Assembly: GCF_000013445.1 (NCBI RefSeq)
Contig: NC_007796.1
Location: forward strand, 620,001-684,000
Source of the DNA: Methanospirillum hungatei JF-1
Lineage (GTDB): Archaea; Halobacteriota; Methanomicrobia; Methanomicrobiales; Methanospirillaceae
Length of the DNA: 64,000 nt
Direction of reading: 5' to 3'
Part shown: positions 1-64,000 of the stretch, in pieces
Layout of the letters: each line of letters starts with the position of its first letter
Position numbering within the stretch: the stretch's first letter is position 1
Position numbers and translations under genes: made by a program
Notes under the pieces: generated by a model
The model's input: the letters and a program-made list of their open reading frames with translations, nothing else
The model's database searches: none
What the model was told of the DNA's origin: nothing

Positions 1-86
1 TGTTGTGTACCCTCAAATGCAGTGCACCCGGCGGTAACCATAGCTCCTATAAGCAGGAGCAACATGAGTACAGAAAGTTTCTTCAT
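1..86 (-). CDS. N-terminus of a lipoprotein (runs off left edge)
   Basis: Seen: an ATG at 84-86 on the minus strand opens a 28-codon frame that stays open to the window edge. It begins with two lysines, then a hydrophobic run rich in Leu, then Met-Val-Thr-Ala-Gly-Cys. Known: this is the layout of a lipoprotein signal peptide with a lipobox ending in the lipidated Cys (about residue 21). Inference: a membrane-anchored extracellular protein, such as a solute-binding or surface protein; the mature part is outside the window, so no function can be given. Confidence 0.6.
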   Translation of the reverse strand, partial: MKKLSVLMLLLLIGAMVTAGCTAFEGTQ

Positions 87-153
87 GCATTATACTATAC
101 GAACGGAGATAAAAGAGCGATGGTAACTTCAGATCAATCCGAAGTTAAAAAAC

Positions 154-597
154 TTACCTGACAACAACGGTGGTAACTTTTGCATGGGTCAGAATATATG
201 TACTGACACTCCCAAGCAGAATTCTGGCACCCAGTCCTTTTCCGGTTGATCCGACAGCGATCAGATCTGCCCCGACTTCTTCCGCGGTTTGTAATATCTC
301 ACTTCTCGGATCACCGGTCCGTACAATGATTTCAATATCAACATTCCGGTCATGTGCCAGCTCTTTGATCCGGTTTATGACCTGCTCCTTCTCATCATGC
401 ACCAGTTTTTCCCGAATTTCATGGAGAGTTGAAATGCCCTCATACCCGGCAGCTCCATCGATGGCCGCATACTTGGCTGGAGAAATAACATACAGTGCAC
501 AGGCCCTTCCTTCCTCTTTTATGTGCTCTAAAACCCAGATAAGAGCATTATATCCTTCAGGAGATCCGTCTACTGCAACAAGCATTGTCCCAGACAT
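154..597 (-). CDS. Universal stress protein, UspA family
   Basis: A 147-residue single-domain Usp protein, the usual length. The N-terminal strand MLVAVDGSPEG carries the conserved Asp. Near residues 116-132 lies the ATP-binding signature G-2x-G-9x-G-S (GSTGKGLG then LLGSVS), so it belongs to the nucleotide-binding subgroup. Usp proteins are cytosolic dimers implicated in stress survival; the client or pathway cannot be inferred here. The gene stands alone, divergent from the DUF2179 gene across about 220 bp. Confidence 0.9.
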   Translation of the reverse strand: MSGTMLVAVDGSPEGYNALIWVLEHIKEEGRACALYVISPAKYAAIDGAAGYEGISTLHEIREKLVHDEKEQVINRIKELAHDRNVDIEIIVRTGDPRSEILQTAEEVGADLIAVGSTGKGLGARILLGSVSTYILTHAKVTTVVVR

Positions 598-821
598 AAT
601 TGCAAGAGTATTGTTCCGGTTACGTATCAGTATACCGGATTATCTGTTGAGGTCCATGTACCAGTATTGATGGCGATTTTATCTTTTTTCAGTGTCCATT
701 TTATATCCTGTTCGTTCTTTTTTTTAACGATGAGTGAAATATATGTCCATTTACAGATGGTATAACACCATTCAGTTATCATTTCCAGTAACTATAATAT
801 GACAGGGACCTGAGTATTCAA

Positions 822-1433
822 TTGATCCTTATGGATGTCGGGTTTCTCTCATCTGATCTCTTTACATTTGGATTGATCCCGGTACTCATATTTCTGGCCC
901 GTATATGCGATGTCTCCATCGGTACCATCCGGTATATCATGATTTCACGGGGTTTTAAGTTTATAGCTCCGGTATTTGGATTTTTTGAAGTAACTATCTG
1001 GCTGCTTGCCATCGGACAGGTTATGGCTAATATTACCAATCCCATCTGTTATATTGCATATGGTGCGGGATTTGCAGCCGGAACCTACATAGGGATGGAA
1101 CTCGAAGAACGAATGAAACTGGGCATGGCGATCATTCGTCTGATAACTCCGCTCCCGACCGAAGATTTTATCGCCCGATTACGGCAGTACGGCTATGGAG
1201 TGACAAATATTACTGCACAGGGAGCCAATGGTGAGGTTACTATCATCTTCATGGTGGTAAAACGGGCTAAAATTCCTCATCTGGCGATCCTGATTCGTGA
1301 CTTTAACCCCCATGCATTTTATACTATTGAAGATGTCAGATCAGCAAGTGAAGGAATCTACCCGATAGAGGACAAAAACAATCCATTTTCAATCTTTAAA
1401 CGACCCTTCTTATTTATTGGTAAGAGAAAATAA
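822..1433 (+). CDS. UPF0316 / DUF5698-DUF2179 membrane protein
   Basis: Protein of 203 aa from TTG 822, or 200 aa from ATG 831; the ATG is equally possible. Three hydrophobic segments lie in the first ~100 residues (around LIPVLIFLARICD, FFEVTIWLLAIGQVM and ICYIAYGAGFAAGTYIG). They are followed by a soluble domain with repeated beta-strands (FIARLRQYGYGVTNI, GEVTIIFMVVKR, FYTIEDV) typical of DUF2179. Family knowledge: UPF0316 proteins are integral membrane proteins of unknown function; the DUF2179 fold is a small PII-like regulatory domain. A likely TATA element (actataatat) lies near 790-800, which would give an almost leaderless mRNA. Confidence 0.85.
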   Translation: MILMDVGFLSSDLFTFGLIPVLIFLARICDVSIGTIRYIMISRGFKFIAPVFGFFEVTIWLLAIGQVMANITNPICYIAYGAGFAAGTYIGMELEERMKLGMAIIRLITPLPTEDFIARLRQYGYGVTNITAQGANGEVTIIFMVVKRAKIPHLAILIRDFNPHAFYTIEDVRSASEGIYPIEDKNNPFSIFKRPFLFIGKRK

Positions 1434-1439
1434 TCCAGG

Positions 1440-1691
1440 CTATCTGGCCATCCACATTTTCTGGTTCATCAGTGGCTTATTCTCTAATCCTGGGTTCTGT
1501 TCGATAAGTTCCATAATCTCATCGGGGGTAAAATGATACGGGCACGGTAATGTAGGATCTTCACGCTCCCATCGCTGCAGTCTTTCCCCATACAATGCTT
1601 CATCATGCAAGGTACAGAATTCTTCCAGGGTATTGAAAAATATGCATTCTTCGCATGAACGAATCTGTCTGACAAGAATCGGCGGTATCAT
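1440..1691 (-). CDS. Small Cys-rich conserved hypothetical protein
   Basis: An 83-aa protein convergent with the preceding gene (6 bp gap). The N-terminal part has RSCEECIFFN, then FCTLHDE and later LPCPYHF, giving Cys-x2-Cys, Cys-x2-His and Cys-x2-His pairs that could bind a metal ion or Fe-S cluster. The C-terminal half (TPDEIMELIEQNPG) looks like a short helix. No family recognised. Codon use matches neighbouring genes, and the whole frame is plausible protein, so I treat it as real. Confidence 0.6.
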   Translation of the reverse strand: MIPPILVRQIRSCEECIFFNTLEEFCTLHDEALYGERLQRWEREDPTLPCPYHFTPDEIMELIEQNPGLENKPLMNQKMWMAR

Positions 1692-1853
1692 AGAACTGAA
1701 TACCCTTTTCTGATAATCATCGTATTAAAATTGAATCGGTTCATATATGGGCACTGTTTTTTAAATTTTATGAATGATCACCGGACATCTATTCAAACTC
1801 AGGGAAGCCTTTAATAATTTAGAATTTGTTAGGTATAATAGGGGGAGTTCTTC

Positions 1854-4544
1854 ATGTCCGGATCCGATGATTTCTATCAGGTACTCTGTGTTGATGATGA
1901 GGAATTCCTGCTTGAACTCTGTAAACTGTTTCTTGAACGGAGCGGCAGCCTTAAGGTCGATACGGCTTTATCTGCTTCTGATGGCCTGGAAAGATTAAAA
2001 GAGAAAGAGTACGATGCTATCATCTCTGATTATGAGATGCCAGGGATGAATGGTGTTGAATTCCTCAAAGAGGTCCGGTCTTTTAATGAGAATATTCCTT
2101 TTATTGTTTTTACCGGCCGGGGCAGAGAAGAGGTCGTTATCGAAGCACTCAATAACGGAGCAGATTTTTATCTCCAGAAAGGAGGAGATCCAAAAGCTCA
2201 GTTTGCTGAGTTGAAATCCAAGGTGGATCATGCGATTAAGCAGAAGCATGCGGAAAAAATCCTTGAGCAGGAACGCCAGCAACTACTCTCCATTTTTGAC
2301 AGTCTTGATCAGGTTGTGTATGTCAGCGATCCAAAAACCTATGAAATTCTGTATGTGAATAAAAATTTTCAGAATTTTCTCGGTCATGATGTTATTGGCA
2401 GGATCTGTTATGAAGAGTTCCAAAACAGGAAAACACCCTGTGAATTTTGCACAAATTCAATCATATTCTCTCAAAAACCTCTTCCTTACTCCTGGGAACA
2501 TTATAACTCAGTATTTAACCGGTATTATTCAATCGTGGACCGGGTAATCAGATGGCCTGATGGCAGGGATGTCAGGCTTGAGGTGGCTACCGATGTTACT
2601 GAGGCCAAACGCGCTCTGGAAGAGTTAAATGCAGCATATGAGGAGATTGCCTCATCAGAGGATGAATTAAAACATCAGTTTCAGGAACTTAATGAGAGTA
2701 GGGAACATTTAAAAGAGAGTGAAGAACGGTACCGTTCGGTTATAGAAAATACCCAGGACGTTTTTTACCGGAGTGATGCCCAGGGAAATCTTGTCATGGT
2801 AAGCCCGAGTGCTCTTCAGATATTCGGGTATGACTCTCTTGATGAAATCATCGGAAAAAATATTGCCGACATCTTTTATCAGAATTCCGATGAGCGGCAA
2901 AAACTGATGGGGATTTTACAAAAAAAAGGTTCAGTATATGATTATGAAATCCCTCTGGTAAAAAAAGATAAAACGCCCATATGGATCTCGACCAATACTC
3001 ATATATATCATGACAAAAATGGTGCTTTTGCTGGAGTAGAAGGAACTATACGGGATATTACTGATATCAAAAAGACGTCAATTTCTCTCCGGGAGAGCGA
3101 GGAGTTATACCGGTTTTTGGTGGAACATATAGAAGACGGAGTTTTTATCGTCCAAGATGACCTGATTGTCTTTTGTAATACGACATTTGCCAATATTATC
3201 GGATATTCCCGGGATGAAATACTGGGAACCCTCATGTATGAATACATCTCCCCTGAGGACCGTGATGAACTGATATGGAAATGTCATAATTCAAAGGAAT
3301 ATGATGTAATTCTTGAATCATCTGAATTCCGGTTTTTGCATAAAGATAAAAAAACCAGAATATCTGTAATCATCTCATTACAGATTGGGGAATACAAAGG
3401 TCGTCATGCCTGTATCGGTACAATTCATCATGCTGACCGACTTTGTGAACAGGTGGAAAATTCCCTTCGGGAGAGCAGGGCAATGCTCAATGCCATCTTA
3501 CAGGAGTCACCGATTCCGCAATTTGTGATTGATAAAAATCACAAGGTGGTCTATTGGAATCAGGCTCTCTCAGTCTACAGTGGCATTCCCTCTAATGAGG
3601 TTATTGGAACAGATGAGCATTGGCGGGCATTTTATCCTGAGCCACGGCCCTGTATTGCGGATCTGATACTTGACGGCAGAATTGATGAACTCGATGTATG
3701 GTACAAAGGCAATGCAAAACAATCAACTCTTGTGAAAGATGCCTGGTCATCAATCGGATTTTTTTCTCATCTTGGTGAGCATGGGATCTGGCTATATTTT
3801 ACCGGAGCATTACTTCGTGATTCAAACGGTGATATCTGGGGTGCACTTGAAACCCTTGAAGATGTAACCGAACAGAAGATGAACGAAGAAGGGCTTCGCG
3901 AAGCGAACAAAAAACTGAACCTTCTTTCCGAGACAACCCGTCATGATATTCTCAATATGCTTACCGTTCTGACCGGGGCAATTGATCTTATCAGGGATGA
4001 GATCAGCGATCAGGCTGTTTCATTCTACCTTCAGCCGGTCGATAAAGCATTGGATACCATATACCGCCAGATTCTCTTCACCAGGGATTATCAGAACCTG
4101 GGAATCACCTCCCCGGTCTGGCAATCCCTGTCGGCTATCATTGAAGAGACTATTATACGAGTTCTTCCAAAGGAAATTAGATTTATTCAGAATAACACCA
4201 ATTACGATATCTATGCCGATGCAATGCTCGGAAGGGTGTTCGCAAACCTGGTTGATAACACACTGAGACATGGCGGGACGGTTACTGAAGTCAGGGTTTC
4301 CGCCAGGGAAGAGCAAAATCTGCTGTATATCTTCTATGCTGATGATGGAAAAGGGATAGAGGATTCAATTAAGGAACAGATTTTTAACCGGGGGTTTGGG
4401 TCTCATACCGGATATGGTCTCTTTCTTGTCAGGGAGATACTCTCAATCACCCATTGTACTATTCAGGAGGTTGGAACCGCAGGAAAGGGAGTCGTTTTCG
4501 AGATACATGTCCCTTTCACCAATTTTAGGATACATCAATCCTGA
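1854..4544 (+). CDS. Soluble REC-PAS-PAS-PAS-PAS histidine kinase
   Basis: An 896-aa cytosolic signalling protein with no membrane segment. Residues 1-125 are a receiver domain: acidic pair D14-D15, phosphoacceptor D59 in SDYEMPGMNG, conserved Lys near QKGG. PAS-like units follow at roughly 140-255, 287-410, 411-530 and 540-675, with a short coiled coil near 255-285. The first PAS has a Cys cluster (CYEEF...TPCEFCTN). The kinase core has H697 in TTRHDILN, an N-box (NLVDNTLRHG, ~799), G1 (DDGKGI) and G2 (GYGLFLV) boxes. Such REC-first hybrids are common in Methanomicrobiales. Ligand and partner are unknown; no separate output regulator is adjacent. Confidence 0.9.
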   Translation: MSGSDDFYQVLCVDDEEFLLELCKLFLERSGSLKVDTALSASDGLERLKEKEYDAIISDYEMPGMNGVEFLKEVRSFNENIPFIVFTGRGREEVVIEALNNGADFYLQKGGDPKAQFAELKSKVDHAIKQKHAEKILEQERQQLLSIFDSLDQVVYVSDPKTYEILYVNKNFQNFLGHDVIGRICYEEFQNRKTPCEFCTNSIIFSQKPLPYSWEHYNSVFNRYYSIVDRVIRWPDGRDVRLEVATDVTEAKRALEELNAAYEEIASSEDELKHQFQELNESREHLKESEERYRSVIENTQDVFYRSDAQGNLVMVSPSALQIFGYDSLDEIIGKNIADIFYQNSDERQKLMGILQKKGSVYDYEIPLVKKDKTPIWISTNTHIYHDKNGAFAGVEGTIRDITDIKKTSISLRESEELYRFLVEHIEDGVFIVQDDLIVFCNTTFANIIGYSRDEILGTLMYEYISPEDRDELIWKCHNSKEYDVILESSEFRFLHKDKKTRISVIISLQIGEYKGRHACIGTIHHADRLCEQVENSLRESRAMLNAILQESPIPQFVIDKNHKVVYWNQALSVYSGIPSNEVIGTDEHWRAFYPEPRPCIADLILDGRIDELDVWYKGNAKQSTLVKDAWSSIGFFSHLGEHGIWLYFTGALLRDSNGDIWGALETLEDVTEQKMNEEGLREANKKLNLLSETTRHDILNMLTVLTGAIDLIRDEISDQAVSFYLQPVDKALDTIYRQILFTRDYQNLGITSPVWQSLSAIIEETIIRVLPKEIRFIQNNTNYDIYADAMLGRVFANLVDNTLRHGGTVTEVRVSAREEQNLLYIFYADDGKGIEDSIKEQIFNRGFGSHTGYGLFLVREILSITHCTIQEVGTAGKGVVFEIHVPFTNFRIHQS

Positions 4545-4560
4545 ACTCTTTTTTTCAGTA

Positions 4561-5682
4561 TCAGGATGAGTCAAAAAAGATCTCCTGAAGTGATTTCAGA
4601 TCTTTTATGGAAAGGAGAACCGGGATATTTACTCCAATTGAGTATGAGGGATAGAGGCCGAGCATCTGTCTCCGGTTATATGCGTACAGTCTGCTCTCCA
4701 GAAGAAGACTTCCTGCTTTGATTTCTTCCTCTTCTCTCCTCTCTCCGCTGTCTATTCCCTTAAATTTTGTTAATTTGTCAATAAATTCAGAGATCATTGT
4801 CAGGGCTACTTTTCTGCTCAGATAACTTTGCAGATACTGCATTATGACAAACTGCGAGAAAAGAAGAATGAGTACACTGAAATCTCTTCCGGAATACGAA
4901 AAGGCGATCATATTCACGTATTTTGTCAGGGTAAATGCAGGCATGACCATCGCCACGATCATGAGTATGACGAGGATTGTTGTAATGGTAATAAGGACTG
5001 ATCCAAGAATGGTAAAGACGATGATCCTTCGATGGCTGCTCATACGGTTTTTCAAACGGAGGTGAGTCCGGTGCAGCATTCTTCCCCTGAAAATGAATAT
5101 CTCTGCATAGAATATGATTATCCCAAGACACTGCACTAAAAGAAGAATGAGGGTATCTGTTGAAAAATTACTCGTATACGCGATAATGATGGTAAAGATG
5201 ACGGACAGTCCGTATATGCAAAAAACGCCATACGTGATAGGAATCATACTGAGCAGAAAAAACCGCAGGAAGAGCTGATATCCCACCCGTTTATTAGAAA
5301 AAATTCTGAGTTCTTTTGCCCATTGTAAGAATGATGTATCTTTTTTCTTAATTAGGGGCTGTCCTGATAATTTCTGATGCACCATTCTGACGGGGAAAAG
5401 AGCAAGTGGCAACATCGGATAAAACAGATAAAAATACAGACTTGCGGCAACCCAGAGAAAGAGGTATGTGGACCGATAATGCCATATGAGTAGGATATTT
5501 ACGAGTATGACACCAATGAGCACTGCAAACGATTCTCTGCAGATGGTTTCATGGGTTATTATTTGACGCAGGTTTTCAAGCCGGTTTATCTCTTCTGATA
5601 GGTTCTGGTCAAGTGAACCTGGATAGAGATCCCCATTCTTGGTGCTGTCTTTTATATCGATCACAACTTCTTGAATAATCAA
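4561..5682 (-). CDS. Multi-spanning membrane protein, unknown function
   Basis: A 373-aa protein with about six hydrophobic segments in three pairs: SFAVLIGVILVNILLIW and LFLWVAASLYFYLFYPML near residues 50-95; two more around 140-200 (LSMIPITYGVFCIYGL, LILLLVQCLGIIIFYAEI); two around 225-285. The first ~45 residues and last ~70 residues are soluble and charged. I do not recognise a family. It is convergent with the kinase gene at 1854-4544 (16 bp gap) and divergent from the membrane protein at 5811. Confidence 0.7.
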   Translation of the reverse strand: MIIQEVVIDIKDSTKNGDLYPGSLDQNLSEEINRLENLRQIITHETICRESFAVLIGVILVNILLIWHYRSTYLFLWVAASLYFYLFYPMLPLALFPVRMVHQKLSGQPLIKKKDTSFLQWAKELRIFSNKRVGYQLFLRFFLLSMIPITYGVFCIYGLSVIFTIIIAYTSNFSTDTLILLLVQCLGIIIFYAEIFIFRGRMLHRTHLRLKNRMSSHRRIIVFTILGSVLITITTILVILMIVAMVMPAFTLTKYVNMIAFSYSGRDFSVLILLFSQFVIMQYLQSYLSRKVALTMISEFIDKLTKFKGIDSGERREEEEIKAGSLLLESRLYAYNRRQMLGLYPSYSIGVNIPVLLSIKDLKSLQEIFFDSS

Positions 5683-5810
5683 TGTAAAAAGAAATAAATG
5701 AATCGAAACAGCCCTTCTCTTTGTAGCTGAAAGTCAATTCACGGACCGGTGATTTTTCATTCCATGACTCACAGATATATGATATATAGGCTCGATCAGG
5801 TAATACATGG

Positions 5811-6731
5811 GTGTGCAGTATGTCAGATATTTATGAATACTTGTCAGCCCTCCATCAGGGCATTTGGGAAGTGGTAATCCCCAAAGAGTTGCTCACAGTC
5901 CCGTTGGGTCCTGAATGGAAATTCTCTCCGATAAATGTTCCCTCTCAGGATACCATTGCAAGTTACCGGAATGGTCAGTATCATCTTCATGAGACAAAAA
6001 CCGAATACCGGGTTCACCTTGACCGGTATGATCCGGAAAAAAATCCTATTCTTCACCTTATCGATGATGCTCCCCTGGTCCTGATGATCCTGGAGACATT
6101 AGAGACAATATATATGACCGCCAGGGATGCCAAAAAGAATCCCGGACCCGATTTTATAAAAGATCAACGATTGACATGGAAGTTTCGGATGGTGCTCGGG
6201 ATTATTCTGCTCTCTATCAGCGGTATTCTTGTCATGATTGCACTCAATCAGGATGAGCGGCTTTTTTCCATGATTCTCCCCTCGATTGTCTTTTTCACTG
6301 GTGCCCTGATTCTTGCCCATGGATTATATATGGGTAAGCGAAAAGAGCATTCAAAAAAGGATGTTGTGAATGGATTTTTAATCATGATCGGGGGTATTTT
6401 TATGGCACTGCTCTGGGAATTATATCTCTTCATCATTCTGTTCATCCTGGCCATTTGGTTCTTTGGGAGTGCCTATGTATCGTTGAGACGGGTAATAAAA
6501 GAAAAAAAGGAGATTCCCCAGGGATTATGGCTTTCTATGGGGATGGGGATTGGTTCCCTGGCATTTGGAGTTCTCACGATCTTTGTCCCTGATATACTTC
6601 TGGAGATCCTGGTCGGCATACTGGCTGTGATTGTGGGAATCATTGGTTTTGGATTTCTTCTTGATGGCTATGGCCTTCGAAATGTTGAGCACATCATGAA
6701 GGAGCAGACTGAAAAACCAGCAATTACATAA
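5811..6731 (+). CDS. Membrane protein with HdeD-like 6-TM C-terminal half
   Basis: Up to 306 aa from GTG 5811; ATG 5820 (MSDIYEYL) is an equally good start. The N-terminal ~120 residues are soluble and contain strand-rich sequence (EYRVHLDRYDPEKNPILHL). The rest has about six hydrophobic helices arranged in pairs, ending in GILAVIVGIIGFGFLLDGYGL, reminiscent of DUF308/HdeD membrane proteins; that assignment is tentative. A TATA-like stretch (gatatatagg) at about 5781-5790 lies roughly 25 bp before the start, so the mRNA may be leaderless. Confidence 0.65.
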   Translation: MCSMSDIYEYLSALHQGIWEVVIPKELLTVPLGPEWKFSPINVPSQDTIASYRNGQYHLHETKTEYRVHLDRYDPEKNPILHLIDDAPLVLMILETLETIYMTARDAKKNPGPDFIKDQRLTWKFRMVLGIILLSISGILVMIALNQDERLFSMILPSIVFFTGALILAHGLYMGKRKEHSKKDVVNGFLIMIGGIFMALLWELYLFIILFILAIWFFGSAYVSLRRVIKEKKEIPQGLWLSMGMGIGSLAFGVLTIFVPDILLEILVGILAVIVGIIGFGFLLDGYGLRNVEHIMKEQTEKPAIT

Positions 6732-6736
6732 AAAAG

Positions 6737-7939
6737 TCAGAGTGGTGGCCTCATTGTTGCCATTATTCTGCATGGGGTACAGGTTCCATAGGAAACGGCC
6801 CCATACATGGGATTGTCTTCCTTGTCATATATCCTGCTGCTGATATCTTCGCAGCAGATAGTTCCCCAGGTATTACCAGTGGCCATTATATCCACTGTAT
6901 TCCTGTTTTCAATATCATACTGTGAATTATCCTGGAAGATATTTCCTCCGGTACTTCTTCCTCCTCCACCAATATCAGGCCGTGTGGCACCTCCGGTTGC
7001 GATGTAAATACCAACCGGATTTTGTTTAATGGTGTTCCCCTGTATGGCCGGTGTTGAATCCATCCTGACAATGATACCATAATCACCATTTCCATTGAGG
7101 GTGTTACCGGTAATCGTTGGGTTTGCAGATCCCTTTGTACTGATTCCGGCACTTCCACAGGAGATCTTGTTATTCTCTATGGAAGGATGAGAGGATGCAG
7201 TACAGTCAATACCATTCAGGGTTGAGAAGGTATTCTTTGAGATAGTGGGGTAACTCTCACCATATGCAGTAATACCCCAGTTCAGGTTTCCGGCAAAATT
7301 GTTGTCAGAAATTCTCGGGTGAGCGGTTCCCAGTGTCGTTATCCCGGCATGTGCCGTTCCGGAAAATGAGCATTTCTCGATGGTGGGTGATGTACCATCA
7401 CAAAGGACAGCTGTCCCATCATTCGTCCCGCCCGGACTATTCACAATGGAAAAGCTCAATGAAGAAATAACAGTATTATCTGCCCCGATAATAGATGGAT
7501 ACCTGCCTCCCGGAGAGTCGGGGATATCATATCGTGCTCCTCCTGATATTACCGGATTTGGTGATACCAGAACCATCGATCCGGAAGATGTCACTTTTTT
7601 TCTGGTGAGTGTCATTCCGCTTTTTAATCTGATGGGAAAGATTTCACCATTTGCTGCATCATATGTGTTGGCAGATTCAACCATGACAGTATCACCGGAT
7701 CGTGCCCGGTTTACCGCTGCAGTAATAGTTTTGAAGGGTTTGGTCTCGGCTCCCGTTCCAGTACTATCATTTCCGGTCTTTGAGTTTACATAGTATATCA
7801 TCCCGGCGGGGTTCTTACTTATACCTTCCGCGAATAGTGTAGGTGTTTTATCCTGATTTAACGGTGCTGCTGTCAGATGCCAGATGAGAAGACACCAGAC
7901 AATGACCAGAATAACCCATGAACCAAAGGTTTTCATCAT
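6737..7939 (-). CDS. Secreted right-handed beta-helix protein (DUF1565/NosD-like)
   Basis: A 400-aa exported protein. I take ATG 7939 (MMKTFGSWVILVIVW) because AGGAG sits 6 nt upstream and a signal peptide follows directly; an earlier in-frame ATG would overlap the kinase gene upstream. After the signal region comes IYYVNSKTGNDSTGTG and FKTITAAVNRA, the typical DUF1565 entry. From ~residue 130 come many ~22-residue repeats of the pattern PTI..N.f.....GI, i.e. rungs of a pectate-lyase-like beta-helix. Such proteins bind or degrade polysaccharides or act as surface proteins; no catalytic site is evident. It follows the kinase gene on the same strand by 73 bp and ends 5 bp from its convergent neighbour. 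Confidence 0.85.
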   Translation of the reverse strand: MMKTFGSWVILVIVWCLLIWHLTAAPLNQDKTPTLFAEGISKNPAGMIYYVNSKTGNDSTGTGAETKPFKTITAAVNRARSGDTVMVESANTYDAANGEIFPIRLKSGMTLTRKKVTSSGSMVLVSPNPVISGGARYDIPDSPGGRYPSIIGADNTVISSLSFSIVNSPGGTNDGTAVLCDGTSPTIEKCSFSGTAHAGITTLGTAHPRISDNNFAGNLNWGITAYGESYPTISKNTFSTLNGIDCTASSHPSIENNKISCGSAGISTKGSANPTITGNTLNGNGDYGIIVRMDSTPAIQGNTIKQNPVGIYIATGGATRPDIGGGGRSTGGNIFQDNSQYDIENRNTVDIMATGNTWGTICCEDISSRIYDKEDNPMYGAVSYGTCTPCRIMATMRPPL

Positions 7940-8012
7940 GCATAACTCCTGAAGGGGAGTAGACTCATGAAAAGAAAAAAGTTTGGTATGTGATATAAAA
8001 AAGGATATTTTA

Positions 8013-10310
8013 TTAAGAAAACCGATAAGAACCCTGGGGGACCAGTATTTCAAATCTTGCCCCCTCCCCATACTTCCCCGTCTCCCGTATTGACAGACCG
8101 GTTATCGAGAGAATCTCCTTGATCAGAAAAAGCCCGAAACCGGTATTTTTTCCATAACCTCGTTCAAAAATATTTTCCTTTTCAGAATCCGGAATACCTA
8201 TTCCGTCATCCTCATAGAGAATTATCAGATCCTGTCCCTCCTGTCTTTTAGACAAAAGTATCTGGCTGACTTTTTCTCCATGCATCAGACTGTTCTGAAT
8301 CAGATTTTCAAAGACCATACCCAGCATCTGATCTGCAAAAACTTCAAGACCTTTTAATTCATTGACTACCTTCATTCCATCAGCATTTAAAGCATCAACC
8401 AGATGGGAAATATTCTGCCATTGCGGGCTTTCGGCTCCAATATTCTGATAGGTACTGGTGAACAGAATTTTTCGTTCAATATCTCCGGTTATAGAGCCAA
8501 TCCGGCCGATTAACTCTTTTTCACTCTCGGTGTCAATTTCTTCTGCCAGGAGGTAAAGAAATCCTTTCAGGGCAGTCAAACTGTTTTTCACATCATGACG
8601 GGTGATGCTGGTAAGCAGGGAGAGTTTTTTATTAACCATGGTAAGAGCCTGGGATATTCGTCTCTGTTCTCCGATGTCAAGGAAAGAAACTACCGATCCA
8701 TATCCTTTCAGCCTGAGTAAGGATGCCGTTGCCATTATCCATGCTATCTCTCCGTTTGGGTTTTGTATACCGATTTCAATTCCTGCAATATTTTCTCCTT
8801 GTTTGAGAAGTTCTAGTAAAGGGTAGGTTTGTGATGAGCTGACTATGGTGCCGTCATTTTTAAATATTGTCCATTCTGGTCTAGAGATGCCTTTATCAAT
8901 GAGTTCTTCACGGCTGACATGCAGAATCCGTGCTGCATGCTGGTTCACTTCAATGATTGCACCATTCTCATCCGTCACGATAATGCCGGTTGGAACACTG
9001 GAGAACAGCGTCTCATACTTCTGCATTGCTTCACAGACGATCTCTTCACTGGTTTTACGTTCGGTAATATCAGTAACAATCCCCTGCAACGCAGTAATGG
9101 TGCCTGATTTATCTGTTATCGGGGAATTTCTCTGGGATACCCATTTCAGTTCTCCTGATTTGGTGATAATCTGAAATTCATACGTCTCCGGAATAATCCC
9201 ATTGAGCAGGTCTTTATATGCCTTCTCAAAGTATTCAAGGCTGTGCGGGGCTATACATCTTCGAAGTAAATCTGGGTTTCTATAAAATTCCTCCTGGGTA
9301 TACCCCGTAATCTCCAGAACTGAGGGACTAATATATTCATATTTCCATTCAGGGAGGCGGAGCATGAAGATAAGATCTCTTGATTTCTCTGCAAGAAGTC
9401 GGTATTTCTCTTCACTATCAAGAAGAGCCGATTCCATCCGTTTTCTGTCGGTAATATCGATATGAGATCCGACCATCCGGCAGGGATTGCCTTCATTATC
9501 CCATGCAACAACCTTTCCTCTTCCATGGATGTACCGGTAGTCACCATTTTTTGTCCTGATGCGAAACTCGATATCAAACCCTTTGTCCTTTCTGGTAAGG
9601 CTCTCCTGTATCTCCTTTTCAGCACGAATCACATCATCAGGATGAAGAAGTGACCGCCAGTTCTCATAATTACCCTCAAATTCTCCAGGCTCATATCCGA
9701 TCATCCGGTAGTACCAGTCACTAAAAAAAGCCTCGTTGGTCTTGAGATTCCAATCCCAGATTCCATCACTGGTCGCTTCCATGACCAATCTGTACCGTTC
9801 CTCACTCTCCCGTATTTGTTCAGACTGCAGGGCAAGTTGTTCAATCGTCCTTCGAAGCTCCTCTTCAGACGCAGCAAGCTCTTCATTTAATGATGTTAGT
9901 TCCTCATTTTTCTTTTCAAGTTCAAATGCTGCATGTGCGTGCTGAACAGCCCGGTTCACCATATTGATTAGTTCAATAAAAAGAGCAGCAGGATTCCCGT
10001 CTTTTTGCAGATAGAATGACGCCCCGGAATTCAGCGCTTCGATTGCGACATCCTCCCTCCCCCTTCCGGTGAATATTATAAAAGGAATGATTGCGTTCTT
10101 CTCACGAATCTTTTTTAAAAATTCAATTCCGTTCATTCCTGGCATTTCATAATCAGAAATGATCACATCAAATATTTGCTCCTGCATGGTCTCCAATGCA
10201 GCTTTCGCAGATATCGCCGTAGTAATCTGAATCATGCCGGAATGTTCAAGAAACATCTTTCCAATTTCAAGAAAGGATGGATCATCATCGACATAGAGCG
10301 CTGAGATCAT
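8013..10310 (-). CDS. Soluble REC-PAS-PAS-PAS histidine kinase
   Basis: Of two in-frame starts I choose ATG 10310 (MISALYVDDDP), giving 765 aa; the longer form from 10349 adds 13 residues with no family match. Receiver domain at 1-120 with phosphoacceptor D53 in SDYEMPGMNG, then a Glu-rich coiled coil (EKKNEELTSLNEELAASEEE), three PAS units (the first is PAS_3-like with WYYRMIGYEPGEFEG; then PAS sections ending DITERK and DIGEQRR), and a kinase core with ITRHDVKN, N-box NLIQNSLMHGE, DDGIGI and GFGLFLI. It shares its order and receiver motif with the kinase at 1854-4544, so the two are paralogues. Cytosolic; stimulus unknown. Confidence 0.9.
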   Translation of the reverse strand: MISALYVDDDPSFLEIGKMFLEHSGMIQITTAISAKAALETMQEQIFDVIISDYEMPGMNGIEFLKKIREKNAIIPFIIFTGRGREDVAIEALNSGASFYLQKDGNPAALFIELINMVNRAVQHAHAAFELEKKNEELTSLNEELAASEEELRRTIEQLALQSEQIRESEERYRLVMEATSDGIWDWNLKTNEAFFSDWYYRMIGYEPGEFEGNYENWRSLLHPDDVIRAEKEIQESLTRKDKGFDIEFRIRTKNGDYRYIHGRGKVVAWDNEGNPCRMVGSHIDITDRKRMESALLDSEEKYRLLAEKSRDLIFMLRLPEWKYEYISPSVLEITGYTQEEFYRNPDLLRRCIAPHSLEYFEKAYKDLLNGIIPETYEFQIITKSGELKWVSQRNSPITDKSGTITALQGIVTDITERKTSEEIVCEAMQKYETLFSSVPTGIIVTDENGAIIEVNQHAARILHVSREELIDKGISRPEWTIFKNDGTIVSSSQTYPLLELLKQGENIAGIEIGIQNPNGEIAWIMATASLLRLKGYGSVVSFLDIGEQRRISQALTMVNKKLSLLTSITRHDVKNSLTALKGFLYLLAEEIDTESEKELIGRIGSITGDIERKILFTSTYQNIGAESPQWQNISHLVDALNADGMKVVNELKGLEVFADQMLGMVFENLIQNSLMHGEKVSQILLSKRQEGQDLIILYEDDGIGIPDSEKENIFERGYGKNTGFGLFLIKEILSITGLSIRETGKYGEGARFEILVPQGSYRFS

Positions 10311-10420
10311 AACGTATCCTGGATATATGGGAATTATACCCTTGAGCATTTAAGACTGACCTTTAATCCAGATCATATCTGGATATTCAGATATAGGCCT
10401 GACACTAACATTTTAACTGC

Positions 10421-13400
10421 ATGCCAGGTCAGATCGTTCTTATTCATGCAGTTCCCGGCACCGGTCTAAGTGAGACGGTCAATACTTATATATCCCATAT
10501 CAAAGAGGATCCCTTTGGCTCGTGGTTGATTCTTCCGACACACAGACTAATCAGGATGGTTCGGGACCAGCTGATCAAGTCCGGAATCACCTTTCTTCCT
10601 GACCACATCTGCACTCCTGATGACCTGTGCAGATATCTTATCGACCGGTATGGAGATGGAACGGTTCTCATAAAGCCGGAGACATCACGTCTTCTTCTTG
10701 TAGATCTGTTAAAAAAACACCAGGATGAACTCACCCTCTTTTTTGCCCAGAAAAATCCATCGCCCCGTGCAGTCCAGGACCTTCAGATCCTCATGCAGGT
10801 CATCATCCGGAGAGAGATAGACTATCCTGCCTGCCTGGGGCCTCTGCAATCTGAAAAAAGTCATCAGATATCTCTTCTAATATCCGCATATCAACACATA
10901 CTCAGTGAAAACAATCTCGTAGATCAGGATACCCTGCTCTCATGGACGATAGATTTTCTTAAGAAAAGAGATCCTACGGATATCAGGTCAATCATCCGTC
11001 ATGTCCATATATTCGGACTTTTTGAACCTATGCCCCTTGAAAAAAGATTGATATGCACATTGGGAGAAGTAGGCGAAACCCTGCATTATACGCTTCCCGA
11101 TGGGAAAGATCCGGATATTTTTTCAGACACGGGTGACTGGCTCTCCTATGGGAGTGAGGAGGTCATACCATCAACCGGGATGGAGCAGCAAATGACGACC
11201 ATCTTCTGTCATGATCCATCCGGAAATGATGACTACCTGAACTTTCCCCATATATCTGGAATGGGGTTTTCAGATCCGGCGACGGAGATGAGAGAGGTGA
11301 TACGGGAAATCGTGCGGTTGCATGAAATTGGAGTTTCTTATGAGGATATCGCAATTGCCACTCCTGATTTCAGGTCTACCCGTGTCTATGCGTTGGAAGC
11401 ATGTACTGATTCTGGTATACCTGTCCGACCATCACAAGGCTCTCTTCTGCAATCCTCTCCACTTATCGCATATTATCTCTCCATTTTTGATCTCATAGAA
11501 AAAGGGATGCGATATGATGAGTTGGTACGAGTCATACAAAGTCCGTATTGCAGGTTCCGATGGGAGCCAGAAGAAGACGCGGATCAAAAATCAGGCGACC
11601 AGAAGAAGAGCGGAAAGAGAGATTCCCGATATAAATATCTTTCTTATAAAAATTTTGATCTCCTCTGTCGGACATATGGGTTGGATGGGGGTCATATCGA
11701 CTGGGAAAAACGGCTCCCTGATGTTCTTTTATTCTCTGATGATGAGGGTGATGAACAGCCATTACCAGATGGGCAAGGCTTTGTTCAGAGTAAAAAACCA
11801 GTCTCACGGACATACCACCCCCGGCGCCCACTTGAAAAACAGGAGATTGCAGATACAATAGAGGGTATTATCAGGCTGGTAGGAATTATCAAGAGACTTC
11901 GTGACAAACGAACTATTCGTGAGCATATCTGGCACTTTAAAACAATATTAAAAGAGATCGGCTCACCGGTTCCCGGCCTGGCACATGCCAATTCCCTGAA
12001 TGCCTGGCTGACGGATGAGGAATACCTGGACCTGTCCTCTTTTCACACACTGCTCAGTGAGTTACAGGATCTCTCAGGGACCGGTGTTATCTCTTACCTG
12101 AATCCGGCTGTACCGGTGACATTTATTGATTTCATTGGTGCCGTTCGTCATGTTCTGCAGGAAAAGTCAGGCAATGTATCTCCCGATGCTTCAGGAGTCA
12201 TTCTTACAGGAATTCGTGAAATCGCTCATCAGCACTATCCTTATGTTTTTTTGGTCTCACTCAATGAAGGCCATATTCCCCGGCTTACAACACGACTCCC
12301 ATTCACAAACTCCAGTGAGAACAGCCGGATGGATACAAGAACCCTCTCTGATATTCTCAGACAGGAAAAATACCAGTTTATTACTGCACTCGCAGCCGGA
12401 ACGACCCATCTCTACCTGAGCTGGTATGAACACAAGGATGAACGGACCGTCTTGTCATCGGTCTTCATCGATTATCTCAAATCATCTACGCTTCTCCCTG
12501 AATGGGGACGTGGTTCAGATGAGGGTGGTTATTCCGGGTTTCCTGGAGATATGGAGGCATCCTACTCTGCAGGAGTCTGTATCCATAACTCTGAATGGGA
12601 GAGATCACGCTCATATATTCCGGAAGATGTTCTGTTGTCCTCATTGGTACAGAGGATATCAATTGAACGAACATACCGGTTCAGATTAAACCGTTCAGAG
12701 TATGATGGAATCATTGGAGATGATCAGATTATCAGGTCGGCTCTCCACTTTCAATTCAGTCCGGCATACTCATGGTCTGCGTCGATGCTTGAGACCTATG
12801 CGAAATGTCCGTTCAGGTTTTATCTTGAACGGGTTCTTCATATCCGGCCTCTTCCTGATATTGGAAGTGACATCCCCCCTGAGACAAAGGGGAATCTTAT
12901 TCATGTCATTATGAGCCGTTTCAAACGGACTATGCATGAAAACCGCCTTCTCCCGATCAAAGAGGCCGGGTTTGATACTGCACTCTCCCTCATCAGGGAT
13001 ATTGCAGAGGAAGAGTGTGATAAAGTTCCTTATACGACTCCGCTCTGGATAGCAAAGAAAAGGCAGATTATGGGGGGAGAAGATATCGGTGGCGGCATTC
13101 TGGAGCGGTTCATAATGACTGAAATTGACCGCCTGAGTCCTGATGAAGATGGGAGGGTTCCTCATCAGTTCACCCCCCGGTTTTTTGAATACTCATTCGG
13201 AGCAGTGAGAGGTCCTGATGATGATCCTGATTCCAGGACTGAACCGGTTGATCTTCTGGCAATTCAGAGGGAGTTGAAAAAATCTCAAAACCCCGGTCAG
13301 AATGATAGGGATACGAGCGAGTCTGAAAATTCCATTCGGTTTATTGGAAAGATTGATCGGATTGATCTGACTCCTGACGGGCTTTTTGGTATCATAGACT

Positions 13401-13843
13401 ATAAAACCGGGAAGAACATTCCTGGATCATCAGACCTTACCCGTATGACTGCATTACAGCTTCCCCTCTATCTTCTGGCATATCAGCACATATCTTCCAA
13501 TAAACCGGTTTTTGGCTCCTATATACAACTTCAACGCAAAATCCTTCATTCAATACCTCTCTATGATCCCACGTTAAAACAGACCCTTCCCAAAGGAAAA
13601 TTGCCCAGATCAGAACCGCAGTGGCAGGAAATTCTTGAAAATGCACTGCATAGTTCCATCTCTCATGTTCATGATATAAGGAATGGATTGTTCCCGATTC
13701 AGGCCACAACCGAATGCAATGCAGACTGGTACTGTCCGTATAAAACCATATGCAGGTTCCAGCCAGACAGGGGTTCACAGCTGGGAGAATGGTACCGGTA
13801 TCCCTCTGTATCTGATGTATGTTTAGAGGAGGCTGAGGCATAA
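10421..13843 (+). CDS. addB: AddB-like helicase-nuclease subunit
   Basis: 1140 aa. The N-terminal P-loop region reads IHAVPGTGLSETV: the glycines are kept but the Walker A lysine is Leu, as expected for an AddB-type subunit that no longer drives translocation. A C-terminal PD-(D/E)XK nuclease is visible: GKIDRID...GIIDYKTG with D993 and K995. Four cysteines, C796 (YAKCPF), C1099, C1105 and C1111, are placed like the Fe-S staple of AddB, though the last three are spaced C-x5-C-x5-C rather than C-x2-C-x5-C. The next gene overlaps it by one base (TAATG), indicating a two-gene operon and a heterodimer that processes double-strand DNA ends. Confidence 0.85.
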   Translation: MPGQIVLIHAVPGTGLSETVNTYISHIKEDPFGSWLILPTHRLIRMVRDQLIKSGITFLPDHICTPDDLCRYLIDRYGDGTVLIKPETSRLLLVDLLKKHQDELTLFFAQKNPSPRAVQDLQILMQVIIRREIDYPACLGPLQSEKSHQISLLISAYQHILSENNLVDQDTLLSWTIDFLKKRDPTDIRSIIRHVHIFGLFEPMPLEKRLICTLGEVGETLHYTLPDGKDPDIFSDTGDWLSYGSEEVIPSTGMEQQMTTIFCHDPSGNDDYLNFPHISGMGFSDPATEMREVIREIVRLHEIGVSYEDIAIATPDFRSTRVYALEACTDSGIPVRPSQGSLLQSSPLIAYYLSIFDLIEKGMRYDELVRVIQSPYCRFRWEPEEDADQKSGDQKKSGKRDSRYKYLSYKNFDLLCRTYGLDGGHIDWEKRLPDVLLFSDDEGDEQPLPDGQGFVQSKKPVSRTYHPRRPLEKQEIADTIEGIIRLVGIIKRLRDKRTIREHIWHFKTILKEIGSPVPGLAHANSLNAWLTDEEYLDLSSFHTLLSELQDLSGTGVISYLNPAVPVTFIDFIGAVRHVLQEKSGNVSPDASGVILTGIREIAHQHYPYVFLVSLNEGHIPRLTTRLPFTNSSENSRMDTRTLSDILRQEKYQFITALAAGTTHLYLSWYEHKDERTVLSSVFIDYLKSSTLLPEWGRGSDEGGYSGFPGDMEASYSAGVCIHNSEWERSRSYIPEDVLLSSLVQRISIERTYRFRLNRSEYDGIIGDDQIIRSALHFQFSPAYSWSASMLETYAKCPFRFYLERVLHIRPLPDIGSDIPPETKGNLIHVIMSRFKRTMHENRLLPIKEAGFDTALSLIRDIAEEECDKVPYTTPLWIAKKRQIMGGEDIGGGILERFIMTEIDRLSPDEDGRVPHQFTPRFFEYSFGAVRGPDDDPDSRTEPVDLLAIQRELKKSQNPGQNDRDTSESENSIRFIGKIDRIDLTPDGLFGIIDYKTGKNIPGSSDLTRMTALQLPLYLLAYQHISSNKPVFGSYIQLQRKILHSIPLYDPTLKQTLPKGKLPRSEPQWQEILENALHSSISHVHDIRNGLFPIQATTECNADWYCPYKTICRFQPDRGSQLGEWYRYPSVSDVCLEEAEA

Positions 13844-16800
13844 TGGCAGCAACCCCCCGTCAACTTGAGGCAATCTCACGGCATGATGTCAGCATGGTGG
13901 TTACTGCCGGAGCAGGAACCGGTAAGACCTTTGTCCTGGTAGAAAAGTATCTGAACCTGGTTCAGGACCAGGGATATCGCATCAGGGATGTTCTTGCTCT
14001 TACCTTCACCGATAAGGCTGCGGCAGAGATGAAGGAGCGGGTCAGAAAGACCATTGCAGAACGACTCAAAGATGATCCTGACAATCAGGTCTGGAAGGAT
14101 GCACACGAAGAGCTTGTCATTGCACCGGTTATGACATTTCATTCCTTCTGTGCTCAGATTCTCCGGGAATTTGCCATTGAAGCAGGGCTTGACCCGGGTT
14201 TTGTGATCCTTGATGAGGGGCAGGCACTGGCTGTAGAACGGGAAGCATTTGAAACCCTCATTAGAAAACCTCCGGAAGAGATACAGGAATCACTTATCCG
14301 GCTTCTCGCACAGATTGAAAAATTCCAGGTCAATCAGATCATGACAACGCTCGCTAAAAATACCGACGCATTTTTACAGTTTGCAGAGGACCTGGCAGGA
14401 GATCCGGATGGAATCATCAATGCATGGGAGATTTTTTTAGAACAGGTCAGAACCCCGGTTATAAATCAGTTTTTCGCTGACACGGATATTAGAGATGCAA
14501 TTTCAGATTTCATCAGATTTGAAGAGGTATATAGAAACAAGGATGATCGTGCAGTCCGGTATTTACAGCAGGTCTGTCCTTATCTGTATGATCTCACTCC
14601 TGATGCCCCACCTGAAACGTTGCATAAAGCAGCGGAAGAATTTCTAAAAATTCGTCCGACCGGTAAACTGGGGTCACAAAAAATATGGGACAATGATGAC
14701 TTAATCCGGTTTCGTGAAGCGAAAACCTGCCTTATCGAAAACCTTGAAAAAGCAGTTCCATTTTTCTCCCTGTATATCGATAAAGATTCACGATTTACTG
14801 CATCAACCATCACGTTCTTTAGGGATCTGGCTCTCGTGGCAGGATATTACTTCGACCTTTTACACATGCTGAAAAGGCAGGCAAACGGAGTTGATTTCAA
14901 TGATCTCATCCAGTTGACCCGGGAATTTCTGCAATCCCATCAGGATATCGTTGCACGGCATATCAGACCACGGTATCAGTATATTCTGGTTGATGAATTC
15001 CAGGACACCGACCCTGCTCAATTTGAAATAATTACTGCTATTATTGGTGAATTACAACCAGGAACGCGAAGCCTCTTCATCGTCGGTGATCCCAAGCAGT
15101 CGATTTACCTGTTCCGGAATGCGGATGTGACACGGTTTAAAGAAGCTCAGACCCGTATTCTTTCCGATTGCAAGGGAAATCTCATCAATCTGGATACGAG
15201 TTTTCGAAGTTGCCGGGAGGTTATCGGATGTGTCAATTATCTCTTCTCCCGAATCTTTGCATCAACCGAAAAGCCCTGGGAGTTTGGATATGAACCAATT
15301 CAGGTCTGCGATGACCGAAAAGCATCACCGGGTTCGATTACCGTTCTGCTTCCTGGAAAGGCACCAAAAGGGAGTGAACGATCAGAAACAAAGGAGATAG
15401 AAGCAGGAATGGTGGCAGATCTTGTTCATCAGATCGTCTCATGCGGTTCATTTCAAATTACCGACCGGGACGGGGTAATGCGACCGGCCGGATATGGAGA
15501 TATCGCAATTCTTATTGAGCGACGGACTCATCTTACCCGGTATACGACCGCTCTTTCCAGAAAAGAGACACCTTTTTATGTCCATGGGGGGATTGGATTC
15601 TACTCCCGGCAGGAGATCTATGATATCTATAATATTCTCTCGTTCCTCTTACGGCCCTATGATAGTGCTGCACTTTTCGGTGTCCTTCGGTCCCCTTATT
15701 TCAGCTTCTCTGATCCGCTGATCTATCATATCCTTAACGTTCCTGGAGCGAAACGAAGATGGAGCCTGTATGAGAAGTTAAGAGCCTGTGCTGAACGATT
15801 CTGTACCCGCCCCTCTGAAATAGAACCATCAGCGGAGATCCTTTCCTGCTCACCTGCTGACCAGGAGCTCATTCTCCGTGCAGCCCGGTTGCTTGAATCA
15901 TGGAGAAACCTGGCCGGGAGAGAGCCGGTGGTGCCTTTGGTAAACCGCATTATACGAGAATCCGGCATTCTTACTATCTATGGTGCATTAGAGCAGGGTG
16001 AACAACAGGCTGCAAATCTGACAAAACTTCTTGGAATCATCCGGGGGAGAACAGAGGGAGGATACTATAGTTTATTTGATCTGGTACAGGACATGATGAT
16101 CTCTATCGCCGATGAGGAACGGGAAGGGGAGGCTGCACTTGATACCCTCTCGAAGACATCGGTGAATATTATGACCGTGCATGCCGCGAAGGGTCTTGAA
16201 TTCCCTGTCGTCATACTTCCTGACATGGGTTCATCACGAGAAGGAAAACTGGGCCCCATACTTTCCGGTGATCATCCTCATCTCTATGGGGTCAGGATTC
16301 CGGATCCTGATCAGGATTTTGATATCAAAGAAACTCCGGTCTATACTGCATTGTCGCTTATTCAGAAAGAAAAGGAATCGGCTGAGCGAAAACGACTCTT
16401 CTATGTCGGAGCCACGAGAGCCAGGGATCATCTTGTTCTCTGTGGGAAACAACCTGATAAATTCTATGAATCGGTTGATAAGAGTAATAACAGGATTGAC
16501 TGGGTGTGCACGCTCTTTGGGATAACAAAGGACATTGCAGAAGAAGGGGGCGTTATTAGCATTGATCCGGAAGATGGCGGAAAACCTATAGATATTACCA
16601 TCCTGACCGATCCTGATCAACTGACCCGGATGTGGGCACAGGAAGCACTTCCTCCTCTTACCCTTCCAGATGAGTATGCCAAGTTGTCCGGAACCAGAAA
16701 ACGTGGTCTTTACTCGGATATGCCTGATGAAAAAGCCACGATCAGACCTGTTCCGGTGACCGATATAGGACTATTGGGAAAAGCGACCGGGCATGAAGAG

Positions 16801-17292
16801 ACTATTCATCAGGTCACGATTCCTGGTGGCTCTCATCTCCTGCCTGATGAGATTGGAACCCTGCTTCATCATATCTTTTCAGGAAAGGATACAAAATCAG
16901 TACTTGTCTCGTATGGTATCACAAGTCCTGAAGCAGAGTCCTTTTGTAATACCTTATATCAGCGGTTTTGCAGCACTCCCCTCATTCGCGATGCAGTTCG
17001 TTCATTCCAGGAAGTCTCCTTTATAACCTATTCAGGGAATTTTCCGGTTACCGGACGTATTGACCGGCTGATTCAGGACAGCAGAAATGAATGGGCTGTT
17101 ATTGATTATAAATCTGGAGACAAGACCGGTGCAGAACTGCAACTGAATGTATACCGGATCGCAGCAGAGGTACTCACCGGCCAGCCGGTCAGAATGTTCC
17201 TTTATTCTATGAAAACCGGAGAGTTTACAGAGCCCCGCTTTCTTTCTGATGAAGAGATACATGTAGCTCTCAAAAGATATCTGGGAAAATAA
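13843..17292 (+). CDS. addA: AddA-like UvrD-family helicase-nuclease
   Basis: 1149 aa. SF1A helicase motifs in order: Q-motif TPRQLEAI at the start, Walker A TAGAGTGKT (~res 22-30), DEFQDTDP (~385), GDPKQSIYLFR (~410), MTVHAAKGLEFPVV and RKRLFYVGATRARDHL (~850). The C-terminal nuclease domain has FPVTGRIDRL and IDYKSG (D~1088) and QLNVYR. All catalytic residues are present, so this is the motor and one nuclease of an AddAB/RexAB-like machine for resection and recombination. It starts inside the stop codon of addB and is convergent with malQ (21 bp). AddAB is chiefly bacterial, so an ancient transfer is likely. Confidence 0.9.
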   Translation: MAATPRQLEAISRHDVSMVVTAGAGTGKTFVLVEKYLNLVQDQGYRIRDVLALTFTDKAAAEMKERVRKTIAERLKDDPDNQVWKDAHEELVIAPVMTFHSFCAQILREFAIEAGLDPGFVILDEGQALAVEREAFETLIRKPPEEIQESLIRLLAQIEKFQVNQIMTTLAKNTDAFLQFAEDLAGDPDGIINAWEIFLEQVRTPVINQFFADTDIRDAISDFIRFEEVYRNKDDRAVRYLQQVCPYLYDLTPDAPPETLHKAAEEFLKIRPTGKLGSQKIWDNDDLIRFREAKTCLIENLEKAVPFFSLYIDKDSRFTASTITFFRDLALVAGYYFDLLHMLKRQANGVDFNDLIQLTREFLQSHQDIVARHIRPRYQYILVDEFQDTDPAQFEIITAIIGELQPGTRSLFIVGDPKQSIYLFRNADVTRFKEAQTRILSDCKGNLINLDTSFRSCREVIGCVNYLFSRIFASTEKPWEFGYEPIQVCDDRKASPGSITVLLPGKAPKGSERSETKEIEAGMVADLVHQIVSCGSFQITDRDGVMRPAGYGDIAILIERRTHLTRYTTALSRKETPFYVHGGIGFYSRQEIYDIYNILSFLLRPYDSAALFGVLRSPYFSFSDPLIYHILNVPGAKRRWSLYEKLRACAERFCTRPSEIEPSAEILSCSPADQELILRAARLLESWRNLAGREPVVPLVNRIIRESGILTIYGALEQGEQQAANLTKLLGIIRGRTEGGYYSLFDLVQDMMISIADEEREGEAALDTLSKTSVNIMTVHAAKGLEFPVVILPDMGSSREGKLGPILSGDHPHLYGVRIPDPDQDFDIKETPVYTALSLIQKEKESAERKRLFYVGATRARDHLVLCGKQPDKFYESVDKSNNRIDWVCTLFGITKDIAEEGGVISIDPEDGGKPIDITILTDPDQLTRMWAQEALPPLTLPDEYAKLSGTRKRGLYSDMPDEKATIRPVPVTDIGLLGKATGHEETIHQVTIPGGSHLLPDEIGTLLHHIFSGKDTKSVLVSYGITSPEAESFCNTLYQRFCSTPLIRDAVRSFQEVSFITYSGNFPVTGRIDRLIQDSRNEWAVIDYKSGDKTGAELQLNVYRIAAEVLTGQPVRMFLYSMKTGEFTEPRFLSDEEIHVALKRYLGK

Positions 17293-17313
17293 CCCCTTTC
17301 TCCAGATTGAGGT

Positions 17314-18807
17314 TCATCTTCCGTAAATTTTTACCAGTTCTGAGAGCCGCCTGGAGAGTTCTTCTGATATCATCCTCTCCTGTAACCGCCATCTCCAGTT
17401 CCCGTGTTCAGTACCTGGTTTATTCATTCTTGCAGATGAATCAAGTCCCAGAATATCCTGTATAGGTATGATTGCAGTATTGGCACTGCTCATCATCGCT
17501 AGACGGATGAATATATCAGATATCTCATGAATTTCGGGCTCCCTTCCGAGGTATGCAATAAGCCTTTGTTTTTCTTCATGAGTTGCATCCAGTTCATACC
17601 ATCCCCTGACCGGTGTATTATCATGGGTCCCGGTATACACAACCGAATCTTTGGGGATATTATGAAGAATGTACGGGTTATCCCCGGTTGGGGAACTGAA
17701 GGCAAAGACCAGGACTTTCATTCCCGGAATCATAAACTCTCTCATAATCTCTCTGACATCAGATGTGATAATGCCCAGATCCTCCGCAATAATCGGGAGG
17801 CAGGGAAATTCTTTCACCAGGGTCCTGATGAAATCCCAGGCAGGAGCCTCTATCCACCTTCCTTCGATTGCGGTATCTGATCCTGCTCTGATCTCCCAGA
17901 ATCCAACAAGCCCCCTGAAATGATCGATCCGTACATAATCAACCATGGAGAGTTCTCTCTTCAGTCGTAAAAGCCACCAGGAAAACCCGGAATTCTTTAT
18001 GGCATCCCAGTCATAGAGTGGATTATTCCATACCTGCCCGGTTGCACTGAAATAATCCGGAGGGACACCTGCAACGAATGTTGGCCTCCTTTCTTTATCC
18101 AACCGGAAGAGATCCGAATAGGTCCAGACATCACTGCTATCGTAATCGATATAGATGGGAATATCACCGATAAGTCGAATACCGGCATTATGGCATTTTT
18201 TCCTGAGTGCCTCCCATTGGCCGGAGAAGATATACTGAATGAACTTCTCACGTTCAATTACTGAATTATTCTTCTCCTGAAACTCATGAAGTGCCTGGGG
18301 ATCCCTCTCTTTCAATGGATGAGGCCAGTCTGACCAGACAGCCGGGGCATAATATTTTCTGATTGCGGTAAAAAGAGCGTAATCATCAAGCCACCATGCC
18401 TGTTCACTACAAAAGTCGATAAACCGGGGGTCTGATCCGAAATACGCAAACCGGTTATACGCCATATCAAAGAGCCGTTCCTTATATGCAATGACGGCTT
18501 TATAATCTACTTCATCACGAGGTCCCTCCAAACCCTCCTGCAGATCTGAAGGATCAAGATAGCCGTCATTGACCATCTCCTCAGGACTGATGAGGAGAGG
18601 ATTACCTGCAAAAGCAGAGATAGAATGGTACGGGGAGTTATCATACCTGATATCGGTTGGATGGACCGGAAGGATCTGCCAGTACCGCTGTCCTGATGCC
18701 TGTAAAAAATCAACAAACCGATCTGCCTGAGGCCCCAGATCGCCAATCCCGAACTGACCGGGAAGTGAAGTGATGTGAAGAAGAATGCCACTCCCGCGGG
18801 TCTTCAT
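17314..18807 (-). CDS. malQ: 4-alpha-glucanotransferase (amylomaltase, GH77)
   Basis: 497 aa, normal for bacterial-type MalQ. It disproportionates alpha-1,4-glucans in glycogen/maltodextrin metabolism in the cytosol. Diagnostic sequences: SGILLHITSLPGQFGIGDLG at the N-terminus, YWQILPV, nucleophile region DYVRIDHFRG (catalytic Asp about residue 294), acid/base IAEDLG (about 340), and GTHDN (about 395). All three catalytic acids are present. It lies 82 bp downstream of the GH57-like gene on the same strand, consistent with a polysaccharide-processing operon. Confidence 0.95.
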   Translation of the reverse strand: MKTRGSGILLHITSLPGQFGIGDLGPQADRFVDFLQASGQRYWQILPVHPTDIRYDNSPYHSISAFAGNPLLISPEEMVNDGYLDPSDLQEGLEGPRDEVDYKAVIAYKERLFDMAYNRFAYFGSDPRFIDFCSEQAWWLDDYALFTAIRKYYAPAVWSDWPHPLKERDPQALHEFQEKNNSVIEREKFIQYIFSGQWEALRKKCHNAGIRLIGDIPIYIDYDSSDVWTYSDLFRLDKERRPTFVAGVPPDYFSATGQVWNNPLYDWDAIKNSGFSWWLLRLKRELSMVDYVRIDHFRGLVGFWEIRAGSDTAIEGRWIEAPAWDFIRTLVKEFPCLPIIAEDLGIITSDVREIMREFMIPGMKVLVFAFSSPTGDNPYILHNIPKDSVVYTGTHDNTPVRGWYELDATHEEKQRLIAYLGREPEIHEISDIFIRLAMMSSANTAIIPIQDILGLDSSARMNKPGTEHGNWRWRLQERMISEELSRRLSELVKIYGR

Positions 18808-18889
18808 TCTACGTCTCCATACGTCTTCATATACATTATTCCGCGATTCATGTCAATCTGATTATGGATAATTATTCTGCACCCATCCC

Positions 18890-21442
18890 TCAATGGCATC
18901 TGACACCTAAGTACTCACCAAGCAATGAATATTCCCGTATCCAGGTCTGCGCATGGTCATCGCCGGTCTCCATGGTCTGTTTCATCGTATGACACATATG
19001 CTGACCTATTCGGAAATATGTGTTCTGGCATGCCCATAGATCCATTGAGAGAGACATTGGGGAGAGAAGGCTGAATAACTTGTTTACTAATATTATGTCT
19101 TCAATCTGGTCTGGCTCTTTTTCAATACCACTCAGAAGTCTTGCAATGGTATGAGCAGCATGGACTGAGAGAAGTTTTGTATCAGGAAGGAAATTTCCCC
19201 TGTTCATATCATCAAGTATCCTCTGAATTCTCTCAATATGAATAATATCCTCATCAAGACAGGCAATAAGTTCCCTATTTAAGGTGTATTGGATAGGAAA
19301 ATCAAGTGCTATAGGCGAAGGTATATTCAGTTCCTTCATTGCAGTAACAAACGGAAAATGTCTGTGGCAGAGTTGATGGTATGCATACTGAGCACTTTCC
19401 AGGGCTTCATTGAGAATACTATACATTACTTTTCTTTTCCCATCCGGAAACAGGTGCCAGAGTGAGTACGAATGAACATCAAAATGTCGATCTAGTGACA
19501 AAATCATACCTGGAAGATCACTTTTTGTAAATGCATTCCATATATCCTCTTTAATCTCTTCAAAATCATTTTCAGATGAATAGGTCCGCACTCCTCCGAC
19601 GAAATTATGATCCCCCATATGAAGAGCGATAAACATCAACGTTGACTCTTTTAATGTACTCTTCGATCTAAAGAGGGCATGCCCCATGGCCAGCTTTAAA
19701 CTCCCGGTCTCTGCCTGTTCATATGATTTACAGCAGATCTCATAGAGACTCACCGGTGATTCATCAGGTCTTCCTTCAATCAGGGACATGATAGCAAACT
19801 GAAAAGCCAGTCGGTTGATATCAAAAATGGCAGTTTTTACATATTTCGTGTAGATATCCCCGCCATTTCCAAGATGTGCCAGATTGGAAAAACCTTTTTC
19901 AAGATACCTGATAAATTCAGGTTCAAAGTTCATACCGGTCACATCACGTGCCAGCTGCATCGCCCGGCAGGCATACATCATAATCTGGACGGTTTCAATG
20001 CCGGCAAGATCATCAAAAAACCACCCGCAACTGGTCTGCATAAAGAGGGCATTCTTCTGCATCTCAAGAAGTTTGAGGCATCGTGTTATCTCTTCAGGAT
20101 TGGGTGTCCGTTTCGCATATGATGTAAAGAAACGTGATATCTCTTCATAAGTGCGGTGAATGATGATGTCACCGTAGGCATCCCTGATCTGCCAGGGATC
20201 ATGAAAGAATACTTCCATCTCCCGTTCAAAAAGGACCGCCAGTTCATTGATGAGCCATGATATCGCATCCCTGAGAGGCCTCCGCCATTTCTGGTTCCAT
20301 GGTTTAAGATTATACGGGGATGACCCGGATGTGAATGATGCTGGATAACAGACCGATGTATCCGAAATCAGGCAGGCGTATAACGCCCGGCAACCACAAT
20401 CATCCTCCCAGCGTTTCACACCATGACTACAGCTCCATGAGGTGTTTTCTGCTATGGCCACTTCATATACGGGCGGAAATCTCTCCAGGTATTCGCCGTA
20501 TATAGTAATCTTTGCCAGATTCTTTGATTCAATCTCATGGAGGGCATATGCCAATGCCATATCAGCAAACCGGTGATGATGTCCATATGTCTCTCCGTCG
20601 GTTGCAATGGAGACCAGATGTGGCCTATGAGAATCGCGTGGGAATGCCTCAATTAGTCGTCTCGTGAACTGGTCGCCATTTTCGAGCAGGTTTCCAAAAG
20701 CCACCTCCCCTGCTATTCCCGGCTCGTAAAAAAATATGGCAATGGTTCTTCCTGAGGGAAGGATGCACAGATATGGTCTGCCGATATCCAGTGTTTCTTT
20801 GGTAACATCGCTCCAGGTCTCTTCTCCTATCTTTCGAATCCGCCTGGCCTGGTGAGGTGCAAGGATGGTAAACCGTATCCCATGGAGGGCAAGAAGATCG
20901 AGGGTTTCATTATCGACAGCAGTCTCAGATAACCACATCCCTTCCGGCATCCTGCCAAACCGGTAGATAAAATCTTTCACCCCCCAGAGTATCTCGGTTT
21001 TTTTATCCCGGCTGTTTGCCAGAGGCATAATAAGGTGGTTATATATCTGGGCGATTGCGGATCCATGACCCGAAAAGATCTGCTGACTATCTTTATCCGC
21101 CTGAAGGATGGCCTGATAGACCTCCTGGTTATGGTTTTTTAGCCATGAGAGAAGGGTCGGCCCGAAGTTGAAACTGATTCTGGAGTAATTATTTACAATA
21201 TCGATGATCCGGCGTTCAGATCCGAGTATTCGTGACGCTGCGTTTGGGGCATAACATTCATTGGTGACCCGTTCATTCCAGTCGTGAAAAGGAAATGCAG
21301 ATTCTTCAATCTCAATCTCTTCCAGCCATGGATTTTCCCGTGGAGGCTGGTAAAAATGTCCATGAATGCAAATATACCGATTGATAGAGTTCACCCAGCC
21401 TGGATCCTGAATCATGTATGTATCTCTTATGAAACTTTTCAT
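18890..21442 (-). CDS. GH57-like glycoside hydrolase with DUF3536
   Basis: 850 aa. The N-terminal catalytic domain has the GH57 entry motif HGHFYQPPRENPW (~res 28), MPEGMWLSETAVD (putative nucleophile Glu near residue 177) and SIATDGETYGHHH (acid/base region). The C-terminal half matches the DUF3536 layout (long helical stretch beginning about residue 330). Family knowledge: GH57 enzymes cleave or branch alpha-glucans. The adjacent malQ supports a role in glycogen turnover; substrate specificity is not deducible. Two in-frame starts exist, M1 and M10; the second would still retain the whole GH57 domain. Confidence 0.85.
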   Translation of the reverse strand: MKSFIRDTYMIQDPGWVNSINRYICIHGHFYQPPRENPWLEEIEIEESAFPFHDWNERVTNECYAPNAASRILGSERRIIDIVNNYSRISFNFGPTLLSWLKNHNQEVYQAILQADKDSQQIFSGHGSAIAQIYNHLIMPLANSRDKKTEILWGVKDFIYRFGRMPEGMWLSETAVDNETLDLLALHGIRFTILAPHQARRIRKIGEETWSDVTKETLDIGRPYLCILPSGRTIAIFFYEPGIAGEVAFGNLLENGDQFTRRLIEAFPRDSHRPHLVSIATDGETYGHHHRFADMALAYALHEIESKNLAKITIYGEYLERFPPVYEVAIAENTSWSCSHGVKRWEDDCGCRALYACLISDTSVCYPASFTSGSSPYNLKPWNQKWRRPLRDAISWLINELAVLFEREMEVFFHDPWQIRDAYGDIIIHRTYEEISRFFTSYAKRTPNPEEITRCLKLLEMQKNALFMQTSCGWFFDDLAGIETVQIMMYACRAMQLARDVTGMNFEPEFIRYLEKGFSNLAHLGNGGDIYTKYVKTAIFDINRLAFQFAIMSLIEGRPDESPVSLYEICCKSYEQAETGSLKLAMGHALFRSKSTLKESTLMFIALHMGDHNFVGGVRTYSSENDFEEIKEDIWNAFTKSDLPGMILSLDRHFDVHSYSLWHLFPDGKRKVMYSILNEALESAQYAYHQLCHRHFPFVTAMKELNIPSPIALDFPIQYTLNRELIACLDEDIIHIERIQRILDDMNRGNFLPDTKLLSVHAAHTIARLLSGIEKEPDQIEDIILVNKLFSLLSPMSLSMDLWACQNTYFRIGQHMCHTMKQTMETGDDHAQTWIREYSLLGEYLGVRCH

Positions 21443-21600
21443 GGTTTGATAGTTTTGTTCCTCTCCCCGAATGGGGGACCTGTCCGTGAGATTATCCGGG
21501 TAGTGACAGGTATATCAAAATTTTGAGATCTCTATCCTGTTTTATCCGGAAACTGCCAAAAAACATATATATCTATGCCAGTACTGTTTTTATTGGATTT

Positions 21601-22638
21601 ATGAACCCAGATAACCGCAATAGTCAGGTTCAGACAATAATGGCTACGATCTCCTCTTTGATGGCAAGCAGGCGGATTGAAGATAAACTTCGTGCAGCAT
21701 CCTTACTTGGACAATATAAGAATGTCCTTCCATCCCATTTTCTGGATCGCATCCTGGAAGAACTGAAAAAAGATACGCATACCGAGATTCAGGAGGCATT
21801 ACGGCCATTATTAACGTCTGAAGAGGAAGAGACAAACCCTGTTCCTGTATCTAATAAAGAGATTATTGCCGGGTACTCCGGTTCACTTGAAAGTGCCCTG
21901 AAAAAAGCGCTTGATATCGCAAATATCTTTGATCTTTCTCATGTAACTGCCAAAGCATTACGGCAGCAGCTCCTGGAAGGACGAAATGGATCAGAACATG
22001 ATCTCTATTCAGATTTTGTCCAGCAAAAATCCAGAATGACACCTGAACTTGCACTTTTCCCGCAGATATCCTTGAAGGTCTCTCCCATCGGAGCATTGTC
22101 TGAAGTGATCCGGATTATCCCCGAATTATCCAAAAAAGGGGAGAAAGGAAAGATACAGTCAGAACGAAAGAATATCGAGACAAAACTTGACGAAATTCTT
22201 GAAACTGATCAGGAGATATCATTTAATATTGCCGGATATGAACTCCTCTATACCCTTGAGCGAATGATGAGGGACCTCATCCATCAGCGAATTGTAAAGC
22301 CCAATATGGATAATCTCCAGACAAAGATCCCTGCCGATGTTCTGGAGGGTATGAAAAAGCGAAAAGAGGTTGAAGAGAATAATCCAATATCCATCGGTTC
22401 ATATGAGCTGATTGAGTACTGTGATTTTACTGACCTTAAAAAGATTCTTGAAAAGGGTCGAAATCATGAATCTTTCTCTGATATTTTCTCATTTGAAGAG
22501 ATAAAAACGGTCTATAGCAAACTTGGTGAACTTGATCCCATTCGTAAAAAAATTGCCCATTCCCGTCCTCTGACAAGAAAAGAGTTTGAACGGCTCAGGC
22601 TTTATGCGACAGATATTCTAGACCGAATCAGAAAATAA
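21601..22638 (+). CDS. HEPN-like C-terminal domain protein (Swt1-type?), hypothetical
   Basis: 345 aa from ATG 21601 (MNPDNRNSQ); a TATA-like run (aacatatatatc) ends about 25 bp upstream, which argues against a longer version starting at 21523. The first ~90 residues look like paired helices (IEDKLRAASLLGQYKNVLP...FLDRILEELKK), HEAT-like. The C-terminal ~120 residues are helical and end with PIRKKIAHSRPLTRKEF: an R-x4-H motif of HEPN nucleases or nucleic-acid binders. HEPN proteins act in RNA cleavage and defence; whether this one is catalytic is unknown. A hairpin and T-run follow the stop. Confidence 0.55.
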   Translation: MNPDNRNSQVQTIMATISSLMASRRIEDKLRAASLLGQYKNVLPSHFLDRILEELKKDTHTEIQEALRPLLTSEEEETNPVPVSNKEIIAGYSGSLESALKKALDIANIFDLSHVTAKALRQQLLEGRNGSEHDLYSDFVQQKSRMTPELALFPQISLKVSPIGALSEVIRIIPELSKKGEKGKIQSERKNIETKLDEILETDQEISFNIAGYELLYTLERMMRDLIHQRIVKPNMDNLQTKIPADVLEGMKKRKEVEENNPISIGSYELIEYCDFTDLKKILEKGRNHESFSDIFSFEEIKTVYSKLGELDPIRKKIAHSRPLTRKEFERLRLYATDILDRIRK

Positions 22639-22663
22639 GAGAGCTGATTCTCTGACTTTTTTT
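22638..22663 (+). terminator. Hairpin plus T-tract after the HEPN-like gene
   Basis: The sequence AGAGA-GCTGAT-TCTCT forms a 5-bp stem and 6-nt loop, followed by GAC and seven Ts. It overlaps the end of the HEPN-like gene and precedes the IS insertion. The short stem makes the T-tract the main signal, as is usual for archaeal termination. Confidence 0.4.
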
Positions 22664-22675
22664 CATTATCTATAT

Positions 22676-24491
22676 CTCACCGTTCGCTGATCTTAAATTC
22701 AGATTCCTGAATTGATCCCAATTGAGTATAAACACTAATATCAACATTCATCAGATTTAAAATCTCTCGATGCTTTTGATTTATCCCAGTAATTGTGTAA
22801 AAAACCTGTTCACCATAAAATGAAACTAACAAATAAATCTCTTTGAAAAACTCAATAATTCTTTCAGTTTTAGGATTATTTACTATTTTCGTTGGATTAT
22901 ATTCGAAAAGACCACTCAAACCCTGACCTCTACTTTTCAGCGAATCCCTGACTTTTTTCTCAATAATAACAAGTGGTCTCATTACAATAGTCAAAAACTT
23001 CACTAAACCATCAATTCTGTCATCTCGTTGAATAAACATTGGGGCAAGTGAAAGTGCCTTTCCCTTCAGCCGATGAAATTGATGCTCTATGATATACTGA
23101 TCACGGTAAGTCAGAACAACATCTTGCATCGATAATTCATTTTCTGGTTTATTTGTTACATATACCCTCCATCCTGATAATTCCTGCGCTTGTTGAAGGG
23201 CTTGCAAGTTAATAGTTGGTTTAACCTCAATTCTCGTCGATTGTTCAATTCTGGCGGGATTGTTTCCGTATTTTCGTTTTGGAGTATTACTAATATGCTC
23301 GATATACTCAACTTCGAATACCGCTGTTAATCCCTTATCTCCAAGAATAGCATGTACTTTTTCTTTTGCTTCCTCGATTGTTCGGTAAATTTTCTTTCCC
23401 TTTCCTCTTTTATTCATTGAATTTATCTCAAAGAAAGCTTTTTTTACTTGCTCTTCAAGTGATAATCTGAATTTATTTGCATGAGCAAATGATTTTGCGT
23501 AGATTAGCCGTTCCTCCCAGGTTATGATTTTCCCCTCATATTCCATTGAATGAGATATTTTTTTCTCAAATCCTTCGGCTATAATCGCATCGCTTCCATC
23601 ATAGTACGATCGTGAAACTTGTGTGAAGGAAAGATTAGACTCCTGATGTGCTATGATTGCAGAATAAATTTCCTGAGTAGGATGAGAGACTTCTGATAAC
23701 GGGCATAAATAAAAGTCATTATTGATAGTCGTATACAAACGAGTTGCTATGGCACCCATTTTGCAATCTCCCACAAAAAGTAATCCAGATTGTCCCGTAG
23801 ATTTTTTCACCTTTTCCATTGCAGGGATATAGAGAGGATCATCAGCACAATTTCCAGGGACTACACTAACGGTGAGGGGCAAACCCAGCACATCAAGCAC
23901 TGAAAGTACGATTTTTATTTGAGGGAGGGAGGCGTCATCTTTTGAGTTGCCAAATTGTATTAATCCGTTTTTATCGATAATTCCATTGCTGTTTACTGTT
24001 GTCATATCAAGACGGACGATGTTTTCATCCGTTAAACCATATATACGCAGTGTAGAACGATTTAATTCAGATTCAAATCGGTTCCAAAGTTCATTATTGT
24101 GCAATAGAGATAATATACGAGCCAAATGGTCATCAGTAAAGCATTTTGGACTAAATTGAAAACCAATCAATTTTTCCAGTAAATTTTTTTTGGTAGTAAC
24201 CCACTTCTCCAAGGGACACATACGATGATCATTTTCGGTCAGGCAGTAGCAGATCCAAATGGCAATCGTTTCACCAATCGGCAAACCCACCCAGTTTCTG
24301 TGAGGCGAATATACCTCATTCAAAATTCGTATGATTTGAAGTTCTTTTAATGTTTCAAAGATATATGGGATTCCGCCGATGTGTTCAATTTGATGTGTCG
24401 GAGCGATCATCCCATATATATGTACACTTCTCAGATATAAAGTTAAGCTTTATAATTTAACATTTACCTTATAAGATCAGCGAAAGGTAAG
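22676..24491 (-). mobile_element. IS1634-like insertion sequence, complete
   Basis: 1816 bp. Ends are imperfect inverted repeats of 20 bp: left 22676-22695 (ctcaccgTTCGCTGATCTTA) and right 24472-24491, 18 of 20 matching including 13 exact internal bases. Both ends are flanked by TATAT (22671-22675 and 24492-24496), a 5-bp target duplication. The single transposase gene reads leftward and its stop lies inside the left repeat. The element lies between the HEPN-like gene and pfkA and has split the TATA box of pfkA. The intact gene and perfect duplication suggest a recent insertion. Confidence 0.85.
22677..24410 (-). CDS. IS1634-family transposase
   Basis: 577 aa. The N-terminal ~110 residues match the DUF4277 domain typical of IS1634 transposases (HIGGIPYIFETLKELQIIRILNEV, GLPIGETIAIWI). 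The DDE catalytic region includes VRLDMTTVNSNGI (~res 133), LLFVGDCKMGA (~215) and a C-terminal YRDQYIIEHQFHRLKGKAL with the presumed Glu. The frame is intact and all three acidic positions look present, so the enzyme is probably active. The last codons overlap the left terminal inverted repeat. Confidence 0.9.
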   Translation of the reverse strand: MIAPTHQIEHIGGIPYIFETLKELQIIRILNEVYSPHRNWVGLPIGETIAIWICYCLTENDHRMCPLEKWVTTKKNLLEKLIGFQFSPKCFTDDHLARILSLLHNNELWNRFESELNRSTLRIYGLTDENIVRLDMTTVNSNGIIDKNGLIQFGNSKDDASLPQIKIVLSVLDVLGLPLTVSVVPGNCADDPLYIPAMEKVKKSTGQSGLLFVGDCKMGAIATRLYTTINNDFYLCPLSEVSHPTQEIYSAIIAHQESNLSFTQVSRSYYDGSDAIIAEGFEKKISHSMEYEGKIITWEERLIYAKSFAHANKFRLSLEEQVKKAFFEINSMNKRGKGKKIYRTIEEAKEKVHAILGDKGLTAVFEVEYIEHISNTPKRKYGNNPARIEQSTRIEVKPTINLQALQQAQELSGWRVYVTNKPENELSMQDVVLTYRDQYIIEHQFHRLKGKALSLAPMFIQRDDRIDGLVKFLTIVMRPLVIIEKKVRDSLKSRGQGLSGLFEYNPTKIVNNPKTERIIEFFKEIYLLVSFYGEQVFYTITGINQKHREILNLMNVDISVYTQLGSIQESEFKISER

Positions 24492-24501
24492 TATATATAT
24501 C
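24492..24501 (+). promoter_or_regulatory. TATA box of pfkA, abutting IS end
   Basis: tatatatatc begins directly at the right end of the IS1634-like element and is also its target duplication. The distance to ATG 24521 (about 25 bp) fits an archaeal TATA box for a leaderless or nearly leaderless mRNA. The sequence before the TATA box, where TFB normally contacts the BRE, is now the IS end (aggtaag). Confidence 0.5.
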
Positions 24502-24520
24502 GGATCAGTAGATTCCTGCT

Positions 24521-25510
24521 ATGAATGGAAAAATTCCCGGGTCATCACGAATAGGGATTCTTACATCTGGTGGCGATGCTCCTGGTATGAATGCAGCAAT
24601 CAGGGCTGTATACCGTGCCGCACATGAACTGGGTATTGAAGTAGTCGGAATCAGGAGAGGATTTTCCGGGCTGATTGAAGGGGATTTTTTCCTAATGGAC
24701 AGATCGCATGTGGCAAATATTATCCACCTGGGTGGCACTGTCCTTGGAACTTCGAGATCTGAAGAGTTTAAGACGAGTGAAGGACGGAAAAAATCTGCAG
24801 AAAATCTTAGGAATGCTGAAATAGATGCCCTCCTTGTCATAGGCGGTGAAGGTTCATTCAGAGGTGCCGACCTCTTCAATGATGAGACTGGTATCCCGAC
24901 TATCGGCATTCCGGGCTCTATCGATAATGATATTCCAGGGACTGACTTTTCTATCGGGTTTGATACCGCCATAAATACTGCCCTTGAAGCGATTGATAAG
25001 ATACGGGATACGGCAATATCTCATGGGCGGTTATTTTTTGTTGAAGTGATGGGAAGGTCTTCAGATCTCATCGCCATCGAGAGCGGCATTGCCGGTGGAG
25101 CTGAGTACCTGGTTCTCCCAGGGGATCATGATGCCATTATGGATCTCTGTGCCAGGCTGACTGATGCGTTTTCAGCAGGAAAGCGATACGCCATCGTAGT
25201 TGTTGCGGAAGGTGAGAGACCGGGTTGCAGTTTTGAGATATCAAAAAAGGTATCAGAGCAGATAGATATTGAGTCGCGGGTGGTGGTTCTGGGTCATATT
25301 CAGCGGGGAGGAAGTCCGACCGCACGGGATCGGGTCCTGGCTGCTAAACTCGGGGTAAGTGCTGTCTACGCATATACAAAAAGTCATGCCGGGGTGATGG
25401 TTGGTGAACTGAGACGGAGCGTGGTTCTTACCCCCTTTGATAAGGTAATCACCGGACGACAGAAACCAGAACCGAATATTATCCGCCTGGCCCACATTCT
25501 GACAAAATAA
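24521..25510 (+). CDS. pfkA: 6-phosphofructokinase, PfkA family
   Basis: 329 aa, the length of the bacterial-type enzyme; phosphorylates fructose 6-phosphate. Motifs: TSGGDAPGMNAA (res 16-26), GGEGSFRGA (108-116), catalytic PGSIDNDIPGTD (131-142; D135 as base), VEVMGRSSG-like VMGR, and HIQRGGSPTARDR near 265. The Gly after the acidic residue in GGEGS is typical of ATP-using forms rather than PPi-using ones (GGDD). The usual Asp of GGDGS is Glu110. PfkA is unusual in methanogens, which commonly use ADP-dependent kinases; import from bacteria is plausible. Its 3' end overlaps the convergent NAD-kinase-like gene by 32 bp. Confidence 0.9.
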   Translation: MNGKIPGSSRIGILTSGGDAPGMNAAIRAVYRAAHELGIEVVGIRRGFSGLIEGDFFLMDRSHVANIIHLGGTVLGTSRSEEFKTSEGRKKSAENLRNAEIDALLVIGGEGSFRGADLFNDETGIPTIGIPGSIDNDIPGTDFSIGFDTAINTALEAIDKIRDTAISHGRLFFVEVMGRSSDLIAIESGIAGGAEYLVLPGDHDAIMDLCARLTDAFSAGKRYAIVVVAEGERPGCSFEISKKVSEQIDIESRVVVLGHIQRGGSPTARDRVLAAKLGVSAVYAYTKSHAGVMVGELRRSVVLTPFDKVITGRQKPEPNIIRLAHILTK

Positions 25511-26627
25511 TCTCCTTGTTCAGTTTGGCCCTGATTGCCATCCGGTATCCGCAGATGACCTGGATGGTATCACCACATGCCTCATTCATCGCCTGGTTTC
25601 CGGTATCGATATAGAGGCTTTTTGTGTTTTTCAGTTTTGCTTCTGTTGCAACCACAATAAGGGCATCGATACCAGTTCTTGCCAGAACATGATGACTTAT
25701 CTGCTGGTTTCCCCGCCCGAGAATAAACCCCTGTGCTCCAATGGGGCTGATAATTATCTTCACTTTGCCATAATGATCGAGAAGGCTGAGAATCTGTCTC
25801 TCATTCAGATCACTCCCGACAACTCTGCCCCGATATACTGCATCAACCCCGAGGAGGGTATGACTGATCCCAAGACGCTCTGCAATTGCACCTGTTGTGC
25901 TCCCTGCTCCAAGAAGATAGAGGGTATCATCACGCATAATCTCTGTAATGAACGACGCTATCTCTTCTGTTGCCCGCCGGTCATCACCACAGGAGATCTG
26001 CTTGCATGACTGGCAGGGGATAGATGATGAAGGAATTTTTGCATAACCAAAAAGCCTGGTATTCAGATTTCCTTTCCGGTAATCTTCCTCATCCACATCC
26101 ATGACTTCTCCGTCGGTATACGAATATCCGTTCCATTGAGAGAGAAGTTTTGCTGCAGACTCCGGCGATGTGGCAAAAACTCCGGAATAGATCTTGACAC
26201 CGGTCGGAATACCCAGGATAAGGGTTTTTGCTCCGGTACAGGAGTACACGTCCCGTGCTGTCCCGTCCCCTCCACAGAATATGATGATATCGCAGTTATT
26301 TTGAAGAAATTTCTTACATGCCTCAATGGTATCCGCAGCGGTGGTGGATATGGATGTATTCTGGTCAGATTGAGAATTATCTGGATGATACTGGCAGGTA
26401 TAGGAAATTTTTGCAGATTTCAGTTCATCTTCCCCCATCTCCCCGCCTGCCGTGAAAAAAAGGAGATCTTTCCGGGTTAGGCCGGATAAAAACCTGATTG
26501 CTTTTGCAGGAGATTCTCTGACTGCACCCCTCGCTATTGCTTCCTTTATTCGCCCGTCAGTTCCTTTCAGGCCTACCGCACCACCCATCCCGGCATAGGG
26601 ATTGACGATAAACCCGACTTTTATCAT
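25479..26627 (-). CDS. ATP-NAD kinase-like protein (NAD kinase/AcoX family)
   Basis: 382 aa. NAD-kinase fold signatures: [22 protein letters not shown] at the N-terminus, [12 protein letters not shown] (the GGDGT catalytic loop, ~res 118), and [17 protein letters not shown], typical of the long COG3199-type family. The insertion with cysteines ([12 protein letters not shown], ~res 205) is unusual. Function: probably phosphorylation of NAD or a related nucleotide; true substrate is not certain for this subfamily. Its ATG overlaps the trpB2 stop (ATGA), so the two are translationally coupled. Confidence 0.8.
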
Positions 26628-27982
26628 GAGATGGCAGGGAGTTTTTTCAGGGATTCTGCAATCAATTCTGCCGGATATTCATAATCAACGAGGGATCCTG
26701 CAAAGTATCCTTCATAACTGGAGAGATCAAAGTGCCCATGTCCACTGTTATTAAAGATGATAGTCTTTGCCTCTCCGGTCTTTTTGCATTCAAGTGCCTT
26801 GTCGATTGCAACCCTGATGGCATGTGCAGACTCTGGTGCAGGAATGATACCTTCTGCACGTGCGAACATCACCGCTGCATCAAACACCTCATTCTGATAG
26901 ACGGAGGTTGAATCAATCAACTGATCTGCATGAAGTCGTGATACCAGTGGTGCCATTCCATGATATCTGAGCCCACCGGCGTGGATGGAGGGAGGGATGA
27001 AATCATGACCAAGGGTGAACATCTTCAGGAGCGGCGTCAGTCCCGCCACATCTCCAAAGTCATAAGCATACATCCCTCTGGTCATGGATGGGCATGCAGC
27101 TGGTTCTACCCCGATGATCTCCACATCCGGATTCTTCCCGTCAATCTTATCCTTCACAAATGGGAAACAAAGACCGGCAAGATTTGACCCTCCACCTGCG
27201 GAAGCAATGACGATATCTGCTGTCTCATCAACCATATCAAGTTGTTTTTGTGCCTCCTGGCCAATGATGGTCTGATGCAGGCAGACATGATTGAGGACAC
27301 TACCAAGTGAGTAATTTGTGTTGTCATGGGTTGCTGCATCCTCAACCGCTTCAGATATGGCGATTCCAAGACTACCGGGGGTGTCCGGATCTTTTGCTAG
27401 GATCGCCCGTCCGGAGTTGGTATCTGGTGATGGCGAGGGAACACAGGTGGCTCCCCAGGTCTGCATCATCATCTTCCGGTATGGTTTCTGGTCATAACTT
27501 CCCCTGACCATGTAGACTTTACATTCCATACCAAAGAGCTGGGTGGCAAATGCAAGGGATGAACCCCATTGACCTGCACCGGTCTCGGTGGCAATCCGTT
27601 CAATCCCTTCTTTCATATTATAATATGCCTGGGCTATGGCGGTGTTTGGCTTATGTGAACCGGGCGGACTTACTCCTTCGTACTTATAGTAGATCTTTGC
27701 CGGAGTTTTCAGTATCTTTTCAAGACGGTGTGCACGGAAGAGCGGGGATGGTCTCCAGAGGGTATAGATATCCCGAACTTCTTCAGGAATGTCAATGTAC
27801 CGGTCCTGGCACATCTCCTGTCTGATAAGTTCTTTTGGAAAGATTGGTTCGAGATCCACAGGTCCGACCGGCTTTTTTGTCTGGGGATGCATAGGAGGAT
27901 CGAGAGGGGTTTTTAAGTCTGCCTGAATGTTATACCACTTTTTTGGGATCTCATTCTCATCGAGAAGTATCTTTGTGTTCAT
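26624..27982 (-). CDS. trpB2: Tryptophan synthase beta-like protein, TrpB2 type
   Basis: 452 aa, longer than classic TrpB1 (~400) and with the TrpB2 N-terminal extension ([20 protein letters not shown]). PLP lysine lies in PGSHKPNTA (~res 107), with the glycine loop [11 protein letters not shown] (~262) and ESAHAIR. Converts indole and serine to tryptophan; TrpB2 forms often act without TrpA or salvage indole. No trpA is nearby. It heads a two-gene unit with the NAD-kinase-like gene. A TATA box and short inverted repeat lie just upstream. Confidence 0.92.
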
Positions 27983-28004
27983 GTATACTTTAGTTTATCA
28001 ATGA

Positions 28005-28030
28005 CTATATTTATACATTCGTGTACGAAT
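28005..28030 (-). promoter_or_regulatory. trpB2 promoter with possible operator
   Basis: On the minus strand GTATAAATATAG (28005-28016) lies about 28 bp before ATG 27982, a good TATA box. Immediately upstream is attcgt-gt-acgaat (28017-28030), a 6-bp inverted repeat with a 2-nt centre containing TGTAC. Known: TrpY of Methanothermobacter binds TGTACA boxes at trp promoters. Assigning a similar role here is an inference. Confidence 0.4.
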
Positions 28031-28081
28031 TTGGAAATTGTGATTCAGTCACAAAAATTTCGGCGATTATGAAATATGGAA

Positions 28082-29341
28082 TTAGGTCCTTGTTTTCAGG
28101 TATACAGCGAAGATTATTATCAGAATGGCAGGCCAGATCATGGCCCATCCGGTAAAGCAGAATATTATCCCGGTCAGAACCAGAGAAACGGCACTGACTC
28201 CCATACCAGACCAACTGTCTTTCATGAGCACAAGACCTGCTGCACATCCAGCAAAATAGGTGAGGATAAACGTCGCATTTGGTATCTGAATGAGCACATC
28301 AAGAGTTATTATCCCACTAATATAAATACCGAGTATCAGATAAAAACAACAGAAAAGGAACGCCAGCCCGCCGACAGGGGTCTGGTAAACCGAATGAAGG
28401 AGTGAGAACTGCCGTGGTGCATACCCTGCCTTTGAAATGGCATAGGCAAGCCGTCCTGCAGCACCGGTATATGCAATCGCCGGAGCAGTCGTAATAAACA
28501 GAGTAATAATGCCTGCAATAATTACTCCGGAAGTCCCGAAGGATAGATGTATCAGATGAATGAGGGAGACTTCAGATATTCCCGGTCCATAACTCTTCGT
28601 CCCTATGACGGCACATGCAGTTGCCAGGTACAGAATACTGATGATCACCGAGGCGATGATGGTGCCCCTGACCACATCCCTGCCCGGGTCTTCAAACTCT
28701 TCGGTGACATGTGAGATAGCCTCCCACCCAAGAAAACACCAGAAAATGAGCGTTGCAGCATGACCCACACTCGGCCATCCGTGTGGCATAAATGGAACAA
28801 AATTGGAAGGTTCGATGGCATGGATACTTCCTACTACCGCTCCGATAAGGATGGCAATGGTCGCAGCAACAACGGCCATCTGAACCCCACCGGTCAGTCG
28901 CATCCCGAAAAAATTCGTTCCCACAGCAATGAAGATGATAATTCCGGTGATAATTAGTCTGCCTGTTTCGCCCAGACCAAACGCTGTTGCTGCATATCCT
29001 GCACCGGTAAGTGCAATTATGGGGACTGCCATGATGGCTGATAGTAGAAAGAACCAGCCGACAAGCATGCCGATATCTGCATTCCATGCTCTGGTCACAA
29101 AATACGAGACCCCTCCGGCGTGGGGGAACCTGACCGAGAGAAATCCCATACTCAGCGCCATTGGTATCGAAAGAATGCTCATCAGGATCCAGGCAAGAAT
29201 AGATGCAGGACCTGCTGAATCGGCAGTAAGGCCAGGTAAGAGTAAAATCCCTGAACCCAGGACTGATCCGATATAGAGGGGAATAATCTGCCAGAGTGAC
29301 AGGGATGCGGTTTTTGGTATTGATGGCTGCACGGATATCAC
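28082..29341 (-). CDS. APC-superfamily amino acid permease
   Basis: 419 aa with 12 predicted hydrophobic helices. The first contains IIPLYIGSVLGSGILLLPGL, with the APC-family GSGI motif in TM1 that coordinates substrate. GWEAISHVTEEFEDPGRD after TM6 is the conserved loop of the family. Secondary transporter in the cytoplasmic membrane; the substrate may be an amino acid or polyamine. It lies 99 bp upstream of the trpB2 transcription start region on the same strand, so a link with aromatic amino acids is possible but unproven. Confidence 0.85.
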   Translation of the reverse strand: MISVQPSIPKTASLSLWQIIPLYIGSVLGSGILLLPGLTADSAGPASILAWILMSILSIPMALSMGFLSVRFPHAGGVSYFVTRAWNADIGMLVGWFFLLSAIMAVPIIALTGAGYAATAFGLGETGRLIITGIIIFIAVGTNFFGMRLTGGVQMAVVAATIAILIGAVVGSIHAIEPSNFVPFMPHGWPSVGHAATLIFWCFLGWEAISHVTEEFEDPGRDVVRGTIIASVIISILYLATACAVIGTKSYGPGISEVSLIHLIHLSFGTSGVIIAGIITLFITTAPAIAYTGAAGRLAYAISKAGYAPRQFSLLHSVYQTPVGGLAFLFCCFYLILGIYISGIITLDVLIQIPNATFILTYFAGCAAGLVLMKDSWSGMGVSAVSLVLTGIIFCFTGWAMIWPAILIIIFAVYLKTRT

Positions 29342-29422
29342 GAATATTAGAAATGGCTTTATGAACCTCTATCCTTAGTATTCAGACAAGAAAAATACAT
29401 CCCTGAACATACTGGTAATCAA

Positions 29423-30031
29423 TTATACCTTTTCTTCTTCACGGATGCTTTCCAACCATGCATTGAAACGACGAACAAATGTAATTCTCACCTCCTGGTT
29501 ATCATGAGATATCTGAGTCAGATTTGGTTCATGAGTAATTTTGCATACCGCTGGTATGGTATCAGACACTCCATCCCAGGTATTTACTGGGAAACCTGCC
29601 CGTTTTAACAATGGATCCCATGTTGCATCTATCAGTTTCCATTCACCTGTAAGAAAAACCTCTAAACAGAGATGGACTGATGATGGAAGTTCTGGAAAAA
29701 GAATGGTTATTGATTCCGGATAATCAATTGGCTGATCCTGCCACCTGAACGGGATGTACCTATATCGGGTCATGAATCCGAGTTGTTCTAACATCCATGA
29801 AAGAAGTTGGTGTTTCGGTCCGCACCATCCTTTATTTTCAGTAATCATCCGCCGAATGATATCTTCTGATTCATTCCAATCGGGGACGATTGCATATGGG
29901 ATATCCCTGATATGAGTAAAGACAGAAATAAGGCTTTCCTTTTTTAAAAGGCCTTTCGTCCACTCTTGTAATAAGGAAGAGTAAAAAGTATTTCCGCTCA
30001 TTATGTATGGTTTTTTATATCTCACGATCAT
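29423..30031 (-). CDS. Transglutaminase-like cysteine-protease-fold protein
   Basis: 202 aa, single domain, no signal peptide. The region GWCGPKHQLLSWMLEQLGF (~res 90) supplies the catalytic Cys; SSVHLCLEVFLTGEWKLIDATWD (~117-140) supplies His and Asp in the right order, giving a complete Cys-His-Asp triad of the transglutaminase/peptide-N-glycanase fold. In prokaryotes this fold usually indicates a peptidase or acyltransferase. Location cytosolic. Substrate unknown. Isolated gene. Confidence 0.75.
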   Translation of the reverse strand: MIVRYKKPYIMSGNTFYSSLLQEWTKGLLKKESLISVFTHIRDIPYAIVPDWNESEDIIRRMITENKGWCGPKHQLLSWMLEQLGFMTRYRYIPFRWQDQPIDYPESITILFPELPSSVHLCLEVFLTGEWKLIDATWDPLLKRAGFPVNTWDGVSDTIPAVCKITHEPNLTQISHDNQEVRITFVRRFNAWLESIREEEKV

Positions 30032-30120
30032 AAGGATTTAACCCCAGTTCAGGATACATATAAGAGGAAAGTTGTATCTTTCTTCAGCTCTCATCTTTCC
30101 TAGGACTTTTCATCCATAGA

Positions 30121-30816
30121 ATGTATGGAGGATTCACACCGGTGTCAGAAGATAATCTGAAAGCAGTTTGTATTTATGCCCGGAATCAGAAGGGGGTCCT
30201 GAAAGAGATAGCCGGGACCTTTGCAGACCATAATGCAAATATTGTCATGATCCATCTGGAGACGATACATGGCAGGACTGAAGATGTTTTTGATGAACTC
30301 TACATTGAATATGAAGGTGAAGTTCATCAGGATGATCTCCTCAGTGCCTTACAGGAACTGTCCGGTGTACGGGATGTCATTCAGCATGTTTCTTTTGGGG
30401 ATATTTATGGAAAACGGGTTATCATCATCGGGGGAGGGGCCCAGGTAGCCCAGGTTGCCATGGGAGCCGTCAATGAAGCAGACCGGCATAATATCAGAGG
30501 AGAGCGGATATCTGTGGATACCATCCCACTTGTCGGAGAAAAAACGCTTGCCCAGGCGATTGATGCCGTGACCCGGCTGCCCCGGGTGGAGATCCTGGTT
30601 CTTGCCGGCTCAATCATGGGAGGAGCAGTTTCAGAATCGGTGGATCGGGTGAAACTTGCAGGCATTCCTGTTATTGCCCTGAATATGGCTGGAAGCGTTG
30701 CTGACCATGCCGACCTTGTCGTCACCGATCCCATTCAGGCAGGAGTGTTTGCCGTGATGCATGTATCTACCATAGCAGTATTTGATGTAAACCGTGTAAG
30801 GGGGAAAAAATTCTGA
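30121..30816 (+). CDS. ACT-domain protein, DUF5612 family
   Basis: 231 aa. Residues ~12-90 are an ACT domain (KAVCIYARNQKGVLKEIAGTFADHNANIVMIHLET), which normally binds amino acids. The remainder (IYGKRVIIIGGGAQVAQVAMGAVNEADRHNIRGERISVDTIPLVGE) has a Rossmann-like glycine loop and matches the methanogen family DUF5612. Function unknown; it looks like an amino-acid-sensing regulator or enzyme. GTG 30142 is an alternative start. It leads the Sua5/nucleotidyltransferase genes and overlaps the likely start of Sua5. Confidence 0.8.
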   Translation: MYGGFTPVSEDNLKAVCIYARNQKGVLKEIAGTFADHNANIVMIHLETIHGRTEDVFDELYIEYEGEVHQDDLLSALQELSGVRDVIQHVSFGDIYGKRVIIIGGGAQVAQVAMGAVNEADRHNIRGERISVDTIPLVGEKTLAQAIDAVTRLPRVEILVLAGSIMGGAVSESVDRVKLAGIPVIALNMAGSVADHADLVVTDPIQAGVFAVMHVSTIAVFDVNRVRGKKF

Positions 30817-31391
30817 ATATATCATTAGAACGGGCATTAGATGTCCTGATGCATGATGGTCTGGTTGTATATCCGACAGATACCCTGTATGGTCTTGGAG
30901 CTGATGCCTTATCGGATGAGGCAATTCTGAAAGTATTTGAAGCAAAGGGCCGTGAATATCATAAACCCATCTCGATTGCGGTATCAGATCCTGACATGAT
31001 TGGTGCGGTTGCCTATGTGGATGAGATGGCAGAGCAGTTTATTGAAGAGTTCCTTCCCGGACCGGTCACCCTCATCCTTCCTGCACGAAATATTTTATCA
31101 ACACGGCTTACCGCCGGGACGAAAAAGATAGGAATCAGGTATCCGAACCATGAGGTGGCCCTTGAACTGATATCCCGGTATGACACTCCGATAACAGCAA
31201 CCAGTGCCAATCTGTCCGGTGGTCCTGACCCTGTCACGATTGATCTCTGTAATGTACCGTATGACTGTGCGGTAAATGTCGGACCACTCTCTGGGACGCC
31301 CTCAACGGTCGTTGATCTGGAGTTTCGTGAGATCATCCGGGTTGGAGCAGATATAGAGTCAGTCGCATCATTTCTGGCAAAGTGGTCCTGA
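30813..31391 (+). CDS. sua5: Threonylcarbamoyl-AMP synthase (Sua5/YciO/YrdC)
   Basis: Makes threonylcarbamoyl-AMP for tRNA t6A37. LVVYPTDTLYGLGADALS, KPISIAVSD, PGPVTLILPA, ITATSANLSG are all family hallmarks; single YrdC domain, no C-terminal Sua5 extension. Start: the first ATG (30849) gives 180 aa beginning MHDGL. In frame upstream, the sequence NISLERALDVLM continues a YrdC-like N-terminal helix back to CTG 30813, which overlaps the previous stop as CTGA and follows a purine-rich aggggg about 8 nt away. I favour CTG (192 aa), with the ATG as fallback. Confidence 0.85.
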   Translation: MNISLERALDVLMHDGLVVYPTDTLYGLGADALSDEAILKVFEAKGREYHKPISIAVSDPDMIGAVAYVDEMAEQFIEEFLPGPVTLILPARNILSTRLTAGTKKIGIRYPNHEVALELISRYDTPITATSANLSGGPDPVTIDLCNVPYDCAVNVGPLSGTPSTVVDLEFREIIRVGADIESVASFLAKWS

Positions 31392-32320
31392 TGAAACCGA
31401 TTCGACTTCGTGATTTTGTCAGGGATACGAATGGATGGTACTATGCCGTTGCAACCTATGACAACACCTTTACCATTGGATCGGTCCTGCGATATATCCC
31501 TGACCCGGCCGGAGACCGGACTGATGGAACCGGAACCAGGTACCGGAAGGTAGAGTTTGAAGAAGCGTATCGTCTCATCGCAGAGCATCATCCTGACTGG
31601 GCAGGTCTTGTTCACCGGATTCCGCATGATCAGATAACTGCCGTATTAAAACCGGATGAAGCGATAGAACAGATCGCATCTACTCATCCGAAGGTTGCAC
31701 AACTGATAAAAGCCCTCCATCTTCCTCCTTGTACCTTTGGTGTGACGGGTTCTCTTCTTTGTGGTCTTGGGGGAGAAAATTCTGACATTGATGGGGTCGT
31801 GTATGGTCCAGCCTTCAGACATGCCCAAAAGCAGCTGGTCAGGGCCATTCAGATGGGTTCGGTTGAGGAGCTGAGTGAAGATCTCTGGAAGACCGTTTAC
31901 AGGAAACGCAATCCAGATACCTCATATGAAGAATTCATCCTGCATGAGAAGAGAAAATTAAACCGTGGTCAGGTGGACGGGACATATTTCGACCTTCTTT
32001 ATACCCGTGGATATCAGGATCTTCCAGGTTTTACCATGGAGAAAGGGACCATTCTTGGAAAACGGGTCATTGAAGCTATGGTAATTGATGATCAGTTTGC
32101 ATTTGACAGCCCGGCAGTGTATGAAATTGATCACCCTGAAATCTCCCGGGTTCTTTCGTTCACGCATACATACACCGGCCAGGCTTTTACCGGAGAACGG
32201 CTCCAGGCACAAGGAATTGTTGAAAAGCACGGAAATGAGCAATGGCTGGTGGTCGGGACAACCAGGGAAGCGAAGGGAGAGTATATCAGATCCCTGTCAC
32301 TTCTTGAGCAGGAAGGATAG
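31391..32320 (+). CDS. Predicted nucleotidyltransferase (COG2413-like)
   Basis: 309 aa from ATG 31391, which overlaps the sua5 stop (TGATG); GTG 31382 is an alternative. The central motif GSLLCGLGGENSDIDGVVYG (~res 116-136) is the hG[GS]...DxD signature of Pol-beta-type nucleotidyltransferases. An N-terminal ~90 residues (WYYAVATYDNTFTIGSVLRYIPD) form a separate, beta-rich part and the C-terminal ~80 residues another. Substrate unknown. Tight coupling with sua5 suggests a tRNA- or nucleotide-related job, by inference only. Its 3' end overlaps the convergent Cas4-like gene by 24 bp. Confidence 0.75.
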   Translation: MKPIRLRDFVRDTNGWYYAVATYDNTFTIGSVLRYIPDPAGDRTDGTGTRYRKVEFEEAYRLIAEHHPDWAGLVHRIPHDQITAVLKPDEAIEQIASTHPKVAQLIKALHLPPCTFGVTGSLLCGLGGENSDIDGVVYGPAFRHAQKQLVRAIQMGSVEELSEDLWKTVYRKRNPDTSYEEFILHEKRKLNRGQVDGTYFDLLYTRGYQDLPGFTMEKGTILGKRVIEAMVIDDQFAFDSPAVYEIDHPEISRVLSFTHTYTGQAFTGERLQAQGIVEKHGNEQWLVVGTTREAKGEYIRSLSLLEQEG

Positions 32321-32995
32321 CCGTCGTGGTGCATTCTGTGCACACCGGTCCGAAAACCTGCATCGTGAGCATGGAGGATTCAGAGGTTTGTGGGGAAACT
32401 CGCCATTATCGATCTCTTTTACCTGTTGAATCAGATGGAGTACCCTTCTCCGGTCTTTCGGTGTCGGTTCATAATATCTGATAATACCTGACCGGACATA
32501 TTCAATATATATGCCTGGTGTTTTCACAGCACCGGCCTCTTCAATGCAGAGCAGAAAGGCTGCAGTTCTGATTGCATCCTCAGCCCAGCACCCGGTTTTC
32601 GGAGCCATAGTGCACCGGGTCAGGGTATATTCACCATTTTGTGCATGATATTTATCAAGGAGCCCATGAATTCCTGCTCTCTCTGATCGGACAGAAATAT
32701 CAGTCTCTGTCCAGGGTCTGACCGGAGCATGTTCCATTGCCATGAGACAATCTCTGAGGAAATGCCTTTTATCTTCTGATATCTCTGGATGTATCATATG
32801 AAGAGTATACCAGAGTTCCTCTTCGGTCGAACCCTTCTCTGCGCATGAGACCAGTTTACAAATACTGTACTGTATCGCAGGTTTTGAGGGGATATCTTTG
32901 TAAAAGAAATACTGCCGTGGACAATGAAATGCTCTGATAAGAGATGATATTGCAATACCATTATCCGGATTTTTGGAATAGCACGGTTCGGTCAT
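32297..32995 (-). CDS. Orphan Cas4-like (DUF83) protein with altered active site
   Basis: 232 aa from ATG 32995 (MTEPCYSKN); a longer form from 33019 would overlap the start region of the divergent gene. ISSLIRAFHCPRQYFFYKD at the N-terminus and PPCSRCRFSDRC at the C-terminus place four Cys as in the Cas4 Fe-S cluster (C ... C-x2-C-x5-C). HGLLDKY supplies the first acidic residue. The segment aligned by eye with the Cas4 E-x-K motif reads TLTRCTMAPKTG, i.e. Thr-x-Cys before the conserved APKTG. So the fold and cluster are kept but the nuclease centre looks lost. No CRISPR array or other cas gene is in the window. Confidence 0.7.
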   Translation of the reverse strand: MTEPCYSKNPDNGIAISSLIRAFHCPRQYFFYKDIPSKPAIQYSICKLVSCAEKGSTEEELWYTLHMIHPEISEDKRHFLRDCLMAMEHAPVRPWTETDISVRSERAGIHGLLDKYHAQNGEYTLTRCTMAPKTGCWAEDAIRTAAFLLCIEEAGAVKTPGIYIEYVRSGIIRYYEPTPKDRRRVLHLIQQVKEIDNGEFPHKPLNPPCSRCRFSDRCAQNAPRRLSFLLKK

Positions 32996-33026
32996 TTTAT
33001 TGGAACAGGCGTCAAACAAGTGTGAG

Positions 33027-33317
33027 ATGGCATCAAATGAAATTCAGGTAACTATACCACCAAATGTAGAGCCGGTCTACAGTAATATGATCCAGATAGC
33101 TTATAAGGAAGATGAATTTACGTTCATTTTTCTGCATCAGATACCGGGGATCAACCAGGCACGGGGAAAGGCCGTTGTCAGTATCAGTCCAAACCATGCA
33201 AAAAACCTCCTCGCCGTTCTGCAGCGGACCGTCGGTGAATATGAACAAAAATTCAGGACCCTTGAGGCTCCCCAGGATAAACAGCAGAACGTTACTGCAA
33301 TGACCGGATATTCATAA
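33027..33317 (+). CDS. DUF3467 small protein
   Basis: 96 aa from ATG 33027 (MASNEIQVTIPPNVEPVYSNMIQIAYKEDEF); a longer start at 33000 adds nine residues that overlap the divergent promoter region. The strand-rich sequence IQIAYKEDEFTFIFLHQIPG and VSISPNHAKNLLAVLQRTVGEYE match the DUF3467 pattern, widespread in bacteria and archaea and of unknown function. Only 31 bp separate it from the Cas4-like start, so they share a promoter region. Confidence 0.75.
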   Translation: MASNEIQVTIPPNVEPVYSNMIQIAYKEDEFTFIFLHQIPGINQARGKAVVSISPNHAKNLLAVLQRTVGEYEQKFRTLEAPQDKQQNVTAMTGYS

Positions 33318-33418
33318 AAATATTCTCTTAAAAAAATTTAGTAAACCCTTCCTAGGGTCTCGTTTCTCTATTTTTAATAAATTGGTGAAAAATGCAGTCC
33401 CAGAAAGGTTTTGGGAGA

Positions 33419-35485
33419 TTAGTATACTCCCTGTGCTTTCACCCGGTAGATCTGGTACAGCAGTCTTCCGACAACCCGGTACATCATATCCAGTTCTTCA
33501 AAACTTGGGATACTGTGTGAATGAAGGATATGCCGGCCACGATCCATCGATGCTCCCCCGAGCAGTGTTGGAATAATTCTCTTATCAGTGGACTTTGAGA
33601 ATTTGAGTATCTGATTTGCCAGCTGTTCGGATGAGAGGATGTTGTTTGGGAACCCGACGATAAAGCACATATCCCAGAGTGCATCGTTCTTTGCAAGCAC
33701 TTCAAAGGTCTTTTCAAACCGTGCCTCGGTTGCGTCACCGAGCAGATCAATTGGGTTTCCACGGTTCCAGAACTCAGGAAGGAACGAGTCCATCTCTTTG
33801 ACCAGGTAATCAGGCAGGTCAATCATCTTGATACCGTACCGCTCGGTATAGTCAGATGAGAGCACCGCAAATCCTCCTGCGTTGGTAACAACGATGGCAC
33901 GGCGACCTTTGGGATAACGCTTCGGATGAGAGAGCATCTCTGCTGCAAGGAATGCACCGGTCAGGGTGTGTACAAGCAGGACACCTGATTTTCTGAATGC
34001 CTCAACATAGACATCATAGGATCCGGACAGGGACCCGGTATGTGATGCAGCTGCTGCCTGACCACGGGCAGATGACCCGGCCTTTAACGCAACAACCGGT
34101 TTATGCCTGGATACCTCGCTCACGATCTCCATAAAGGCTTTTCCGTTCTTGATCTGCTCAATGTACATGATGATAACTTTTGTCTCCGGGTCTGCGGCGG
34201 CGGCCCTGAGATAATCAAAGAAGTTCAGATCAGCCTGGTTCCCGACAGATACCACAAAGGAGAACCCGATATCCTTGGTAAGAGACCAGTCAACAACGGT
34301 GTTGACGATAGCACCACTCTGTGAGATGAAAGCAATGTTCCCCGGATTTGGTGACTGTGCAACATAGGTTGTGTCAAGCCCGATCGGTGGGATGATAAGT
34401 CCGAGACAGTTTGGTCCGACGATCCTGGTCCCGTATCGGTGCGCAATCTCAACGATACGTTCCTCAAGCATCCGGCCCTCCTCGCTCATCTCCTTAAATC
34501 CGGCGGTAATGACAACCGCAATCTTGACTCCCTTCTTTCCACACTCCTCCATGACCCCGGGGACGTGTCGGGCAGGGACCGTGATAACAGCAAGGTCTAT
34601 CTCATCATCAGGAATATCAAGAACGGTGGGGTAGGCTTTCAGACCTTGAATGGTGTCACGCTTGTTGTTAATCGGGTAGACTTTCCCAGGGAAGTGGAGC
34701 AGGTTATGCATGACCGCATATCCCATCTTGTTCTTGTCATCAGAAGCACCTATGACCGCGACAGACTTTGGCTTGAAATATTCCGGTGGGATTGGTTCAA
34801 GTTCGACAACATCAAGAAGATGGATGTCATTGTCCATGATGATACGGGCATCAACTGCACAGGCACCTGAATCATATAACCTGATCGGGTTGATATCAAA
34901 CTCACGCAGGTCCTTTTGATCCTCAAACATCTTGCAGACGTTCTTGATGATCTGAATAAGGCACTCCTCATCCTTGGGTTTGGAACCGCGGTATCCGGTG
35001 ATGAGCGGGTAGGAGTCAATATCTGTGACCATCTTCCTGATCTCATCCTCGTCAATCGGAAGGATACGAAGGGTAACATCCTTCATCAGTTCAACAAGAG
35101 TACCACCGATACCAAAGGTGATCACCTTTCCAAAAGTTGGGTCAGTCTTTCCTCCGATGATAAGTTCAAGACCGGGAGCTGCCTGGTTCTCGACAATTAC
35201 TCCATGAATGTCAGCATTCTGGTTATAGGCACGGGCATTTGCTACAATCTGGTTAAATGCAGACTGGGCTGATTCTTTTGTTCCAATACCAACAATCACA
35301 CCCCCGGCATCACTCTTATGAACGATATCCGGTGAGATGATCTTCATCACTACCGGAAAACCAATCGCTTCTGCTGCTGATCCTGCGTCTTCCGCCCGTG
35401 TAACAATCCGGTACTTCGGGGTTGGAATCCCATATTTTGAAAGCAGATCATATCCTTCAGATTCACTGAGCATCCATTCTGTCAT
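33419..35485 (-). CDS. acd: ADP-forming acetate/acyl-CoA synthetase, fused subunits
   Basis: 688 aa: ATP-grasp (beta) part first, residues ~1-225 (YGIPTPKYRIV, GFPVVMKIISPDIVHKSDAGGVIVGI), then CoA-binding and succinyl-CoA-ligase-like (alpha) parts ~235-688 (KSVAVIGASDDKNKMGYAV, VGPNCLGLI, FISQSGAIV). The phosphorylated His lies in ASHTGSLSGS (~res 483). Reaction: acyl-CoA + ADP + Pi = acid + CoA + ATP, reversible. Divergent from the AMP-forming enzyme, so both acetate-activating routes are encoded side by side. Confidence 0.9.
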   Translation of the reverse strand: MTEWMLSESEGYDLLSKYGIPTPKYRIVTRAEDAGSAAEAIGFPVVMKIISPDIVHKSDAGGVIVGIGTKESAQSAFNQIVANARAYNQNADIHGVIVENQAAPGLELIIGGKTDPTFGKVITFGIGGTLVELMKDVTLRILPIDEDEIRKMVTDIDSYPLITGYRGSKPKDEECLIQIIKNVCKMFEDQKDLREFDINPIRLYDSGACAVDARIIMDNDIHLLDVVELEPIPPEYFKPKSVAVIGASDDKNKMGYAVMHNLLHFPGKVYPINNKRDTIQGLKAYPTVLDIPDDEIDLAVITVPARHVPGVMEECGKKGVKIAVVITAGFKEMSEEGRMLEERIVEIAHRYGTRIVGPNCLGLIIPPIGLDTTYVAQSPNPGNIAFISQSGAIVNTVVDWSLTKDIGFSFVVSVGNQADLNFFDYLRAAAADPETKVIIMYIEQIKNGKAFMEIVSEVSRHKPVVALKAGSSARGQAAAASHTGSLSGSYDVYVEAFRKSGVLLVHTLTGAFLAAEMLSHPKRYPKGRRAIVVTNAGGFAVLSSDYTERYGIKMIDLPDYLVKEMDSFLPEFWNRGNPIDLLGDATEARFEKTFEVLAKNDALWDMCFIVGFPNNILSSEQLANQILKFSKSTDKRIIPTLLGGASMDRGRHILHSHSIPSFEELDMMYRVVGRLLYQIYRVKAQGVY

Positions 35486-35641
35486 GTATAACCTCTGCTA
35501 TGTCATGCCGGATCTTCCGACTTCAACAAATGACGTATGATGATTCGTCAAATTCTGCACTTACGATGTGAGCCACCAACCCATATAAAACAACCGTATC
35601 TGTCGATCAATGACAATTCAAGAAAATAATAAAGAATTTAA

Positions 35642-35653
35642 GGAATTGTCCAT
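35642..35653 (+). promoter_or_regulatory. 12-bp word shared with TBP 2 upstream region
   Basis: GGAATTGTCCAT lies about 31-42 bp before the acsA start region and is repeated without mismatch at 59242-59253 before the second TBP gene. Its half ATTGTCC is not part of a good TATA box. It is a candidate binding site or common promoter element; function is inferred only from the repetition. Confidence 0.35.
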
Positions 35654-35683
35654 GATAAATAATGATAATTGGGGTGAATAATT

Positions 35684-37576
35684 ATCTCAGCCGAAGAGTT
35701 GCACAAGCCTGAACAAAAAGTATACTATCCTGACCCGTGTTACCGGGATTCAGCGCTCATTCACGATTATAATGAGTTATATTATGAATTTGAAAAAGAC
35801 CCGGACGCATTCTGGCGCAGGATTGCATCAGATCTCCTCTGGTTCAAACAATGGAATAACGTCAAGGTATGGAACCATCCCTACGCGAGTTGGTTTACCG
35901 GCGCTGAATTAAATATCACCTATAACTGCCTGGAGCGGCATGTCAATAATGACCGGAGAAACAAGGTCGCCATATTCTGGGCAGGTGAAAATGGCCGGGA
36001 ACGGATATTCACCTATTATCAGCTCTATAAAGATGTCATGCGGATGGGCAATGCCCTCAAGTCCCTTGGGGTTCAGAAAGGGGATCGGGTCTGTATCTAT
36101 CTTCCTGGTATTCCTGAACTAGTAGTTTCTATGCTTGCCTGCGCCCGTATTGGAGCAGTCCATACCGTAGTCTTTGCCGGGTATGGAGCAAAAGCCTTAA
36201 ATGAGCGTATCACCGGTGCAGGAGCAAAAATCGTCATTACTGCAGACGCGTCAGTGAGGCGTGGAGGCAGCATACCCTTAAAGCCAATCGTCGAAGAGGC
36301 TCTGATCAATGCTCCGACTGTTGAGCGGGTCATCATCCTGAGAACCCAGGAACCAAAGGTAGGCCTTCTTGATGAGTTTGAACTGGATTATGAAGAACTC
36401 ATTGCGCAGGCAGATCGGTATTGTGAGCCAGTCCATGTAAACTCTGAAGACCCTCTCTTTATTCTCTATACATCAGGAACTACCGGAGCCCCGAAAGGTA
36501 TTGTGCATGCAGCCGGCGGATACATGGTCGGTGCCTACTACACAACAAAATATGTTCTGACACTTCGCGAGAATGACGTGTACTGGTGCACGGCAGATCC
36601 CGGCTGGATCACCGGACATACCTATGGTATCTATGGCCCGCTCCTGGTCGGCGGGACGATTTTCCTCTCTGAGTACACTCCTGATTACCCTGATGCCGGG
36701 ATCTGGTGGAAACTTATCGAGGATTACGGCGTTACCATCTTTTACACAGCACCGACGGCGATCCGGATGTTCATGCGGATGGGAGAAGAATGGCCGGATA
36801 AATATGACCTCTCTTCCCTCCGGCTTTTGGGCTCAGTTGGTGAACCGCTCAATCCTGAAGCATTTGAATGGTTTTACAAACATATCGGAAAGAACAAGTG
36901 CCCCATTCTTGACACTTGGTGGCAGACCGAGACCGGTATGCATATGGTAACAACCATGGTCGGCCTCCCGATGAAACCAGGATTTGCAGGAAAGCCAATA
37001 CCTGGTGTAATTGCTACCGTCGTCAATGAAGAAGGAGATCCTATTCCACCAGGAACTACCGGATATCTTGCTATCAAGGAACCCTGGCCTTCCATGATGA
37101 AGGCAGTATACCAAAATGATGAGCGATACCGCCAGTACTGGAGCTTTGGAAAATACGGATATTACAGCAGTAATGATCTGGCGGTCATGGACGAAGATGG
37201 CTACATCATGCTCCTTGGCAGATCAGATGACATCATCATTGTCGCAGGTCACAATGTCGGAACTGCCGAGATTGAAAGTGCGCTGGTTTCACATAGTGCT
37301 GTTGCAGAAGCGGCTGCAATTGGGAAACCGGATCCACTGAAAGGAAATATTATCAAGGCGTTTGTTATCCTGCGCAACGGAGTGGAACCATCCCAGAAAC
37401 TTATCCACGACCTGAAATACCATGTCCGTATCATGCTTGGACCAATATCAGTTCCTGCAGAGCTTGATTTTGTTGATAGTCTGCCCAAAACCCGCAGTGG
37501 AAAGATCATGCGGCGGGTATTAAAAGCAAAAGAAATGGGTATGGATCCTGGTGATATATCTACCCTGGATGAATAA
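35684..37576 (+). CDS. acsA: Acetyl-CoA synthetase, AMP-forming
   Basis: About 630 aa. ANL-family motifs: LYTSGTTGAPKGIVH (~res 265), WWQTETGMHM (~415), YYSSNDLAVMDEDGYIMLLGRSDD (~505), and PKTRSGKIMRR with the acetylatable Lys near 615. Acetate + ATP + CoA to acetyl-CoA + AMP + PPi, for carbon assimilation. Start: no ATG exists in the early frame. TTG 35699 (MHKPEQKVYY) lies 21 bp from the only Shine-Dalgarno (ggggtga, 35671-35677), whereas ATC 35684 or ATT 35681 sits 3-6 nt from it and adds ISAEEL. I list 35684; this is uncertain. Confidence 0.9.
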   Translation: MSAEELHKPEQKVYYPDPCYRDSALIHDYNELYYEFEKDPDAFWRRIASDLLWFKQWNNVKVWNHPYASWFTGAELNITYNCLERHVNNDRRNKVAIFWAGENGRERIFTYYQLYKDVMRMGNALKSLGVQKGDRVCIYLPGIPELVVSMLACARIGAVHTVVFAGYGAKALNERITGAGAKIVITADASVRRGGSIPLKPIVEEALINAPTVERVIILRTQEPKVGLLDEFELDYEELIAQADRYCEPVHVNSEDPLFILYTSGTTGAPKGIVHAAGGYMVGAYYTTKYVLTLRENDVYWCTADPGWITGHTYGIYGPLLVGGTIFLSEYTPDYPDAGIWWKLIEDYGVTIFYTAPTAIRMFMRMGEEWPDKYDLSSLRLLGSVGEPLNPEAFEWFYKHIGKNKCPILDTWWQTETGMHMVTTMVGLPMKPGFAGKPIPGVIATVVNEEGDPIPPGTTGYLAIKEPWPSMMKAVYQNDERYRQYWSFGKYGYYSSNDLAVMDEDGYIMLLGRSDDIIIVAGHNVGTAEIESALVSHSAVAEAAAIGKPDPLKGNIIKAFVILRNGVEPSQKLIHDLKYHVRIMLGPISVPAELDFVDSLPKTRSGKIMRRVLKAKEMGMDPGDISTLDE

Positions 37577-37586
37577 TCATCCAACT

Positions 37587-37596
37587 CTTTATATAC
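37587..37596 (+). promoter_or_regulatory. TATA box of TBP gene 1
   Basis: ctttatatac lies 26 bp (centre) before ATG 37618 and just beyond the acsA stop, so the TBP gene has its own promoter and a leaderless or very short leader. TBP binding its own promoter would allow autoregulation. Confidence 0.55.
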
Positions 37597-37617
37597 TGTT
37601 TTAATAGATTTATAACC

Positions 37618-38178
37618 ATGTCTGCAACTCCAGATACTTCGCTCCGGATAGAAAATATCGTGGCTTCAGCGAAGATATCAGAATCCCTGGACCTCCCCCA
37701 GATTGCATCTAGCATAAAGGATGCGGAATATAACAAAAAGCGGTTCCCGGGTGTTGTTATCCGGATGCAGAACCCAAAGATAGCGGCATTGGTATTTGGA
37801 TCCGGAAAAGTGGTACTGACCGGAGCAAAAAGTGTTGAGAGTCTGAATAAGGGACTTGAGATACTGGGCGATCTGCTGCGTTCCCTGAACATCGAGATAG
37901 CAAGCGAACTGACATATAAAATCCAGAACATTGTCACGTCCGCTGACCTTGGATCCGGTATTAACCTAAACAAGATTGCCGTCGGATTCAACCTTGAGCG
38001 GATTGAGTATGAACCTGAACAGTTCCCGGGTCTGGTATACCGGCTTGAGGATCCAAAAGTAGTAGTCCTGCTCTTTGGATCAGGAAAACTCATCATCACC
38101 GGCGGCAAGGAACCTGAGGATGCGAAGAAGGCTGTGCTGAAGATCGTTGATGATTTGAAAGGGCTCGGGCTTTTATAA
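37618..38178 (+). CDS. tbp: TATA-box-binding protein, copy 1
   Basis: 186 aa, the typical archaeal TBP size. Two direct structural repeats: residues ~8-90 (IENIVASAKISESLDLPQIA ... RFPGVVIRMQNPKIAALVFGSGKVVLTGAKS) and ~98-180 (IQNIVTSADLGSGINLNKIA ... QFPGLVYRLEDPKVVVLLFGSGKLIITGGK). DNA-intercalating Phe pairs are in place, and a stretch of acidic tail is absent. Basal transcription factor recruiting TFB and RNA polymerase. It follows acsA by 41 bp. A second, diverged TBP is at 59266. Confidence 0.97.
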   Translation: MSATPDTSLRIENIVASAKISESLDLPQIASSIKDAEYNKKRFPGVVIRMQNPKIAALVFGSGKVVLTGAKSVESLNKGLEILGDLLRSLNIEIASELTYKIQNIVTSADLGSGINLNKIAVGFNLERIEYEPEQFPGLVYRLEDPKVVVLLFGSGKLIITGGKEPEDAKKAVLKIVDDLKGLGLL

Positions 38179-38436
38179 TCTGGAGATCATTCATCTGAAT
38201 TTATAATTCAGATTCTATATTTTTATATACAATAGAATTTATTGTACATAGTACCGTTTTCCGGGGGATTATTGTAGCGTCACAATATGGATACGGTATC
38301 TGATTGACAGAGAATGTACGGAGAACTCTCCAAAATACAGAGGTTCCCGGGTTTATTTTTCTATTCTCTGCTTTTCCGGACAGATTAATCTTGCCATAAA
38401 ATGTGAATAAATCTCCCAAAGAATGGAAGTTTTTGA

Positions 38437-39144
38437 TTATGGTAATCCGATTATACGGGGACCGCTCTCTTCCCCGATGATGACCGTCGTCTTTGAAGTG
38501 AATTCAGCAAAAATGCCACAACTTACTACACCAGGAATCATATTGATGGCAGTCTCGAGAGCCGACGGGTCCGGGATGCTGACCGGCGTATAATCAAGGA
38601 TGATATTACCGTTATCAGATATAACTGGCCCGTCCTTTTTTACCCCTTCCCTGACAGTCACCATTCCACCCATTTCATTGAGCCGGCGAATGACATGGCT
38701 GAATGAAAACGGGATTATTTCAATCGGTATTGGTCCGGTCAGATGCGAGCATATCTTTGACGGGTCAGCGACGATGATGAGCCGGGTTGAGGCATCGGCT
38801 ACTATCCGTTCTCTGACATGAGCAGCTCCCCGGCCCTTGATAAGCCTCATTTCAGGATCTATCTGATCTGCCCCGTCAACCGTGATATCAATCTTCTCTG
38901 CCTGTTCAAGACCGATGAGTGGGATTCCGAGAGCTCCTGCCCGCATGGTTGTCTGGATAGATGTGGGGATCCCGACAATCAACAGACCCTCTTCAGTCAT
39001 TCGCTCTTTTAGTCGTGCCATCGTAAAGGCAACGGTTGATCCGGTCCCAAGACCGACCGTCATGCCATTAGTAATATAATCAGCAGCCTTGTAGCCTGCC
39101 CGTTTTTTTGCCTGTTCCTGGGGGGATAATCCGCTCGTATTCAT
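38437..39144 (-). CDS. rpiA: Ribose-5-phosphate isomerase A
   Basis: 235 aa. Family motifs: KRAGYKAADYITNGMTVGLGTGSTVAF (substrate-binding loop), VDGADQIDPEMRLIKGRGAAHVRERIVA (catalytic Asp, Glu region near residues 85-110). Interconverts ribose 5-phosphate and ribulose 5-phosphate for nucleotide and aromatic synthesis. It lies 44 bp downstream of surE on the same strand, so a small nucleotide-metabolism operon is plausible; 3' end convergent with TBP gene 1 across ~260 bp without a clear gene. Confidence 0.96.
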   Translation of the reverse strand: MNTSGLSPQEQAKKRAGYKAADYITNGMTVGLGTGSTVAFTMARLKERMTEEGLLIVGIPTSIQTTMRAGALGIPLIGLEQAEKIDITVDGADQIDPEMRLIKGRGAAHVRERIVADASTRLIIVADPSKICSHLTGPIPIEIIPFSFSHVIRRLNEMGGMVTVREGVKKDGPVISDNGNIILDYTPVSIPDPSALETAINMIPGVVSCGIFAEFTSKTTVIIGEESGPRIIGLP

Positions 39145-39188
39145 GGTTCTCCTGAATTTTGTGTTGGAAAATAGTTAGCGATATCGTT

Positions 39189-40028
39189 CTATTCTAATGA
39201 AAACAGTCTTCTTAAGTCATCGGTCCCTGCATAAGCGGTGCAGTCAAGGGTGATAGGGGTGATAGAGATGTTCCCTTTGTGGATGGCATGCACATCAGTC
39301 CCTTCCGGAGCATCGGTAACCAATGGACCGTTGATCCAGTAATAGGGTTTTCCCCTGGGATCAAGCCTCTTTTCCACCCCGGTAATAAACAAATGTTCGG
39401 CAAGATGGGTAATCTCATATCCGCCGGTTATGATGGAGGGGATATTTACATTCATGACATGAGTAAAGGAAGGAAATCCTTTCTCAAGAATCCTTCTGAT
39501 GACGTCACGCACCACCCCTTTGGACTCTGAAAACCGATCTGCGAGGTGTCGTGCATCATCAAATTTCTCTTTCTGATCTTCAATCTGGAGGGAGAATGCC
39601 ACGGCAGGATATCCATGATTTGCCGCCTCCAGGGCAGCACCCACGGTACCGGATGTGGTAATGGCCTCATATGACAAGTTTTCACCAATATTTATCCCTG
39701 ATACAACAAGATCTGGCTTTACTCCCAATGCAAAAAGCGCAAGTATGACCGAATCGGTTGGTTTTCCCCCGACTGCATAGGCGGTAATATCACCCCGGCT
39801 CACCGTGTTCACTCTGAGTGGTTCAAATATGGAGAGTGACCGTCCGACAGCACTCTGCTGGGTTGCAGGAGCACACACCACAACATCAGCCCATTCAAAC
39901 AGGGCATCATAGGCAGCCCATAATCCCTCCGAATTAACCCCATCATCATTGGTCAGGAGAATACAGGGTCGTTTTAGGGAAAAATGGTGATGTGATGGTG
40001 TACTGTCAGGAGGAGATCCTGAAATCAT
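39189..40028 (-). CDS. surE: 5'/3'-nucleotidase SurE
   Basis: 279 aa including an ~18-residue N-terminal extension before the conserved start CILLTNDDGVNSEGLWA. Metal ligands: the two Asp of NDDG, Ser in the SAVGRS loop and Asn in SGINIGENL. It dephosphorylates nucleoside monophosphates. Sits upstream of rpiA in the same orientation, which would link nucleotide hydrolysis with pentose phosphate recycling. Confidence 0.95.
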   Translation of the reverse strand: MISGSPPDSTPSHHHFSLKRPCILLTNDDGVNSEGLWAAYDALFEWADVVVCAPATQQSAVGRSLSIFEPLRVNTVSRGDITAYAVGGKPTDSVILALFALGVKPDLVVSGINIGENLSYEAITTSGTVGAALEAANHGYPAVAFSLQIEDQKEKFDDARHLADRFSESKGVVRDVIRRILEKGFPSFTHVMNVNIPSIITGGYEITHLAEHLFITGVEKRLDPRGKPYYWINGPLVTDAPEGTDVHAIHKGNISITPITLDCTAYAGTDDLRRLFSLE

Positions 40029-40154
40029 GTATCCCGATTATTAGTTCTCCTGCTTCTTAATGGATCATCAAAACTGCCGGTTTTCAGATATCACCAGCAG
40101 ACCCGGGTACCCCGAATCGGATTATTTTTTTTCTGATCCTGCCAACAAGTAGCG

Positions 40155-41054
40155 ATGAATATTCTGCTTGCTGAATATACCGTCAGTCATGATCCGACGT
40201 TAGCCCCTGAAGGTCGCGCCATGCTTGATGTACTGACACGCAGTTTCACAAAGATTGGATATACGGTTCACAGTCCTGAACCGGGCAGGGATTTTTCTGA
40301 AGAGATAGCCCGTCTTGGTGCACAATGCGATGAGGGGCTGGTCATCGCTCCTGATCACCTGCTGGCCAGGTTTACCAAAAATCTTGAGGATGTTACCAGA
40401 AATATCGGATGCAACTCATTTTCGATTGCAGTCTGCGCGAATAAAAAAAGAACCGGACAGATTTTACAATCACATGGCATTGATGTTCCAAAAGAGGTCA
40501 CATCAGGAAAACGCATCGTCAAAGAGGTATCCGGATGTGGAGCGGTCGGTGTAAGGCTGACCGATGGGCCGGCAGGGGAAGGAGAGTTTGGCCAGGAGTA
40601 TATCGAGGGTGAACACTATTCCATGAGCCTTGTTGGTGGCCGGGTCGTCGGTGAGGTGTGCCTTTATTATACTGGAAAAGGTCCCCTGCTCCTTGCATTA
40701 AACCGTCAGGATATCAGGTTTAACAAAGATGGGACGGTCGCCTACCATGGAGGAGAAACACCAGTCGATCATCCAAAGAAAGAGGAGATGTATGCTCTTG
40801 CGTCAAAGGCGGTTGAAGTGCTGGGTTGTCAGGGGTATGTCGGGATAGATATGGTTGTCAACCCTGACCGGATTGTCATTGTTGATGTAAATCCACGGCC
40901 GACTACGAGCATTATTGGTATTGACGCATGCATGGAGGAAGAGATTGCACAGGTGATCCTGGATGCATCATATGGACGTTCTCCTGAATCAGTTCACCTA
41001 ATTGGCCATGCATACTTCTCTTCAGAGGGTCAGGTTACCTATGATCGGAGTTGA
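40155..41054 (+). CDS. mfnD: Tyramine-L-glutamate ligase, methanofuran biosynthesis
   Basis: 299 aa ATP-grasp protein. MNILLAEYTVSHDPTLAPEGRAML at the N-terminus, GQEYIEGEHYSMSLVGGRVV (~res 148) and VGIDMVVNPDRIVIVDVNPRPTTS (~230; metal-binding Asp/Asn) are typical of the MfnD family, which joins tyramine to the gamma-carboxylate of glutamate. The reading frame overlaps the next gene by 14 bp, and that gene is MfnF, the later step of the same pathway, which supports the assignment. Confidence 0.88.
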   Translation: MNILLAEYTVSHDPTLAPEGRAMLDVLTRSFTKIGYTVHSPEPGRDFSEEIARLGAQCDEGLVIAPDHLLARFTKNLEDVTRNIGCNSFSIAVCANKKRTGQILQSHGIDVPKEVTSGKRIVKEVSGCGAVGVRLTDGPAGEGEFGQEYIEGEHYSMSLVGGRVVGEVCLYYTGKGPLLLALNRQDIRFNKDGTVAYHGGETPVDHPKKEEMYALASKAVEVLGCQGYVGIDMVVNPDRIVIVDVNPRPTTSIIGIDACMEEEIAQVILDASYGRSPESVHLIGHAYFSSEGQVTYDRS

Positions 41055-41964
41055 CATCGGAGGGGCAAATCTGAAGGTAGTCGATGAAGCCGGGGCCCAT
41101 ATTCACTATTGCCCACTCTGGAAAGAGACGCCAATAAGAGAGATATTACAGGACTATTCATCGGCAGATAATGCTGCGGTTGTGATGAGTGGTGAACTGG
41201 CCGATTGTTTTGCATCAAAGCAGGATGGTATTGAATTTATCTTCACTGCTGTCCGGGATGTCTTTCCTCATGCCATCTTCTATGGAACCGATGGACAATT
41301 TCATACAACGCCTGTCAGTGATCTTGCCGCGGCAAACTGGCTGGTGATGGCTGATGTTCTCCGTGACCGGTATCCTGATGCTGTCTTGGTTGATATGGGG
41401 AGTACAACCACGGATATTATCCCCCTGAATGCCTGGGAAACCCTGAAAGGTCAGACCGATTTTACCCGCCTGAAAACGGGGATGCTTTTATACTATGGTC
41501 TTCTTAGAACTCCTGTTTCATCTCTTATCAGGTCAGTCTGTCTTGACGGATCTCCAGTTCGGGTGAGCACTGAATATTTTGCCTGTGCCGGAGATGCCCA
41601 TGTACTGATGGGACTTATACCGCCGGAGATGTATACAACAGTACCTCCTGATTCCTGCAGTCCGTCATGGGATCATTGTATGCGCCGGATGGCACGGATG
41701 GTTTGTGCAGATGTAGCGGAGATTGGAACGGAATATGTTCTGCATATAGCGCAGGCATATGTGCATGAGGAACAGGTATGTATTACACAGGCGGTTAGAT
41801 CTGTGATGGAGCAGTATGCATGCAGACGCATTCTGACAGTGGGTGTGGGATCAGGTCTCCTGTCATCATGGCTTGATGCGCATGATCTCAATCGCGACAT
41901 GGGGTCACTTTCTGATGCAATGCCGGCATGGGCGGTTCGGGAGGCAGGTTTACGAACCGTCTGA
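41041..41964 (+). CDS. mfnF: MfnF: furan-methanamine synthase of methanofuran pathway
   Basis: 307 aa from ATG 41041 (MIGVDIGGANLKVVDEAG), the normal hydantoinase/ASKHA-like start; longer starts fall inside mfnD. Motifs VDIGGANLK, VLVDMGSTTTDIIPL (~res 118) and LTVGVGSGLLSSWL (~265) form the ATPase-fold phosphate loops. MfnF condenses gamma-glutamyltyramine with the aminomethylfuran phosphate unit, making the methanofuran core for CO2 reduction to formyl-methanofuran. Translationally coupled to mfnD. Confidence 0.85.
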   Translation: MIGVDIGGANLKVVDEAGAHIHYCPLWKETPIREILQDYSSADNAAVVMSGELADCFASKQDGIEFIFTAVRDVFPHAIFYGTDGQFHTTPVSDLAAANWLVMADVLRDRYPDAVLVDMGSTTTDIIPLNAWETLKGQTDFTRLKTGMLLYYGLLRTPVSSLIRSVCLDGSPVRVSTEYFACAGDAHVLMGLIPPEMYTTVPPDSCSPSWDHCMRRMARMVCADVAEIGTEYVLHIAQAYVHEEQVCITQAVRSVMEQYACRRILTVGVGSGLLSSWLDAHDLNRDMGSLSDAMPAWAVREAGLRTV

Positions 41965-42194
41965 TCCTCTCCTTCCTTCTCCTGGCAGGATCTCTGGGAG
42001 GAAGTCTCCTCCTCTGGTCTCTGGGGTATCCGTTCTTCTTTCTGTTTCTCTTTATTCCTCTGATACCACTTCTGGGAAGGGATCACGAGATTCACTATTG
42101 TCCGGTCTGTGGATGGGAGACGGCTGGGAATGAACGGTATTGTCCCTATGATGGGAACAGGCTTGAATGGAAAACAGACCGGTCACACCGATAA
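41928..42194 (+). CDS. Small membrane protein with C-terminal zinc ribbon
   Basis: 88 aa. Two close hydrophobic stretches (LILSFLLLAGSLGGSLLLWSL, PFFFLFLFIPLIPLL) form one hairpin or a pair of helices at residues ~12-50, followed by a cytosolic zinc ribbon CPVCGWETAGNERYCPYDG (C-x2-C...C-x2-D/G). It begins within the last 37 bases of mfnF, so it is co-transcribed. Function unknown; the coupling makes it a candidate accessory of the methanofuran genes, by inference. The last 12 bp overlap the convergent gene. Confidence 0.6.
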   Translation: MGGSGGRFTNRLILSFLLLAGSLGGSLLLWSLGYPFFFLFLFIPLIPLLGRDHEIHYCPVCGWETAGNERYCPYDGNRLEWKTDRSHR

Positions 42195-42752
42195 TGGTTG
42201 CTGTCCATACCGGTGGATCTCTTTTTGAGGGTGCGATGACCCGGGTGATATGGGGCAGTCATTCAGGGTTTTTTGTGCTGTGATATTTCTCCGCGCTATC
42301 GTCTTCCGGTTTTTTTCAGTAATAATGATATACCGGTCGGACTGAATTCCCAGTTGCTCAATAATATGGTCATAAGTGACTGAAAGGAGAACGACCGGGG
42401 CTGTGTGGCGTGCATGGGTTCTGCATTCTTCTGCGAGAATCGGAATACTGTTTTCATATTCCTCAAAATGCTCACGTGAATACAGAATAAAAAGAAGGTG
42501 TGATTCATCTTTTCTAATCGCCCCGATAAGTCCGCTCATCCCCTCCATTCTTCTGAAGTCGATCCGGTATTTCTGATCAGGAGGAAGACAGAGCAGCGGT
42601 TCTGCATGCCCGAAGAAGAGAAAAGTTATTGGACCATGGACTGTTCTGACTGGCCCTGATATGAGCGCATTCTGGAGATCCCGTCCGGGCGCGATGTATA
42701 CTGAAAAGGTATTCTGATTTATTTTCCTGAGTGTTTCATATCGCCCGGCCAT
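42183..42752 (-). CDS. Conserved hypothetical protein
   Basis: 189 aa, soluble, no signal peptide. A regular alternation of strands and helices (GPITFLFFGHAEPLLCL, HLLFILYSREHFEEYENSIPILAEECRTH, APVVLLSVTYDHIIEQLG) suggests an alpha/beta sheet fold. No motif recognised. It runs convergent to the zinc-ribbon membrane protein and lies 72 bp upstream, in the same direction, of the HTH regulator gene's stop. Confidence 0.55.
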   Translation of the reverse strand: MAGRYETLRKINQNTFSVYIAPGRDLQNALISGPVRTVHGPITFLFFGHAEPLLCLPPDQKYRIDFRRMEGMSGLIGAIRKDESHLLFILYSREHFEEYENSIPILAEECRTHARHTAPVVLLSVTYDHIIEQLGIQSDRYIIITEKNRKTIARRNITAQKTLNDCPISPGSSHPQKEIHRYGQQPLSV

Positions 42753-42824
42753 ATCTTCAGGTTTTCAAGAGGGCATATGTAAACGTTATCCAAGCAGGGT
42801 GAAAGTGAAAAGGTCTGAAAAGGG

Positions 42825-43214
42825 TTAAGATATATTCCCTTTTAGCATATCCCTGACTTTTTCAATCTCTTTCAGTTTCACTTCGTAGTCGCCCACTATT
42901 TCTGTTTTCAGTTCTTCGAGAATATCATCCAGGGATTTGATGAGGTGATAGATCATCGTCGGTCTGCCTTTTCCTTCTCTGGCGTGCCTGACATCTTTCA
43001 CCCATTTCCGTTTCATAAGGTCAGATAGGGCAATACTCACCTCGGGTTGGCGCAGATCACATATCCGTTCTATCTCCCTTGAAGTTAGATCATCATCCCG
43101 TATCATCAGAACCAGGACCCGGGCAGTATTTTTCTTCAGCCCGATATCCCAGAATAAATCTGCAATTTCCTCTTCCCCCTTAGAAAATTGCAGGAGTGTA
43201 TGAGTGCCCACCAT
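42825..43214 (-). CDS. Winged-helix transcriptional regulator, paralogue 1
   Basis: 129 aa. An N-terminal winged helix (EEEIADLFWDIGLKKNTARVLVLM, LTSREIERICDLRQPEVSIALSDLMKRKWVKDV, GKGRPTMIYHL, ~residues 14-92) followed by a C-terminal coiled coil (LDDILEELKTEIVGDYEVKLKEIEKVRDML) for dimerisation. TrmB/ArsR-like. A close relative (132 aa, ~60% identical by eye) is at 53968-54366 on the other strand. Target genes unknown; possibly autoregulatory. Confidence 0.8.
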   Translation of the reverse strand: MVGTHTLLQFSKGEEEIADLFWDIGLKKNTARVLVLMIRDDDLTSREIERICDLRQPEVSIALSDLMKRKWVKDVRHAREGKGRPTMIYHLIKSLDDILEELKTEIVGDYEVKLKEIEKVRDMLKGNIS

Positions 43215-43481
43215 AGTACACCTGAGTAAGATATGACTGAATACTATATCACAGAAAAGATATAACTTCCCATTGGTATCTCGGTAAAAAAATCCATCAT
43301 GATCATAATTATTTTTATTTGATTATAATTTCAGATTCTGAAACCATTTACCTGTTGAATTGATAGGTTTGTCATATGTCCTGGTCTATGGGGAGTATTT
43401 TTATATAGTGTTGTTAGGAAGTTTACTGAATAGTTCCGTATGAGATATAAGCACCGGGTGAAATTATGTTATTCATTGTAG

Positions 43482-43609
43482 AGGCTGTTGCATAACTCTC
43501 AATCGATAGTACAATGAGGCAAAGCCCATAAATTTCATTGCCAATTAACGTTCCAACCGAATGGAAATTGTGCTCTTGAGGAAACGACATTTTAGTTGTG
43601 CAACAATCT
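43482..43609 (+). mobile_element. MITE copy A (128 bp)
   Basis: Non-coding 128-bp element with terminal inverted repeats aggctgttgcataac ... gttgtgcaacaatct. The inside is nearly identical to copy C (57089-57216, reversed), with only about four differences by eye. Flanks ttgtag/ctgtat share four of six bases, so the target duplication has decayed. The surrounding 43,215-44,026 has no convincing gene apart from the histone promoter. Confidence 0.8.
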
Positions 43610-43987
43610 CTGTATAGCCAAATTTTTTAGACAAAACTGAGCAAATAATTCGTCTCTCAAAGCATGAAAGATATTGAGGAGGAAACAAAGGGACAGGTCA
43701 GGTACGTAAGTATCTACTAAACATTGGGTTAGTATGATACGCTTGTTTTCTTTGAGACGCCTGATGAAAAAACCGCCATAATTATTGCTCTCAAGCGAAT
43801 GGATAGGAAGGATATCATAACTCTGGTTGCTGTGCCGGGAGATGAAAATCATCCTTCAGGCCCGATTTAATTATCACCATAATAAGCCATGGTAGCTGAT
43901 AATATCTCTTTCGCTAGACCTGATTTATATATCATAGTCCTTTTTCTCTTTTCCTACAGGGATTTTTCTGAATTAATAAGAGATAAT

Positions 43988-43997
43988 TTTTATATGA
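43988..43997 (+). promoter_or_regulatory. TATA box of histone gene
   Basis: ttttatatga is centred about 34 bp before the histone ATG at 44027, giving a leader of roughly 10 nt. A strong promoter is expected for an abundant chromatin protein. Confidence 0.45.
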
Positions 43998-44026
43998 GTA
44001 TCTCAATAATTGTTTTAGAATCAATT

Positions 44027-44236
44027 ATGGCAGATTTACCAATTGCAGCCGTAACTCGTGTTGCCAAAAATGCAGGAGCTGAGCGTGTCGGTGCCGATGC
44101 ATCAGAGATCCTTGTCCAGAAGACTGAAGAGTTTCTCGGAGAACTTGTTCGTGAAGCGGTAAAGCTTGCAAATCATGCAGGCCGTAAGACCCTCAAGGAA
44201 GAAGACATTGAGATGGCTGCAGAAAAGTTCGCCTAA
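44027..44236 (+). CDS. Archaeal histone
   Basis: 69 aa from ATG 44027 (MADLPIAAVTRVAKNAG); an upstream in-frame ATG would add unrelated residues. Entire histone fold: helix 1 PIAAVTRVAKNAGAERV, loop, long helix 2 SEILVQKTEEFLGELVREAVKLANHAG, and RKTLKEEDIEMAAEKF as helix 3. This is the HMfB/HMtA group, which wraps DNA as dimers/tetramers. Conserved loop motif GRKTLKEEDI is present. It sits in the accessory zone between MITE copy A and a stretch of decayed genes, yet it is intact. Confidence 0.95.
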   Translation: MADLPIAAVTRVAKNAGAERVGADASEILVQKTEEFLGELVREAVKLANHAGRKTLKEEDIEMAAEKFA

Positions 44237-45098
44237 CTCTTTTCTCATTTTTCGCGGGTATTTTGGTTACACCTGGATAGAACAGGTGTTTTGTATGAAC
44301 AGACCGTCCGTCCCTGATTCTTCTTAAAATTTGAGTGGTCCGGTATCGGGAAGCGGTTCCTTAACTCCCATAATCCCTGGATTCATGCGGCCCTTTTCGT
44401 TATGCGTTGACACTCTCTGTTCTGATCGTCTGGTCGCGCATATTTTGATTTTCCCGGTCGGCAAAGGAGAGGTCATATGAGTCCCTTCTAAATCGATGTT
44501 CCCGACTCTCAAATAAATTGGGTAATTCCTTCCGACTGGAACCGGAGTCCTCGTCTGCTCTTTGCCCTTTGCTCCTTCGAATTTTCCTTATTCAACGTTC
44601 GTTTGTCAACTGTTGGAGTCGGGTTTGATCCTATTTTCGCTTCGTTAACCGGCCTCCATCACCGCCATTCTTACCGGCTATCATCGCTTACTCTCCGGGA
44701 GGGTATTTGTATCAGGCTTTTCCTGCAATCCCCGGATTTTCCAGTGTATCAGCGTTAAGGTATTGATGAATATGATTCGGTCAGACCTGACGGATGAGGT
44801 GATATCAAGTGTGACCGCTTCACCTCATATGGGTGACCGAGAGGATTGGGATGAACGGATCAGGAGTTATTGAGCTGCATCCGGGGAGCGGTTGCTGACA
44901 TAGCCCACAGATTTAGGGTTACACGTCAGACAGCGTCATGGAATTTGAGTAAAGTTAAAACGATGAGTGATAAGAGGATTCTAGCAGGGAGGTGAAATTG
45001 AAAAGTGCGAATTTTTCTAATCCCTCTTAAAAAATTCTACTTTCAGTCTCCTGTAAAAATTGAATCAAATACAATAGGTGATTTTACCAAGAAAAATT
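44237..45098. other. Gene-free stretch with decayed coding remnants
   Basis: No intact gene. At 44,562-44,650 a segment (plus strand, reading LFALCSFEFSLFNVRLSTVGVGFDPIF) resembles 45,838-45,925, at about 75% of bases by eye. Around 44,767-44,858 a short open frame starts MNMIRSDLTDEVISSVTASPHMGDRED and is closed by TGA, with recognisable coding sequence continuing after the stop. These look like fragments of a lost element. Confidence 0.4.
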
Positions 45099-45326
45099 TT
45101 ATATATTGTGAGAAGAGGATGAATCATCTTCATCTCTCTTTTTTTGACGTTCAAGAAGGGACTTCAGAACAAATTCTCGGTCAGTCGGCAACCATTGATG
45201 GCGTTCTTTTGTGTAATCGCCAGATCCGTGTTCAAAACTTGAAATAAACATGGCCATATCAATTGGGCCAAGAGCCTTCGATAATGCTTCTATCCCTTCT
45301 CGTCGGATTTCACTAATAGTCTTCAT
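45099..45326 (-). CDS. Small antitoxin-like protein paired with PIN
   Basis: 75 aa. Begins MKTISEIRREGIEALSKALGPIDMAMFISSFEHGSGDYTKERHQWL, a pattern I recognise as a small partner that often accompanies PIN-domain proteins. C-terminus is charged (ERQKKRDEDDSSSS). Overlaps the upstream PIN gene by 14 bp on the same strand, so it would be co-translated. Presumed role: neutralise the PIN RNase. Confidence 0.6.
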   Translation of the reverse strand: MKTISEIRREGIEALSKALGPIDMAMFISSFEHGSGDYTKERHQWLPTDREFVLKSLLERQKKRDEDDSSSSHNI

Positions 45327-45759
45327 GATTCACCTCCATGAGCCAGTTCACAGGATTGGAAACAGAGAATCCCGATTGAGGATTTTTTGATATAATATTT
45401 ATTATATGATCATCTGTTGTCAAAAAAGTTGCATGAGCAATCCTGGCACATGCACAATGAAGAGCATCAAAAAGATGCATTCCTAATTGCTCAAAAACAT
45501 TCGCTTGAGAGATAATATCTGAATCTATTGGGATATATTCTTGGATGAGTTCAATATAATTAGATACCGCCGTTTTTCGTTCATACTCTAGTATGTAAGA
45601 TATCTCTTCATCAATGACAACACTCCCAATTAATGTGTGTTTTCCATTTTTACATAACTCAAGAATTGCTAGTACTGCATCTACTTCAAGGCTTATTCGT
45701 TCATGTGTTTTATTATCAAATGGTCTGCAATAACAACAGACATCTAAATATTCTCTCAT
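45313..45759 (-). CDS. PIN-domain ribonuclease (toxin-like)
   Basis: 148 aa. Acidic residues of the PIN fold: D6 in EYLDVCCYCRPFD, Glu in VIDEEISYIL, Asp in LFDALHCACA (~res 95-105) and TTDD (~115). The PIN domain cleaves RNA. Here the toxin gene comes first and the small partner second, the reverse of classic vapBC order. Intact frame. Confidence 0.7.
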   Translation of the reverse strand: MREYLDVCCYCRPFDNKTHERISLEVDAVLAILELCKNGKHTLIGSVVIDEEISYILEYERKTAVSNYIELIQEYIPIDSDIISQANVFEQLGMHLFDALHCACARIAHATFLTTDDHIINIISKNPQSGFSVSNPVNWLMEVNHEDY

Positions 45760-46526
45760 ATTCGCACGTCTTTGAAAGAGGGGGCCTTTTCTTTTCTGTT
45801 ATTGATATCTGTTCTATTATGCTAATAATCTCATCTTTGTTGTCGCCCTCTGCTCCTTCGTCATTTCCTTCTTCAATCTTCGTTCATCAGCTGTAGATGC
45901 CGGGTTCGATCCTATCCTTGCCCGGGTAGCGGCCAACTGTATCGATGCCCCCATATCTGCGGGCCCTCTGGTCTTCCGGGGACATGGTCCAGGGATTATC
46001 CTTGGCTCTCGGGTGGGGAGTCCTTATCATCTTCACCGGGATTAGGGCCGTTTTTAATAGTGCATATTCCCCAATCAGATCCCATACGTCTGCAGATGAT
46101 CATCCAGGAGATCAAGGTATCGGGCATAGATCTCAATCTCATCAGCCATCCGTATGGTTGCCAGAATGAGCACAGAGAAATCCATATTCACAGTAATCTC
46201 TCCACAGAACGTATGAGCATATTCAGACAGCATATCTTCTATCCTCTGACAGATCTCCTGTTTTCTCTGCCTGATACAATCAGACCGGCCTCATCATCGG
46301 GTGGCATTAAATACTGATTTTCTGCTCGGAAAAAAGAGGAGGGAAGATTATCCACATTCATCTGCTTTGTCCTGCAAGACCGACTACCCAGAATTCTTCG
46401 TCATCACCCTATTCATATGTGAATATCTCCTGAACCTTGAGTTTTCGAATCTGCCACACCCACAAAAGTGAGATCCTCATACAGGATATGACCGACAATC
46501 CTATCGATACAGCCGGAATTACATAC
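45760..46526. other. Mostly decayed region with a possible short gene
   Basis: Contains the second ALCSF repeat at 45,838-45,925 (plus strand, reading VALCSFVISFFNLRSSAVDAGFDPIL), then a minus-strand short frame (listed separately). Minus-strand sequence near 46,375-46,460 reads VQEIFTYE-stop-GDDEEFWVVGLAGQS, a coding stretch interrupted by TAG. Looks like the worn-out part of an integrated element. Confidence 0.35.
46075..46233 (-). CDS. Short possible gene or gene remnant
   Basis: A 52-aa frame (MLSEYAHTFCGEITVNM ... MADEIEIYARYLDLLDDHL) with strongly helical, coding-like sequence that continues upstream without a start to tandem TGA codons near 46,300. It may be a truncated gene whose 5' part has decayed. 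No family recognised. Confidence 0.3.
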   Translation of the reverse strand: MLSEYAHTFCGEITVNMDFSVLILATIRMADEIEIYARYLDLLDDHLQTYGI

Positions 46527-47084
46527 TCACATCCTATCATCTGCTCCAAACTCCATCTCCTCCGTCATGTTCAGATCACCGAGAGTGTCTGATCCATGAT
46601 TCATCACCTGGCTTCCATCATCACTCTCTGCTCTGGTCAGCAGAATACCGGTCCCGTTTGCATGAATCAGAAACCGTGATGCATTCCCCTGCGAGAGCAT
46701 CGACGAATACGTTCCCTGGCTCATCAGCCCCAGCACAGCGGTCTCATACCTTGTGAGCGTCGTATTTTCTGGTCTGTCAAAGAGACAACCTCTTACTTCA
46801 CCGGTTGTATTCGCTCTTGTCGTGGAATACTCAAAAATTCCCATCGGTCCCTGTGATCTGACCAGGGTATTCGTCCGGACCGTCTCACCGGCAAAGAGAT
46901 CCCTGATAATCATGGCGGCATCACTGGTAGAAAGTCGTTCAGACCATGAGGCTCCCGGCTGCACAACCGATGATGCCACAAATGATGCTCCATTACACGT
47001 GATGGAAGAGGTGACTGAATCAGCACCGATCATTATCGGTATGAAAAGAAGAACGAGGAGGAGTATTCCTGCCCTGTTCACCAT
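46527..47084 (-). CDS. Secreted hypothetical protein
   Basis: 185 aa from ATG 47084 (MVNRAGILLLVLLFIPIMIGADS), where a Sec signal peptide begins directly; an upstream in-frame ATG would put eight charged residues before it. The mature part is Thr/Ser-rich with several N-x-[ST] sites, two Cys and no membrane anchor. No family recognised. Same strand as the split gene at 47190-47752, possibly a pair. Confidence 0.55.
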   Translation of the reverse strand: MVNRAGILLLVLLFIPIMIGADSVTSSITCNGASFVASSVVQPGASWSERLSTSDAAMIIRDLFAGETVRTNTLVRSQGPMGIFEYSTTRANTTGEVRGCLFDRPENTTLTRYETAVLGLMSQGTYSSMLSQGNASRFLIHANGTGILLTRAESDDGSQVMNHGSDTLGDLNMTEEMEFGADDRM

Positions 47085-47189
47085 AGCACCATCTTTTACT
47101 AAAATCACATCCGCTCAGGCAAGTGCCGGGACGGTATCTGCCCAGATCTCAATGGCTGTTAGAACTGTAACAGACTCGTAACTGGTGAC

Positions 47190-47752
47190 CTATACCTTGT
47201 CCCGCTTGAACGTGACGTTGTACAGTTCACCGTTCGCTGCATGACACTTGAGCGTCACACTAAACCCGTCCTCTGAACTGTCATGAGATCCGACATCGCC
47301 CATTGCGGTCTCAAGTGCTTCATCAGCAAGAACATTCGAGACGGTTGTGTCAAACCCGCCTGTTGACGGTGCTCTGATGGCTATCCTGCCTACCTGCTTG
47401 CCGTCGTTATTCTCATACACAATAGAGGCTGTTGCATAACTTCAAACAGTTAGTACAATGAGGGAAAAACCAGATTTTTTCCCAACGATTTAAGTTCCAA
47501 TCGAATGGAAATTGTCCTATTGAGGAAATGACATTTTGGTTATGCAACAGCCTCAATAGTTCCGGAATAGTATTCCGAGCTCTTTGATACCGCCGGAAGA
47601 GTCTCCCCACCAGAGGTGTAGGGAGTGCATCCCCATGGGTTATCTGCAAGGATAGTCCCGATGATGGTGTTTAATTCTGCTTTGCTTGCCAGTGGGGAGG
47701 ATAATTCCCGCACTGAACTTTTCACAACTGATTTTGATACAAAATCTGCCAT
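47190..47752 (-). pseudogene. Hypothetical gene split by MITE copy B
   Basis: The N-terminal part starts at ATG 47752 (MADFVSKSVVKSSVREL...) and reads to YYSGTI at the MITE edge; the C-terminal part resumes at VYENNDGKQVGRIAIRAP and ends at TAG 47190. Removing 47426-47553 plus one copy of the CAATAG duplication joins GGA ACT ATT to GTG TAT GAG in frame, restoring a 142-aa protein. Function unknown; small, no membrane segment. The break is an insertion, not decay: no other stop codons occur. Confidence 0.85.
47426..47553 (+). mobile_element. MITE copy B (128 bp) with target duplication
   Basis: 128 bp, ends aggctgttgcataac and gttatgcaacagcct (perfect 15-bp inverted repeat). CAATAG stands at 47420-47425 and again at 47554-47559, a 6-bp target duplication. 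Internally more diverged from A and C than those two are from each other. Confidence 0.9.
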
Positions 47753-48328
47753 TGTTCGTGTTCTCTCCTGTCACTTTGTGACTCTTACCTGTTGGAAGGG
47801 GATATATGAGAGGCTGAAAAGAGTGGAGAAATGGGGAGTGAATGAATGAGATATTCAGGTTTTACGGGTGATGAAAGTTCCTTATATGAAACATACCGAT
47901 AAGTGGTAGGCTGGTTTAAGATCAGGCTGTCCGTGTGATTGTTGCTGAAAAATAGAGGCTAAATTGGCACTCATCTGTATTTCCTACCGGATATAACCCG
48001 TGAATCAGTTCAAATTGAATACTACCCGAATGTAAATTTTAAATGCAAGTATTGAGGAGGAGATAATTCATATGAAGACAAGGAGCGTGAAAAAAGATCC
48101 CGGCAGAGAGGAACAGACGGTGTTTGCCTGAATCCGGATCTATACTTTCCCAAAAAAGGGAGTTACATCCAGGTTATTCTTCTTGAGGAATATATTACCA
48201 GCAATTCCCTTCATTCATAACTTTACATCAATAACCATTATCCACACCCGGGGCCCATAATTACCGCCACGGAAAATACATTACAAACGAAATATAATCT
48301 ATCATCATTCAATAGATAGGACAAGACC
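47753..48328. other. Intergenic stretch, one short peptide frame
   Basis: No clear gene. A frame at 48072-48131 (19 aa, MKTRSVKKDPGREEQTVFA) is preceded by a strong Shine-Dalgarno (gaggagg, ~48056) and a TATA-like run, and may be a truncated gene start. Nothing else supported. Confidence 0.3.
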
Positions 48329-48574
48329 ATGGCAATTACTATTGATGCAGAATATAATGGGACGGCCTTCATCCCCATAGATACGGTTTCTCTTAAGAAA
48401 AATCGAAAATATCGTTTGATTGTTGAAGAGACAACCGATGAAAAAAACCAGACCGCATGGGATATCTTGCAAAATCATATCGGTTCTATAGACGGACCTG
48501 AAGACTGGTCTGAAAACCTTGACCACTACCTGTATGGTTCACCTAAAAAAACGAAAAATAATGTGTCTGAATGA
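48329..48574 (+). CDS. Antitoxin-like protein (AF2212/DUF104 type)
   Basis: 81 aa. MAITIDAEYNGTAFIPIDTVSLKKNRKYRLIVEE is the beta-strand swapped-hairpin N-terminal DNA-binding region of DUF104/AF2212-like antitoxins, followed by a helical tail (WDILQNHIGSIDGPEDWSENLDHYLYG). It precedes the broken PIN gene by 10 bp. Intact, so the antitoxin survives without a working toxin. Confidence 0.7.
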   Translation: MAITIDAEYNGTAFIPIDTVSLKKNRKYRLIVEETTDEKNQTAWDILQNHIGSIDGPEDWSENLDHYLYGSPKKTKNNVSE

Positions 48575-48583
48575 ATAATTTTT

Positions 48584-49015
48584 ATGGTTGTACCAGATAT
48601 TCTCTTTCTTGATACTGGTTATTCGTGGGTCTGTTAAACAAAAAGATCCATGGCATAAAACAGCAGCCTCTCTGTTCCCCCTCTGAAAAAGGTGCCTCAT
48701 ACTATAACAACTGAAGCAATTCTCATAGAAACTGGAAATGCATTCGCTTCAATAGACCGTGCACTTGCAATTTCATTTATTGAGAGTTGTTACAATACTC
48801 CTTCTCTGGAGATCATCCCTGTGACTTCAAATTTATTTCAGGCAGGATTGGATCTTTATAAAAAGCATCAGGATAAAACCTGGGAAATGACAGATTGTAT
48901 CTCATTTTCGGTCATGAATGAACTCCATATCCTACACGCTATGACCAATGATGTCCATTTTACTCAGGCAGGTTTTATAGCAATCATGAGAGAGCATGAG
49001 ATCTCAAATCCATAA
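48584..49015 (+). pseudogene. PIN-domain toxin, three 1-bp deletions
   Basis: Starts at ATG 48584 (MVVPDILFLDTGY), then needs three separate single-base insertions to read on: a T in TATT-CGTG (~48632), an A in the AAACAAAAAG run (~48648) and a C in CCCCTC-TG (~48680). The later frame (PHTITTEAILIETGNAFASI ... WEMTDCISFSVM) holds the remaining PIN acidic residues. The toxin is therefore inactivated while its antitoxin is intact. Confidence 0.75.
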
Positions 49016-49572
49016 AACTTAATTCCGGAGAATGATTGTCAAAACAGTATTTTTTGAAAATATTTCAAACCATCCGTCAATAACAGCAATCATATAGAAT
49101 TATCGCTTCATTTTCGGCATGGTATGATACAGATTCAATGAGCATTGTATTATTCTGTGTCAATATTGAATTCAAGGTATACTGGTATATCGCTTCAGCG
49201 ATCATTTGTAATTTCTCTGTGTCCATCTTCTCCTGAAATGTCTTGAAAATTTTTTATAATCAGGAAAATTGGACATCTACACCCCCCACCATAACGTCAC
49301 CCTCTTCTTTGGCCATTCCCGGATCATCCCCCTGACCTGGGTGACCAGCACGACATACTCATCGGATATGATAATCCGGTTTCCTGGATTCTGATAGGTT
49401 CAGGTCAGGAACGGGAAGACCACTCAGAAGCAGGATAAGATCTCCGGATGGGATGGATCTGATAACTCCATTCCCAACCCTGATAACATCAATCATACCA
49501 TTCTTTCCGGACCTGAGCCGTCCGATCTTTTATACCTGACATGTGATTCCCGTTCTGATGTCACGATGAACG
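49016..49572. other. Decayed coding remnants, minus strand
   Basis: No intact gene. On the minus strand, around 49,277-49,520, coding-like sequence reads GNGVIRSIPSGDLILLLSGLPVPDLNL in one frame and then IIISDEYVVLVTQVRGMIREWPKKRVTLW in another, implying a frameshift. Upstream and downstream nothing is recognised. Confidence 0.35.
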
Positions 49573-50377
49573 TCATTGTCCACCTCCGTTCCGGGCCTGT
49601 TCACGCGAGTAACAGACCGAACAGATACCGGTCTTTGTATCATGATCAAACCTGGAAATTCCTCGCATGTCACAGAGAGAACATCTGCCATAGTCCATCT
49701 GCCTCTACCATCCGGGAGATATTCAGCGTTCCCGGCAGGGCGGTAAAGGACAGGCTCACCCTGGCAACCGCCTTTGAATAGCATTTCTGGCAGAGGACAT
49801 GGGAAACTTTTTCTTCCCCCTTCTCACCTGACGGTTGTTTTTCGATATAATGGACCCATTTTGCTCCACAGATGGCACATGGTCCGGAGTGGATGCCGTG
49901 AACCTGGGTATATGCTTCAGGATCAATCGCTTCTATGGTCAGTTGTTCCTGCTCTCTCTTTAGGGGTGGGAGATAATCTGGTCCGGGTGGATCCGGATGT
50001 ATGTCCCGCCCCTCAGTTTTTGTATCGGATTTGGAAACGACGGATGGATCTTTCTCCTGTTCGTACCCAATATTGTGAGGGGTGGGAACAGAATCCGCAG
50101 TGGGTGACAGATAGACAGGTGCAGGTGTTCCATATGCACCCTCATCTTCCCGGCCTTTCGTATTCTTATACATATTATTTTTATTATAAGAGGTATTTTC
50201 AGATTCCACTCCTGAATTGTCCGAATCATGAGGGGTGGGAGTTCCCGTCCAACCCGGTTTTTCTCCCGTCCTCCCACTCCCGTGGTCATCGTGGTCAGGG
50301 CTCTCCATACTGGTCAGACTCCTCTGAAGAATCAAGCCAGCACCCTCCACCAGATACCCAGTTCTGGTATACCTCAT
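49573..50377 (-). pseudogene. Zinc-ribbon protein with C-terminal frameshift
   Basis: The frame from ATG 50377 runs 235 codons: a low-complexity, charged N-terminal half and a C-terminal zinc ribbon (CAICGAKW ... VLCQKCY). It stops at 49670. The next frame continues with CDMRGISRFDHD and GICSVCYSRE to TGA at 49573, i.e. a second Cys pair, so a single-base change near 49,690 probably cut the protein. May be part of a mobile-element replication protein; function unsure. Confidence 0.45.
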
Positions 50378-50427
50378 AAATCATCGGTATTTGCATAGAA
50401 GGCCGGCTGCCCGTGTGCCTAAGAAGA

Positions 50428-50950
50428 TTCGGACCTATCAGATGAATGAGTAGCGCAATTATTGATCTCCTTGGGCTTTAATTGAGGTTTTGTTCGTGAT
50501 ATGTGGTTTTATATGGTGAGGAACCGGTGTGCATGGATCACCTCAGGGATGTGATTCGACTTTCCGGGTTTGTCGTTATAAACCCCAAAAGTTGTAGGTG
50601 AATTTTTTGCACTGTCATGTCTGGTTCGTTATTTCAGGTTTTCCTGCGCTCTCCGTTCCGCATGGGTGGTTTATATGTCCGGAGTTTTGGAGAGTGGTGT
50701 TGCCTGAGGGCACATATGAAACGGGTTGATGGGGGGGTGAGATGGGGGTGAGGTAATGTGCATCTCTATGAAAAAATGAATGAGTAAAAGAGATGGCTGA
50801 ATGGAAGAGAGGAGATGCAGACCGGCTGATTGCCACGCTGCATGAGTGATTGGAACCCCAGGTTTTTGGTTCGGTGACGGTAGCAGAACCGAGTCAGGTT
50901 TCCGCTGAAGCAATATTTCATAACTACTCGATGTGGAAGATGAAGATTAA
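50428..50950 (+). repeat. ~520-bp direct repeat, copy 1
   Basis: About 523 bp, nearly 90% identical by eye to 52054-52575. Internal landmarks include cccaaaagttgtaggtgaa and atgcagaccggctgattgcc. A short frame MAEWKRGDADRLIATLHE ends in TGA, and the coding sense resumes (LEPQVFGSVTVAE) after it in both copies. The repeats flank a VapBC-like pair. Confidence 0.75.
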
Positions 50951-51022
50951 TGTATATTTTTCATTCGATCTTCAGAGTTTTACGGGATATGTCTGCAGCC
51001 GTATCGTGAATTCCTATGCTTA

Positions 51023-51424
51023 CTAACTGGAATCAAGAATATCTTCCGGCGTTACTCTTTTTTCAGGAGTTTTATTGAAGTCATTATCATACGATAAAAG
51101 GGTCAGGTTCTGGCTTTTTGCAAGAGCATATTGATAAGCATCATCGAAATCAAGTCCATAAGAATCAGACGCTCGTGCTAATTCAGGGAGATATTCCGGG
51201 AGTAATGATAGTATTCTCAATCCTCCTGGTTTAAACATGTCCTTTGCAAACCGAAGATACAGATCCTTTTTATTTTTATTAAAGAGAAAAAGCCCGATAG
51301 AGTGAAAGGAAAAATCGCTGATTGAGCAATTGATATCCGGAGCCTGTAGAATTTGTATCACAACAGAAGCATGTTCTCTTTGTAACAATAATTCCAGGAG
51401 GATATTGGTATCAAGGAGGTACAT
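51023..51424 (-). CDS. PIN-domain toxin, VapC-like
   Basis: 133 aa. MYLLDTNILLELLLQRE (first Asp), FHSIGLFL, LDFDDAYQYALAKSQNLTLLSYDNDF with the later Asp cluster. The PIN fold is complete. Its ATG overlaps the last base of the antitoxin gene. VapC proteins are ribonucleases, often cutting tRNA. Lies between the two ~520-bp direct repeats. Confidence 0.75.
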   Translation of the reverse strand: MYLLDTNILLELLLQREHASVVIQILQAPDINCSISDFSFHSIGLFLFNKNKKDLYLRFAKDMFKPGGLRILSLLPEYLPELARASDSYGLDFDDAYQYALAKSQNLTLLSYDNDFNKTPEKRVTPEDILDSS

Positions 51425-51633
51425 CAGGCCTTCAAGGTGTGGATTTTATGTTGTATCTCTACGGTGGACAGGGACGGCTCATCATCCTCCAGTTCTCCGA
51501 CCCAGTCAAAAGAGAATTTCTTTTCTGATTGCTGGAACTCCGCATTTAATTCCTCTATATATTGGAGAGCACGCTCTCGCAGGTCCTGGGGAAGATTTTG
51601 AATGACTGACTCCACCTGGTCAATGGTTATCAT
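51424..51633 (-). CDS. VapB-like antitoxin (DUF2281-like)
   Basis: 69 aa. N-terminal DQVESVIQNLPQDLRERALQYIEELN helix pair is like DUF2281 antitoxins; the acidic C-terminus (WVGELEDDEPSLST) would bind the toxin. One-base overlap with the PIN gene downstream (stop/start junction at 51424). No DNA-binding motif seen beyond the N-terminal helix. Confidence 0.65.
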   Translation of the reverse strand: MITIDQVESVIQNLPQDLRERALQYIEELNAEFQQSEKKFSFDWVGELEDDEPSLSTVEIQHKIHTLKA

Positions 51634-51730
51634 ACTTTCATGAAATTATTGAGGATTAGAGGTAATAAGGTATCTGTAAATATGATTTCAATGAGATGAG
51701 GAGAATTCTTTCAAATTCATGAAAAACCAA

Positions 51731-52036
51731 TCACTCGAACATTCCATTTTTCAAATTCATATAAGCATTCTGGTTTTTGGTGCATCGAGATGGGAAAGTA
51801 GATGAAAGAACAGGAGCTAATAACCTGATTAACCCCGCTGAGATCCACTGTTTTCCAGACGGGTAGATTCTGCGGGGGTTACTTTCTTTTTCCGGTATTT
51901 TTTCATTTACCTCGTTGATTGTGACATTGACTGCTATAGTTTCACCTGCCCGGCGTATACATGCCGAGCCTTCAGATGTCTGAAATACCCCCTGATAAGT
52001 TCCACCATGCAGGATTAATTCGGGGACCGCAATCCT
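51731..52036 (-). pseudogene. 5'-truncated gene fragment next to repeat copy 2
   Basis: A 101-codon open stretch with no start codon, running from a TAA at 52037-52039 to TGA at 51731. It reads VPELILHGGTYQGVFQTSEG ... TIAVNVTINEVNEKIPEKES, which looks like protein. It begins 15 bp from the ~520-bp repeat, as if its 5' end was replaced. No family recognised; too short for a functional call. Confidence 0.5.
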
Positions 52037-52053
52037 TTAAAATAAATAAGGAG

Positions 52054-52575
52054 TTCCGGACCTATCAGATGAATGAGTTACGCAATTATTGATCTCCCTG
52101 GGCTTGAATTGAGGTTGTATGCGTGGTATGTGGTTTTATATGGGGAGGAAATGGTGTGCATGGATCACTTCATGTGTGCGATTCGACTTTCCGGGTTTGT
52201 CGTTATAGACCCCAAAAGTTGTAGGTGAATTTTTTGCGCTGTCATGTCTGGTTCGTTATTTCAGGTTTTCCTGCGCTCTCCGTCCCGCAGGGGGAGTTTA
52301 TATGGTTGGAGTTTTGGAGAGGGGTGGGGTAGAAGGACGCATACGAAACGGGTTGATGTTGGGTGAGATGGGGGTGAGGTAAGGTGCATATCTATGAAAA
52401 AATGAATGAGTAAAAGAGATGACTGAAGGGAAGAGAGGAGATGCAGACCGGCTGATTGCCACGCTGCATGAGTGATTGGAACCCCAGGTTTTTGGTTCGG
52501 TGACGGTAGCAGAACAGAGTCAGGTTTCCGCTGAAGCATTACTTCGGAACTACCCGATGTGGAAGGTGAAGAATT
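52054..52575 (+). repeat. ~520-bp direct repeat, copy 2
   Basis: Matches 50428-50950 in the same orientation over almost its whole length. The two copies are about 1.6 kb apart and enclose the VapBC-like pair and the truncated gene. The same internal TGA is present in both copies, so decay preceded duplication. Confidence 0.75.
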
Positions 52576-52726
52576 AGTACAGAGTTTTCGGAAATGAACT
52601 TTCGTTTCCGTTCCTGGTGGATATTCCTGACAAAAATATATGAATGAGGAAAAGCCGGAATCCGGATTGATCTGCATTCATTAAAGACTCGCATCGACCA
52701 GTCGCTTTTGTGGCTTTCCGGATTTA

Positions 52727-52936
52727 TCATACCAAAACCCATGAAGCGGAAGAACAGGCTTGTGGAATTGGGAGACCATCTTCTTTCATACCTTCGATAT
52801 GAAACGCAATCGCCTCATGCATCTGTTCTTCTGCCTCTTCACGAGTTTTTCCTGTTGCCACACAACCGGGGAGATCCGGGGAGTATGCAGCATAATTTGT
52901 CTCAGCCTTCTCAATAACAATCAGAAACCTATACAT
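52727..52936 (-). CDS. hicB: HicB-like antitoxin
   Basis: 69 aa. MYRFLIVIEKAETNYAAYSPDLPGCVATGKTREEAEEQMHEAIAFHIEGMKEDG is the partially degraded RNase H-like domain of HicB, complete at about 55 residues; no DNA-binding tail is present. Overlaps hicA by one base (TAATG) on the same strand. Neutralises the HicA mRNA nuclease. Confidence 0.85.
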   Translation of the reverse strand: MYRFLIVIEKAETNYAAYSPDLPGCVATGKTREEAEEQMHEAIAFHIEGMKEDGLPIPQACSSASWVLV

Positions 52937-53130
52937 TATTTTCCCTCCTTGTATCCTGCTTGTTTCCAGATACTATTCAATGTTCCATGTGGCAGTGTAT
53001 CTGACAGTTTTCCAGGAATAGTAATTCGGCCGGGTTTATCCGGGTGTTTATACTGTCGATGACTTACACGGGTGGCTACAAGATACCAACCATCTACTTC
53101 TATAAATTCTATAACCTCTCGAACTTTCAT
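52936..53130 (-). CDS. hicA: HicA-like mRNA interferase
   Basis: 64 aa from ATG 53130 (MKVREVIEFIEVDGWYLVATRVSHRQYKHPDKPGRITIPG), with GAGGAG nearby upstream; a longer start adds a Cys-rich N-terminus not typical of HicA. The catalytic His is in SHRQYKHP, and GTLNSIWKQAG is the C-terminal helix. Double-stranded-RNA-binding-like fold that cuts mRNA. First gene of a HicAB module. Confidence 0.85.
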   Translation of the reverse strand: MKVREVIEFIEVDGWYLVATRVSHRQYKHPDKPGRITIPGKLSDTLPHGTLNSIWKQAGYKEGK

Positions 53131-53193
53131 ACTTTCTCTCCTCACACAAAAGCCAGGTAACTCTGAACCCCCACATTCAGATCCTTGGCTCAC

Positions 53194-53554
53194 CTCCGCC
53201 TATTCTAGTTCCTGTGAAAAGAAATGTGTAACATAATTGGACAGGCACGTCAAATAACTCTCCTTCCACACTCACAGGAGTTACACAGGACCCTATCCAT
53301 CTGGTTTAGAATATATAAGATCTCGGTTCAGGCCCGGAAATAGTATTCTGCCCCCTGACCCGGTATTAGATAAATAATTGGGCTGTCCCCCGGTTTACAA
53401 CTGGTATCACAAATTGAATTATAATTGCATTAATAACTTATAATTCCGAACACTCTCCTGCTAACCTTTAAGTGATTAATAATATACTTACTAGAATTCC
53501 GACTTCTTCAGGTTCATACCATTATCAGTTGTTATCAGGGGTACAACCCGTTTT
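53194..53554. other. Gene-free stretch
   Basis: No coding frame or motif seen. AT-rich segments near 53,415-53,500 could contain promoters but are not assignable. Confidence 0.3.
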
Positions 53555-53847
53555 TCAGATATATTGAACTTCCGAGAGAATTTTTGGACGGAGGAGAAGT
53601 TTTAATCCTTCAATATCTACCAGGTCAACGGGAGCCTGCAGTGCTTCTTCCAATTTTTCTTCCAGCTCCAGAAATCCAAAGATCCTGGGGGGGTATCAAA
53701 TTCAACAAGGATATCGATGTCGCTATCTGGTGTCTGTTCTCCTCGGATTACAGAGCCGAACAGGCCAAATCTTCTGATATGATATTGGCTGGCTAATTGC
53801 GGTTTTATTGTATAGAGTGTTTCAAGAACCGAAGCTGCCTGGGTCAT
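53555..53847 (-). pseudogene. MNT-like nucleotidyltransferase, frameshifted
   Basis: Begins [50 protein letters not shown], the minimal nucleotidyltransferase core with the GS...DxD catalytic site. A one-base deletion in GATTT-CTGG shifts the frame; the correct continuation ([32 protein letters not shown]) is in the next frame to TGA at 53555. MNT proteins are antitoxins of HEPN toxins, but no HEPN gene is adjacent. Confidence 0.75.
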
Positions 53848-53967
53848 GTTATATCATATGTTCGAATAATCCATAGTTATTTTTACTGTCCTCATCTCGA
53901 GATCATTATGAAGCTAAAATATATAATTTTTTAGATATATTACATCCTATATAATAGCAGGTGCTCT

Positions 53968-54366
53968 ATGGTGGGAGGCAATACATCTCAGCAACTCTCT
54001 CTGGTGGAAGAGGAGATTGCGGAAATATTCAATGATATCGGGGTGAAACGGAACGCTTCCCGAGTCCTGGTTCTGATGATCAGGGGGTTTGATCTGACTT
54101 CACGGGAGATAGAACGTGTCTGTGATATCAGGCAGCCGGAAGTGAGTATTGCTCTTAATGACCTTGAGAAACGAAAATGGGTGAGAAAGGTCGGTCAAAA
54201 ATCAGAGAATAAGGGGCGGCCTGTTCTGATATATCATTTAGTCAAGTCAGTGGATGACATCCTCGATGAGTTAAAGGAAGTGATTGTCGGAGATTATGAT
54301 AAGAAATTACATGAGATTGAGAAGGTTAAGGAATTGCTTAAGGAACGGGTTGTAGAGAGAAATTGA
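53968..54366 (+). CDS. Winged-helix transcriptional regulator, paralogue 2
   Basis: 132 aa, about 60% identical by eye to the regulator at 42825-43214: EEEIAEIFNDIGVKRNASRVLVLM, LTSREIERVCDIRQPEVSIALNDLEKRKWVRKV, KGRPVLIYHLV and a C-terminal coiled coil ending KLHEIEKVKELL. Probably homodimeric DNA-binding. The two copies are in opposite orientation across the accessory zone. Confidence 0.8.
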   Translation: MVGGNTSQQLSLVEEEIAEIFNDIGVKRNASRVLVLMIRGFDLTSREIERVCDIRQPEVSIALNDLEKRKWVRKVGQKSENKGRPVLIYHLVKSVDDILDELKEVIVGDYDKKLHEIEKVKELLKERVVERN

Positions 54367-54510
54367 CATAAAAATAGATTTCTCCAATATGTTCTTTCTA
54401 TTTCTATGTTCATATTTACCACTGGACTCCGGATAGTGAGATTTTTTCCTCAATAACACTTTCACCCCTCGCCCCTGAAATTCATATGCCCCCTCACCAA
54501 TGAAGTACCC

Positions 54511-54783
54511 ATGGGTTCAATCAATCAGTATTTTTTCAGTATTCCGGATAATTCATTTTCAATATTCATAGGCTCAAATTCATTTCTCAATAAAATGCTT
54601 GATAATGTAACTCAAAAGTTCCCACACCGGAAGATCCAGTATATTTTTTACCAGAACAATCTGGCAGACTTACATATTTCCACTGAAGAAAAGAGAAGGA
54701 TTGAATTCATAGAGGTGGACAATGCAGTTGATATTTTGGCAATGCTTGAAAGTGATACCGCCAGTAAAATTATCATCGTATGA
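54511..54783 (+). pseudogene. Hypothetical gene likely cut off by IS1182-like insertion
   Basis: 90 codons, MGSINQYFFSIPDNSFSIFIGSNSF ... DTASKIIIV, ending exactly where the IS begins: its stop codon TGA (54781-54783) spans the left IS end. The original protein probably continued. No family recognised, and the sequence right of the IS does not obviously continue it. Confidence 0.4.
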
Positions 54784-56540
54784 GGCTGTTGCACAAACAC
54801 AAAAAAAGCTTAATATAAATTATTAAAGCTTAATTATATATATTATTAAGATCAATATATTATATGTCTCATCGCTATAACATGATTAGAGGATATGGTA
54901 ATGAACAACAATTTTTACTCCCTGTCAATGCGATGGACTGGCTATCTGAAAATGATATTACTTATGGCATATTAGAAATTCTTTCGATTCTCGATATTAG
55001 TCCATTTATTAATAAATATCGTGACGATGGTCGCGGTTCTGCCTTTTTTGATCCTCGTTCAATGCTTGGAATAATAATTTATTCAATGATTCGTGGAGAA
55101 AAATCTAGCAGAAAAATTGAGATGTGCTGCCATTATGATATTGGATATCGGATCGTCGCCAATAATCTTACACCTGACCATACAACGATCTATCGTTTCA
55201 AGAAGAATAATTCAAAAGAAATCAAATCCCTTTTTAAACAATTATCTCAAATTATCGTAGAATCCGGGATAGCAAGAATCGGTGTCCTAGCCCTCGATGG
55301 ATCAAAATTTGGCTGTAATGCCTCTTTATCAGCCAATAAAAAATTAAAATACCTTGAAGCAGAGCTAGGTCGGCTTTTTGATGAATCACAGGAAATTGAT
55401 GAGTTAGAAAACGATGATATAAATATTCAGGATATGGAGATTAACCGACTACCTGAGCATCTTTCAACAAAAGAAAAACGAAAGGAAGTTCTTAATCGGG
55501 CTAAAGAGAAATTAATTGAACGACATGATATCGAATCTAAAAAACAAGAAGAAAAGATTCTGGACCGCGAAAAAGAAGAATTAGAATCGGGTAAAAAGAA
55601 ACGAGGTAGAAAGCCTTTAGAGCCTAAAAAAGAGCCATCTTCAGATTCAAAAGTAAATCTCACTGATCCTGAAAGTCAGATAATGTCAACCACCAATGGC
55701 TGGATTCAAGGGTATAATGGGCAGATTATCGTTTCTGAAAATCAATTTATCCTCGCTGCAATGATATCAGATGAGCAAAACGATAAAAAATTATTAATAC
55801 CTATGCTAAATGAACTCGAAGACCTTTTTACGGGTATTCATCCATCAATTTCGCCTAATATACTACTATCTGATGCAGGTTATTTCTCATACCCGAATTC
55901 TTTAGCAGAATTGGATTATGGCATTCAACTCATCATCCCTCCTTCTAAAGAAAGAAAAATTCCAGAATATTCAGATAATGATGGGTATATCTCACGAATG
56001 GAAATGATATGTCGGGCGATTTGTATGGGAGAAATAATCACATTTCCGGAATTGCAAAGTATCGGGACGTTTGTTTGGCAATCTTTTATGAACAGAGAGA
56101 AACAAGCAACAACTCAGGAAATTTGTAAACGAGTTATGGAAGTACGTGTGAAATCCCCCACTGGTAGAGAGTTATATCGAAAACGAAAATACATGGTCGA
56201 ACCAGTTTTTGGTAATATGAAACATAATATGAGGTTTAGGAGTTTCTCTCAAAAAGGGAAAGAGAATTGCGAGGGAGAATTCTTTTTAGCTGCATTAGTG
56301 CATAATATAAAAAAACTTATCAGATTTGAGGGTATAGTTAAAATTAAAGAATTTGCTACGAATATTATAAAACCGTCAAGAGGTTCAGGTTTTTCCTATA
56401 TTTTTGCAAACACAGTATGTAAAGTGGGAATTGATACATGCAGGTTCATACATCAATTAGTCTATTTTGGTTGATAGCTTAAGGGGTAGAGATCGATCAT
56501 TTGTGATCCTGCATGATATTGATCATTGGTGCAACACCCT
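54783..56540 (+). mobile_element. IS1182-like insertion sequence
   Basis: About 1758 bp. The left end (aggctgttgcac) and right end (gtgcaacaccct) form an inverted repeat with one mismatch over 12 bp. Transposase is 81 bp from the left end and 66 bp from the right. No clear target duplication is seen (cgtatg versus ctgaag). The ends match the MITE tips, so this element is a good candidate for their autonomous parent. Confidence 0.8.
54864..56474 (+). CDS. IS1182-family transposase
   Basis: 536 aa. MSHRYNMIRGYGNEQQFLLPVNAMDWL at the N-terminus, RSMLGIIIYSMIRGEKSSRKIE, VLALDGSKFGCNASL (first Asp, ~res 148), LLSDAGYFSYP (second Asp, ~335), and VEPVFGNMKHNMRFRSFSQKG (catalytic Glu, ~445) give the DDE core. 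A long charged coiled insertion (KEKLIERHDIESKKQEEK) lies between. Frame intact, so likely able to act. Confidence 0.9.
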   Translation: MSHRYNMIRGYGNEQQFLLPVNAMDWLSENDITYGILEILSILDISPFINKYRDDGRGSAFFDPRSMLGIIIYSMIRGEKSSRKIEMCCHYDIGYRIVANNLTPDHTTIYRFKKNNSKEIKSLFKQLSQIIVESGIARIGVLALDGSKFGCNASLSANKKLKYLEAELGRLFDESQEIDELENDDINIQDMEINRLPEHLSTKEKRKEVLNRAKEKLIERHDIESKKQEEKILDREKEELESGKKKRGRKPLEPKKEPSSDSKVNLTDPESQIMSTTNGWIQGYNGQIIVSENQFILAAMISDEQNDKKLLIPMLNELEDLFTGIHPSISPNILLSDAGYFSYPNSLAELDYGIQLIIPPSKERKIPEYSDNDGYISRMEMICRAICMGEIITFPELQSIGTFVWQSFMNREKQATTQEICKRVMEVRVKSPTGRELYRKRKYMVEPVFGNMKHNMRFRSFSQKGKENCEGEFFLAALVHNIKKLIRFEGIVKIKEFATNIIKPSRGSGFSYIFANTVCKVGIDTCRFIHQLVYFG

Positions 56541-56582
56541 CTGAAGGCTGCTTCGTTATAGGCACGTATATTATAGGCGTTG

Positions 56583-57014
56583 TCAATATATATAGATCTT
56601 TCTATAATAAAAGTTAACTGCGTAACTCCTATTAATTTTTCGTTTATCTGCCCCGTTCTTGAACCAGATGACACCGTTCCGGTCAAAGTACGGTTTATCC
56701 TGTCCTTTGGGTATGGTGAGAATGATAACGACCCGATCATTTCCGATAAAGACGTTCTCCGTTTTAACAGTTAACGGGCTTTTGATACTTTGTGAGGCAG
56801 TGTTGCTAATGAGCTGGTTAATCCGGGATACGTCAGAAGAGGTCAGTCGGGGGATTGTTCCGTCGTCAGCGACTCCGATATAAATAATCTCTCCTTCGGC
56901 GTTTGCAAACGCTGCCATCTCTGCTGCCAGGGAATCTGGGCTGGTGATATTTTGTTTGAACTGGCGGGTGGCTGTCTTCGCCGAGAGAGATTTGGGATAA
57001 GAGAGTGTTAGGGA
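56583..57014 (-). pseudogene. AlbA_2/Schlafen-like ATPase remnant
   Basis: Open frame reading LSAKTATRQFKQNITSPDSLAAEMAAFANAEGEIIYIGVADDGTIPRL ... FDRNGVIWFKNGADKRK, the AlbA_2 domain of ATP-dependent helicase-like regulators. It is cut at both sides: an upstream TGA precedes the first ATG (56918, MAAFAN), and homology stops near 56,630 just before the IS. Probably inactivated by the insertion event or earlier decay. Confidence 0.6.
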
Positions 57015-57088
57015 TCATGAAACAAAATTAAGGGATTAATCCATTTTATTCAACAAAACATTCACAAATTGTTTAAACATTACCATAG

Positions 57089-57216
57089 AGGTTGTTGCAC
57101 AACTAAAATGTCGTTTCCTCAAGAGCACAATTTCCATTCGGTTGGAACGTTAATTGGCAATGAAATTTATGGGCTTTGCCTCATTGTACTATTGGTTTAG
57201 AGTTATGCAACAGCCT
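57089..57216 (-). mobile_element. MITE copy C (128 bp, reversed relative to A)
   Basis: 128 bp with ends aggttgttgcacaac and gttatgcaacagcct. Its reverse complement matches copy A at about 124 of 128 positions by eye. Flanks ccatag and ctagat do not form an exact duplication. It lies 38 bp from the tRNA-Leu gene. Confidence 0.85.
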
Positions 57217-57254
57217 CTAGATTCTGACGAGAAAAGAATTTTTTAAAATTTAAT

Positions 57255-57338
57255 GCGAGGAGCCGGATTTGAACCGGCGAACCCCTACGGGATTAGGCCC
57301 TGAACCTAACGCCTTTGACCTGGCTCGGCGATCCTCGC
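57255..57338 (-). tRNA. tRNA-Leu (anticodon CAG)
   Basis: 84 nt. The acceptor stem GCGAGGA/TCCTCGC pairs fully, the anticodon arm TTAGG-TTCAGGG-CCTAA carries CAG, a long variable arm (TCCCGTAGGGG) marks class II, and the T arm CCGGTTCAAATCCGG is standard. CCA is not encoded. Located at the end of the accessory zone. Confidence 0.95.
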
Positions 57339-57447
57339 TTAATAAAAGACTGACAATCGTACCTGACTCTGACAAATCAGAGACAATCGTGCCTATACAG
57401 ATTAGTGTTCTCCAATAATAAGGATTCGGAAAGAATCCTGAAATCCC

Positions 57448-59115
57448 TTACGACTCCTGATATCTCCGAAGTTCCCTCTCTCTCAGTTCTCCTCGTTTAA
57501 TTTTCCCAGAGAGCGTTTTTGGAAGTTCCTCTACAAACTCAATGATACGGGGATACTTGTACGGAGCCGTCACTTTTTTGACATGCTTCTGAATATCGCG
57601 GATAAGCTGGTCTGATGGTTCATATCCTGCCTTCAGAACGATAAAAGCCTTAATGACCATACCCCGGATGGGATCCGGAGAGCCGACCACCGCGGATTCC
57701 TGAACAGACGGGTGCTCCTGAAGAGCGCTCTCTACCTCAAATGGACCGATACGATATCCTGAACTCTTGATAACGTCATCATCCCTGCCAACGAACCAGA
57801 AATAACCGTCCTCGTCCATGTAGGCCTTATCGCCGGTGTAGTAAAATCCGTTCTTAAACACATCTGCATTTGCTTCCGGATTATCCAGGTATTCAACAAA
57901 GAGACCGACCGGCCGGGGGTTGAGATTGATCGCTATCCGCCCTTCAGTCCCCTGGGGGACTGGGTTTCCATCTTCATCATGCAGTTCAATCTTCCAGCCT
58001 GGCGATGGTTTACCCATGGATCCTGGTTTATGCACCATACATGGGAAAGTGGCAACACAGCAGCAGGTTTCACTCTGCCCATATCCTTCATAAATTGGAA
58101 GACCGGTCTCTTCCTGCCAGATTCTGATGACTTCAGGATTTAAGGGTTCCCCTGCTGAAATACAGTGGCGGAGAGAGCGGAGATCATATTTTGCAAGGTC
58201 GGCGATGATAAGCATCCGGTAGATAGTCGGCGGGCAACAGAACGTTGAGATCTCATATTTTTCAATAAGCGGAAGCAGCTCGGTCGCCTTGAATTTCCCT
58301 CTGGCATCGTAAACAAATACACAGGCCCCTATTATCCACTGACCGAATATCTTACCCCATCCGCACTTTGCCCAGCCGGTATCTGATGAGGTAAAGTGCA
58401 GGTCATTACTGTTCAAGTCCTGCCAGAGACGTGCCGTGACAATATGCCCGAGCGGGTGCGAGTGGTTATGGAGCACCATCTTCGGCTCACCGGTCGTCCC
58501 TGAAGTAAAGTAGATGAGCATCGGGTCAGATGCATGTGTCTTTTGGGTTATCGGCATGCTGATTGCAGACCTGGAGACCGGGGCCGGGTAAAAGAGTTCA
58601 TACTGATAACTGATCCAGTTTGGCAGTTCACCATCAATCAGCATCCGGTGCTTTAATGTCGGGCAGAACCTGCAGATCTTTTCAACCTTGTCTGCATTCT
58701 CGGTGTCAGTAATAATAAATTCAAATTTACCTGCATTAATCCGGTATTGCAGATCCTTTGATGTCAGCATGGTCGGGGCAGGACAGAAGACTGCACCTAG
58801 TTTGATTAGGGCGATGACAAAGATCCACCATTCAGGGATCCGGTGGAGCATGAGCATCACTCGGTCACCCTTTTTAACTCCGTATTTTATAAGAATATTT
58901 GCCGCTTCAACCGAGAGATTCCGGAGATCCCGGAAGGTATATTTCTTCTCCTGACCATCCTGGCTTACCCAAATCATTGCCAATTTGTTCCGGTCGGTCT
59001 CTGCCCATTTGTCTATGACATCAAATCCGAAATTATAGAACTCAGGCACATCAATCCTGAACGTTTCAACAAATTCATCATATGATGTCATCTGATGAGG
59101 GATCTCATGTTTCAT
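57448..59115 (-). CDS. AMP-forming acyl-CoA synthetase (medium-chain/acetate type)
   Basis: 555 aa from ATG 59115 (MKHEIPHQMTSYDEF). ANL motifs: YFTSGTTGEPKMVLH (~res 190), GYGQSETCC (~340), YYTGDKAYMDEDGYFWFVGRDDDVIKSSGYRIGPFEVE (~430), PKTLSGKIKRGELR (Lys near 540). Similar to the MACS subgroup; it activates a carboxylate with ATP and CoA. Paralogue of acsA at 35684 but diverged. TATA box GTATATTAAA at 59141-59150. Divergent from TBP gene 2. Confidence 0.88.
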   Translation of the reverse strand: MKHEIPHQMTSYDEFVETFRIDVPEFYNFGFDVIDKWAETDRNKLAMIWVSQDGQEKKYTFRDLRNLSVEAANILIKYGVKKGDRVMLMLHRIPEWWIFVIALIKLGAVFCPAPTMLTSKDLQYRINAGKFEFIITDTENADKVEKICRFCPTLKHRMLIDGELPNWISYQYELFYPAPVSRSAISMPITQKTHASDPMLIYFTSGTTGEPKMVLHNHSHPLGHIVTARLWQDLNSNDLHFTSSDTGWAKCGWGKIFGQWIIGACVFVYDARGKFKATELLPLIEKYEISTFCCPPTIYRMLIIADLAKYDLRSLRHCISAGEPLNPEVIRIWQEETGLPIYEGYGQSETCCCVATFPCMVHKPGSMGKPSPGWKIELHDEDGNPVPQGTEGRIAINLNPRPVGLFVEYLDNPEANADVFKNGFYYTGDKAYMDEDGYFWFVGRDDDVIKSSGYRIGPFEVESALQEHPSVQESAVVGSPDPIRGMVIKAFIVLKAGYEPSDQLIRDIQKHVKKVTAPYKYPRIIEFVEELPKTLSGKIKRGELRERELRRYQES

Positions 59116-59140
59116 TCGTACCAAAGGTTACGCGTACTGC

Positions 59141-59150
59141 TTTAATATAC
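59141..59150 (-). promoter_or_regulatory. TATA box of the second acyl-CoA synthetase gene
   Basis: GTATATTAAA on the minus strand lies about 30 bp before ATG 59115, fitting a leaderless or very short leader. Confidence 0.5.
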
Positions 59151-59241
59151 CATTGAAGAATGAAACGATGAATTATCACCGCCATTGTGAAAGACCTTTT
59201 TAGGTCAACTATCTACATGAAGGATTCACCGCCAAATTGAG

Positions 59242-59253
59242 GGAATTGTCCAT
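59242..59253 (+). promoter_or_regulatory. 12-bp word shared with acsA upstream region
   Basis: GGAATTGTCCAT, identical to 35642-35653. Here it ends 13 bp before ATG 59266 of TBP gene 2, so it would overlap the transcription start or leader. A TATA box upstream is not obvious. Confidence 0.35.
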
Positions 59254-59265
59254 TAGTATTATGGT

Positions 59266-59844
59266 ATGGAAAACCCCATGATATCTGGAATGGAAGATAA
59301 ACGATACGATAGCCTGAAGATTGAAAATATAGTTGCGTCAGGGGCTATTGCAGATTCAATAGATTTAGAGATAATTTCAAAAAATATCGATGGATGTGAA
59401 CTGAATACAAAACGATTCCCTGGAGCGGTCTATCGGATTGAAAATCCGAAGATTGCATCACTCATCTTTTCTTCCGGAAAGGTGGTGCTGACCGGCATCA
59501 GGGATACCGACTCACTAGACAAAGGTCTTCTTCTCATTATTGATAAGATGAAAAATGCCGGTATCACCTGCTTTGATGAACCACGGGTTGCAATCACAAA
59601 TATTGTTTGTTCCTATGATATCGGGAACAAGATCAACCTGAATAAAGTTGTGATGACCTTAAATCTTGAGAATATTGAATATGAACCTGAACAGTTCCCA
59701 GGGCTTGTCTACCGTATCAGTGATCCAAAAATTGTTGCACTCCTTTTCTCATCCGGAAAGATCATCCTGACCGGTGGAAAGAACATGGAAGATATTAAAA
59801 AGGGTCTGAATTTCCTCGAGCAGAAGCTCGGGAACATAATGTAA
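59266..59844 (+). CDS. tbp2: TATA-box-binding protein, copy 2
   Basis: 192 aa from ATG 59266; ATG 59278 is possible. Same two repeats as TBP 1 (IENIVASGAIADSIDLEIIS ... RFPGAVYRIENPKIASLIFSSGKVVLTG; ITNIVCSYDIGNKINLNKVV ... QFPGLVYRISDPKIVALLFSSGKIILTGG) but with many substitutions, including FGSG to FSSG in both lobes. Intact and likely functional as an alternative TBP. Convergent with the Lhr gene (3 bp). Confidence 0.96.
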   Translation: MENPMISGMEDKRYDSLKIENIVASGAIADSIDLEIISKNIDGCELNTKRFPGAVYRIENPKIASLIFSSGKVVLTGIRDTDSLDKGLLLIIDKMKNAGITCFDEPRVAITNIVCSYDIGNKINLNKVVMTLNLENIEYEPEQFPGLVYRISDPKIVALLFSSGKIILTGGKNMEDIKKGLNFLEQKLGNIM

Positions 59845-59847
59845 TTT

Positions 59848-62544
59848 TTACTGCCAGAACCGGTGGGTTTTTACAAAATTTCGTTCCGCTTTTAAAATCT
59901 CCCGCATGAGGGCATCACCACTCGTATAGGTAGCCAGGATTCTCGATGCAGTTTCTGGCCCGACGCCTTTTGCCGAGAGAATGATTATCGCTTTTTTCCC
60001 GCTTGAGAGAACCATATTCGCATTTCTGATAAGCTTCTGTTCTATAGCTTTTTCTTCCTGATTTTTTGTCTTTTTATTTGCAATTGAATAGAGCTCAGTC
60101 TCGTAGGGTTTCAGTGCTGCAATGAGCCTGGCACCACAATTCCCGCAGACCGGTTGATCCGGAACTCTTGCTACCACGGTTTTACTCTTCCATTTCCGAC
60201 AGTTCATACAGGCAAGCAGCACCTCCTGCCTGTCCAGACGAGTTTTCAGTGCAGATATTACTGCCTGATCAGCGGTTGGCGGAGGTATCTGGTCACGGGA
60301 CGAGGAAAAGAGGGCTGCACCTCCTATCATACTGGGCGGGCTGGTTACAACCTGAATCTCCCCTGCATGAATGGCCCTCATGATCCCGATCGCATGGGAG
60401 ACATCCATGTATCGTGTAAAGAGTTCGCGGTAGGTCTCTTCCTGGATCTGGGGATGAGAGAGCAGATCGGCAAGGCGGTGAAGGCTCAGTCGTTCATAAT
60501 CCGCATCAGGGTCTATGGCTCCGAACTTCTTTGAGATCTGAACCAGTTTCCACTTGAAAAGTGAGGTTCGTTTCATGGCCAGTTCAAGAATCCCCCTGAT
60601 GTGGTCAGGATCAAGACTGGTCAGGATATCCCTGACATCAGCAACGGAGATCTCCCTTGGCACCCGGAGCAGGATCCGGTAGGCATCCAGTTCAAGTCCG
60701 ATAGTCGAGCCAAACCTGGCAGACAGCAGTATCGACAGGACCCGGCCGATTGCCTCATTGGTCTGATGACCGGCACAGACGTTTAAGACCACAACTTCTT
60801 CAGAGTATTCAATCGTAAGGATCTGGTCGGTAGGGATGATTCCGTGATTTTTTTGGACCAGGTCAAGAAATCCGTTTGCAAATGCGATAGAAGCCTGGTC
60901 TTCTGTATATCGTTCAAATTCCCTGGTCCGGCGAAGTCTTCCAACCTCCCGTGCGATCTCATATGGGACCGGTATCTGCTCACCCTCCCATGATGGAAGT
61001 TCGCCATCGGCGTTTCGTGCCGGTTCAACGGTGACTTTTCCCTCTTCAAGATCCAGAACACGCCAAAGCTGACCTCGTGCAATGAAAACCGCTCCGGTGT
61101 GAAGCGAGGTTATAATAAATGACTCATCAAGCGTCCCGACGGTTCTCCTGGTAACAATATCATATACCGGAAATTTCCGCTCATCCGGAATCATAGAGAG
61201 GTTCCCTGAGAGATACCGTCGTGCCCTGCTGGTCGTGATGATCCGGTTCCCATCCCTGCGGATGAGGTAATGTTCTGTTAATTGCCCGATAATGGCCTCA
61301 AGTGTCTCAACATCGCGAATCCCGACAGAAGATTTGGATATAATGGAGAAGATATCGTCAATGGATAGTTCCCCATATTCAACAGCAATCGCTGCAATTT
61401 GGTTTCCTATGACATCTCCGGCCTGATAAGAGGGGATAACGTCTTCCACGGCTCCCTGTCTGGCACGGGATGCGATCACCAGTGATTCACAGAGGTCGTC
61501 AAAACCGCAGGTAATAATAGTACCTTTGGAGACCTTGCCGATCTGATGACCTGCTCTGCCGATACGCTGAACCAGTCTGCTGACCTCACGGGGTGATCCA
61601 AACTGGATGACATGTTCCACATGACCAATGTCAATCCCGAGTTCCATAGAAGATGTGCAGATGAGAGTTTTTATCTCTCCCCGTTTGAACCGGTCTTCTG
61701 CTTCAATACGAACTTCCCTGGAGAGTGAACCATGATGGACATCGACATCACCGTCTCTCATCAGGGCATGACCCAGTGATTCTGCCGTTGACCGGGTGTT
61801 GACAAAAATAAGGGTTGATGGTCCTTTTTTTGTATGTCTCCGGACGGCATTCACCTGGCTGTCAAACTTTTCTCCGGTTATTTCAACTTTGATATCAAGA
61901 TATTTCGCAACCGGAACCTCGACAATTGAGCATGGTCTCTCTCCGGCGAGAAAACCGGCAATCTCCTCCGGGTTACCAACCGTGGCAGAAAGACCAATCC
62001 TTTGAAATTCTCCGGCATACCTGACAAGCCGTTCAAGGGCTATGACCAGCTGGGCACCCCTCTTCGTCCCCGCAAGGTCATGGATTTCATCAACAATTAC
62101 ATATCTGACCGATCGGAGATGTTCTCTCAGACGTTTTCCCATAAAGAGGGCCTGGACGGTTTCAGGCGTAGTCACCAGCAGGTCAGGAGGATGAAGGACT
62201 TGTTTTCTTCGTTCTGCCTGCGATGTATCACCATGTCTGACCCCGCTTGTAAGCCCGAGGTTCTGACACCACCATTCCATCCTCCGCAGAATGTCCCGGT
62301 TTAAGGCCCTGAGCGGGGTGATATATAATGTGGTAAATCCTTTGCCTTCTGTAGCCAGCATGCCGCTTAATACCGGGATCATGGCACTTTCAGTCTTGCC
62401 TGTTCCTGTTGGTGCGATCAGGAGCAGATGATCTCCCTGTAAAATCTTTGGTATCGCCTGCTGCTGAACTTCGGAGAGTTCTGAAAATCCCCGGTCCCTG
62501 ATGACATCCAGTATCCGGGTATCAAGCTGGTGTGTCTTTTTCAT
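59848..62544 (-). CDS. lhr: Lhr-type DEAD/DEAH helicase
   Basis: 898 aa from ATG 62544 (MKKTHQLDTRI), overlapping the upstream gene by 23 bp; a longer start would overlap it by 89 bp. Superfamily 2 motifs: IAPTGTGKTES (~res 40), VIVDEIHDL (~155), IGLSATVGN (~185), SMELGIDIGHVEHVIQFGSPREVSRLVQRIGRAGHQ (~320-360). A C-terminal zinc-binding region (CMNCRKW ... VCGNCGA) and HhH-like tail follow (KGVGPETASRIL). DNA/RNA helicase for repair or RNA metabolism. Confidence 0.9.
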   Translation of the reverse strand: MKKTHQLDTRILDVIRDRGFSELSEVQQQAIPKILQGDHLLLIAPTGTGKTESAMIPVLSGMLATEGKGFTTLYITPLRALNRDILRRMEWWCQNLGLTSGVRHGDTSQAERRKQVLHPPDLLVTTPETVQALFMGKRLREHLRSVRYVIVDEIHDLAGTKRGAQLVIALERLVRYAGEFQRIGLSATVGNPEEIAGFLAGERPCSIVEVPVAKYLDIKVEITGEKFDSQVNAVRRHTKKGPSTLIFVNTRSTAESLGHALMRDGDVDVHHGSLSREVRIEAEDRFKRGEIKTLICTSSMELGIDIGHVEHVIQFGSPREVSRLVQRIGRAGHQIGKVSKGTIITCGFDDLCESLVIASRARQGAVEDVIPSYQAGDVIGNQIAAIAVEYGELSIDDIFSIISKSSVGIRDVETLEAIIGQLTEHYLIRRDGNRIITTSRARRYLSGNLSMIPDERKFPVYDIVTRRTVGTLDESFIITSLHTGAVFIARGQLWRVLDLEEGKVTVEPARNADGELPSWEGEQIPVPYEIAREVGRLRRTREFERYTEDQASIAFANGFLDLVQKNHGIIPTDQILTIEYSEEVVVLNVCAGHQTNEAIGRVLSILLSARFGSTIGLELDAYRILLRVPREISVADVRDILTSLDPDHIRGILELAMKRTSLFKWKLVQISKKFGAIDPDADYERLSLHRLADLLSHPQIQEETYRELFTRYMDVSHAIGIMRAIHAGEIQVVTSPPSMIGGAALFSSSRDQIPPPTADQAVISALKTRLDRQEVLLACMNCRKWKSKTVVARVPDQPVCGNCGARLIAALKPYETELYSIANKKTKNQEEKAIEQKLIRNANMVLSSGKKAIIILSAKGVGPETASRILATYTSGDALMREILKAERNFVKTHRFWQ

Positions 62545-63280
62545 AGGCAAGATGGGAGTGGAGATCTCCTGCATATGTTCCATCTGGCAGCAGAATCTCT
62601 GCTGATTCAATGTGGAGTGACCTGGACAGTGGTGAGAAGGGGGATCGGAATGTCTTTTCTATCCCATATCCGGTCAGTTCATTACATGATGGAACCATCA
62701 GGAGTCTGGTCCTTCCCTCTTCATCAGGGTCTTGTGTAAATATATGCTCATCTATCTCTCCCAGGATAAAACAGGGAGACTTCAAGGCAACTCCGACCTG
62801 GTCTGTCAGTGATACCACTGGGTGATGATGGCCGCACAGGATAAGATGACCCTGAAGGTCAGGATCAGGAATTGTATGACCATGCAGGATCCCTATTGAT
62901 CCTATAAGAGACCCTTCTTTCTTCCTCAATTCTTCAGGCTTTAAAAATTCCTCAATTCCCGGATCATGATTCCCTGGAGTGACGATAAAGGGGATGATCT
63001 TTCGGATAGCTGAAAAGAGACTGCCGAGTTCAAAAAACTCCTGGTACGATGTCCCCGGAATACGGTGCTTAATGTCACCTAGGATCACCATCAGATCAGG
63101 CTGTGCCTCGGTTATGAGATCACAGATACGACGAATACGATCCTGCCCACGGGTTCTGATATGAAACCCATATTTTTGCAGTTCATGCTCAATACCCATA
63201 TGAATATCGGCAAGAAAAAGGATCCTTTGTTCTTCTTCCACCAGCACACCTGGACCAGATGGAAAAAATTCAATATTCAT
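62522..63280 (-). CDS. Metallophosphoesterase (calcineurin-like)
   Basis: 252 aa. Metal-binding motifs in order: LFLADIHMG, VILGDIKHR, VTPGNHD, ILHGHT, LCGHHHP. This layout is that of small archaeal phosphoesterases often located with Lhr helicases. Acts on nucleic-acid ends or phosphodiesters; exact substrate unknown. It overlaps the helicase gene and follows the RPA-like gene by 8 bp, so all three form one operon. Confidence 0.88.
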   Translation of the reverse strand: MNIEFFPSGPGVLVEEEQRILFLADIHMGIEHELQKYGFHIRTRGQDRIRRICDLITEAQPDLMVILGDIKHRIPGTSYQEFFELGSLFSAIRKIIPFIVTPGNHDPGIEEFLKPEELRKKEGSLIGSIGILHGHTIPDPDLQGHLILCGHHHPVVSLTDQVGVALKSPCFILGEIDEHIFTQDPDEEGRTRLLMVPSCNELTGYGIEKTFRSPFSPLSRSLHIESAEILLPDGTYAGDLHSHLAYEKDTPA

Positions 63281-63288
63281 CAGATTTG

Positions 63289-64000
63289 TCAGAGGAGCTT
63301 TATATATCCGGGTGCCGGTTGATAGACTTCATCTTCCGCTACAAGATTTCGAATGGTATTTCTGACCAGTTCATCAGCAAGGGCTGCACGCCGTGTGTAT
63401 TTCTGGATGTCGTCGATATGAATCCCGCGTGGACCTGAATATTCCTTTATTATTGACAGGATAAGTTCTGCAGGATCCACAGGTGGTCCTGGTTCTTTTA
63501 TAACTCCCAGTGCTTTCTCCGCTCGTTCAGCAAATCCTGTCAAATGTCCGTACTGGATATGATAGTGGGTTTGTGCTTCCCGCATTTCTTCATTCAAATC
63601 ACCGGAAAGAAGACCTTTTCGCAGTTCATGAAGCCGGTTAAGGAGAGAACCAGCCGCAGCTTGAATCCATATATCCCGGTCCTGCTTTGTTGCTATTCTG
63701 CATGTCTCAACTATCCATCGTATCGTTCTGTTATCTGATCCTGTATTTTTCTCCGGATGGGCAGTAACACTCAGAAACAAGGGAGGAACCAGATCTGCGG
63801 GTTCCAGAGAGTCGAGTGTCTGAGGTTTTATTATAAGACTGACTGCTCCGGTTGGGTCTGCAATCCTGATGATTTCTCCCTGTCTGCCAGGTTCATAGCT
63901 GGTCAGAGCTCCCGTAAGCCAAATCTTCTGAATATTACCTCCGGTAGGTGTGAGGATACGGGAGAGCTGTTCTTTTTGCGCAATCAGGTAATCGGTCTGT
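63289..64000 (-). CDS. OB-fold RPA-like protein (5' end outside window)
   Basis: The frame is open from 63289 through the right edge: 237 codons visible. The beta-rich part (IQKIWLTGALTSYEPGRQGEIIRIADPTGAVSLIIKPQ) is an OB-fold, then a helical linker, and a C-terminal winged helix (IDDIQKYTRRAALADELVRNTIRNLVAEDEVYQP). Fits the archaeal RPA-associated COG3390-type proteins that join single-strand DNA binding. First gene of the operon with the phosphoesterase and helicase. Confidence 0.75.
   Translation of the reverse strand, partial: QTDYLIAQKEQLSRILTPTGGNIQKIWLTGALTSYEPGRQGEIIRIADPTGAVSLIIKPQTLDSLEPADLVPPLFLSVTAHPEKNTGSDNRTIRWIVETCRIATKQDRDIWIQAAAGSLLNRLHELRKGLLSGDLNEEMREAQTHYHIQYGHLTGFAERAEKALGVIKEPGPPVDPAELILSIIKEYSGPRGIHIDDIQKYTRRAALADELVRNTIRNLVAEDEVYQPAPGYIKLL

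Follow-up and report, generated by a model that had tools for sequence, protein, structure and literature searches.

Which task is left to a Cas4-like protein when the residues that cut DNA are gone and the cysteines of an iron-sulfur cluster remain? This question is raised by a gene of the archaeon Methanospirillum hungatei JF-1, which lies in a stretch of 64,000 nucleotides (the window; positions 620001 to 684000 of the contig in a 3,544,738-base single-contig genome). A reading of the letters alone, the sequence-only reading, proposed that the protein may derive from Cas4 and serve in a structural or regulatory capacity. That proposal is well supported: the Cas4 fold is predicted, the catalytic Glu and His are lost, the cysteines are kept, and a search for Cas1 and Cas4 found no cas gene nearby. 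We favor, as the likelier explanation, a vertically inherited chromosomal pseudonuclease of the Cas4/RecB fold that would hold or read DNA instead of cutting it.

A Cas4-like gene away from CRISPR

The open reading frame is as first read, and its coordinates are collected with those of its neighbors in Table 1. Matches to curated profiles are weak. The protein scores 20.5 bits against Pfam PF01930, below the cut-off of 22.7, and 42.7 bits (E 5e-11) against TIGR00372, below the cut-off of 65; the PADLOC Cas4 profile matches it at E 1e-11. Among members of the Cas4-like family from other groups, 8 of the 9 scanned pass the PF01930 cut-off.

Table 1. Features of the Cas4-like locus, in window coordinates
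Feature	Position	Strand	Basis
Cas4-like gene (predicted pseudonuclease)	32297..32995	minus	ORF, ATG at 32995, 232 aa; weak Cas4 profile matches; AlphaFold Cas4/Dna2/AdnA fold
Cys25, predicted first iron-sulfur ligand	32921..32923	minus	45/45 alignment rows; C in 77/78 family rows, 1 gap
Ser50, motif-I His column (His lost)	32846..32848	minus	His in 37/48 ordinary Cas4, 0/78 family rows
Asp114, motif-II Asp, kept	32654..32656	minus	D in 48/48 ordinary Cas4, 27/27 of the order, 29/51 elsewhere
Leu125-Thr126-Arg127 at the E-x-K position	32615..32623	minus	Alignment columns versus ordinary Cas4
Arg143 at the Gln of QxxxY	32567..32569	minus	Q in 46/48 ordinary Cas4; R in 27/27 of the order; Q in 8/51 elsewhere
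E165-Y166-x3-G170-x2-R173 hairpin, family signature	32477..32503	minus	Column counts versus ordinary Cas4
C209-x2-C212-x5-C218, predicted iron-sulfur ligands 2-4	32342..32371	minus	C in 78/78 family rows, all three columns
Gap between divergent start codons, 31 bp	32996..33026		Sequence
DUF3467 gene, 96 aa, divergent partner	33027..33317	plus	PF11950, 44.9 bits
Nucleotidyltransferase-like gene, convergent	31391..32320	plus	PF01909, 20.8 bits (cut-off 21); 24-bp overlap of its 3' end with the Cas4-like gene
Sua5/YrdC gene	30849..31391	plus	PF01300

Structure prediction points in the same direction. From an alignment of the window protein and 44 relatives (45 rows), AlphaFold returned a model with a pLDDT of 86.9 and a pTM of 0.83, against which Foldseek ranked AdnA, Cas4, and Dna2 highest (E 1.4e-7 to 1.1e-6). 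In VIA-align, the highest Z score, 15.3, was reached with the Cas4/Cas1 chain 7mi4_A (rmsd 5.6, 185 aligned), followed by the I-C Cas4 8d3l (Z 14.1, rmsd 4.7, 184 aligned) and Dna2 5eax (Z 13.6, rmsd 3.5, 217 aligned). These matches identify the predicted fold as the Cas4-type RecB fold, the fold of a Cas4 nuclease. A PDB search with the alignment also found Cas4 (E 4e-4). The same database searched with the single sequence offered PII at E 0.31, which we set aside as a chance match.

No CRISPR features were found in the surroundings. No spaced direct repeats of at least 22 bases within 100 bases occur anywhere in the window, and a search for Cas1 and Cas4 placed the nearest Cas1 of the genome at contig position 845651, about 162 kb past the end of the window. 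The view that the window holds no CRISPR or cas gene was borne out as far as Cas1, Cas4, and such repeats go. A place beside cas1 is rejected, and the possibility that cas genes lie just outside the window did not come true for Cas1. Two other places in the genome pass the PF01930 cut-off: 1562419, a helicase-nuclease of the UvrD type, and 2099384, a Cas4 beside Cas1 (contig 2.10 Mb). This ordinary Cas4 keeps E-x-K, so it has not been supplanted by the dead copy. Elsewhere in the genome, a divergent Cas1-like frame of 319 aa (G000:C1:1573953-1574579) was matched in two pieces, besides three stronger Cas1 matches.

Active-site columns, cysteines, and a new hairpin

The family was compared with ordinary Cas4 in a 126-row alignment: 78 family rows (27 from Methanomicrobiales and 51 from other families of the phylum) and 48 ordinary Cas4 controls. 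The controls were drawn from 50 loci at PF01930 places in 117 genomes of Halobacteriota. Three of these (L302, L303, and L306) proved to be family members and were moved over; the 47 left and the CRISPR Cas4 of the genome make up the 48.

The Glu of E-x-K is the clearest loss. Its column is acidic in 48/48 controls (43 Glu, 5 Asp) and in 0/78 family rows, a count to be read with the knowledge that the family rows were gathered with the family profile, so that Glu-keeping intermediates could be under-sampled. The residues found instead are Ile (13), Leu (7), Val (6), and Ala (1) in the Methanomicrobiales rows, and Leu (21), Ile (15), Val (11), Met (2), Phe (1), and Ser (1) in the 51 rows of other families. 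The Lys column reads Lys in every control and, without exception, Arg (Arg127) in the 27 Methanomicrobiales rows; the rows of other families are mixed (Ser 17, Lys 12, Arg 11, Leu 7, Val 2, and Thr 2). The sequence-only reading had allowed that a better alignment might restore an acid-x-Lys pair; the 126-row alignment restores none. It moves the register by one, from the Thr-x-Cys first placed at E-x-K to Leu125 and Arg127, that is, Leu-x-Arg. The APKTG stretch had been counted as a Cas4 feature and marks the Cas4-like family instead: P132 is Pro in 72/78 family rows versus 1/48 ordinary Cas4, and G135 is Gly in 71/78 versus 2/48.

Other catalytic positions have fared unevenly. The motif-I His is found in none of the 78 family rows (the column includes 2 gaps and 1 Glu), and it is absent from 11/48 ordinary Cas4 too. 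The motif-II Asp, kept throughout the order, is gone in 22/51 family rows outside it. Families f13, f17, f20, f22, f26, f29, and f30 are called haloarchaeal by inference: the eight loci examined, from five of these families, combine a GC of 0.64-0.73 with one or more long frames whose pI does not exceed 4.7, and the others align with these. Sixteen of these presumed haloarchaeal rows (L221, L222, L224, L225, L227-L229, and L231-L239) have no motif-II Asp and carry Ser or Thr in the Lys column; they are the most degenerate part of the Cas4-like family.

The cysteines have not shared this fate: C25, C209, C212, and C218 are invariant in the 45 aligned rows of the window protein and its 44 relatives. 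The original claim of a lost E-x-K beside retained Fe-S cysteines, here predicted ligands, stands. Judged by its residues, the protein retains the four cysteines and the motif-II Asp of a Cas4 nuclease and lacks the Glu-x-Lys, the motif-I His, and QxxxY. We conclude that it very probably has no nuclease activity and, with almost the same confidence, that it would bind an iron-sulfur cluster. Some columns speak against a dead nuclease: Asp114 in 27/27 rows of the order, Lys in 12/51 and Gln in 8/51 rows outside it, and E165 in 58/78 family rows. A reviewer's comment on the TTV1 paper (PMC4625639) likewise holds that loss of the Glu is no proof of lost activity.

E165 belongs to a hairpin that sets the family apart. 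In the 78 family rows its columns hold Glu in 58, Gly in 70, and Arg in 74, versus 1, 2, and 0 in the 48 ordinary Cas4; Y166 is common in both. The hairpin spans strands 162-166 and 171-175 of the AlphaFold model. New conserved columns of this kind argue for a new function and not for decay. They could also belong to a residual or altered nuclease, in which the acidic ligand has moved to E165 on the neighboring strand, or to D140 or E153 on a helix, and DNA is still cut. The PD-(D/E)XK superfamily includes known cases in which a catalytic acid has moved, and both the constancy of Asp114 within the order and the near-absence of E165 from ordinary Cas4 agree with such a move. Against it, the motif-I His is gone, and Asp114 is missing from those 22 rows outside the order. 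The 16 presumed haloarchaeal rows, with Ser or Thr in the Lys column, all have E165 and never Asp114; the two residues therefore do not change together as parts of one metal site would. We regard a nuclease with a moved acid as unlikely.

Simple decay can be dismissed. Lost catalytic residues and family scores under the curated cut-offs are what a decaying pseudogene or a sequence artefact would give, yet the frame is intact, cysteines and arginines are invariant, and the gene is present in nearly all genomes of the order. Against the 92%-identical relative, the only unsaturated one, dN/dS is 0.19 (NG86) or 0.23 (YN00). Four more NG86 pairs give 0.06-0.13 at a dS of at least 1.7, one pair has an undefined dS, and YN00 on one further pair gives 0.18; because dS is above 1.7 or undefined in 5/6 pairs, the estimate rests mainly on the closest pair. 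The Cas4-like gene is under purifying selection. Decay or artefact is refuted by these observations, and we assign it next to no probability.

Distribution, descent, and neighbors

The label "orphan" does not fit. The gene is present in 128/132 good genomes of Methanomicrobiales, in 37/38 genera, and in 58/59 good genomes of the taxonomic family. There is nearly always one match per genome; the two found in G050 and G100 (family sample) and in G122 and G214 (order sample) are possibly pieces of one gene. Across the phylum sample, the family profile matches 370/388 good genomes, a count that may include some ordinary Cas4: these score up to 56 bits with the family profile, and the inspected matches cover part of the 370 genomes. 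The aligned family rows include 50 loci, 48 outside the order and two inside (L146 and L147), none of which has an acid at the Glu column. By these comparisons, what had been described as a lone oddity is a widespread family of predicted Cas4 pseudonucleases.

A quick IQ-TREE analysis, unrooted and supported by SH-aLRT only, separates all 78 family rows from the 48 controls by one branch. Support for the split is 96 with all columns and 97 after removal of 13-15 columns around the Asp, E-x-K, and Gln motifs (His and Cys columns kept). In the two trees, a single branch with support of 97 and 98 also splits off the Methanomicrobiales rows. Being unrooted, the tree shows one split and not a rooted clade; some rows are of skewed composition, and the control L295 sits on a long branch. 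Nuclease chemistry was probably lost once, in the ancestor common to the phylum members sampled.

Carriage by mobile elements was considered and rejected. The gene is near-universal in the order, a search of 50,697 phage records and 72,556 plasmid records with the window protein gave no match at E 0.01, and viral contigs searched with the Methanomicrobiales alignment yielded no confirmed relative; since these were the only queries, distant viral relatives could be missed. Like solo-Cas4, the gene lies outside cas loci and is inherited vertically at the level of the order. A household job for the protein is probable.

Its neighbors offer hints of what this job may be. The divergent DUF3467 gene 31 bp away was correctly seen at the outset, and its co-conservation with the Cas4-like gene had been put forward as a check. 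Within Methanomicrobiales the pairing stands: in the order sample (34 genomes with a match, at least one without, G024), the two genes are divergent in 34/34 genomes that have both, at most 500 bp apart in 31 and 0.8, 2.7, and 3.3 kb apart in the remaining three. In 18 loci from outside the order (L128-L145), a single-sequence search found no DUF3467. In 40 loci from other genera of the order with longer flanks (L033-L072), DUF3467 is present in 31 and missing in 9, one of which (L037) ends 26 bases past the open frame of the gene. A DUF3467 reading frame is present in 57/62 loci of another set (L148-L209), and 4 of the 5 others end within 460 bases upstream. DUF3467 as such occurs in 71/146 genomes of the phylum sample. 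Whether DUF3467 is a functional partner of the Cas4-like protein we judge to be evenly balanced.

Several observations concern DUF3467 itself. There is no PDB relative under E 0.2, and the model has a pLDDT of 71.8 and a best Foldseek E of 0.047; it resembles no solved fold well, and we draw no function from it. NCBIfam has no informative match for DUF3467 or for the nucleotidyltransferase. After a variable linker the protein ends in Gly-Tyr-Ser, with G94, Y95, and S96 nearly invariant in 27 rows, which looks like a C-terminal peptide motif. Mean pairwise identity is 0.70 for DUF3467 (27 rows) and 0.51 for the Cas4-like protein (45 rows). The genome has a second DUF3467 gene (G000:C1:3228468-3228761; 64.8 bits, versus 45.4 bits for the window copy) that by score is more like the DUF3467 copies of other families; in the divergent copy, Methanomicrobiales may have a paralogue of their own.

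The divergent arrangement could also mean regulation: the cluster would sense redox state, and the protein, as a transcription regulator responsive to redox or DNA damage, would bind the region shared with DUF3467. The constancy of the arrangement, the short gap, and a predicted iron-sulfur site without catalysis all suit such a sensor. Outside the order, other neighbors stand in the families sampled although the protein signature is kept; in 3/34 genomes the pair is separated by 0.8-3.3 kb, the Cas4-like protein matched no DNA-binding domain in Pfam, and we know of no regulator with a Cas4 fold. A regulator is, in our judgment, improbable.

Of the 40 L033-L072 loci, 37 also carry the genes for the nucleotidyltransferase, Sua5, and an ACT-domain protein. 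With Sua5/YrdC and a nucleotidyltransferase so close, a role related to tRNA or RNA might be imagined, and Sua5 recurs elsewhere: it adjoins the gene in 7/8 presumed haloarchaeal loci, and in 2/3 loci of family f14 it is no more than about 3.6 kb upstream. Sua5 and the Cas4-like gene are convergent, and hence not co-transcribed, both within the order and in those 7 loci; of the 14 groups compared, just 3 have members in the Sua5 group, and tail-to-tail neighbors can persist by chance. We give a tRNA or RNA role less credence than either the regulator or the moved acid.

Other neighbors vary. In the window, an acetyl-CoA synthetase gene follows beyond DUF3467; it is found in 0/40 of the L033-L072 loci, which shows that there is no general conservation of gene order here. 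In family f24, two loci have such a gene on the other side of the Cas4-like gene. Outside the order, with one representative per cluster, the neighbors are helix-turn-helix and mevalonate genes, NifH-like or nitrogenase-like genes, ornithine carbamoyltransferase, and NfeD/SPFH; they differ between families and yield no common function. In family f8 (L144, L145, and L253-L255), 5/5 loci pair the Cas4-like gene with a divergent helix-turn-helix gene. In the f8 representatives scanned, HMG-CoA synthase-like and thiolase genes come after the helix-turn-helix gene, and a PAPS-reductase/PUA/ferredoxin protein is encoded downstream.

A proposed role and its relation to known systems

Cas4, AddB, and Dna2 hold DNA in a RecB-fold groove that is braced by an iron-sulfur staple. 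With both His and Glu gone, the usual two-metal site cannot be assembled, which leaves the holding or reading of DNA as the likeliest remaining use of the fold. In the pseudonuclease reading, the cluster would still be loaded and would brace the domain. DNA ends, or junctions of single and double strands, would be bound in the groove that Cas4, AdnA, and Dna2 use, and would be held or read, by analogy with the part played by the degenerate nuclease domain of RecC in Chi recognition. A partner or ligand would meet the protein at the hairpin, through which DNA may be passed on; among the Methanomicrobiales, the divergent DUF3467 protein would be the likeliest candidate for a partner or co-regulated product. 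That the protein binds nucleic acid at all we consider slightly favored. A broader picture is offered tentatively, and we lean a little against it as a whole: vertically inherited cellular Cas4 pseudonucleases in nearly all Halobacteriota that have kept the cluster, gained the hairpin, and read DNA ends or junctions in a household step of repair or replication, with DUF3467 as a partner in Methanomicrobiales.

Published accounts describe Cas4 in other terms. In a 2017 survey (Hudaiberdiev et al., PMC5704561), all Cas4 proteins are judged to be active nucleases, and the conserved catalytic motifs stated there for Cas4 generally are not those of the Cas4-like family. A 2025 paper (PMC12538437) describes metal-chelating active-site residues as conserved across the Cas4 members compared in it. 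Among the open-licence papers listed by our searches, no title or beginning of an abstract names a cellular dead branch of Cas4. If a large, vertically inherited archaeal branch is indeed dead as a nuclease, counts of Cas4 may mix two kinds of protein, and annotations such as "Cas4 exonuclease" would mislead. The role of a cellular iron-sulfur pseudonuclease would then become a tractable question in methanogens and, seemingly, in haloarchaea, where genetics exists.

The closest known systems each match the Cas4-like protein in part. Cas4 (PF01930, TIGR00372; 7mi4, 8d3l) and solo-Cas4 (4ic1, 4r5q) have in common with it the RecB fold and the four-cysteine module; the Cas4-like protein differs in lacking the Glu, the motif-I His, and mostly the Gln of QxxxY, in lying away from cas genes, and in its new hairpin. 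TP1, the nucleocapsid protein of TTV1, is presented in a 2015 paper as an inactivated Cas4, and is thus also a Cas4 descendant with its catalytic Glu replaced (PMC4625639). As described there, TP1 is viral, stems from a split gene, and has no iron-sulfur cluster, whereas the Cas4-like protein is cellular, of full length, and keeps its four cysteines.

The nuclease domains of AdnA, AddB, and Dna2 (6ppu, 4cej, and 5ean) have their fold in common with the Cas4-like protein, which stands alone without a helicase and has lost the catalytic residues; the iron-sulfur staple is present in AddB and Dna2. A weak Foldseek match (E 0.011) leads to the degenerate nuclease domain of RecC (1w36 chain C). RecC is a case in which a dead nuclease fold is used for reading DNA, and we know of no iron-sulfur module in it. 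Its domain is part of a helicase complex, unlike the Cas4-like protein.

Follow-up and report, generated by a model that had tools for sequence, protein, structure and literature searches.

The 130-bp element at positions 47425–47554 of the window (the whole stretch of 64,000 nucleotides that was analyzed) is a non-coding MITE inserted in a gene on the minus strand. The locus is, with high confidence, best explained by the insertion of a MITE, probably by an IS1182-type transposase acting in trans, into one of several copies of a Methanomicrobiales gene; the insertion left a 4-bp target-site duplication (TSD), AATA, and the same copy also carries a TAG at codon 143. The gene thus bears two independent lesions, the MITE and the TAG, and the locus is a decaying copy or pseudogene, the function of which has presumably been lost, and not a clean one-hit interruption.

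The MITE and its copies

The ends of the element are perfect terminal inverted repeats of 16 bp (GAGGCTGTTGCATAAC), with 16/16 bp identical. Its length lies within the size range of MITEs (50–500 bp), it contains neither a transposase gene nor any other gene, and its hairpin is strong (z = -7.1). A search of the genome (3,544,738 bp, one contig) for other copies and duplications, as proposed in the preliminary description, gave 20 related matches with identities of 70–100%, comprising at least three sequence subfamilies; the best six, including the copy at 47425–47554, were 92–100% identical. Short and geneless, with inverted ends and with many copies at unrelated sites accompanied by target duplications, the element has the defining features of a MITE.

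Two further copies are present in the window, one of the same superfamily but another subfamily (43481–43610, plus strand, TSD TGTA) and one detected as a genome match (57088–57217, minus strand). Relatives of the MITE were also found in three other Methanospirillum genomes. One copy in genome G005 occupies the same site, with the same TSD, as a JF-1 copy, in surroundings that are 96% identical, indicating that some of the MITE insertions are not private to the JF-1 genome.

The length of the duplication was derived from the sister copies. An exact 4-bp TSD was present in 9/19 full copies, while exact flanking repeats of 3, 5 or 6 bp were present in none of the 19. When the right flanks were shuffled (10,000 trials), a 4-bp match was obtained in a mean of 1.4 and a maximum of 7 copies. 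By this 4-bp rule, the copies of AATA at the interrupted gene are located at 47421–47424 and 47555–47558. The preliminary description had reported CAATAG hexamers on both sides of the element with 128 bp between them, and these are indeed present (47420–47425 and 47554–47559), but the 6-bp duplication and 128-bp element deduced from them have to be corrected to 4 bp and 130 bp. A 6-bp TSD fits 1/19 copies, solely the one at 47425–47554, and only if the element is shortened by one base at each end; it is ruled out by the comparison with all sister copies. The outer C and G of CAATAG represent, on each side, one base of the element and one flanking base that matches by chance. For the M. hungatei family to which this MITE belongs, the TSD length is now set at 4 bp.

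The interrupted gene and its second lesion

According to a multiple alignment with 35 open relatives, the interrupted gene comprises 167 codons without the insert (47115–47752, minus strand), with the ATG at 47752 and the TGA at 47115–47117. In its present state, the truncated 5' reading frame (47540–47752, minus strand) encodes 70 amino acids, 66 of which are native and four of which are derived from the MITE end. Once the MITE is removed together with one copy of the target, the frame continues over the insertion site; the join reads GGA ACT ATT GTG TAT GAG, and 142 codons precede the first stop. To this extent the frame is restored as had been described, but the protein is one of 167 residues and not 142.

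The difference is due to an in-frame TAG at codon 143 (47190–47192, minus strand), which cuts off 24 residues and contradicts the earlier statement that the gene had no other lesion. The open-frame relatives collected, in part by a search without a length filter, are all 167–169 aa long (35/35 distinct sequences), and the position of the TAG is a sense codon in every relative. Nearly all of these 35 sequences end in a conserved tail similar to ETWADTVPALA. In the interrupted gene, FKRDKV is followed by TAG, then by VTSYESVTVLTAIEIWADTVPALA and then by TGA, i.e. the tail is retained behind the TAG, and the 24 codons after it remain readable to the TGA. The earlier reading mistook the TAG for the natural end of the gene; that a frame is open to the next stop codon is no proof that the gene was otherwise intact.

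No pyrrolysyl-tRNA synthetase (PylS) was found above cut-off in the genome, and the TAG should therefore be a real stop. Decoding of the TAG as pyrrolysine was dismissed on this basis, as there were just weak matches in long frames, which are probably other synthetases.

The empty site, paralogues and the two-gene unit

An uninterrupted gene is present at the matching locus of the Methanospirillum genome G001 (L165:8657-9160), which is colinear with positions 47893–46314 of the window, lacks the MITE, and shows 75–77% DNA identity. The two are regarded as the same locus because the protein of the downstream gene is 75% identical to its G001 counterpart, versus at most 48% to any other. The homologues neither start nor end at the MITE border but extend across it without a break, and the earlier view that the MITE splits a once continuous gene is upheld.

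Relatives of the interrupted gene were found in 54/61 related genomes, often in several copies per genome. The JF-1 genome contains five intact 167-codon paralogues and, since these are intact, loss of the broken gene would probably be tolerated through redundancy. A second broken paralogue (L168:6700-7240; genome positions 2161742-2162161) lies near an intact one; it has lost the start codon region and has an in-frame TAG near the N-terminus, without a MITE.

Identity along the interrupted gene was uneven, the first 64 codons (47559–47752) being nearer to the paralogues and the last 25 nearer to the G001 orthologue. This mosaic identity within the 167-codon gene suggests past gene conversion among paralogues, which would blur its history.

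The downstream partner gene (46527–47084, minus strand) is intact and encodes a protein of 185 aa with an N-terminal signal-like segment. In most Methanospirillum copies such a partner adjoins the 167-aa gene, and the pair (46527–47084 and 47115–47752) represents a dispersed two-gene unit in Methanospirillum, with copies at L165–L174. The partner (about 185 aa, predicted to be secreted and beta-rich) diverges much faster than the 167-aa protein. For neither protein was a match found in Pfam, NCBIfam or PDB; in fold searches with the 167-aa model and with the partner, no PDB entry matched at E < 0.001, and TM-scores did not exceed about 0.3. A search of Rfam gave no match. A viral origin of the interrupted gene was rejected, with no relative in viral contigs and one weak match in PHROGs. 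It is tentatively proposed that the 167-aa gene belongs to an unrecognized, order-wide archaeal family which in Methanospirillum is paired with a secreted, beta-rich protein that diverges fast, the pairs forming as many as about 10 dispersed two-gene units per genome, and that the broken locus may be one such unit under turnover.

IS1182-type elements as candidate mobilizer

A full-length IS1182-type element of 1760 bp (IS-A), a candidate source of the transposase, is located in the window at 54782–56541 (plus strand; transposase gene 54864–56474). The genome contains 17 full-length copies of IS-A, with essentially identical transposases, and six intact copies and one damaged copy of another IS1182-type element, IS-B (1742 bp). 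The terminal sequence of both starts with GAGGSTGTTGCA. At the left end of IS-A and at both ends of IS-B, 14/16 terminal bases match the MITE end, and at the right end of IS-A 12/16 match. A 4-bp TSD was found for 16/17 full copies of IS-A and 5/7 copies of IS-B.

Searched with the NCBIfam IS1182 model NF033551, the IS-A transposase of the window gave 251.5 bits (E = 1.7e-74) and that of IS-B 260.8 bits; both scores are below the curated cut-off of 270 bits, and the label "IS1182-type" is therefore used. IS1182 was by far the best model for these transposases, and Pfam DUF772 and DDE_Tnp_1_6 were above cut-off.

Beyond the ends, no clear similarity between the MITE and IS-A or IS-B was detected, and no full-length IS with exactly the MITE ends was found in the genus Methanospirillum. 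Shared ends alone do not prove the mobilizer; with the resemblance of the ends and a TSD of equal length, mobilization of the MITE by an IS1182-type transposase is probable. Mobilization of MITEs in trans by elements related to them is known (PMC10969869), and this family is now tied to IS1182-type elements whose activity appears to be recent.

Among the 17 full copies of IS-A, the one in the window is alone in lacking a 4-bp TSD, suggesting a rearrangement or deletion beside the element. Another IS-A copy (L075, genome positions 302909–306419) is interrupted by an insertion with a transposase-like frame of 590 codons.

Age of the lesions and alternative explanations

The dN/dS values of the broken copy versus intact relatives were 0.08–0.14 and thereby near the values for pairs of intact copies, indicating that for most of its history the gene was under selection. 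At columns that are at least 85% conserved, the broken copy shows four changes, compared with 0–1 in the eight closest relatives, a hint of relaxed selection. The MITE insertion and the TAG are both young relative to the divergence of the paralogues. The description of the insertion as recent is only loosely supported, by the dN/dS of about 0.1, which is as between intact copies.

In the favored explanation, an IS1182-type transposase acting in trans would have moved a non-autonomous MITE of 130 bp into one copy of the 167-codon gene, leaving the AATA duplication, while an independent nonsense mutation would have given rise to the TAG in the same copy. The original proposal, in which a gene of 142 residues and with no further damage was hit once and very recently, with a TSD of 6 bp, is highly improbable: CAATAG on both sides, the frame continuous over the join, and a dN/dS consistent with young decay would agree with it, but the uniform length of the open relatives, the TAG, and the 4-bp TSDs of the sister copies all speak against it. 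The least credible reading is that the split gene works as two polypeptides, or that the amber-ended 142-residue form was functional before the insertion. Long frames are kept in both halves, and the 3' part begins with a GTG; against this, the C-terminus missing after the TAG, which nearly all relatives possess, contains the conserved W159-A-D motif and residues 150–162, which form a confident helix in the structure model of a relative.

Within the favored explanation, it is quite possible, though somewhat short of an even chance, that the amber codon came first and that the MITE entered an already dead gene without cost. The broken paralogue without a MITE demonstrates that decay by point mutation occurs in this family, and the four changes at conserved columns point in the same direction. 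The order of the lesions, however, leaves no trace in one genome, and the reverse order is equally compatible with the data.

Comparison with known systems

In a table published in 2013 (PMC3852290, Table 4), a MITE of M. hungatei is listed with 'ISHmu1' as putative partner, a length of 136 bp, an inverted repeat of 15 bp, a direct repeat of 4 bp, six copies, and the family given as '?'. Compared by its tabulated features, it is likely to be the same as the MITE at 47425–47554: the species and the 4-bp repeat agree, the size and the inverted repeat are similar, and the number of copies equals that of the 92–100% identical matches found here, although the MITE at 47425–47554 measures 130 bp. 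Archaeal MITEs assigned to IS1182 are included in the same table. Those of Methanosarcina acetivorans (ISMac2, IS1182 family) are likewise short and non-coding, and one of the two in the table has direct repeats of 4 bp, but they differ in length (160–169 bp), inverted repeats (25–26 bp) and host (PMC3852290). The IS1182-type elements of the JF-1 genome resemble the MITE in end sequence and TSD length, and differ from it in carrying a transposase gene. The present finding is an ordinary, routine example of a MITE inserted in a redundant gene, one copy of which is decaying, and the value of the case is corrective.
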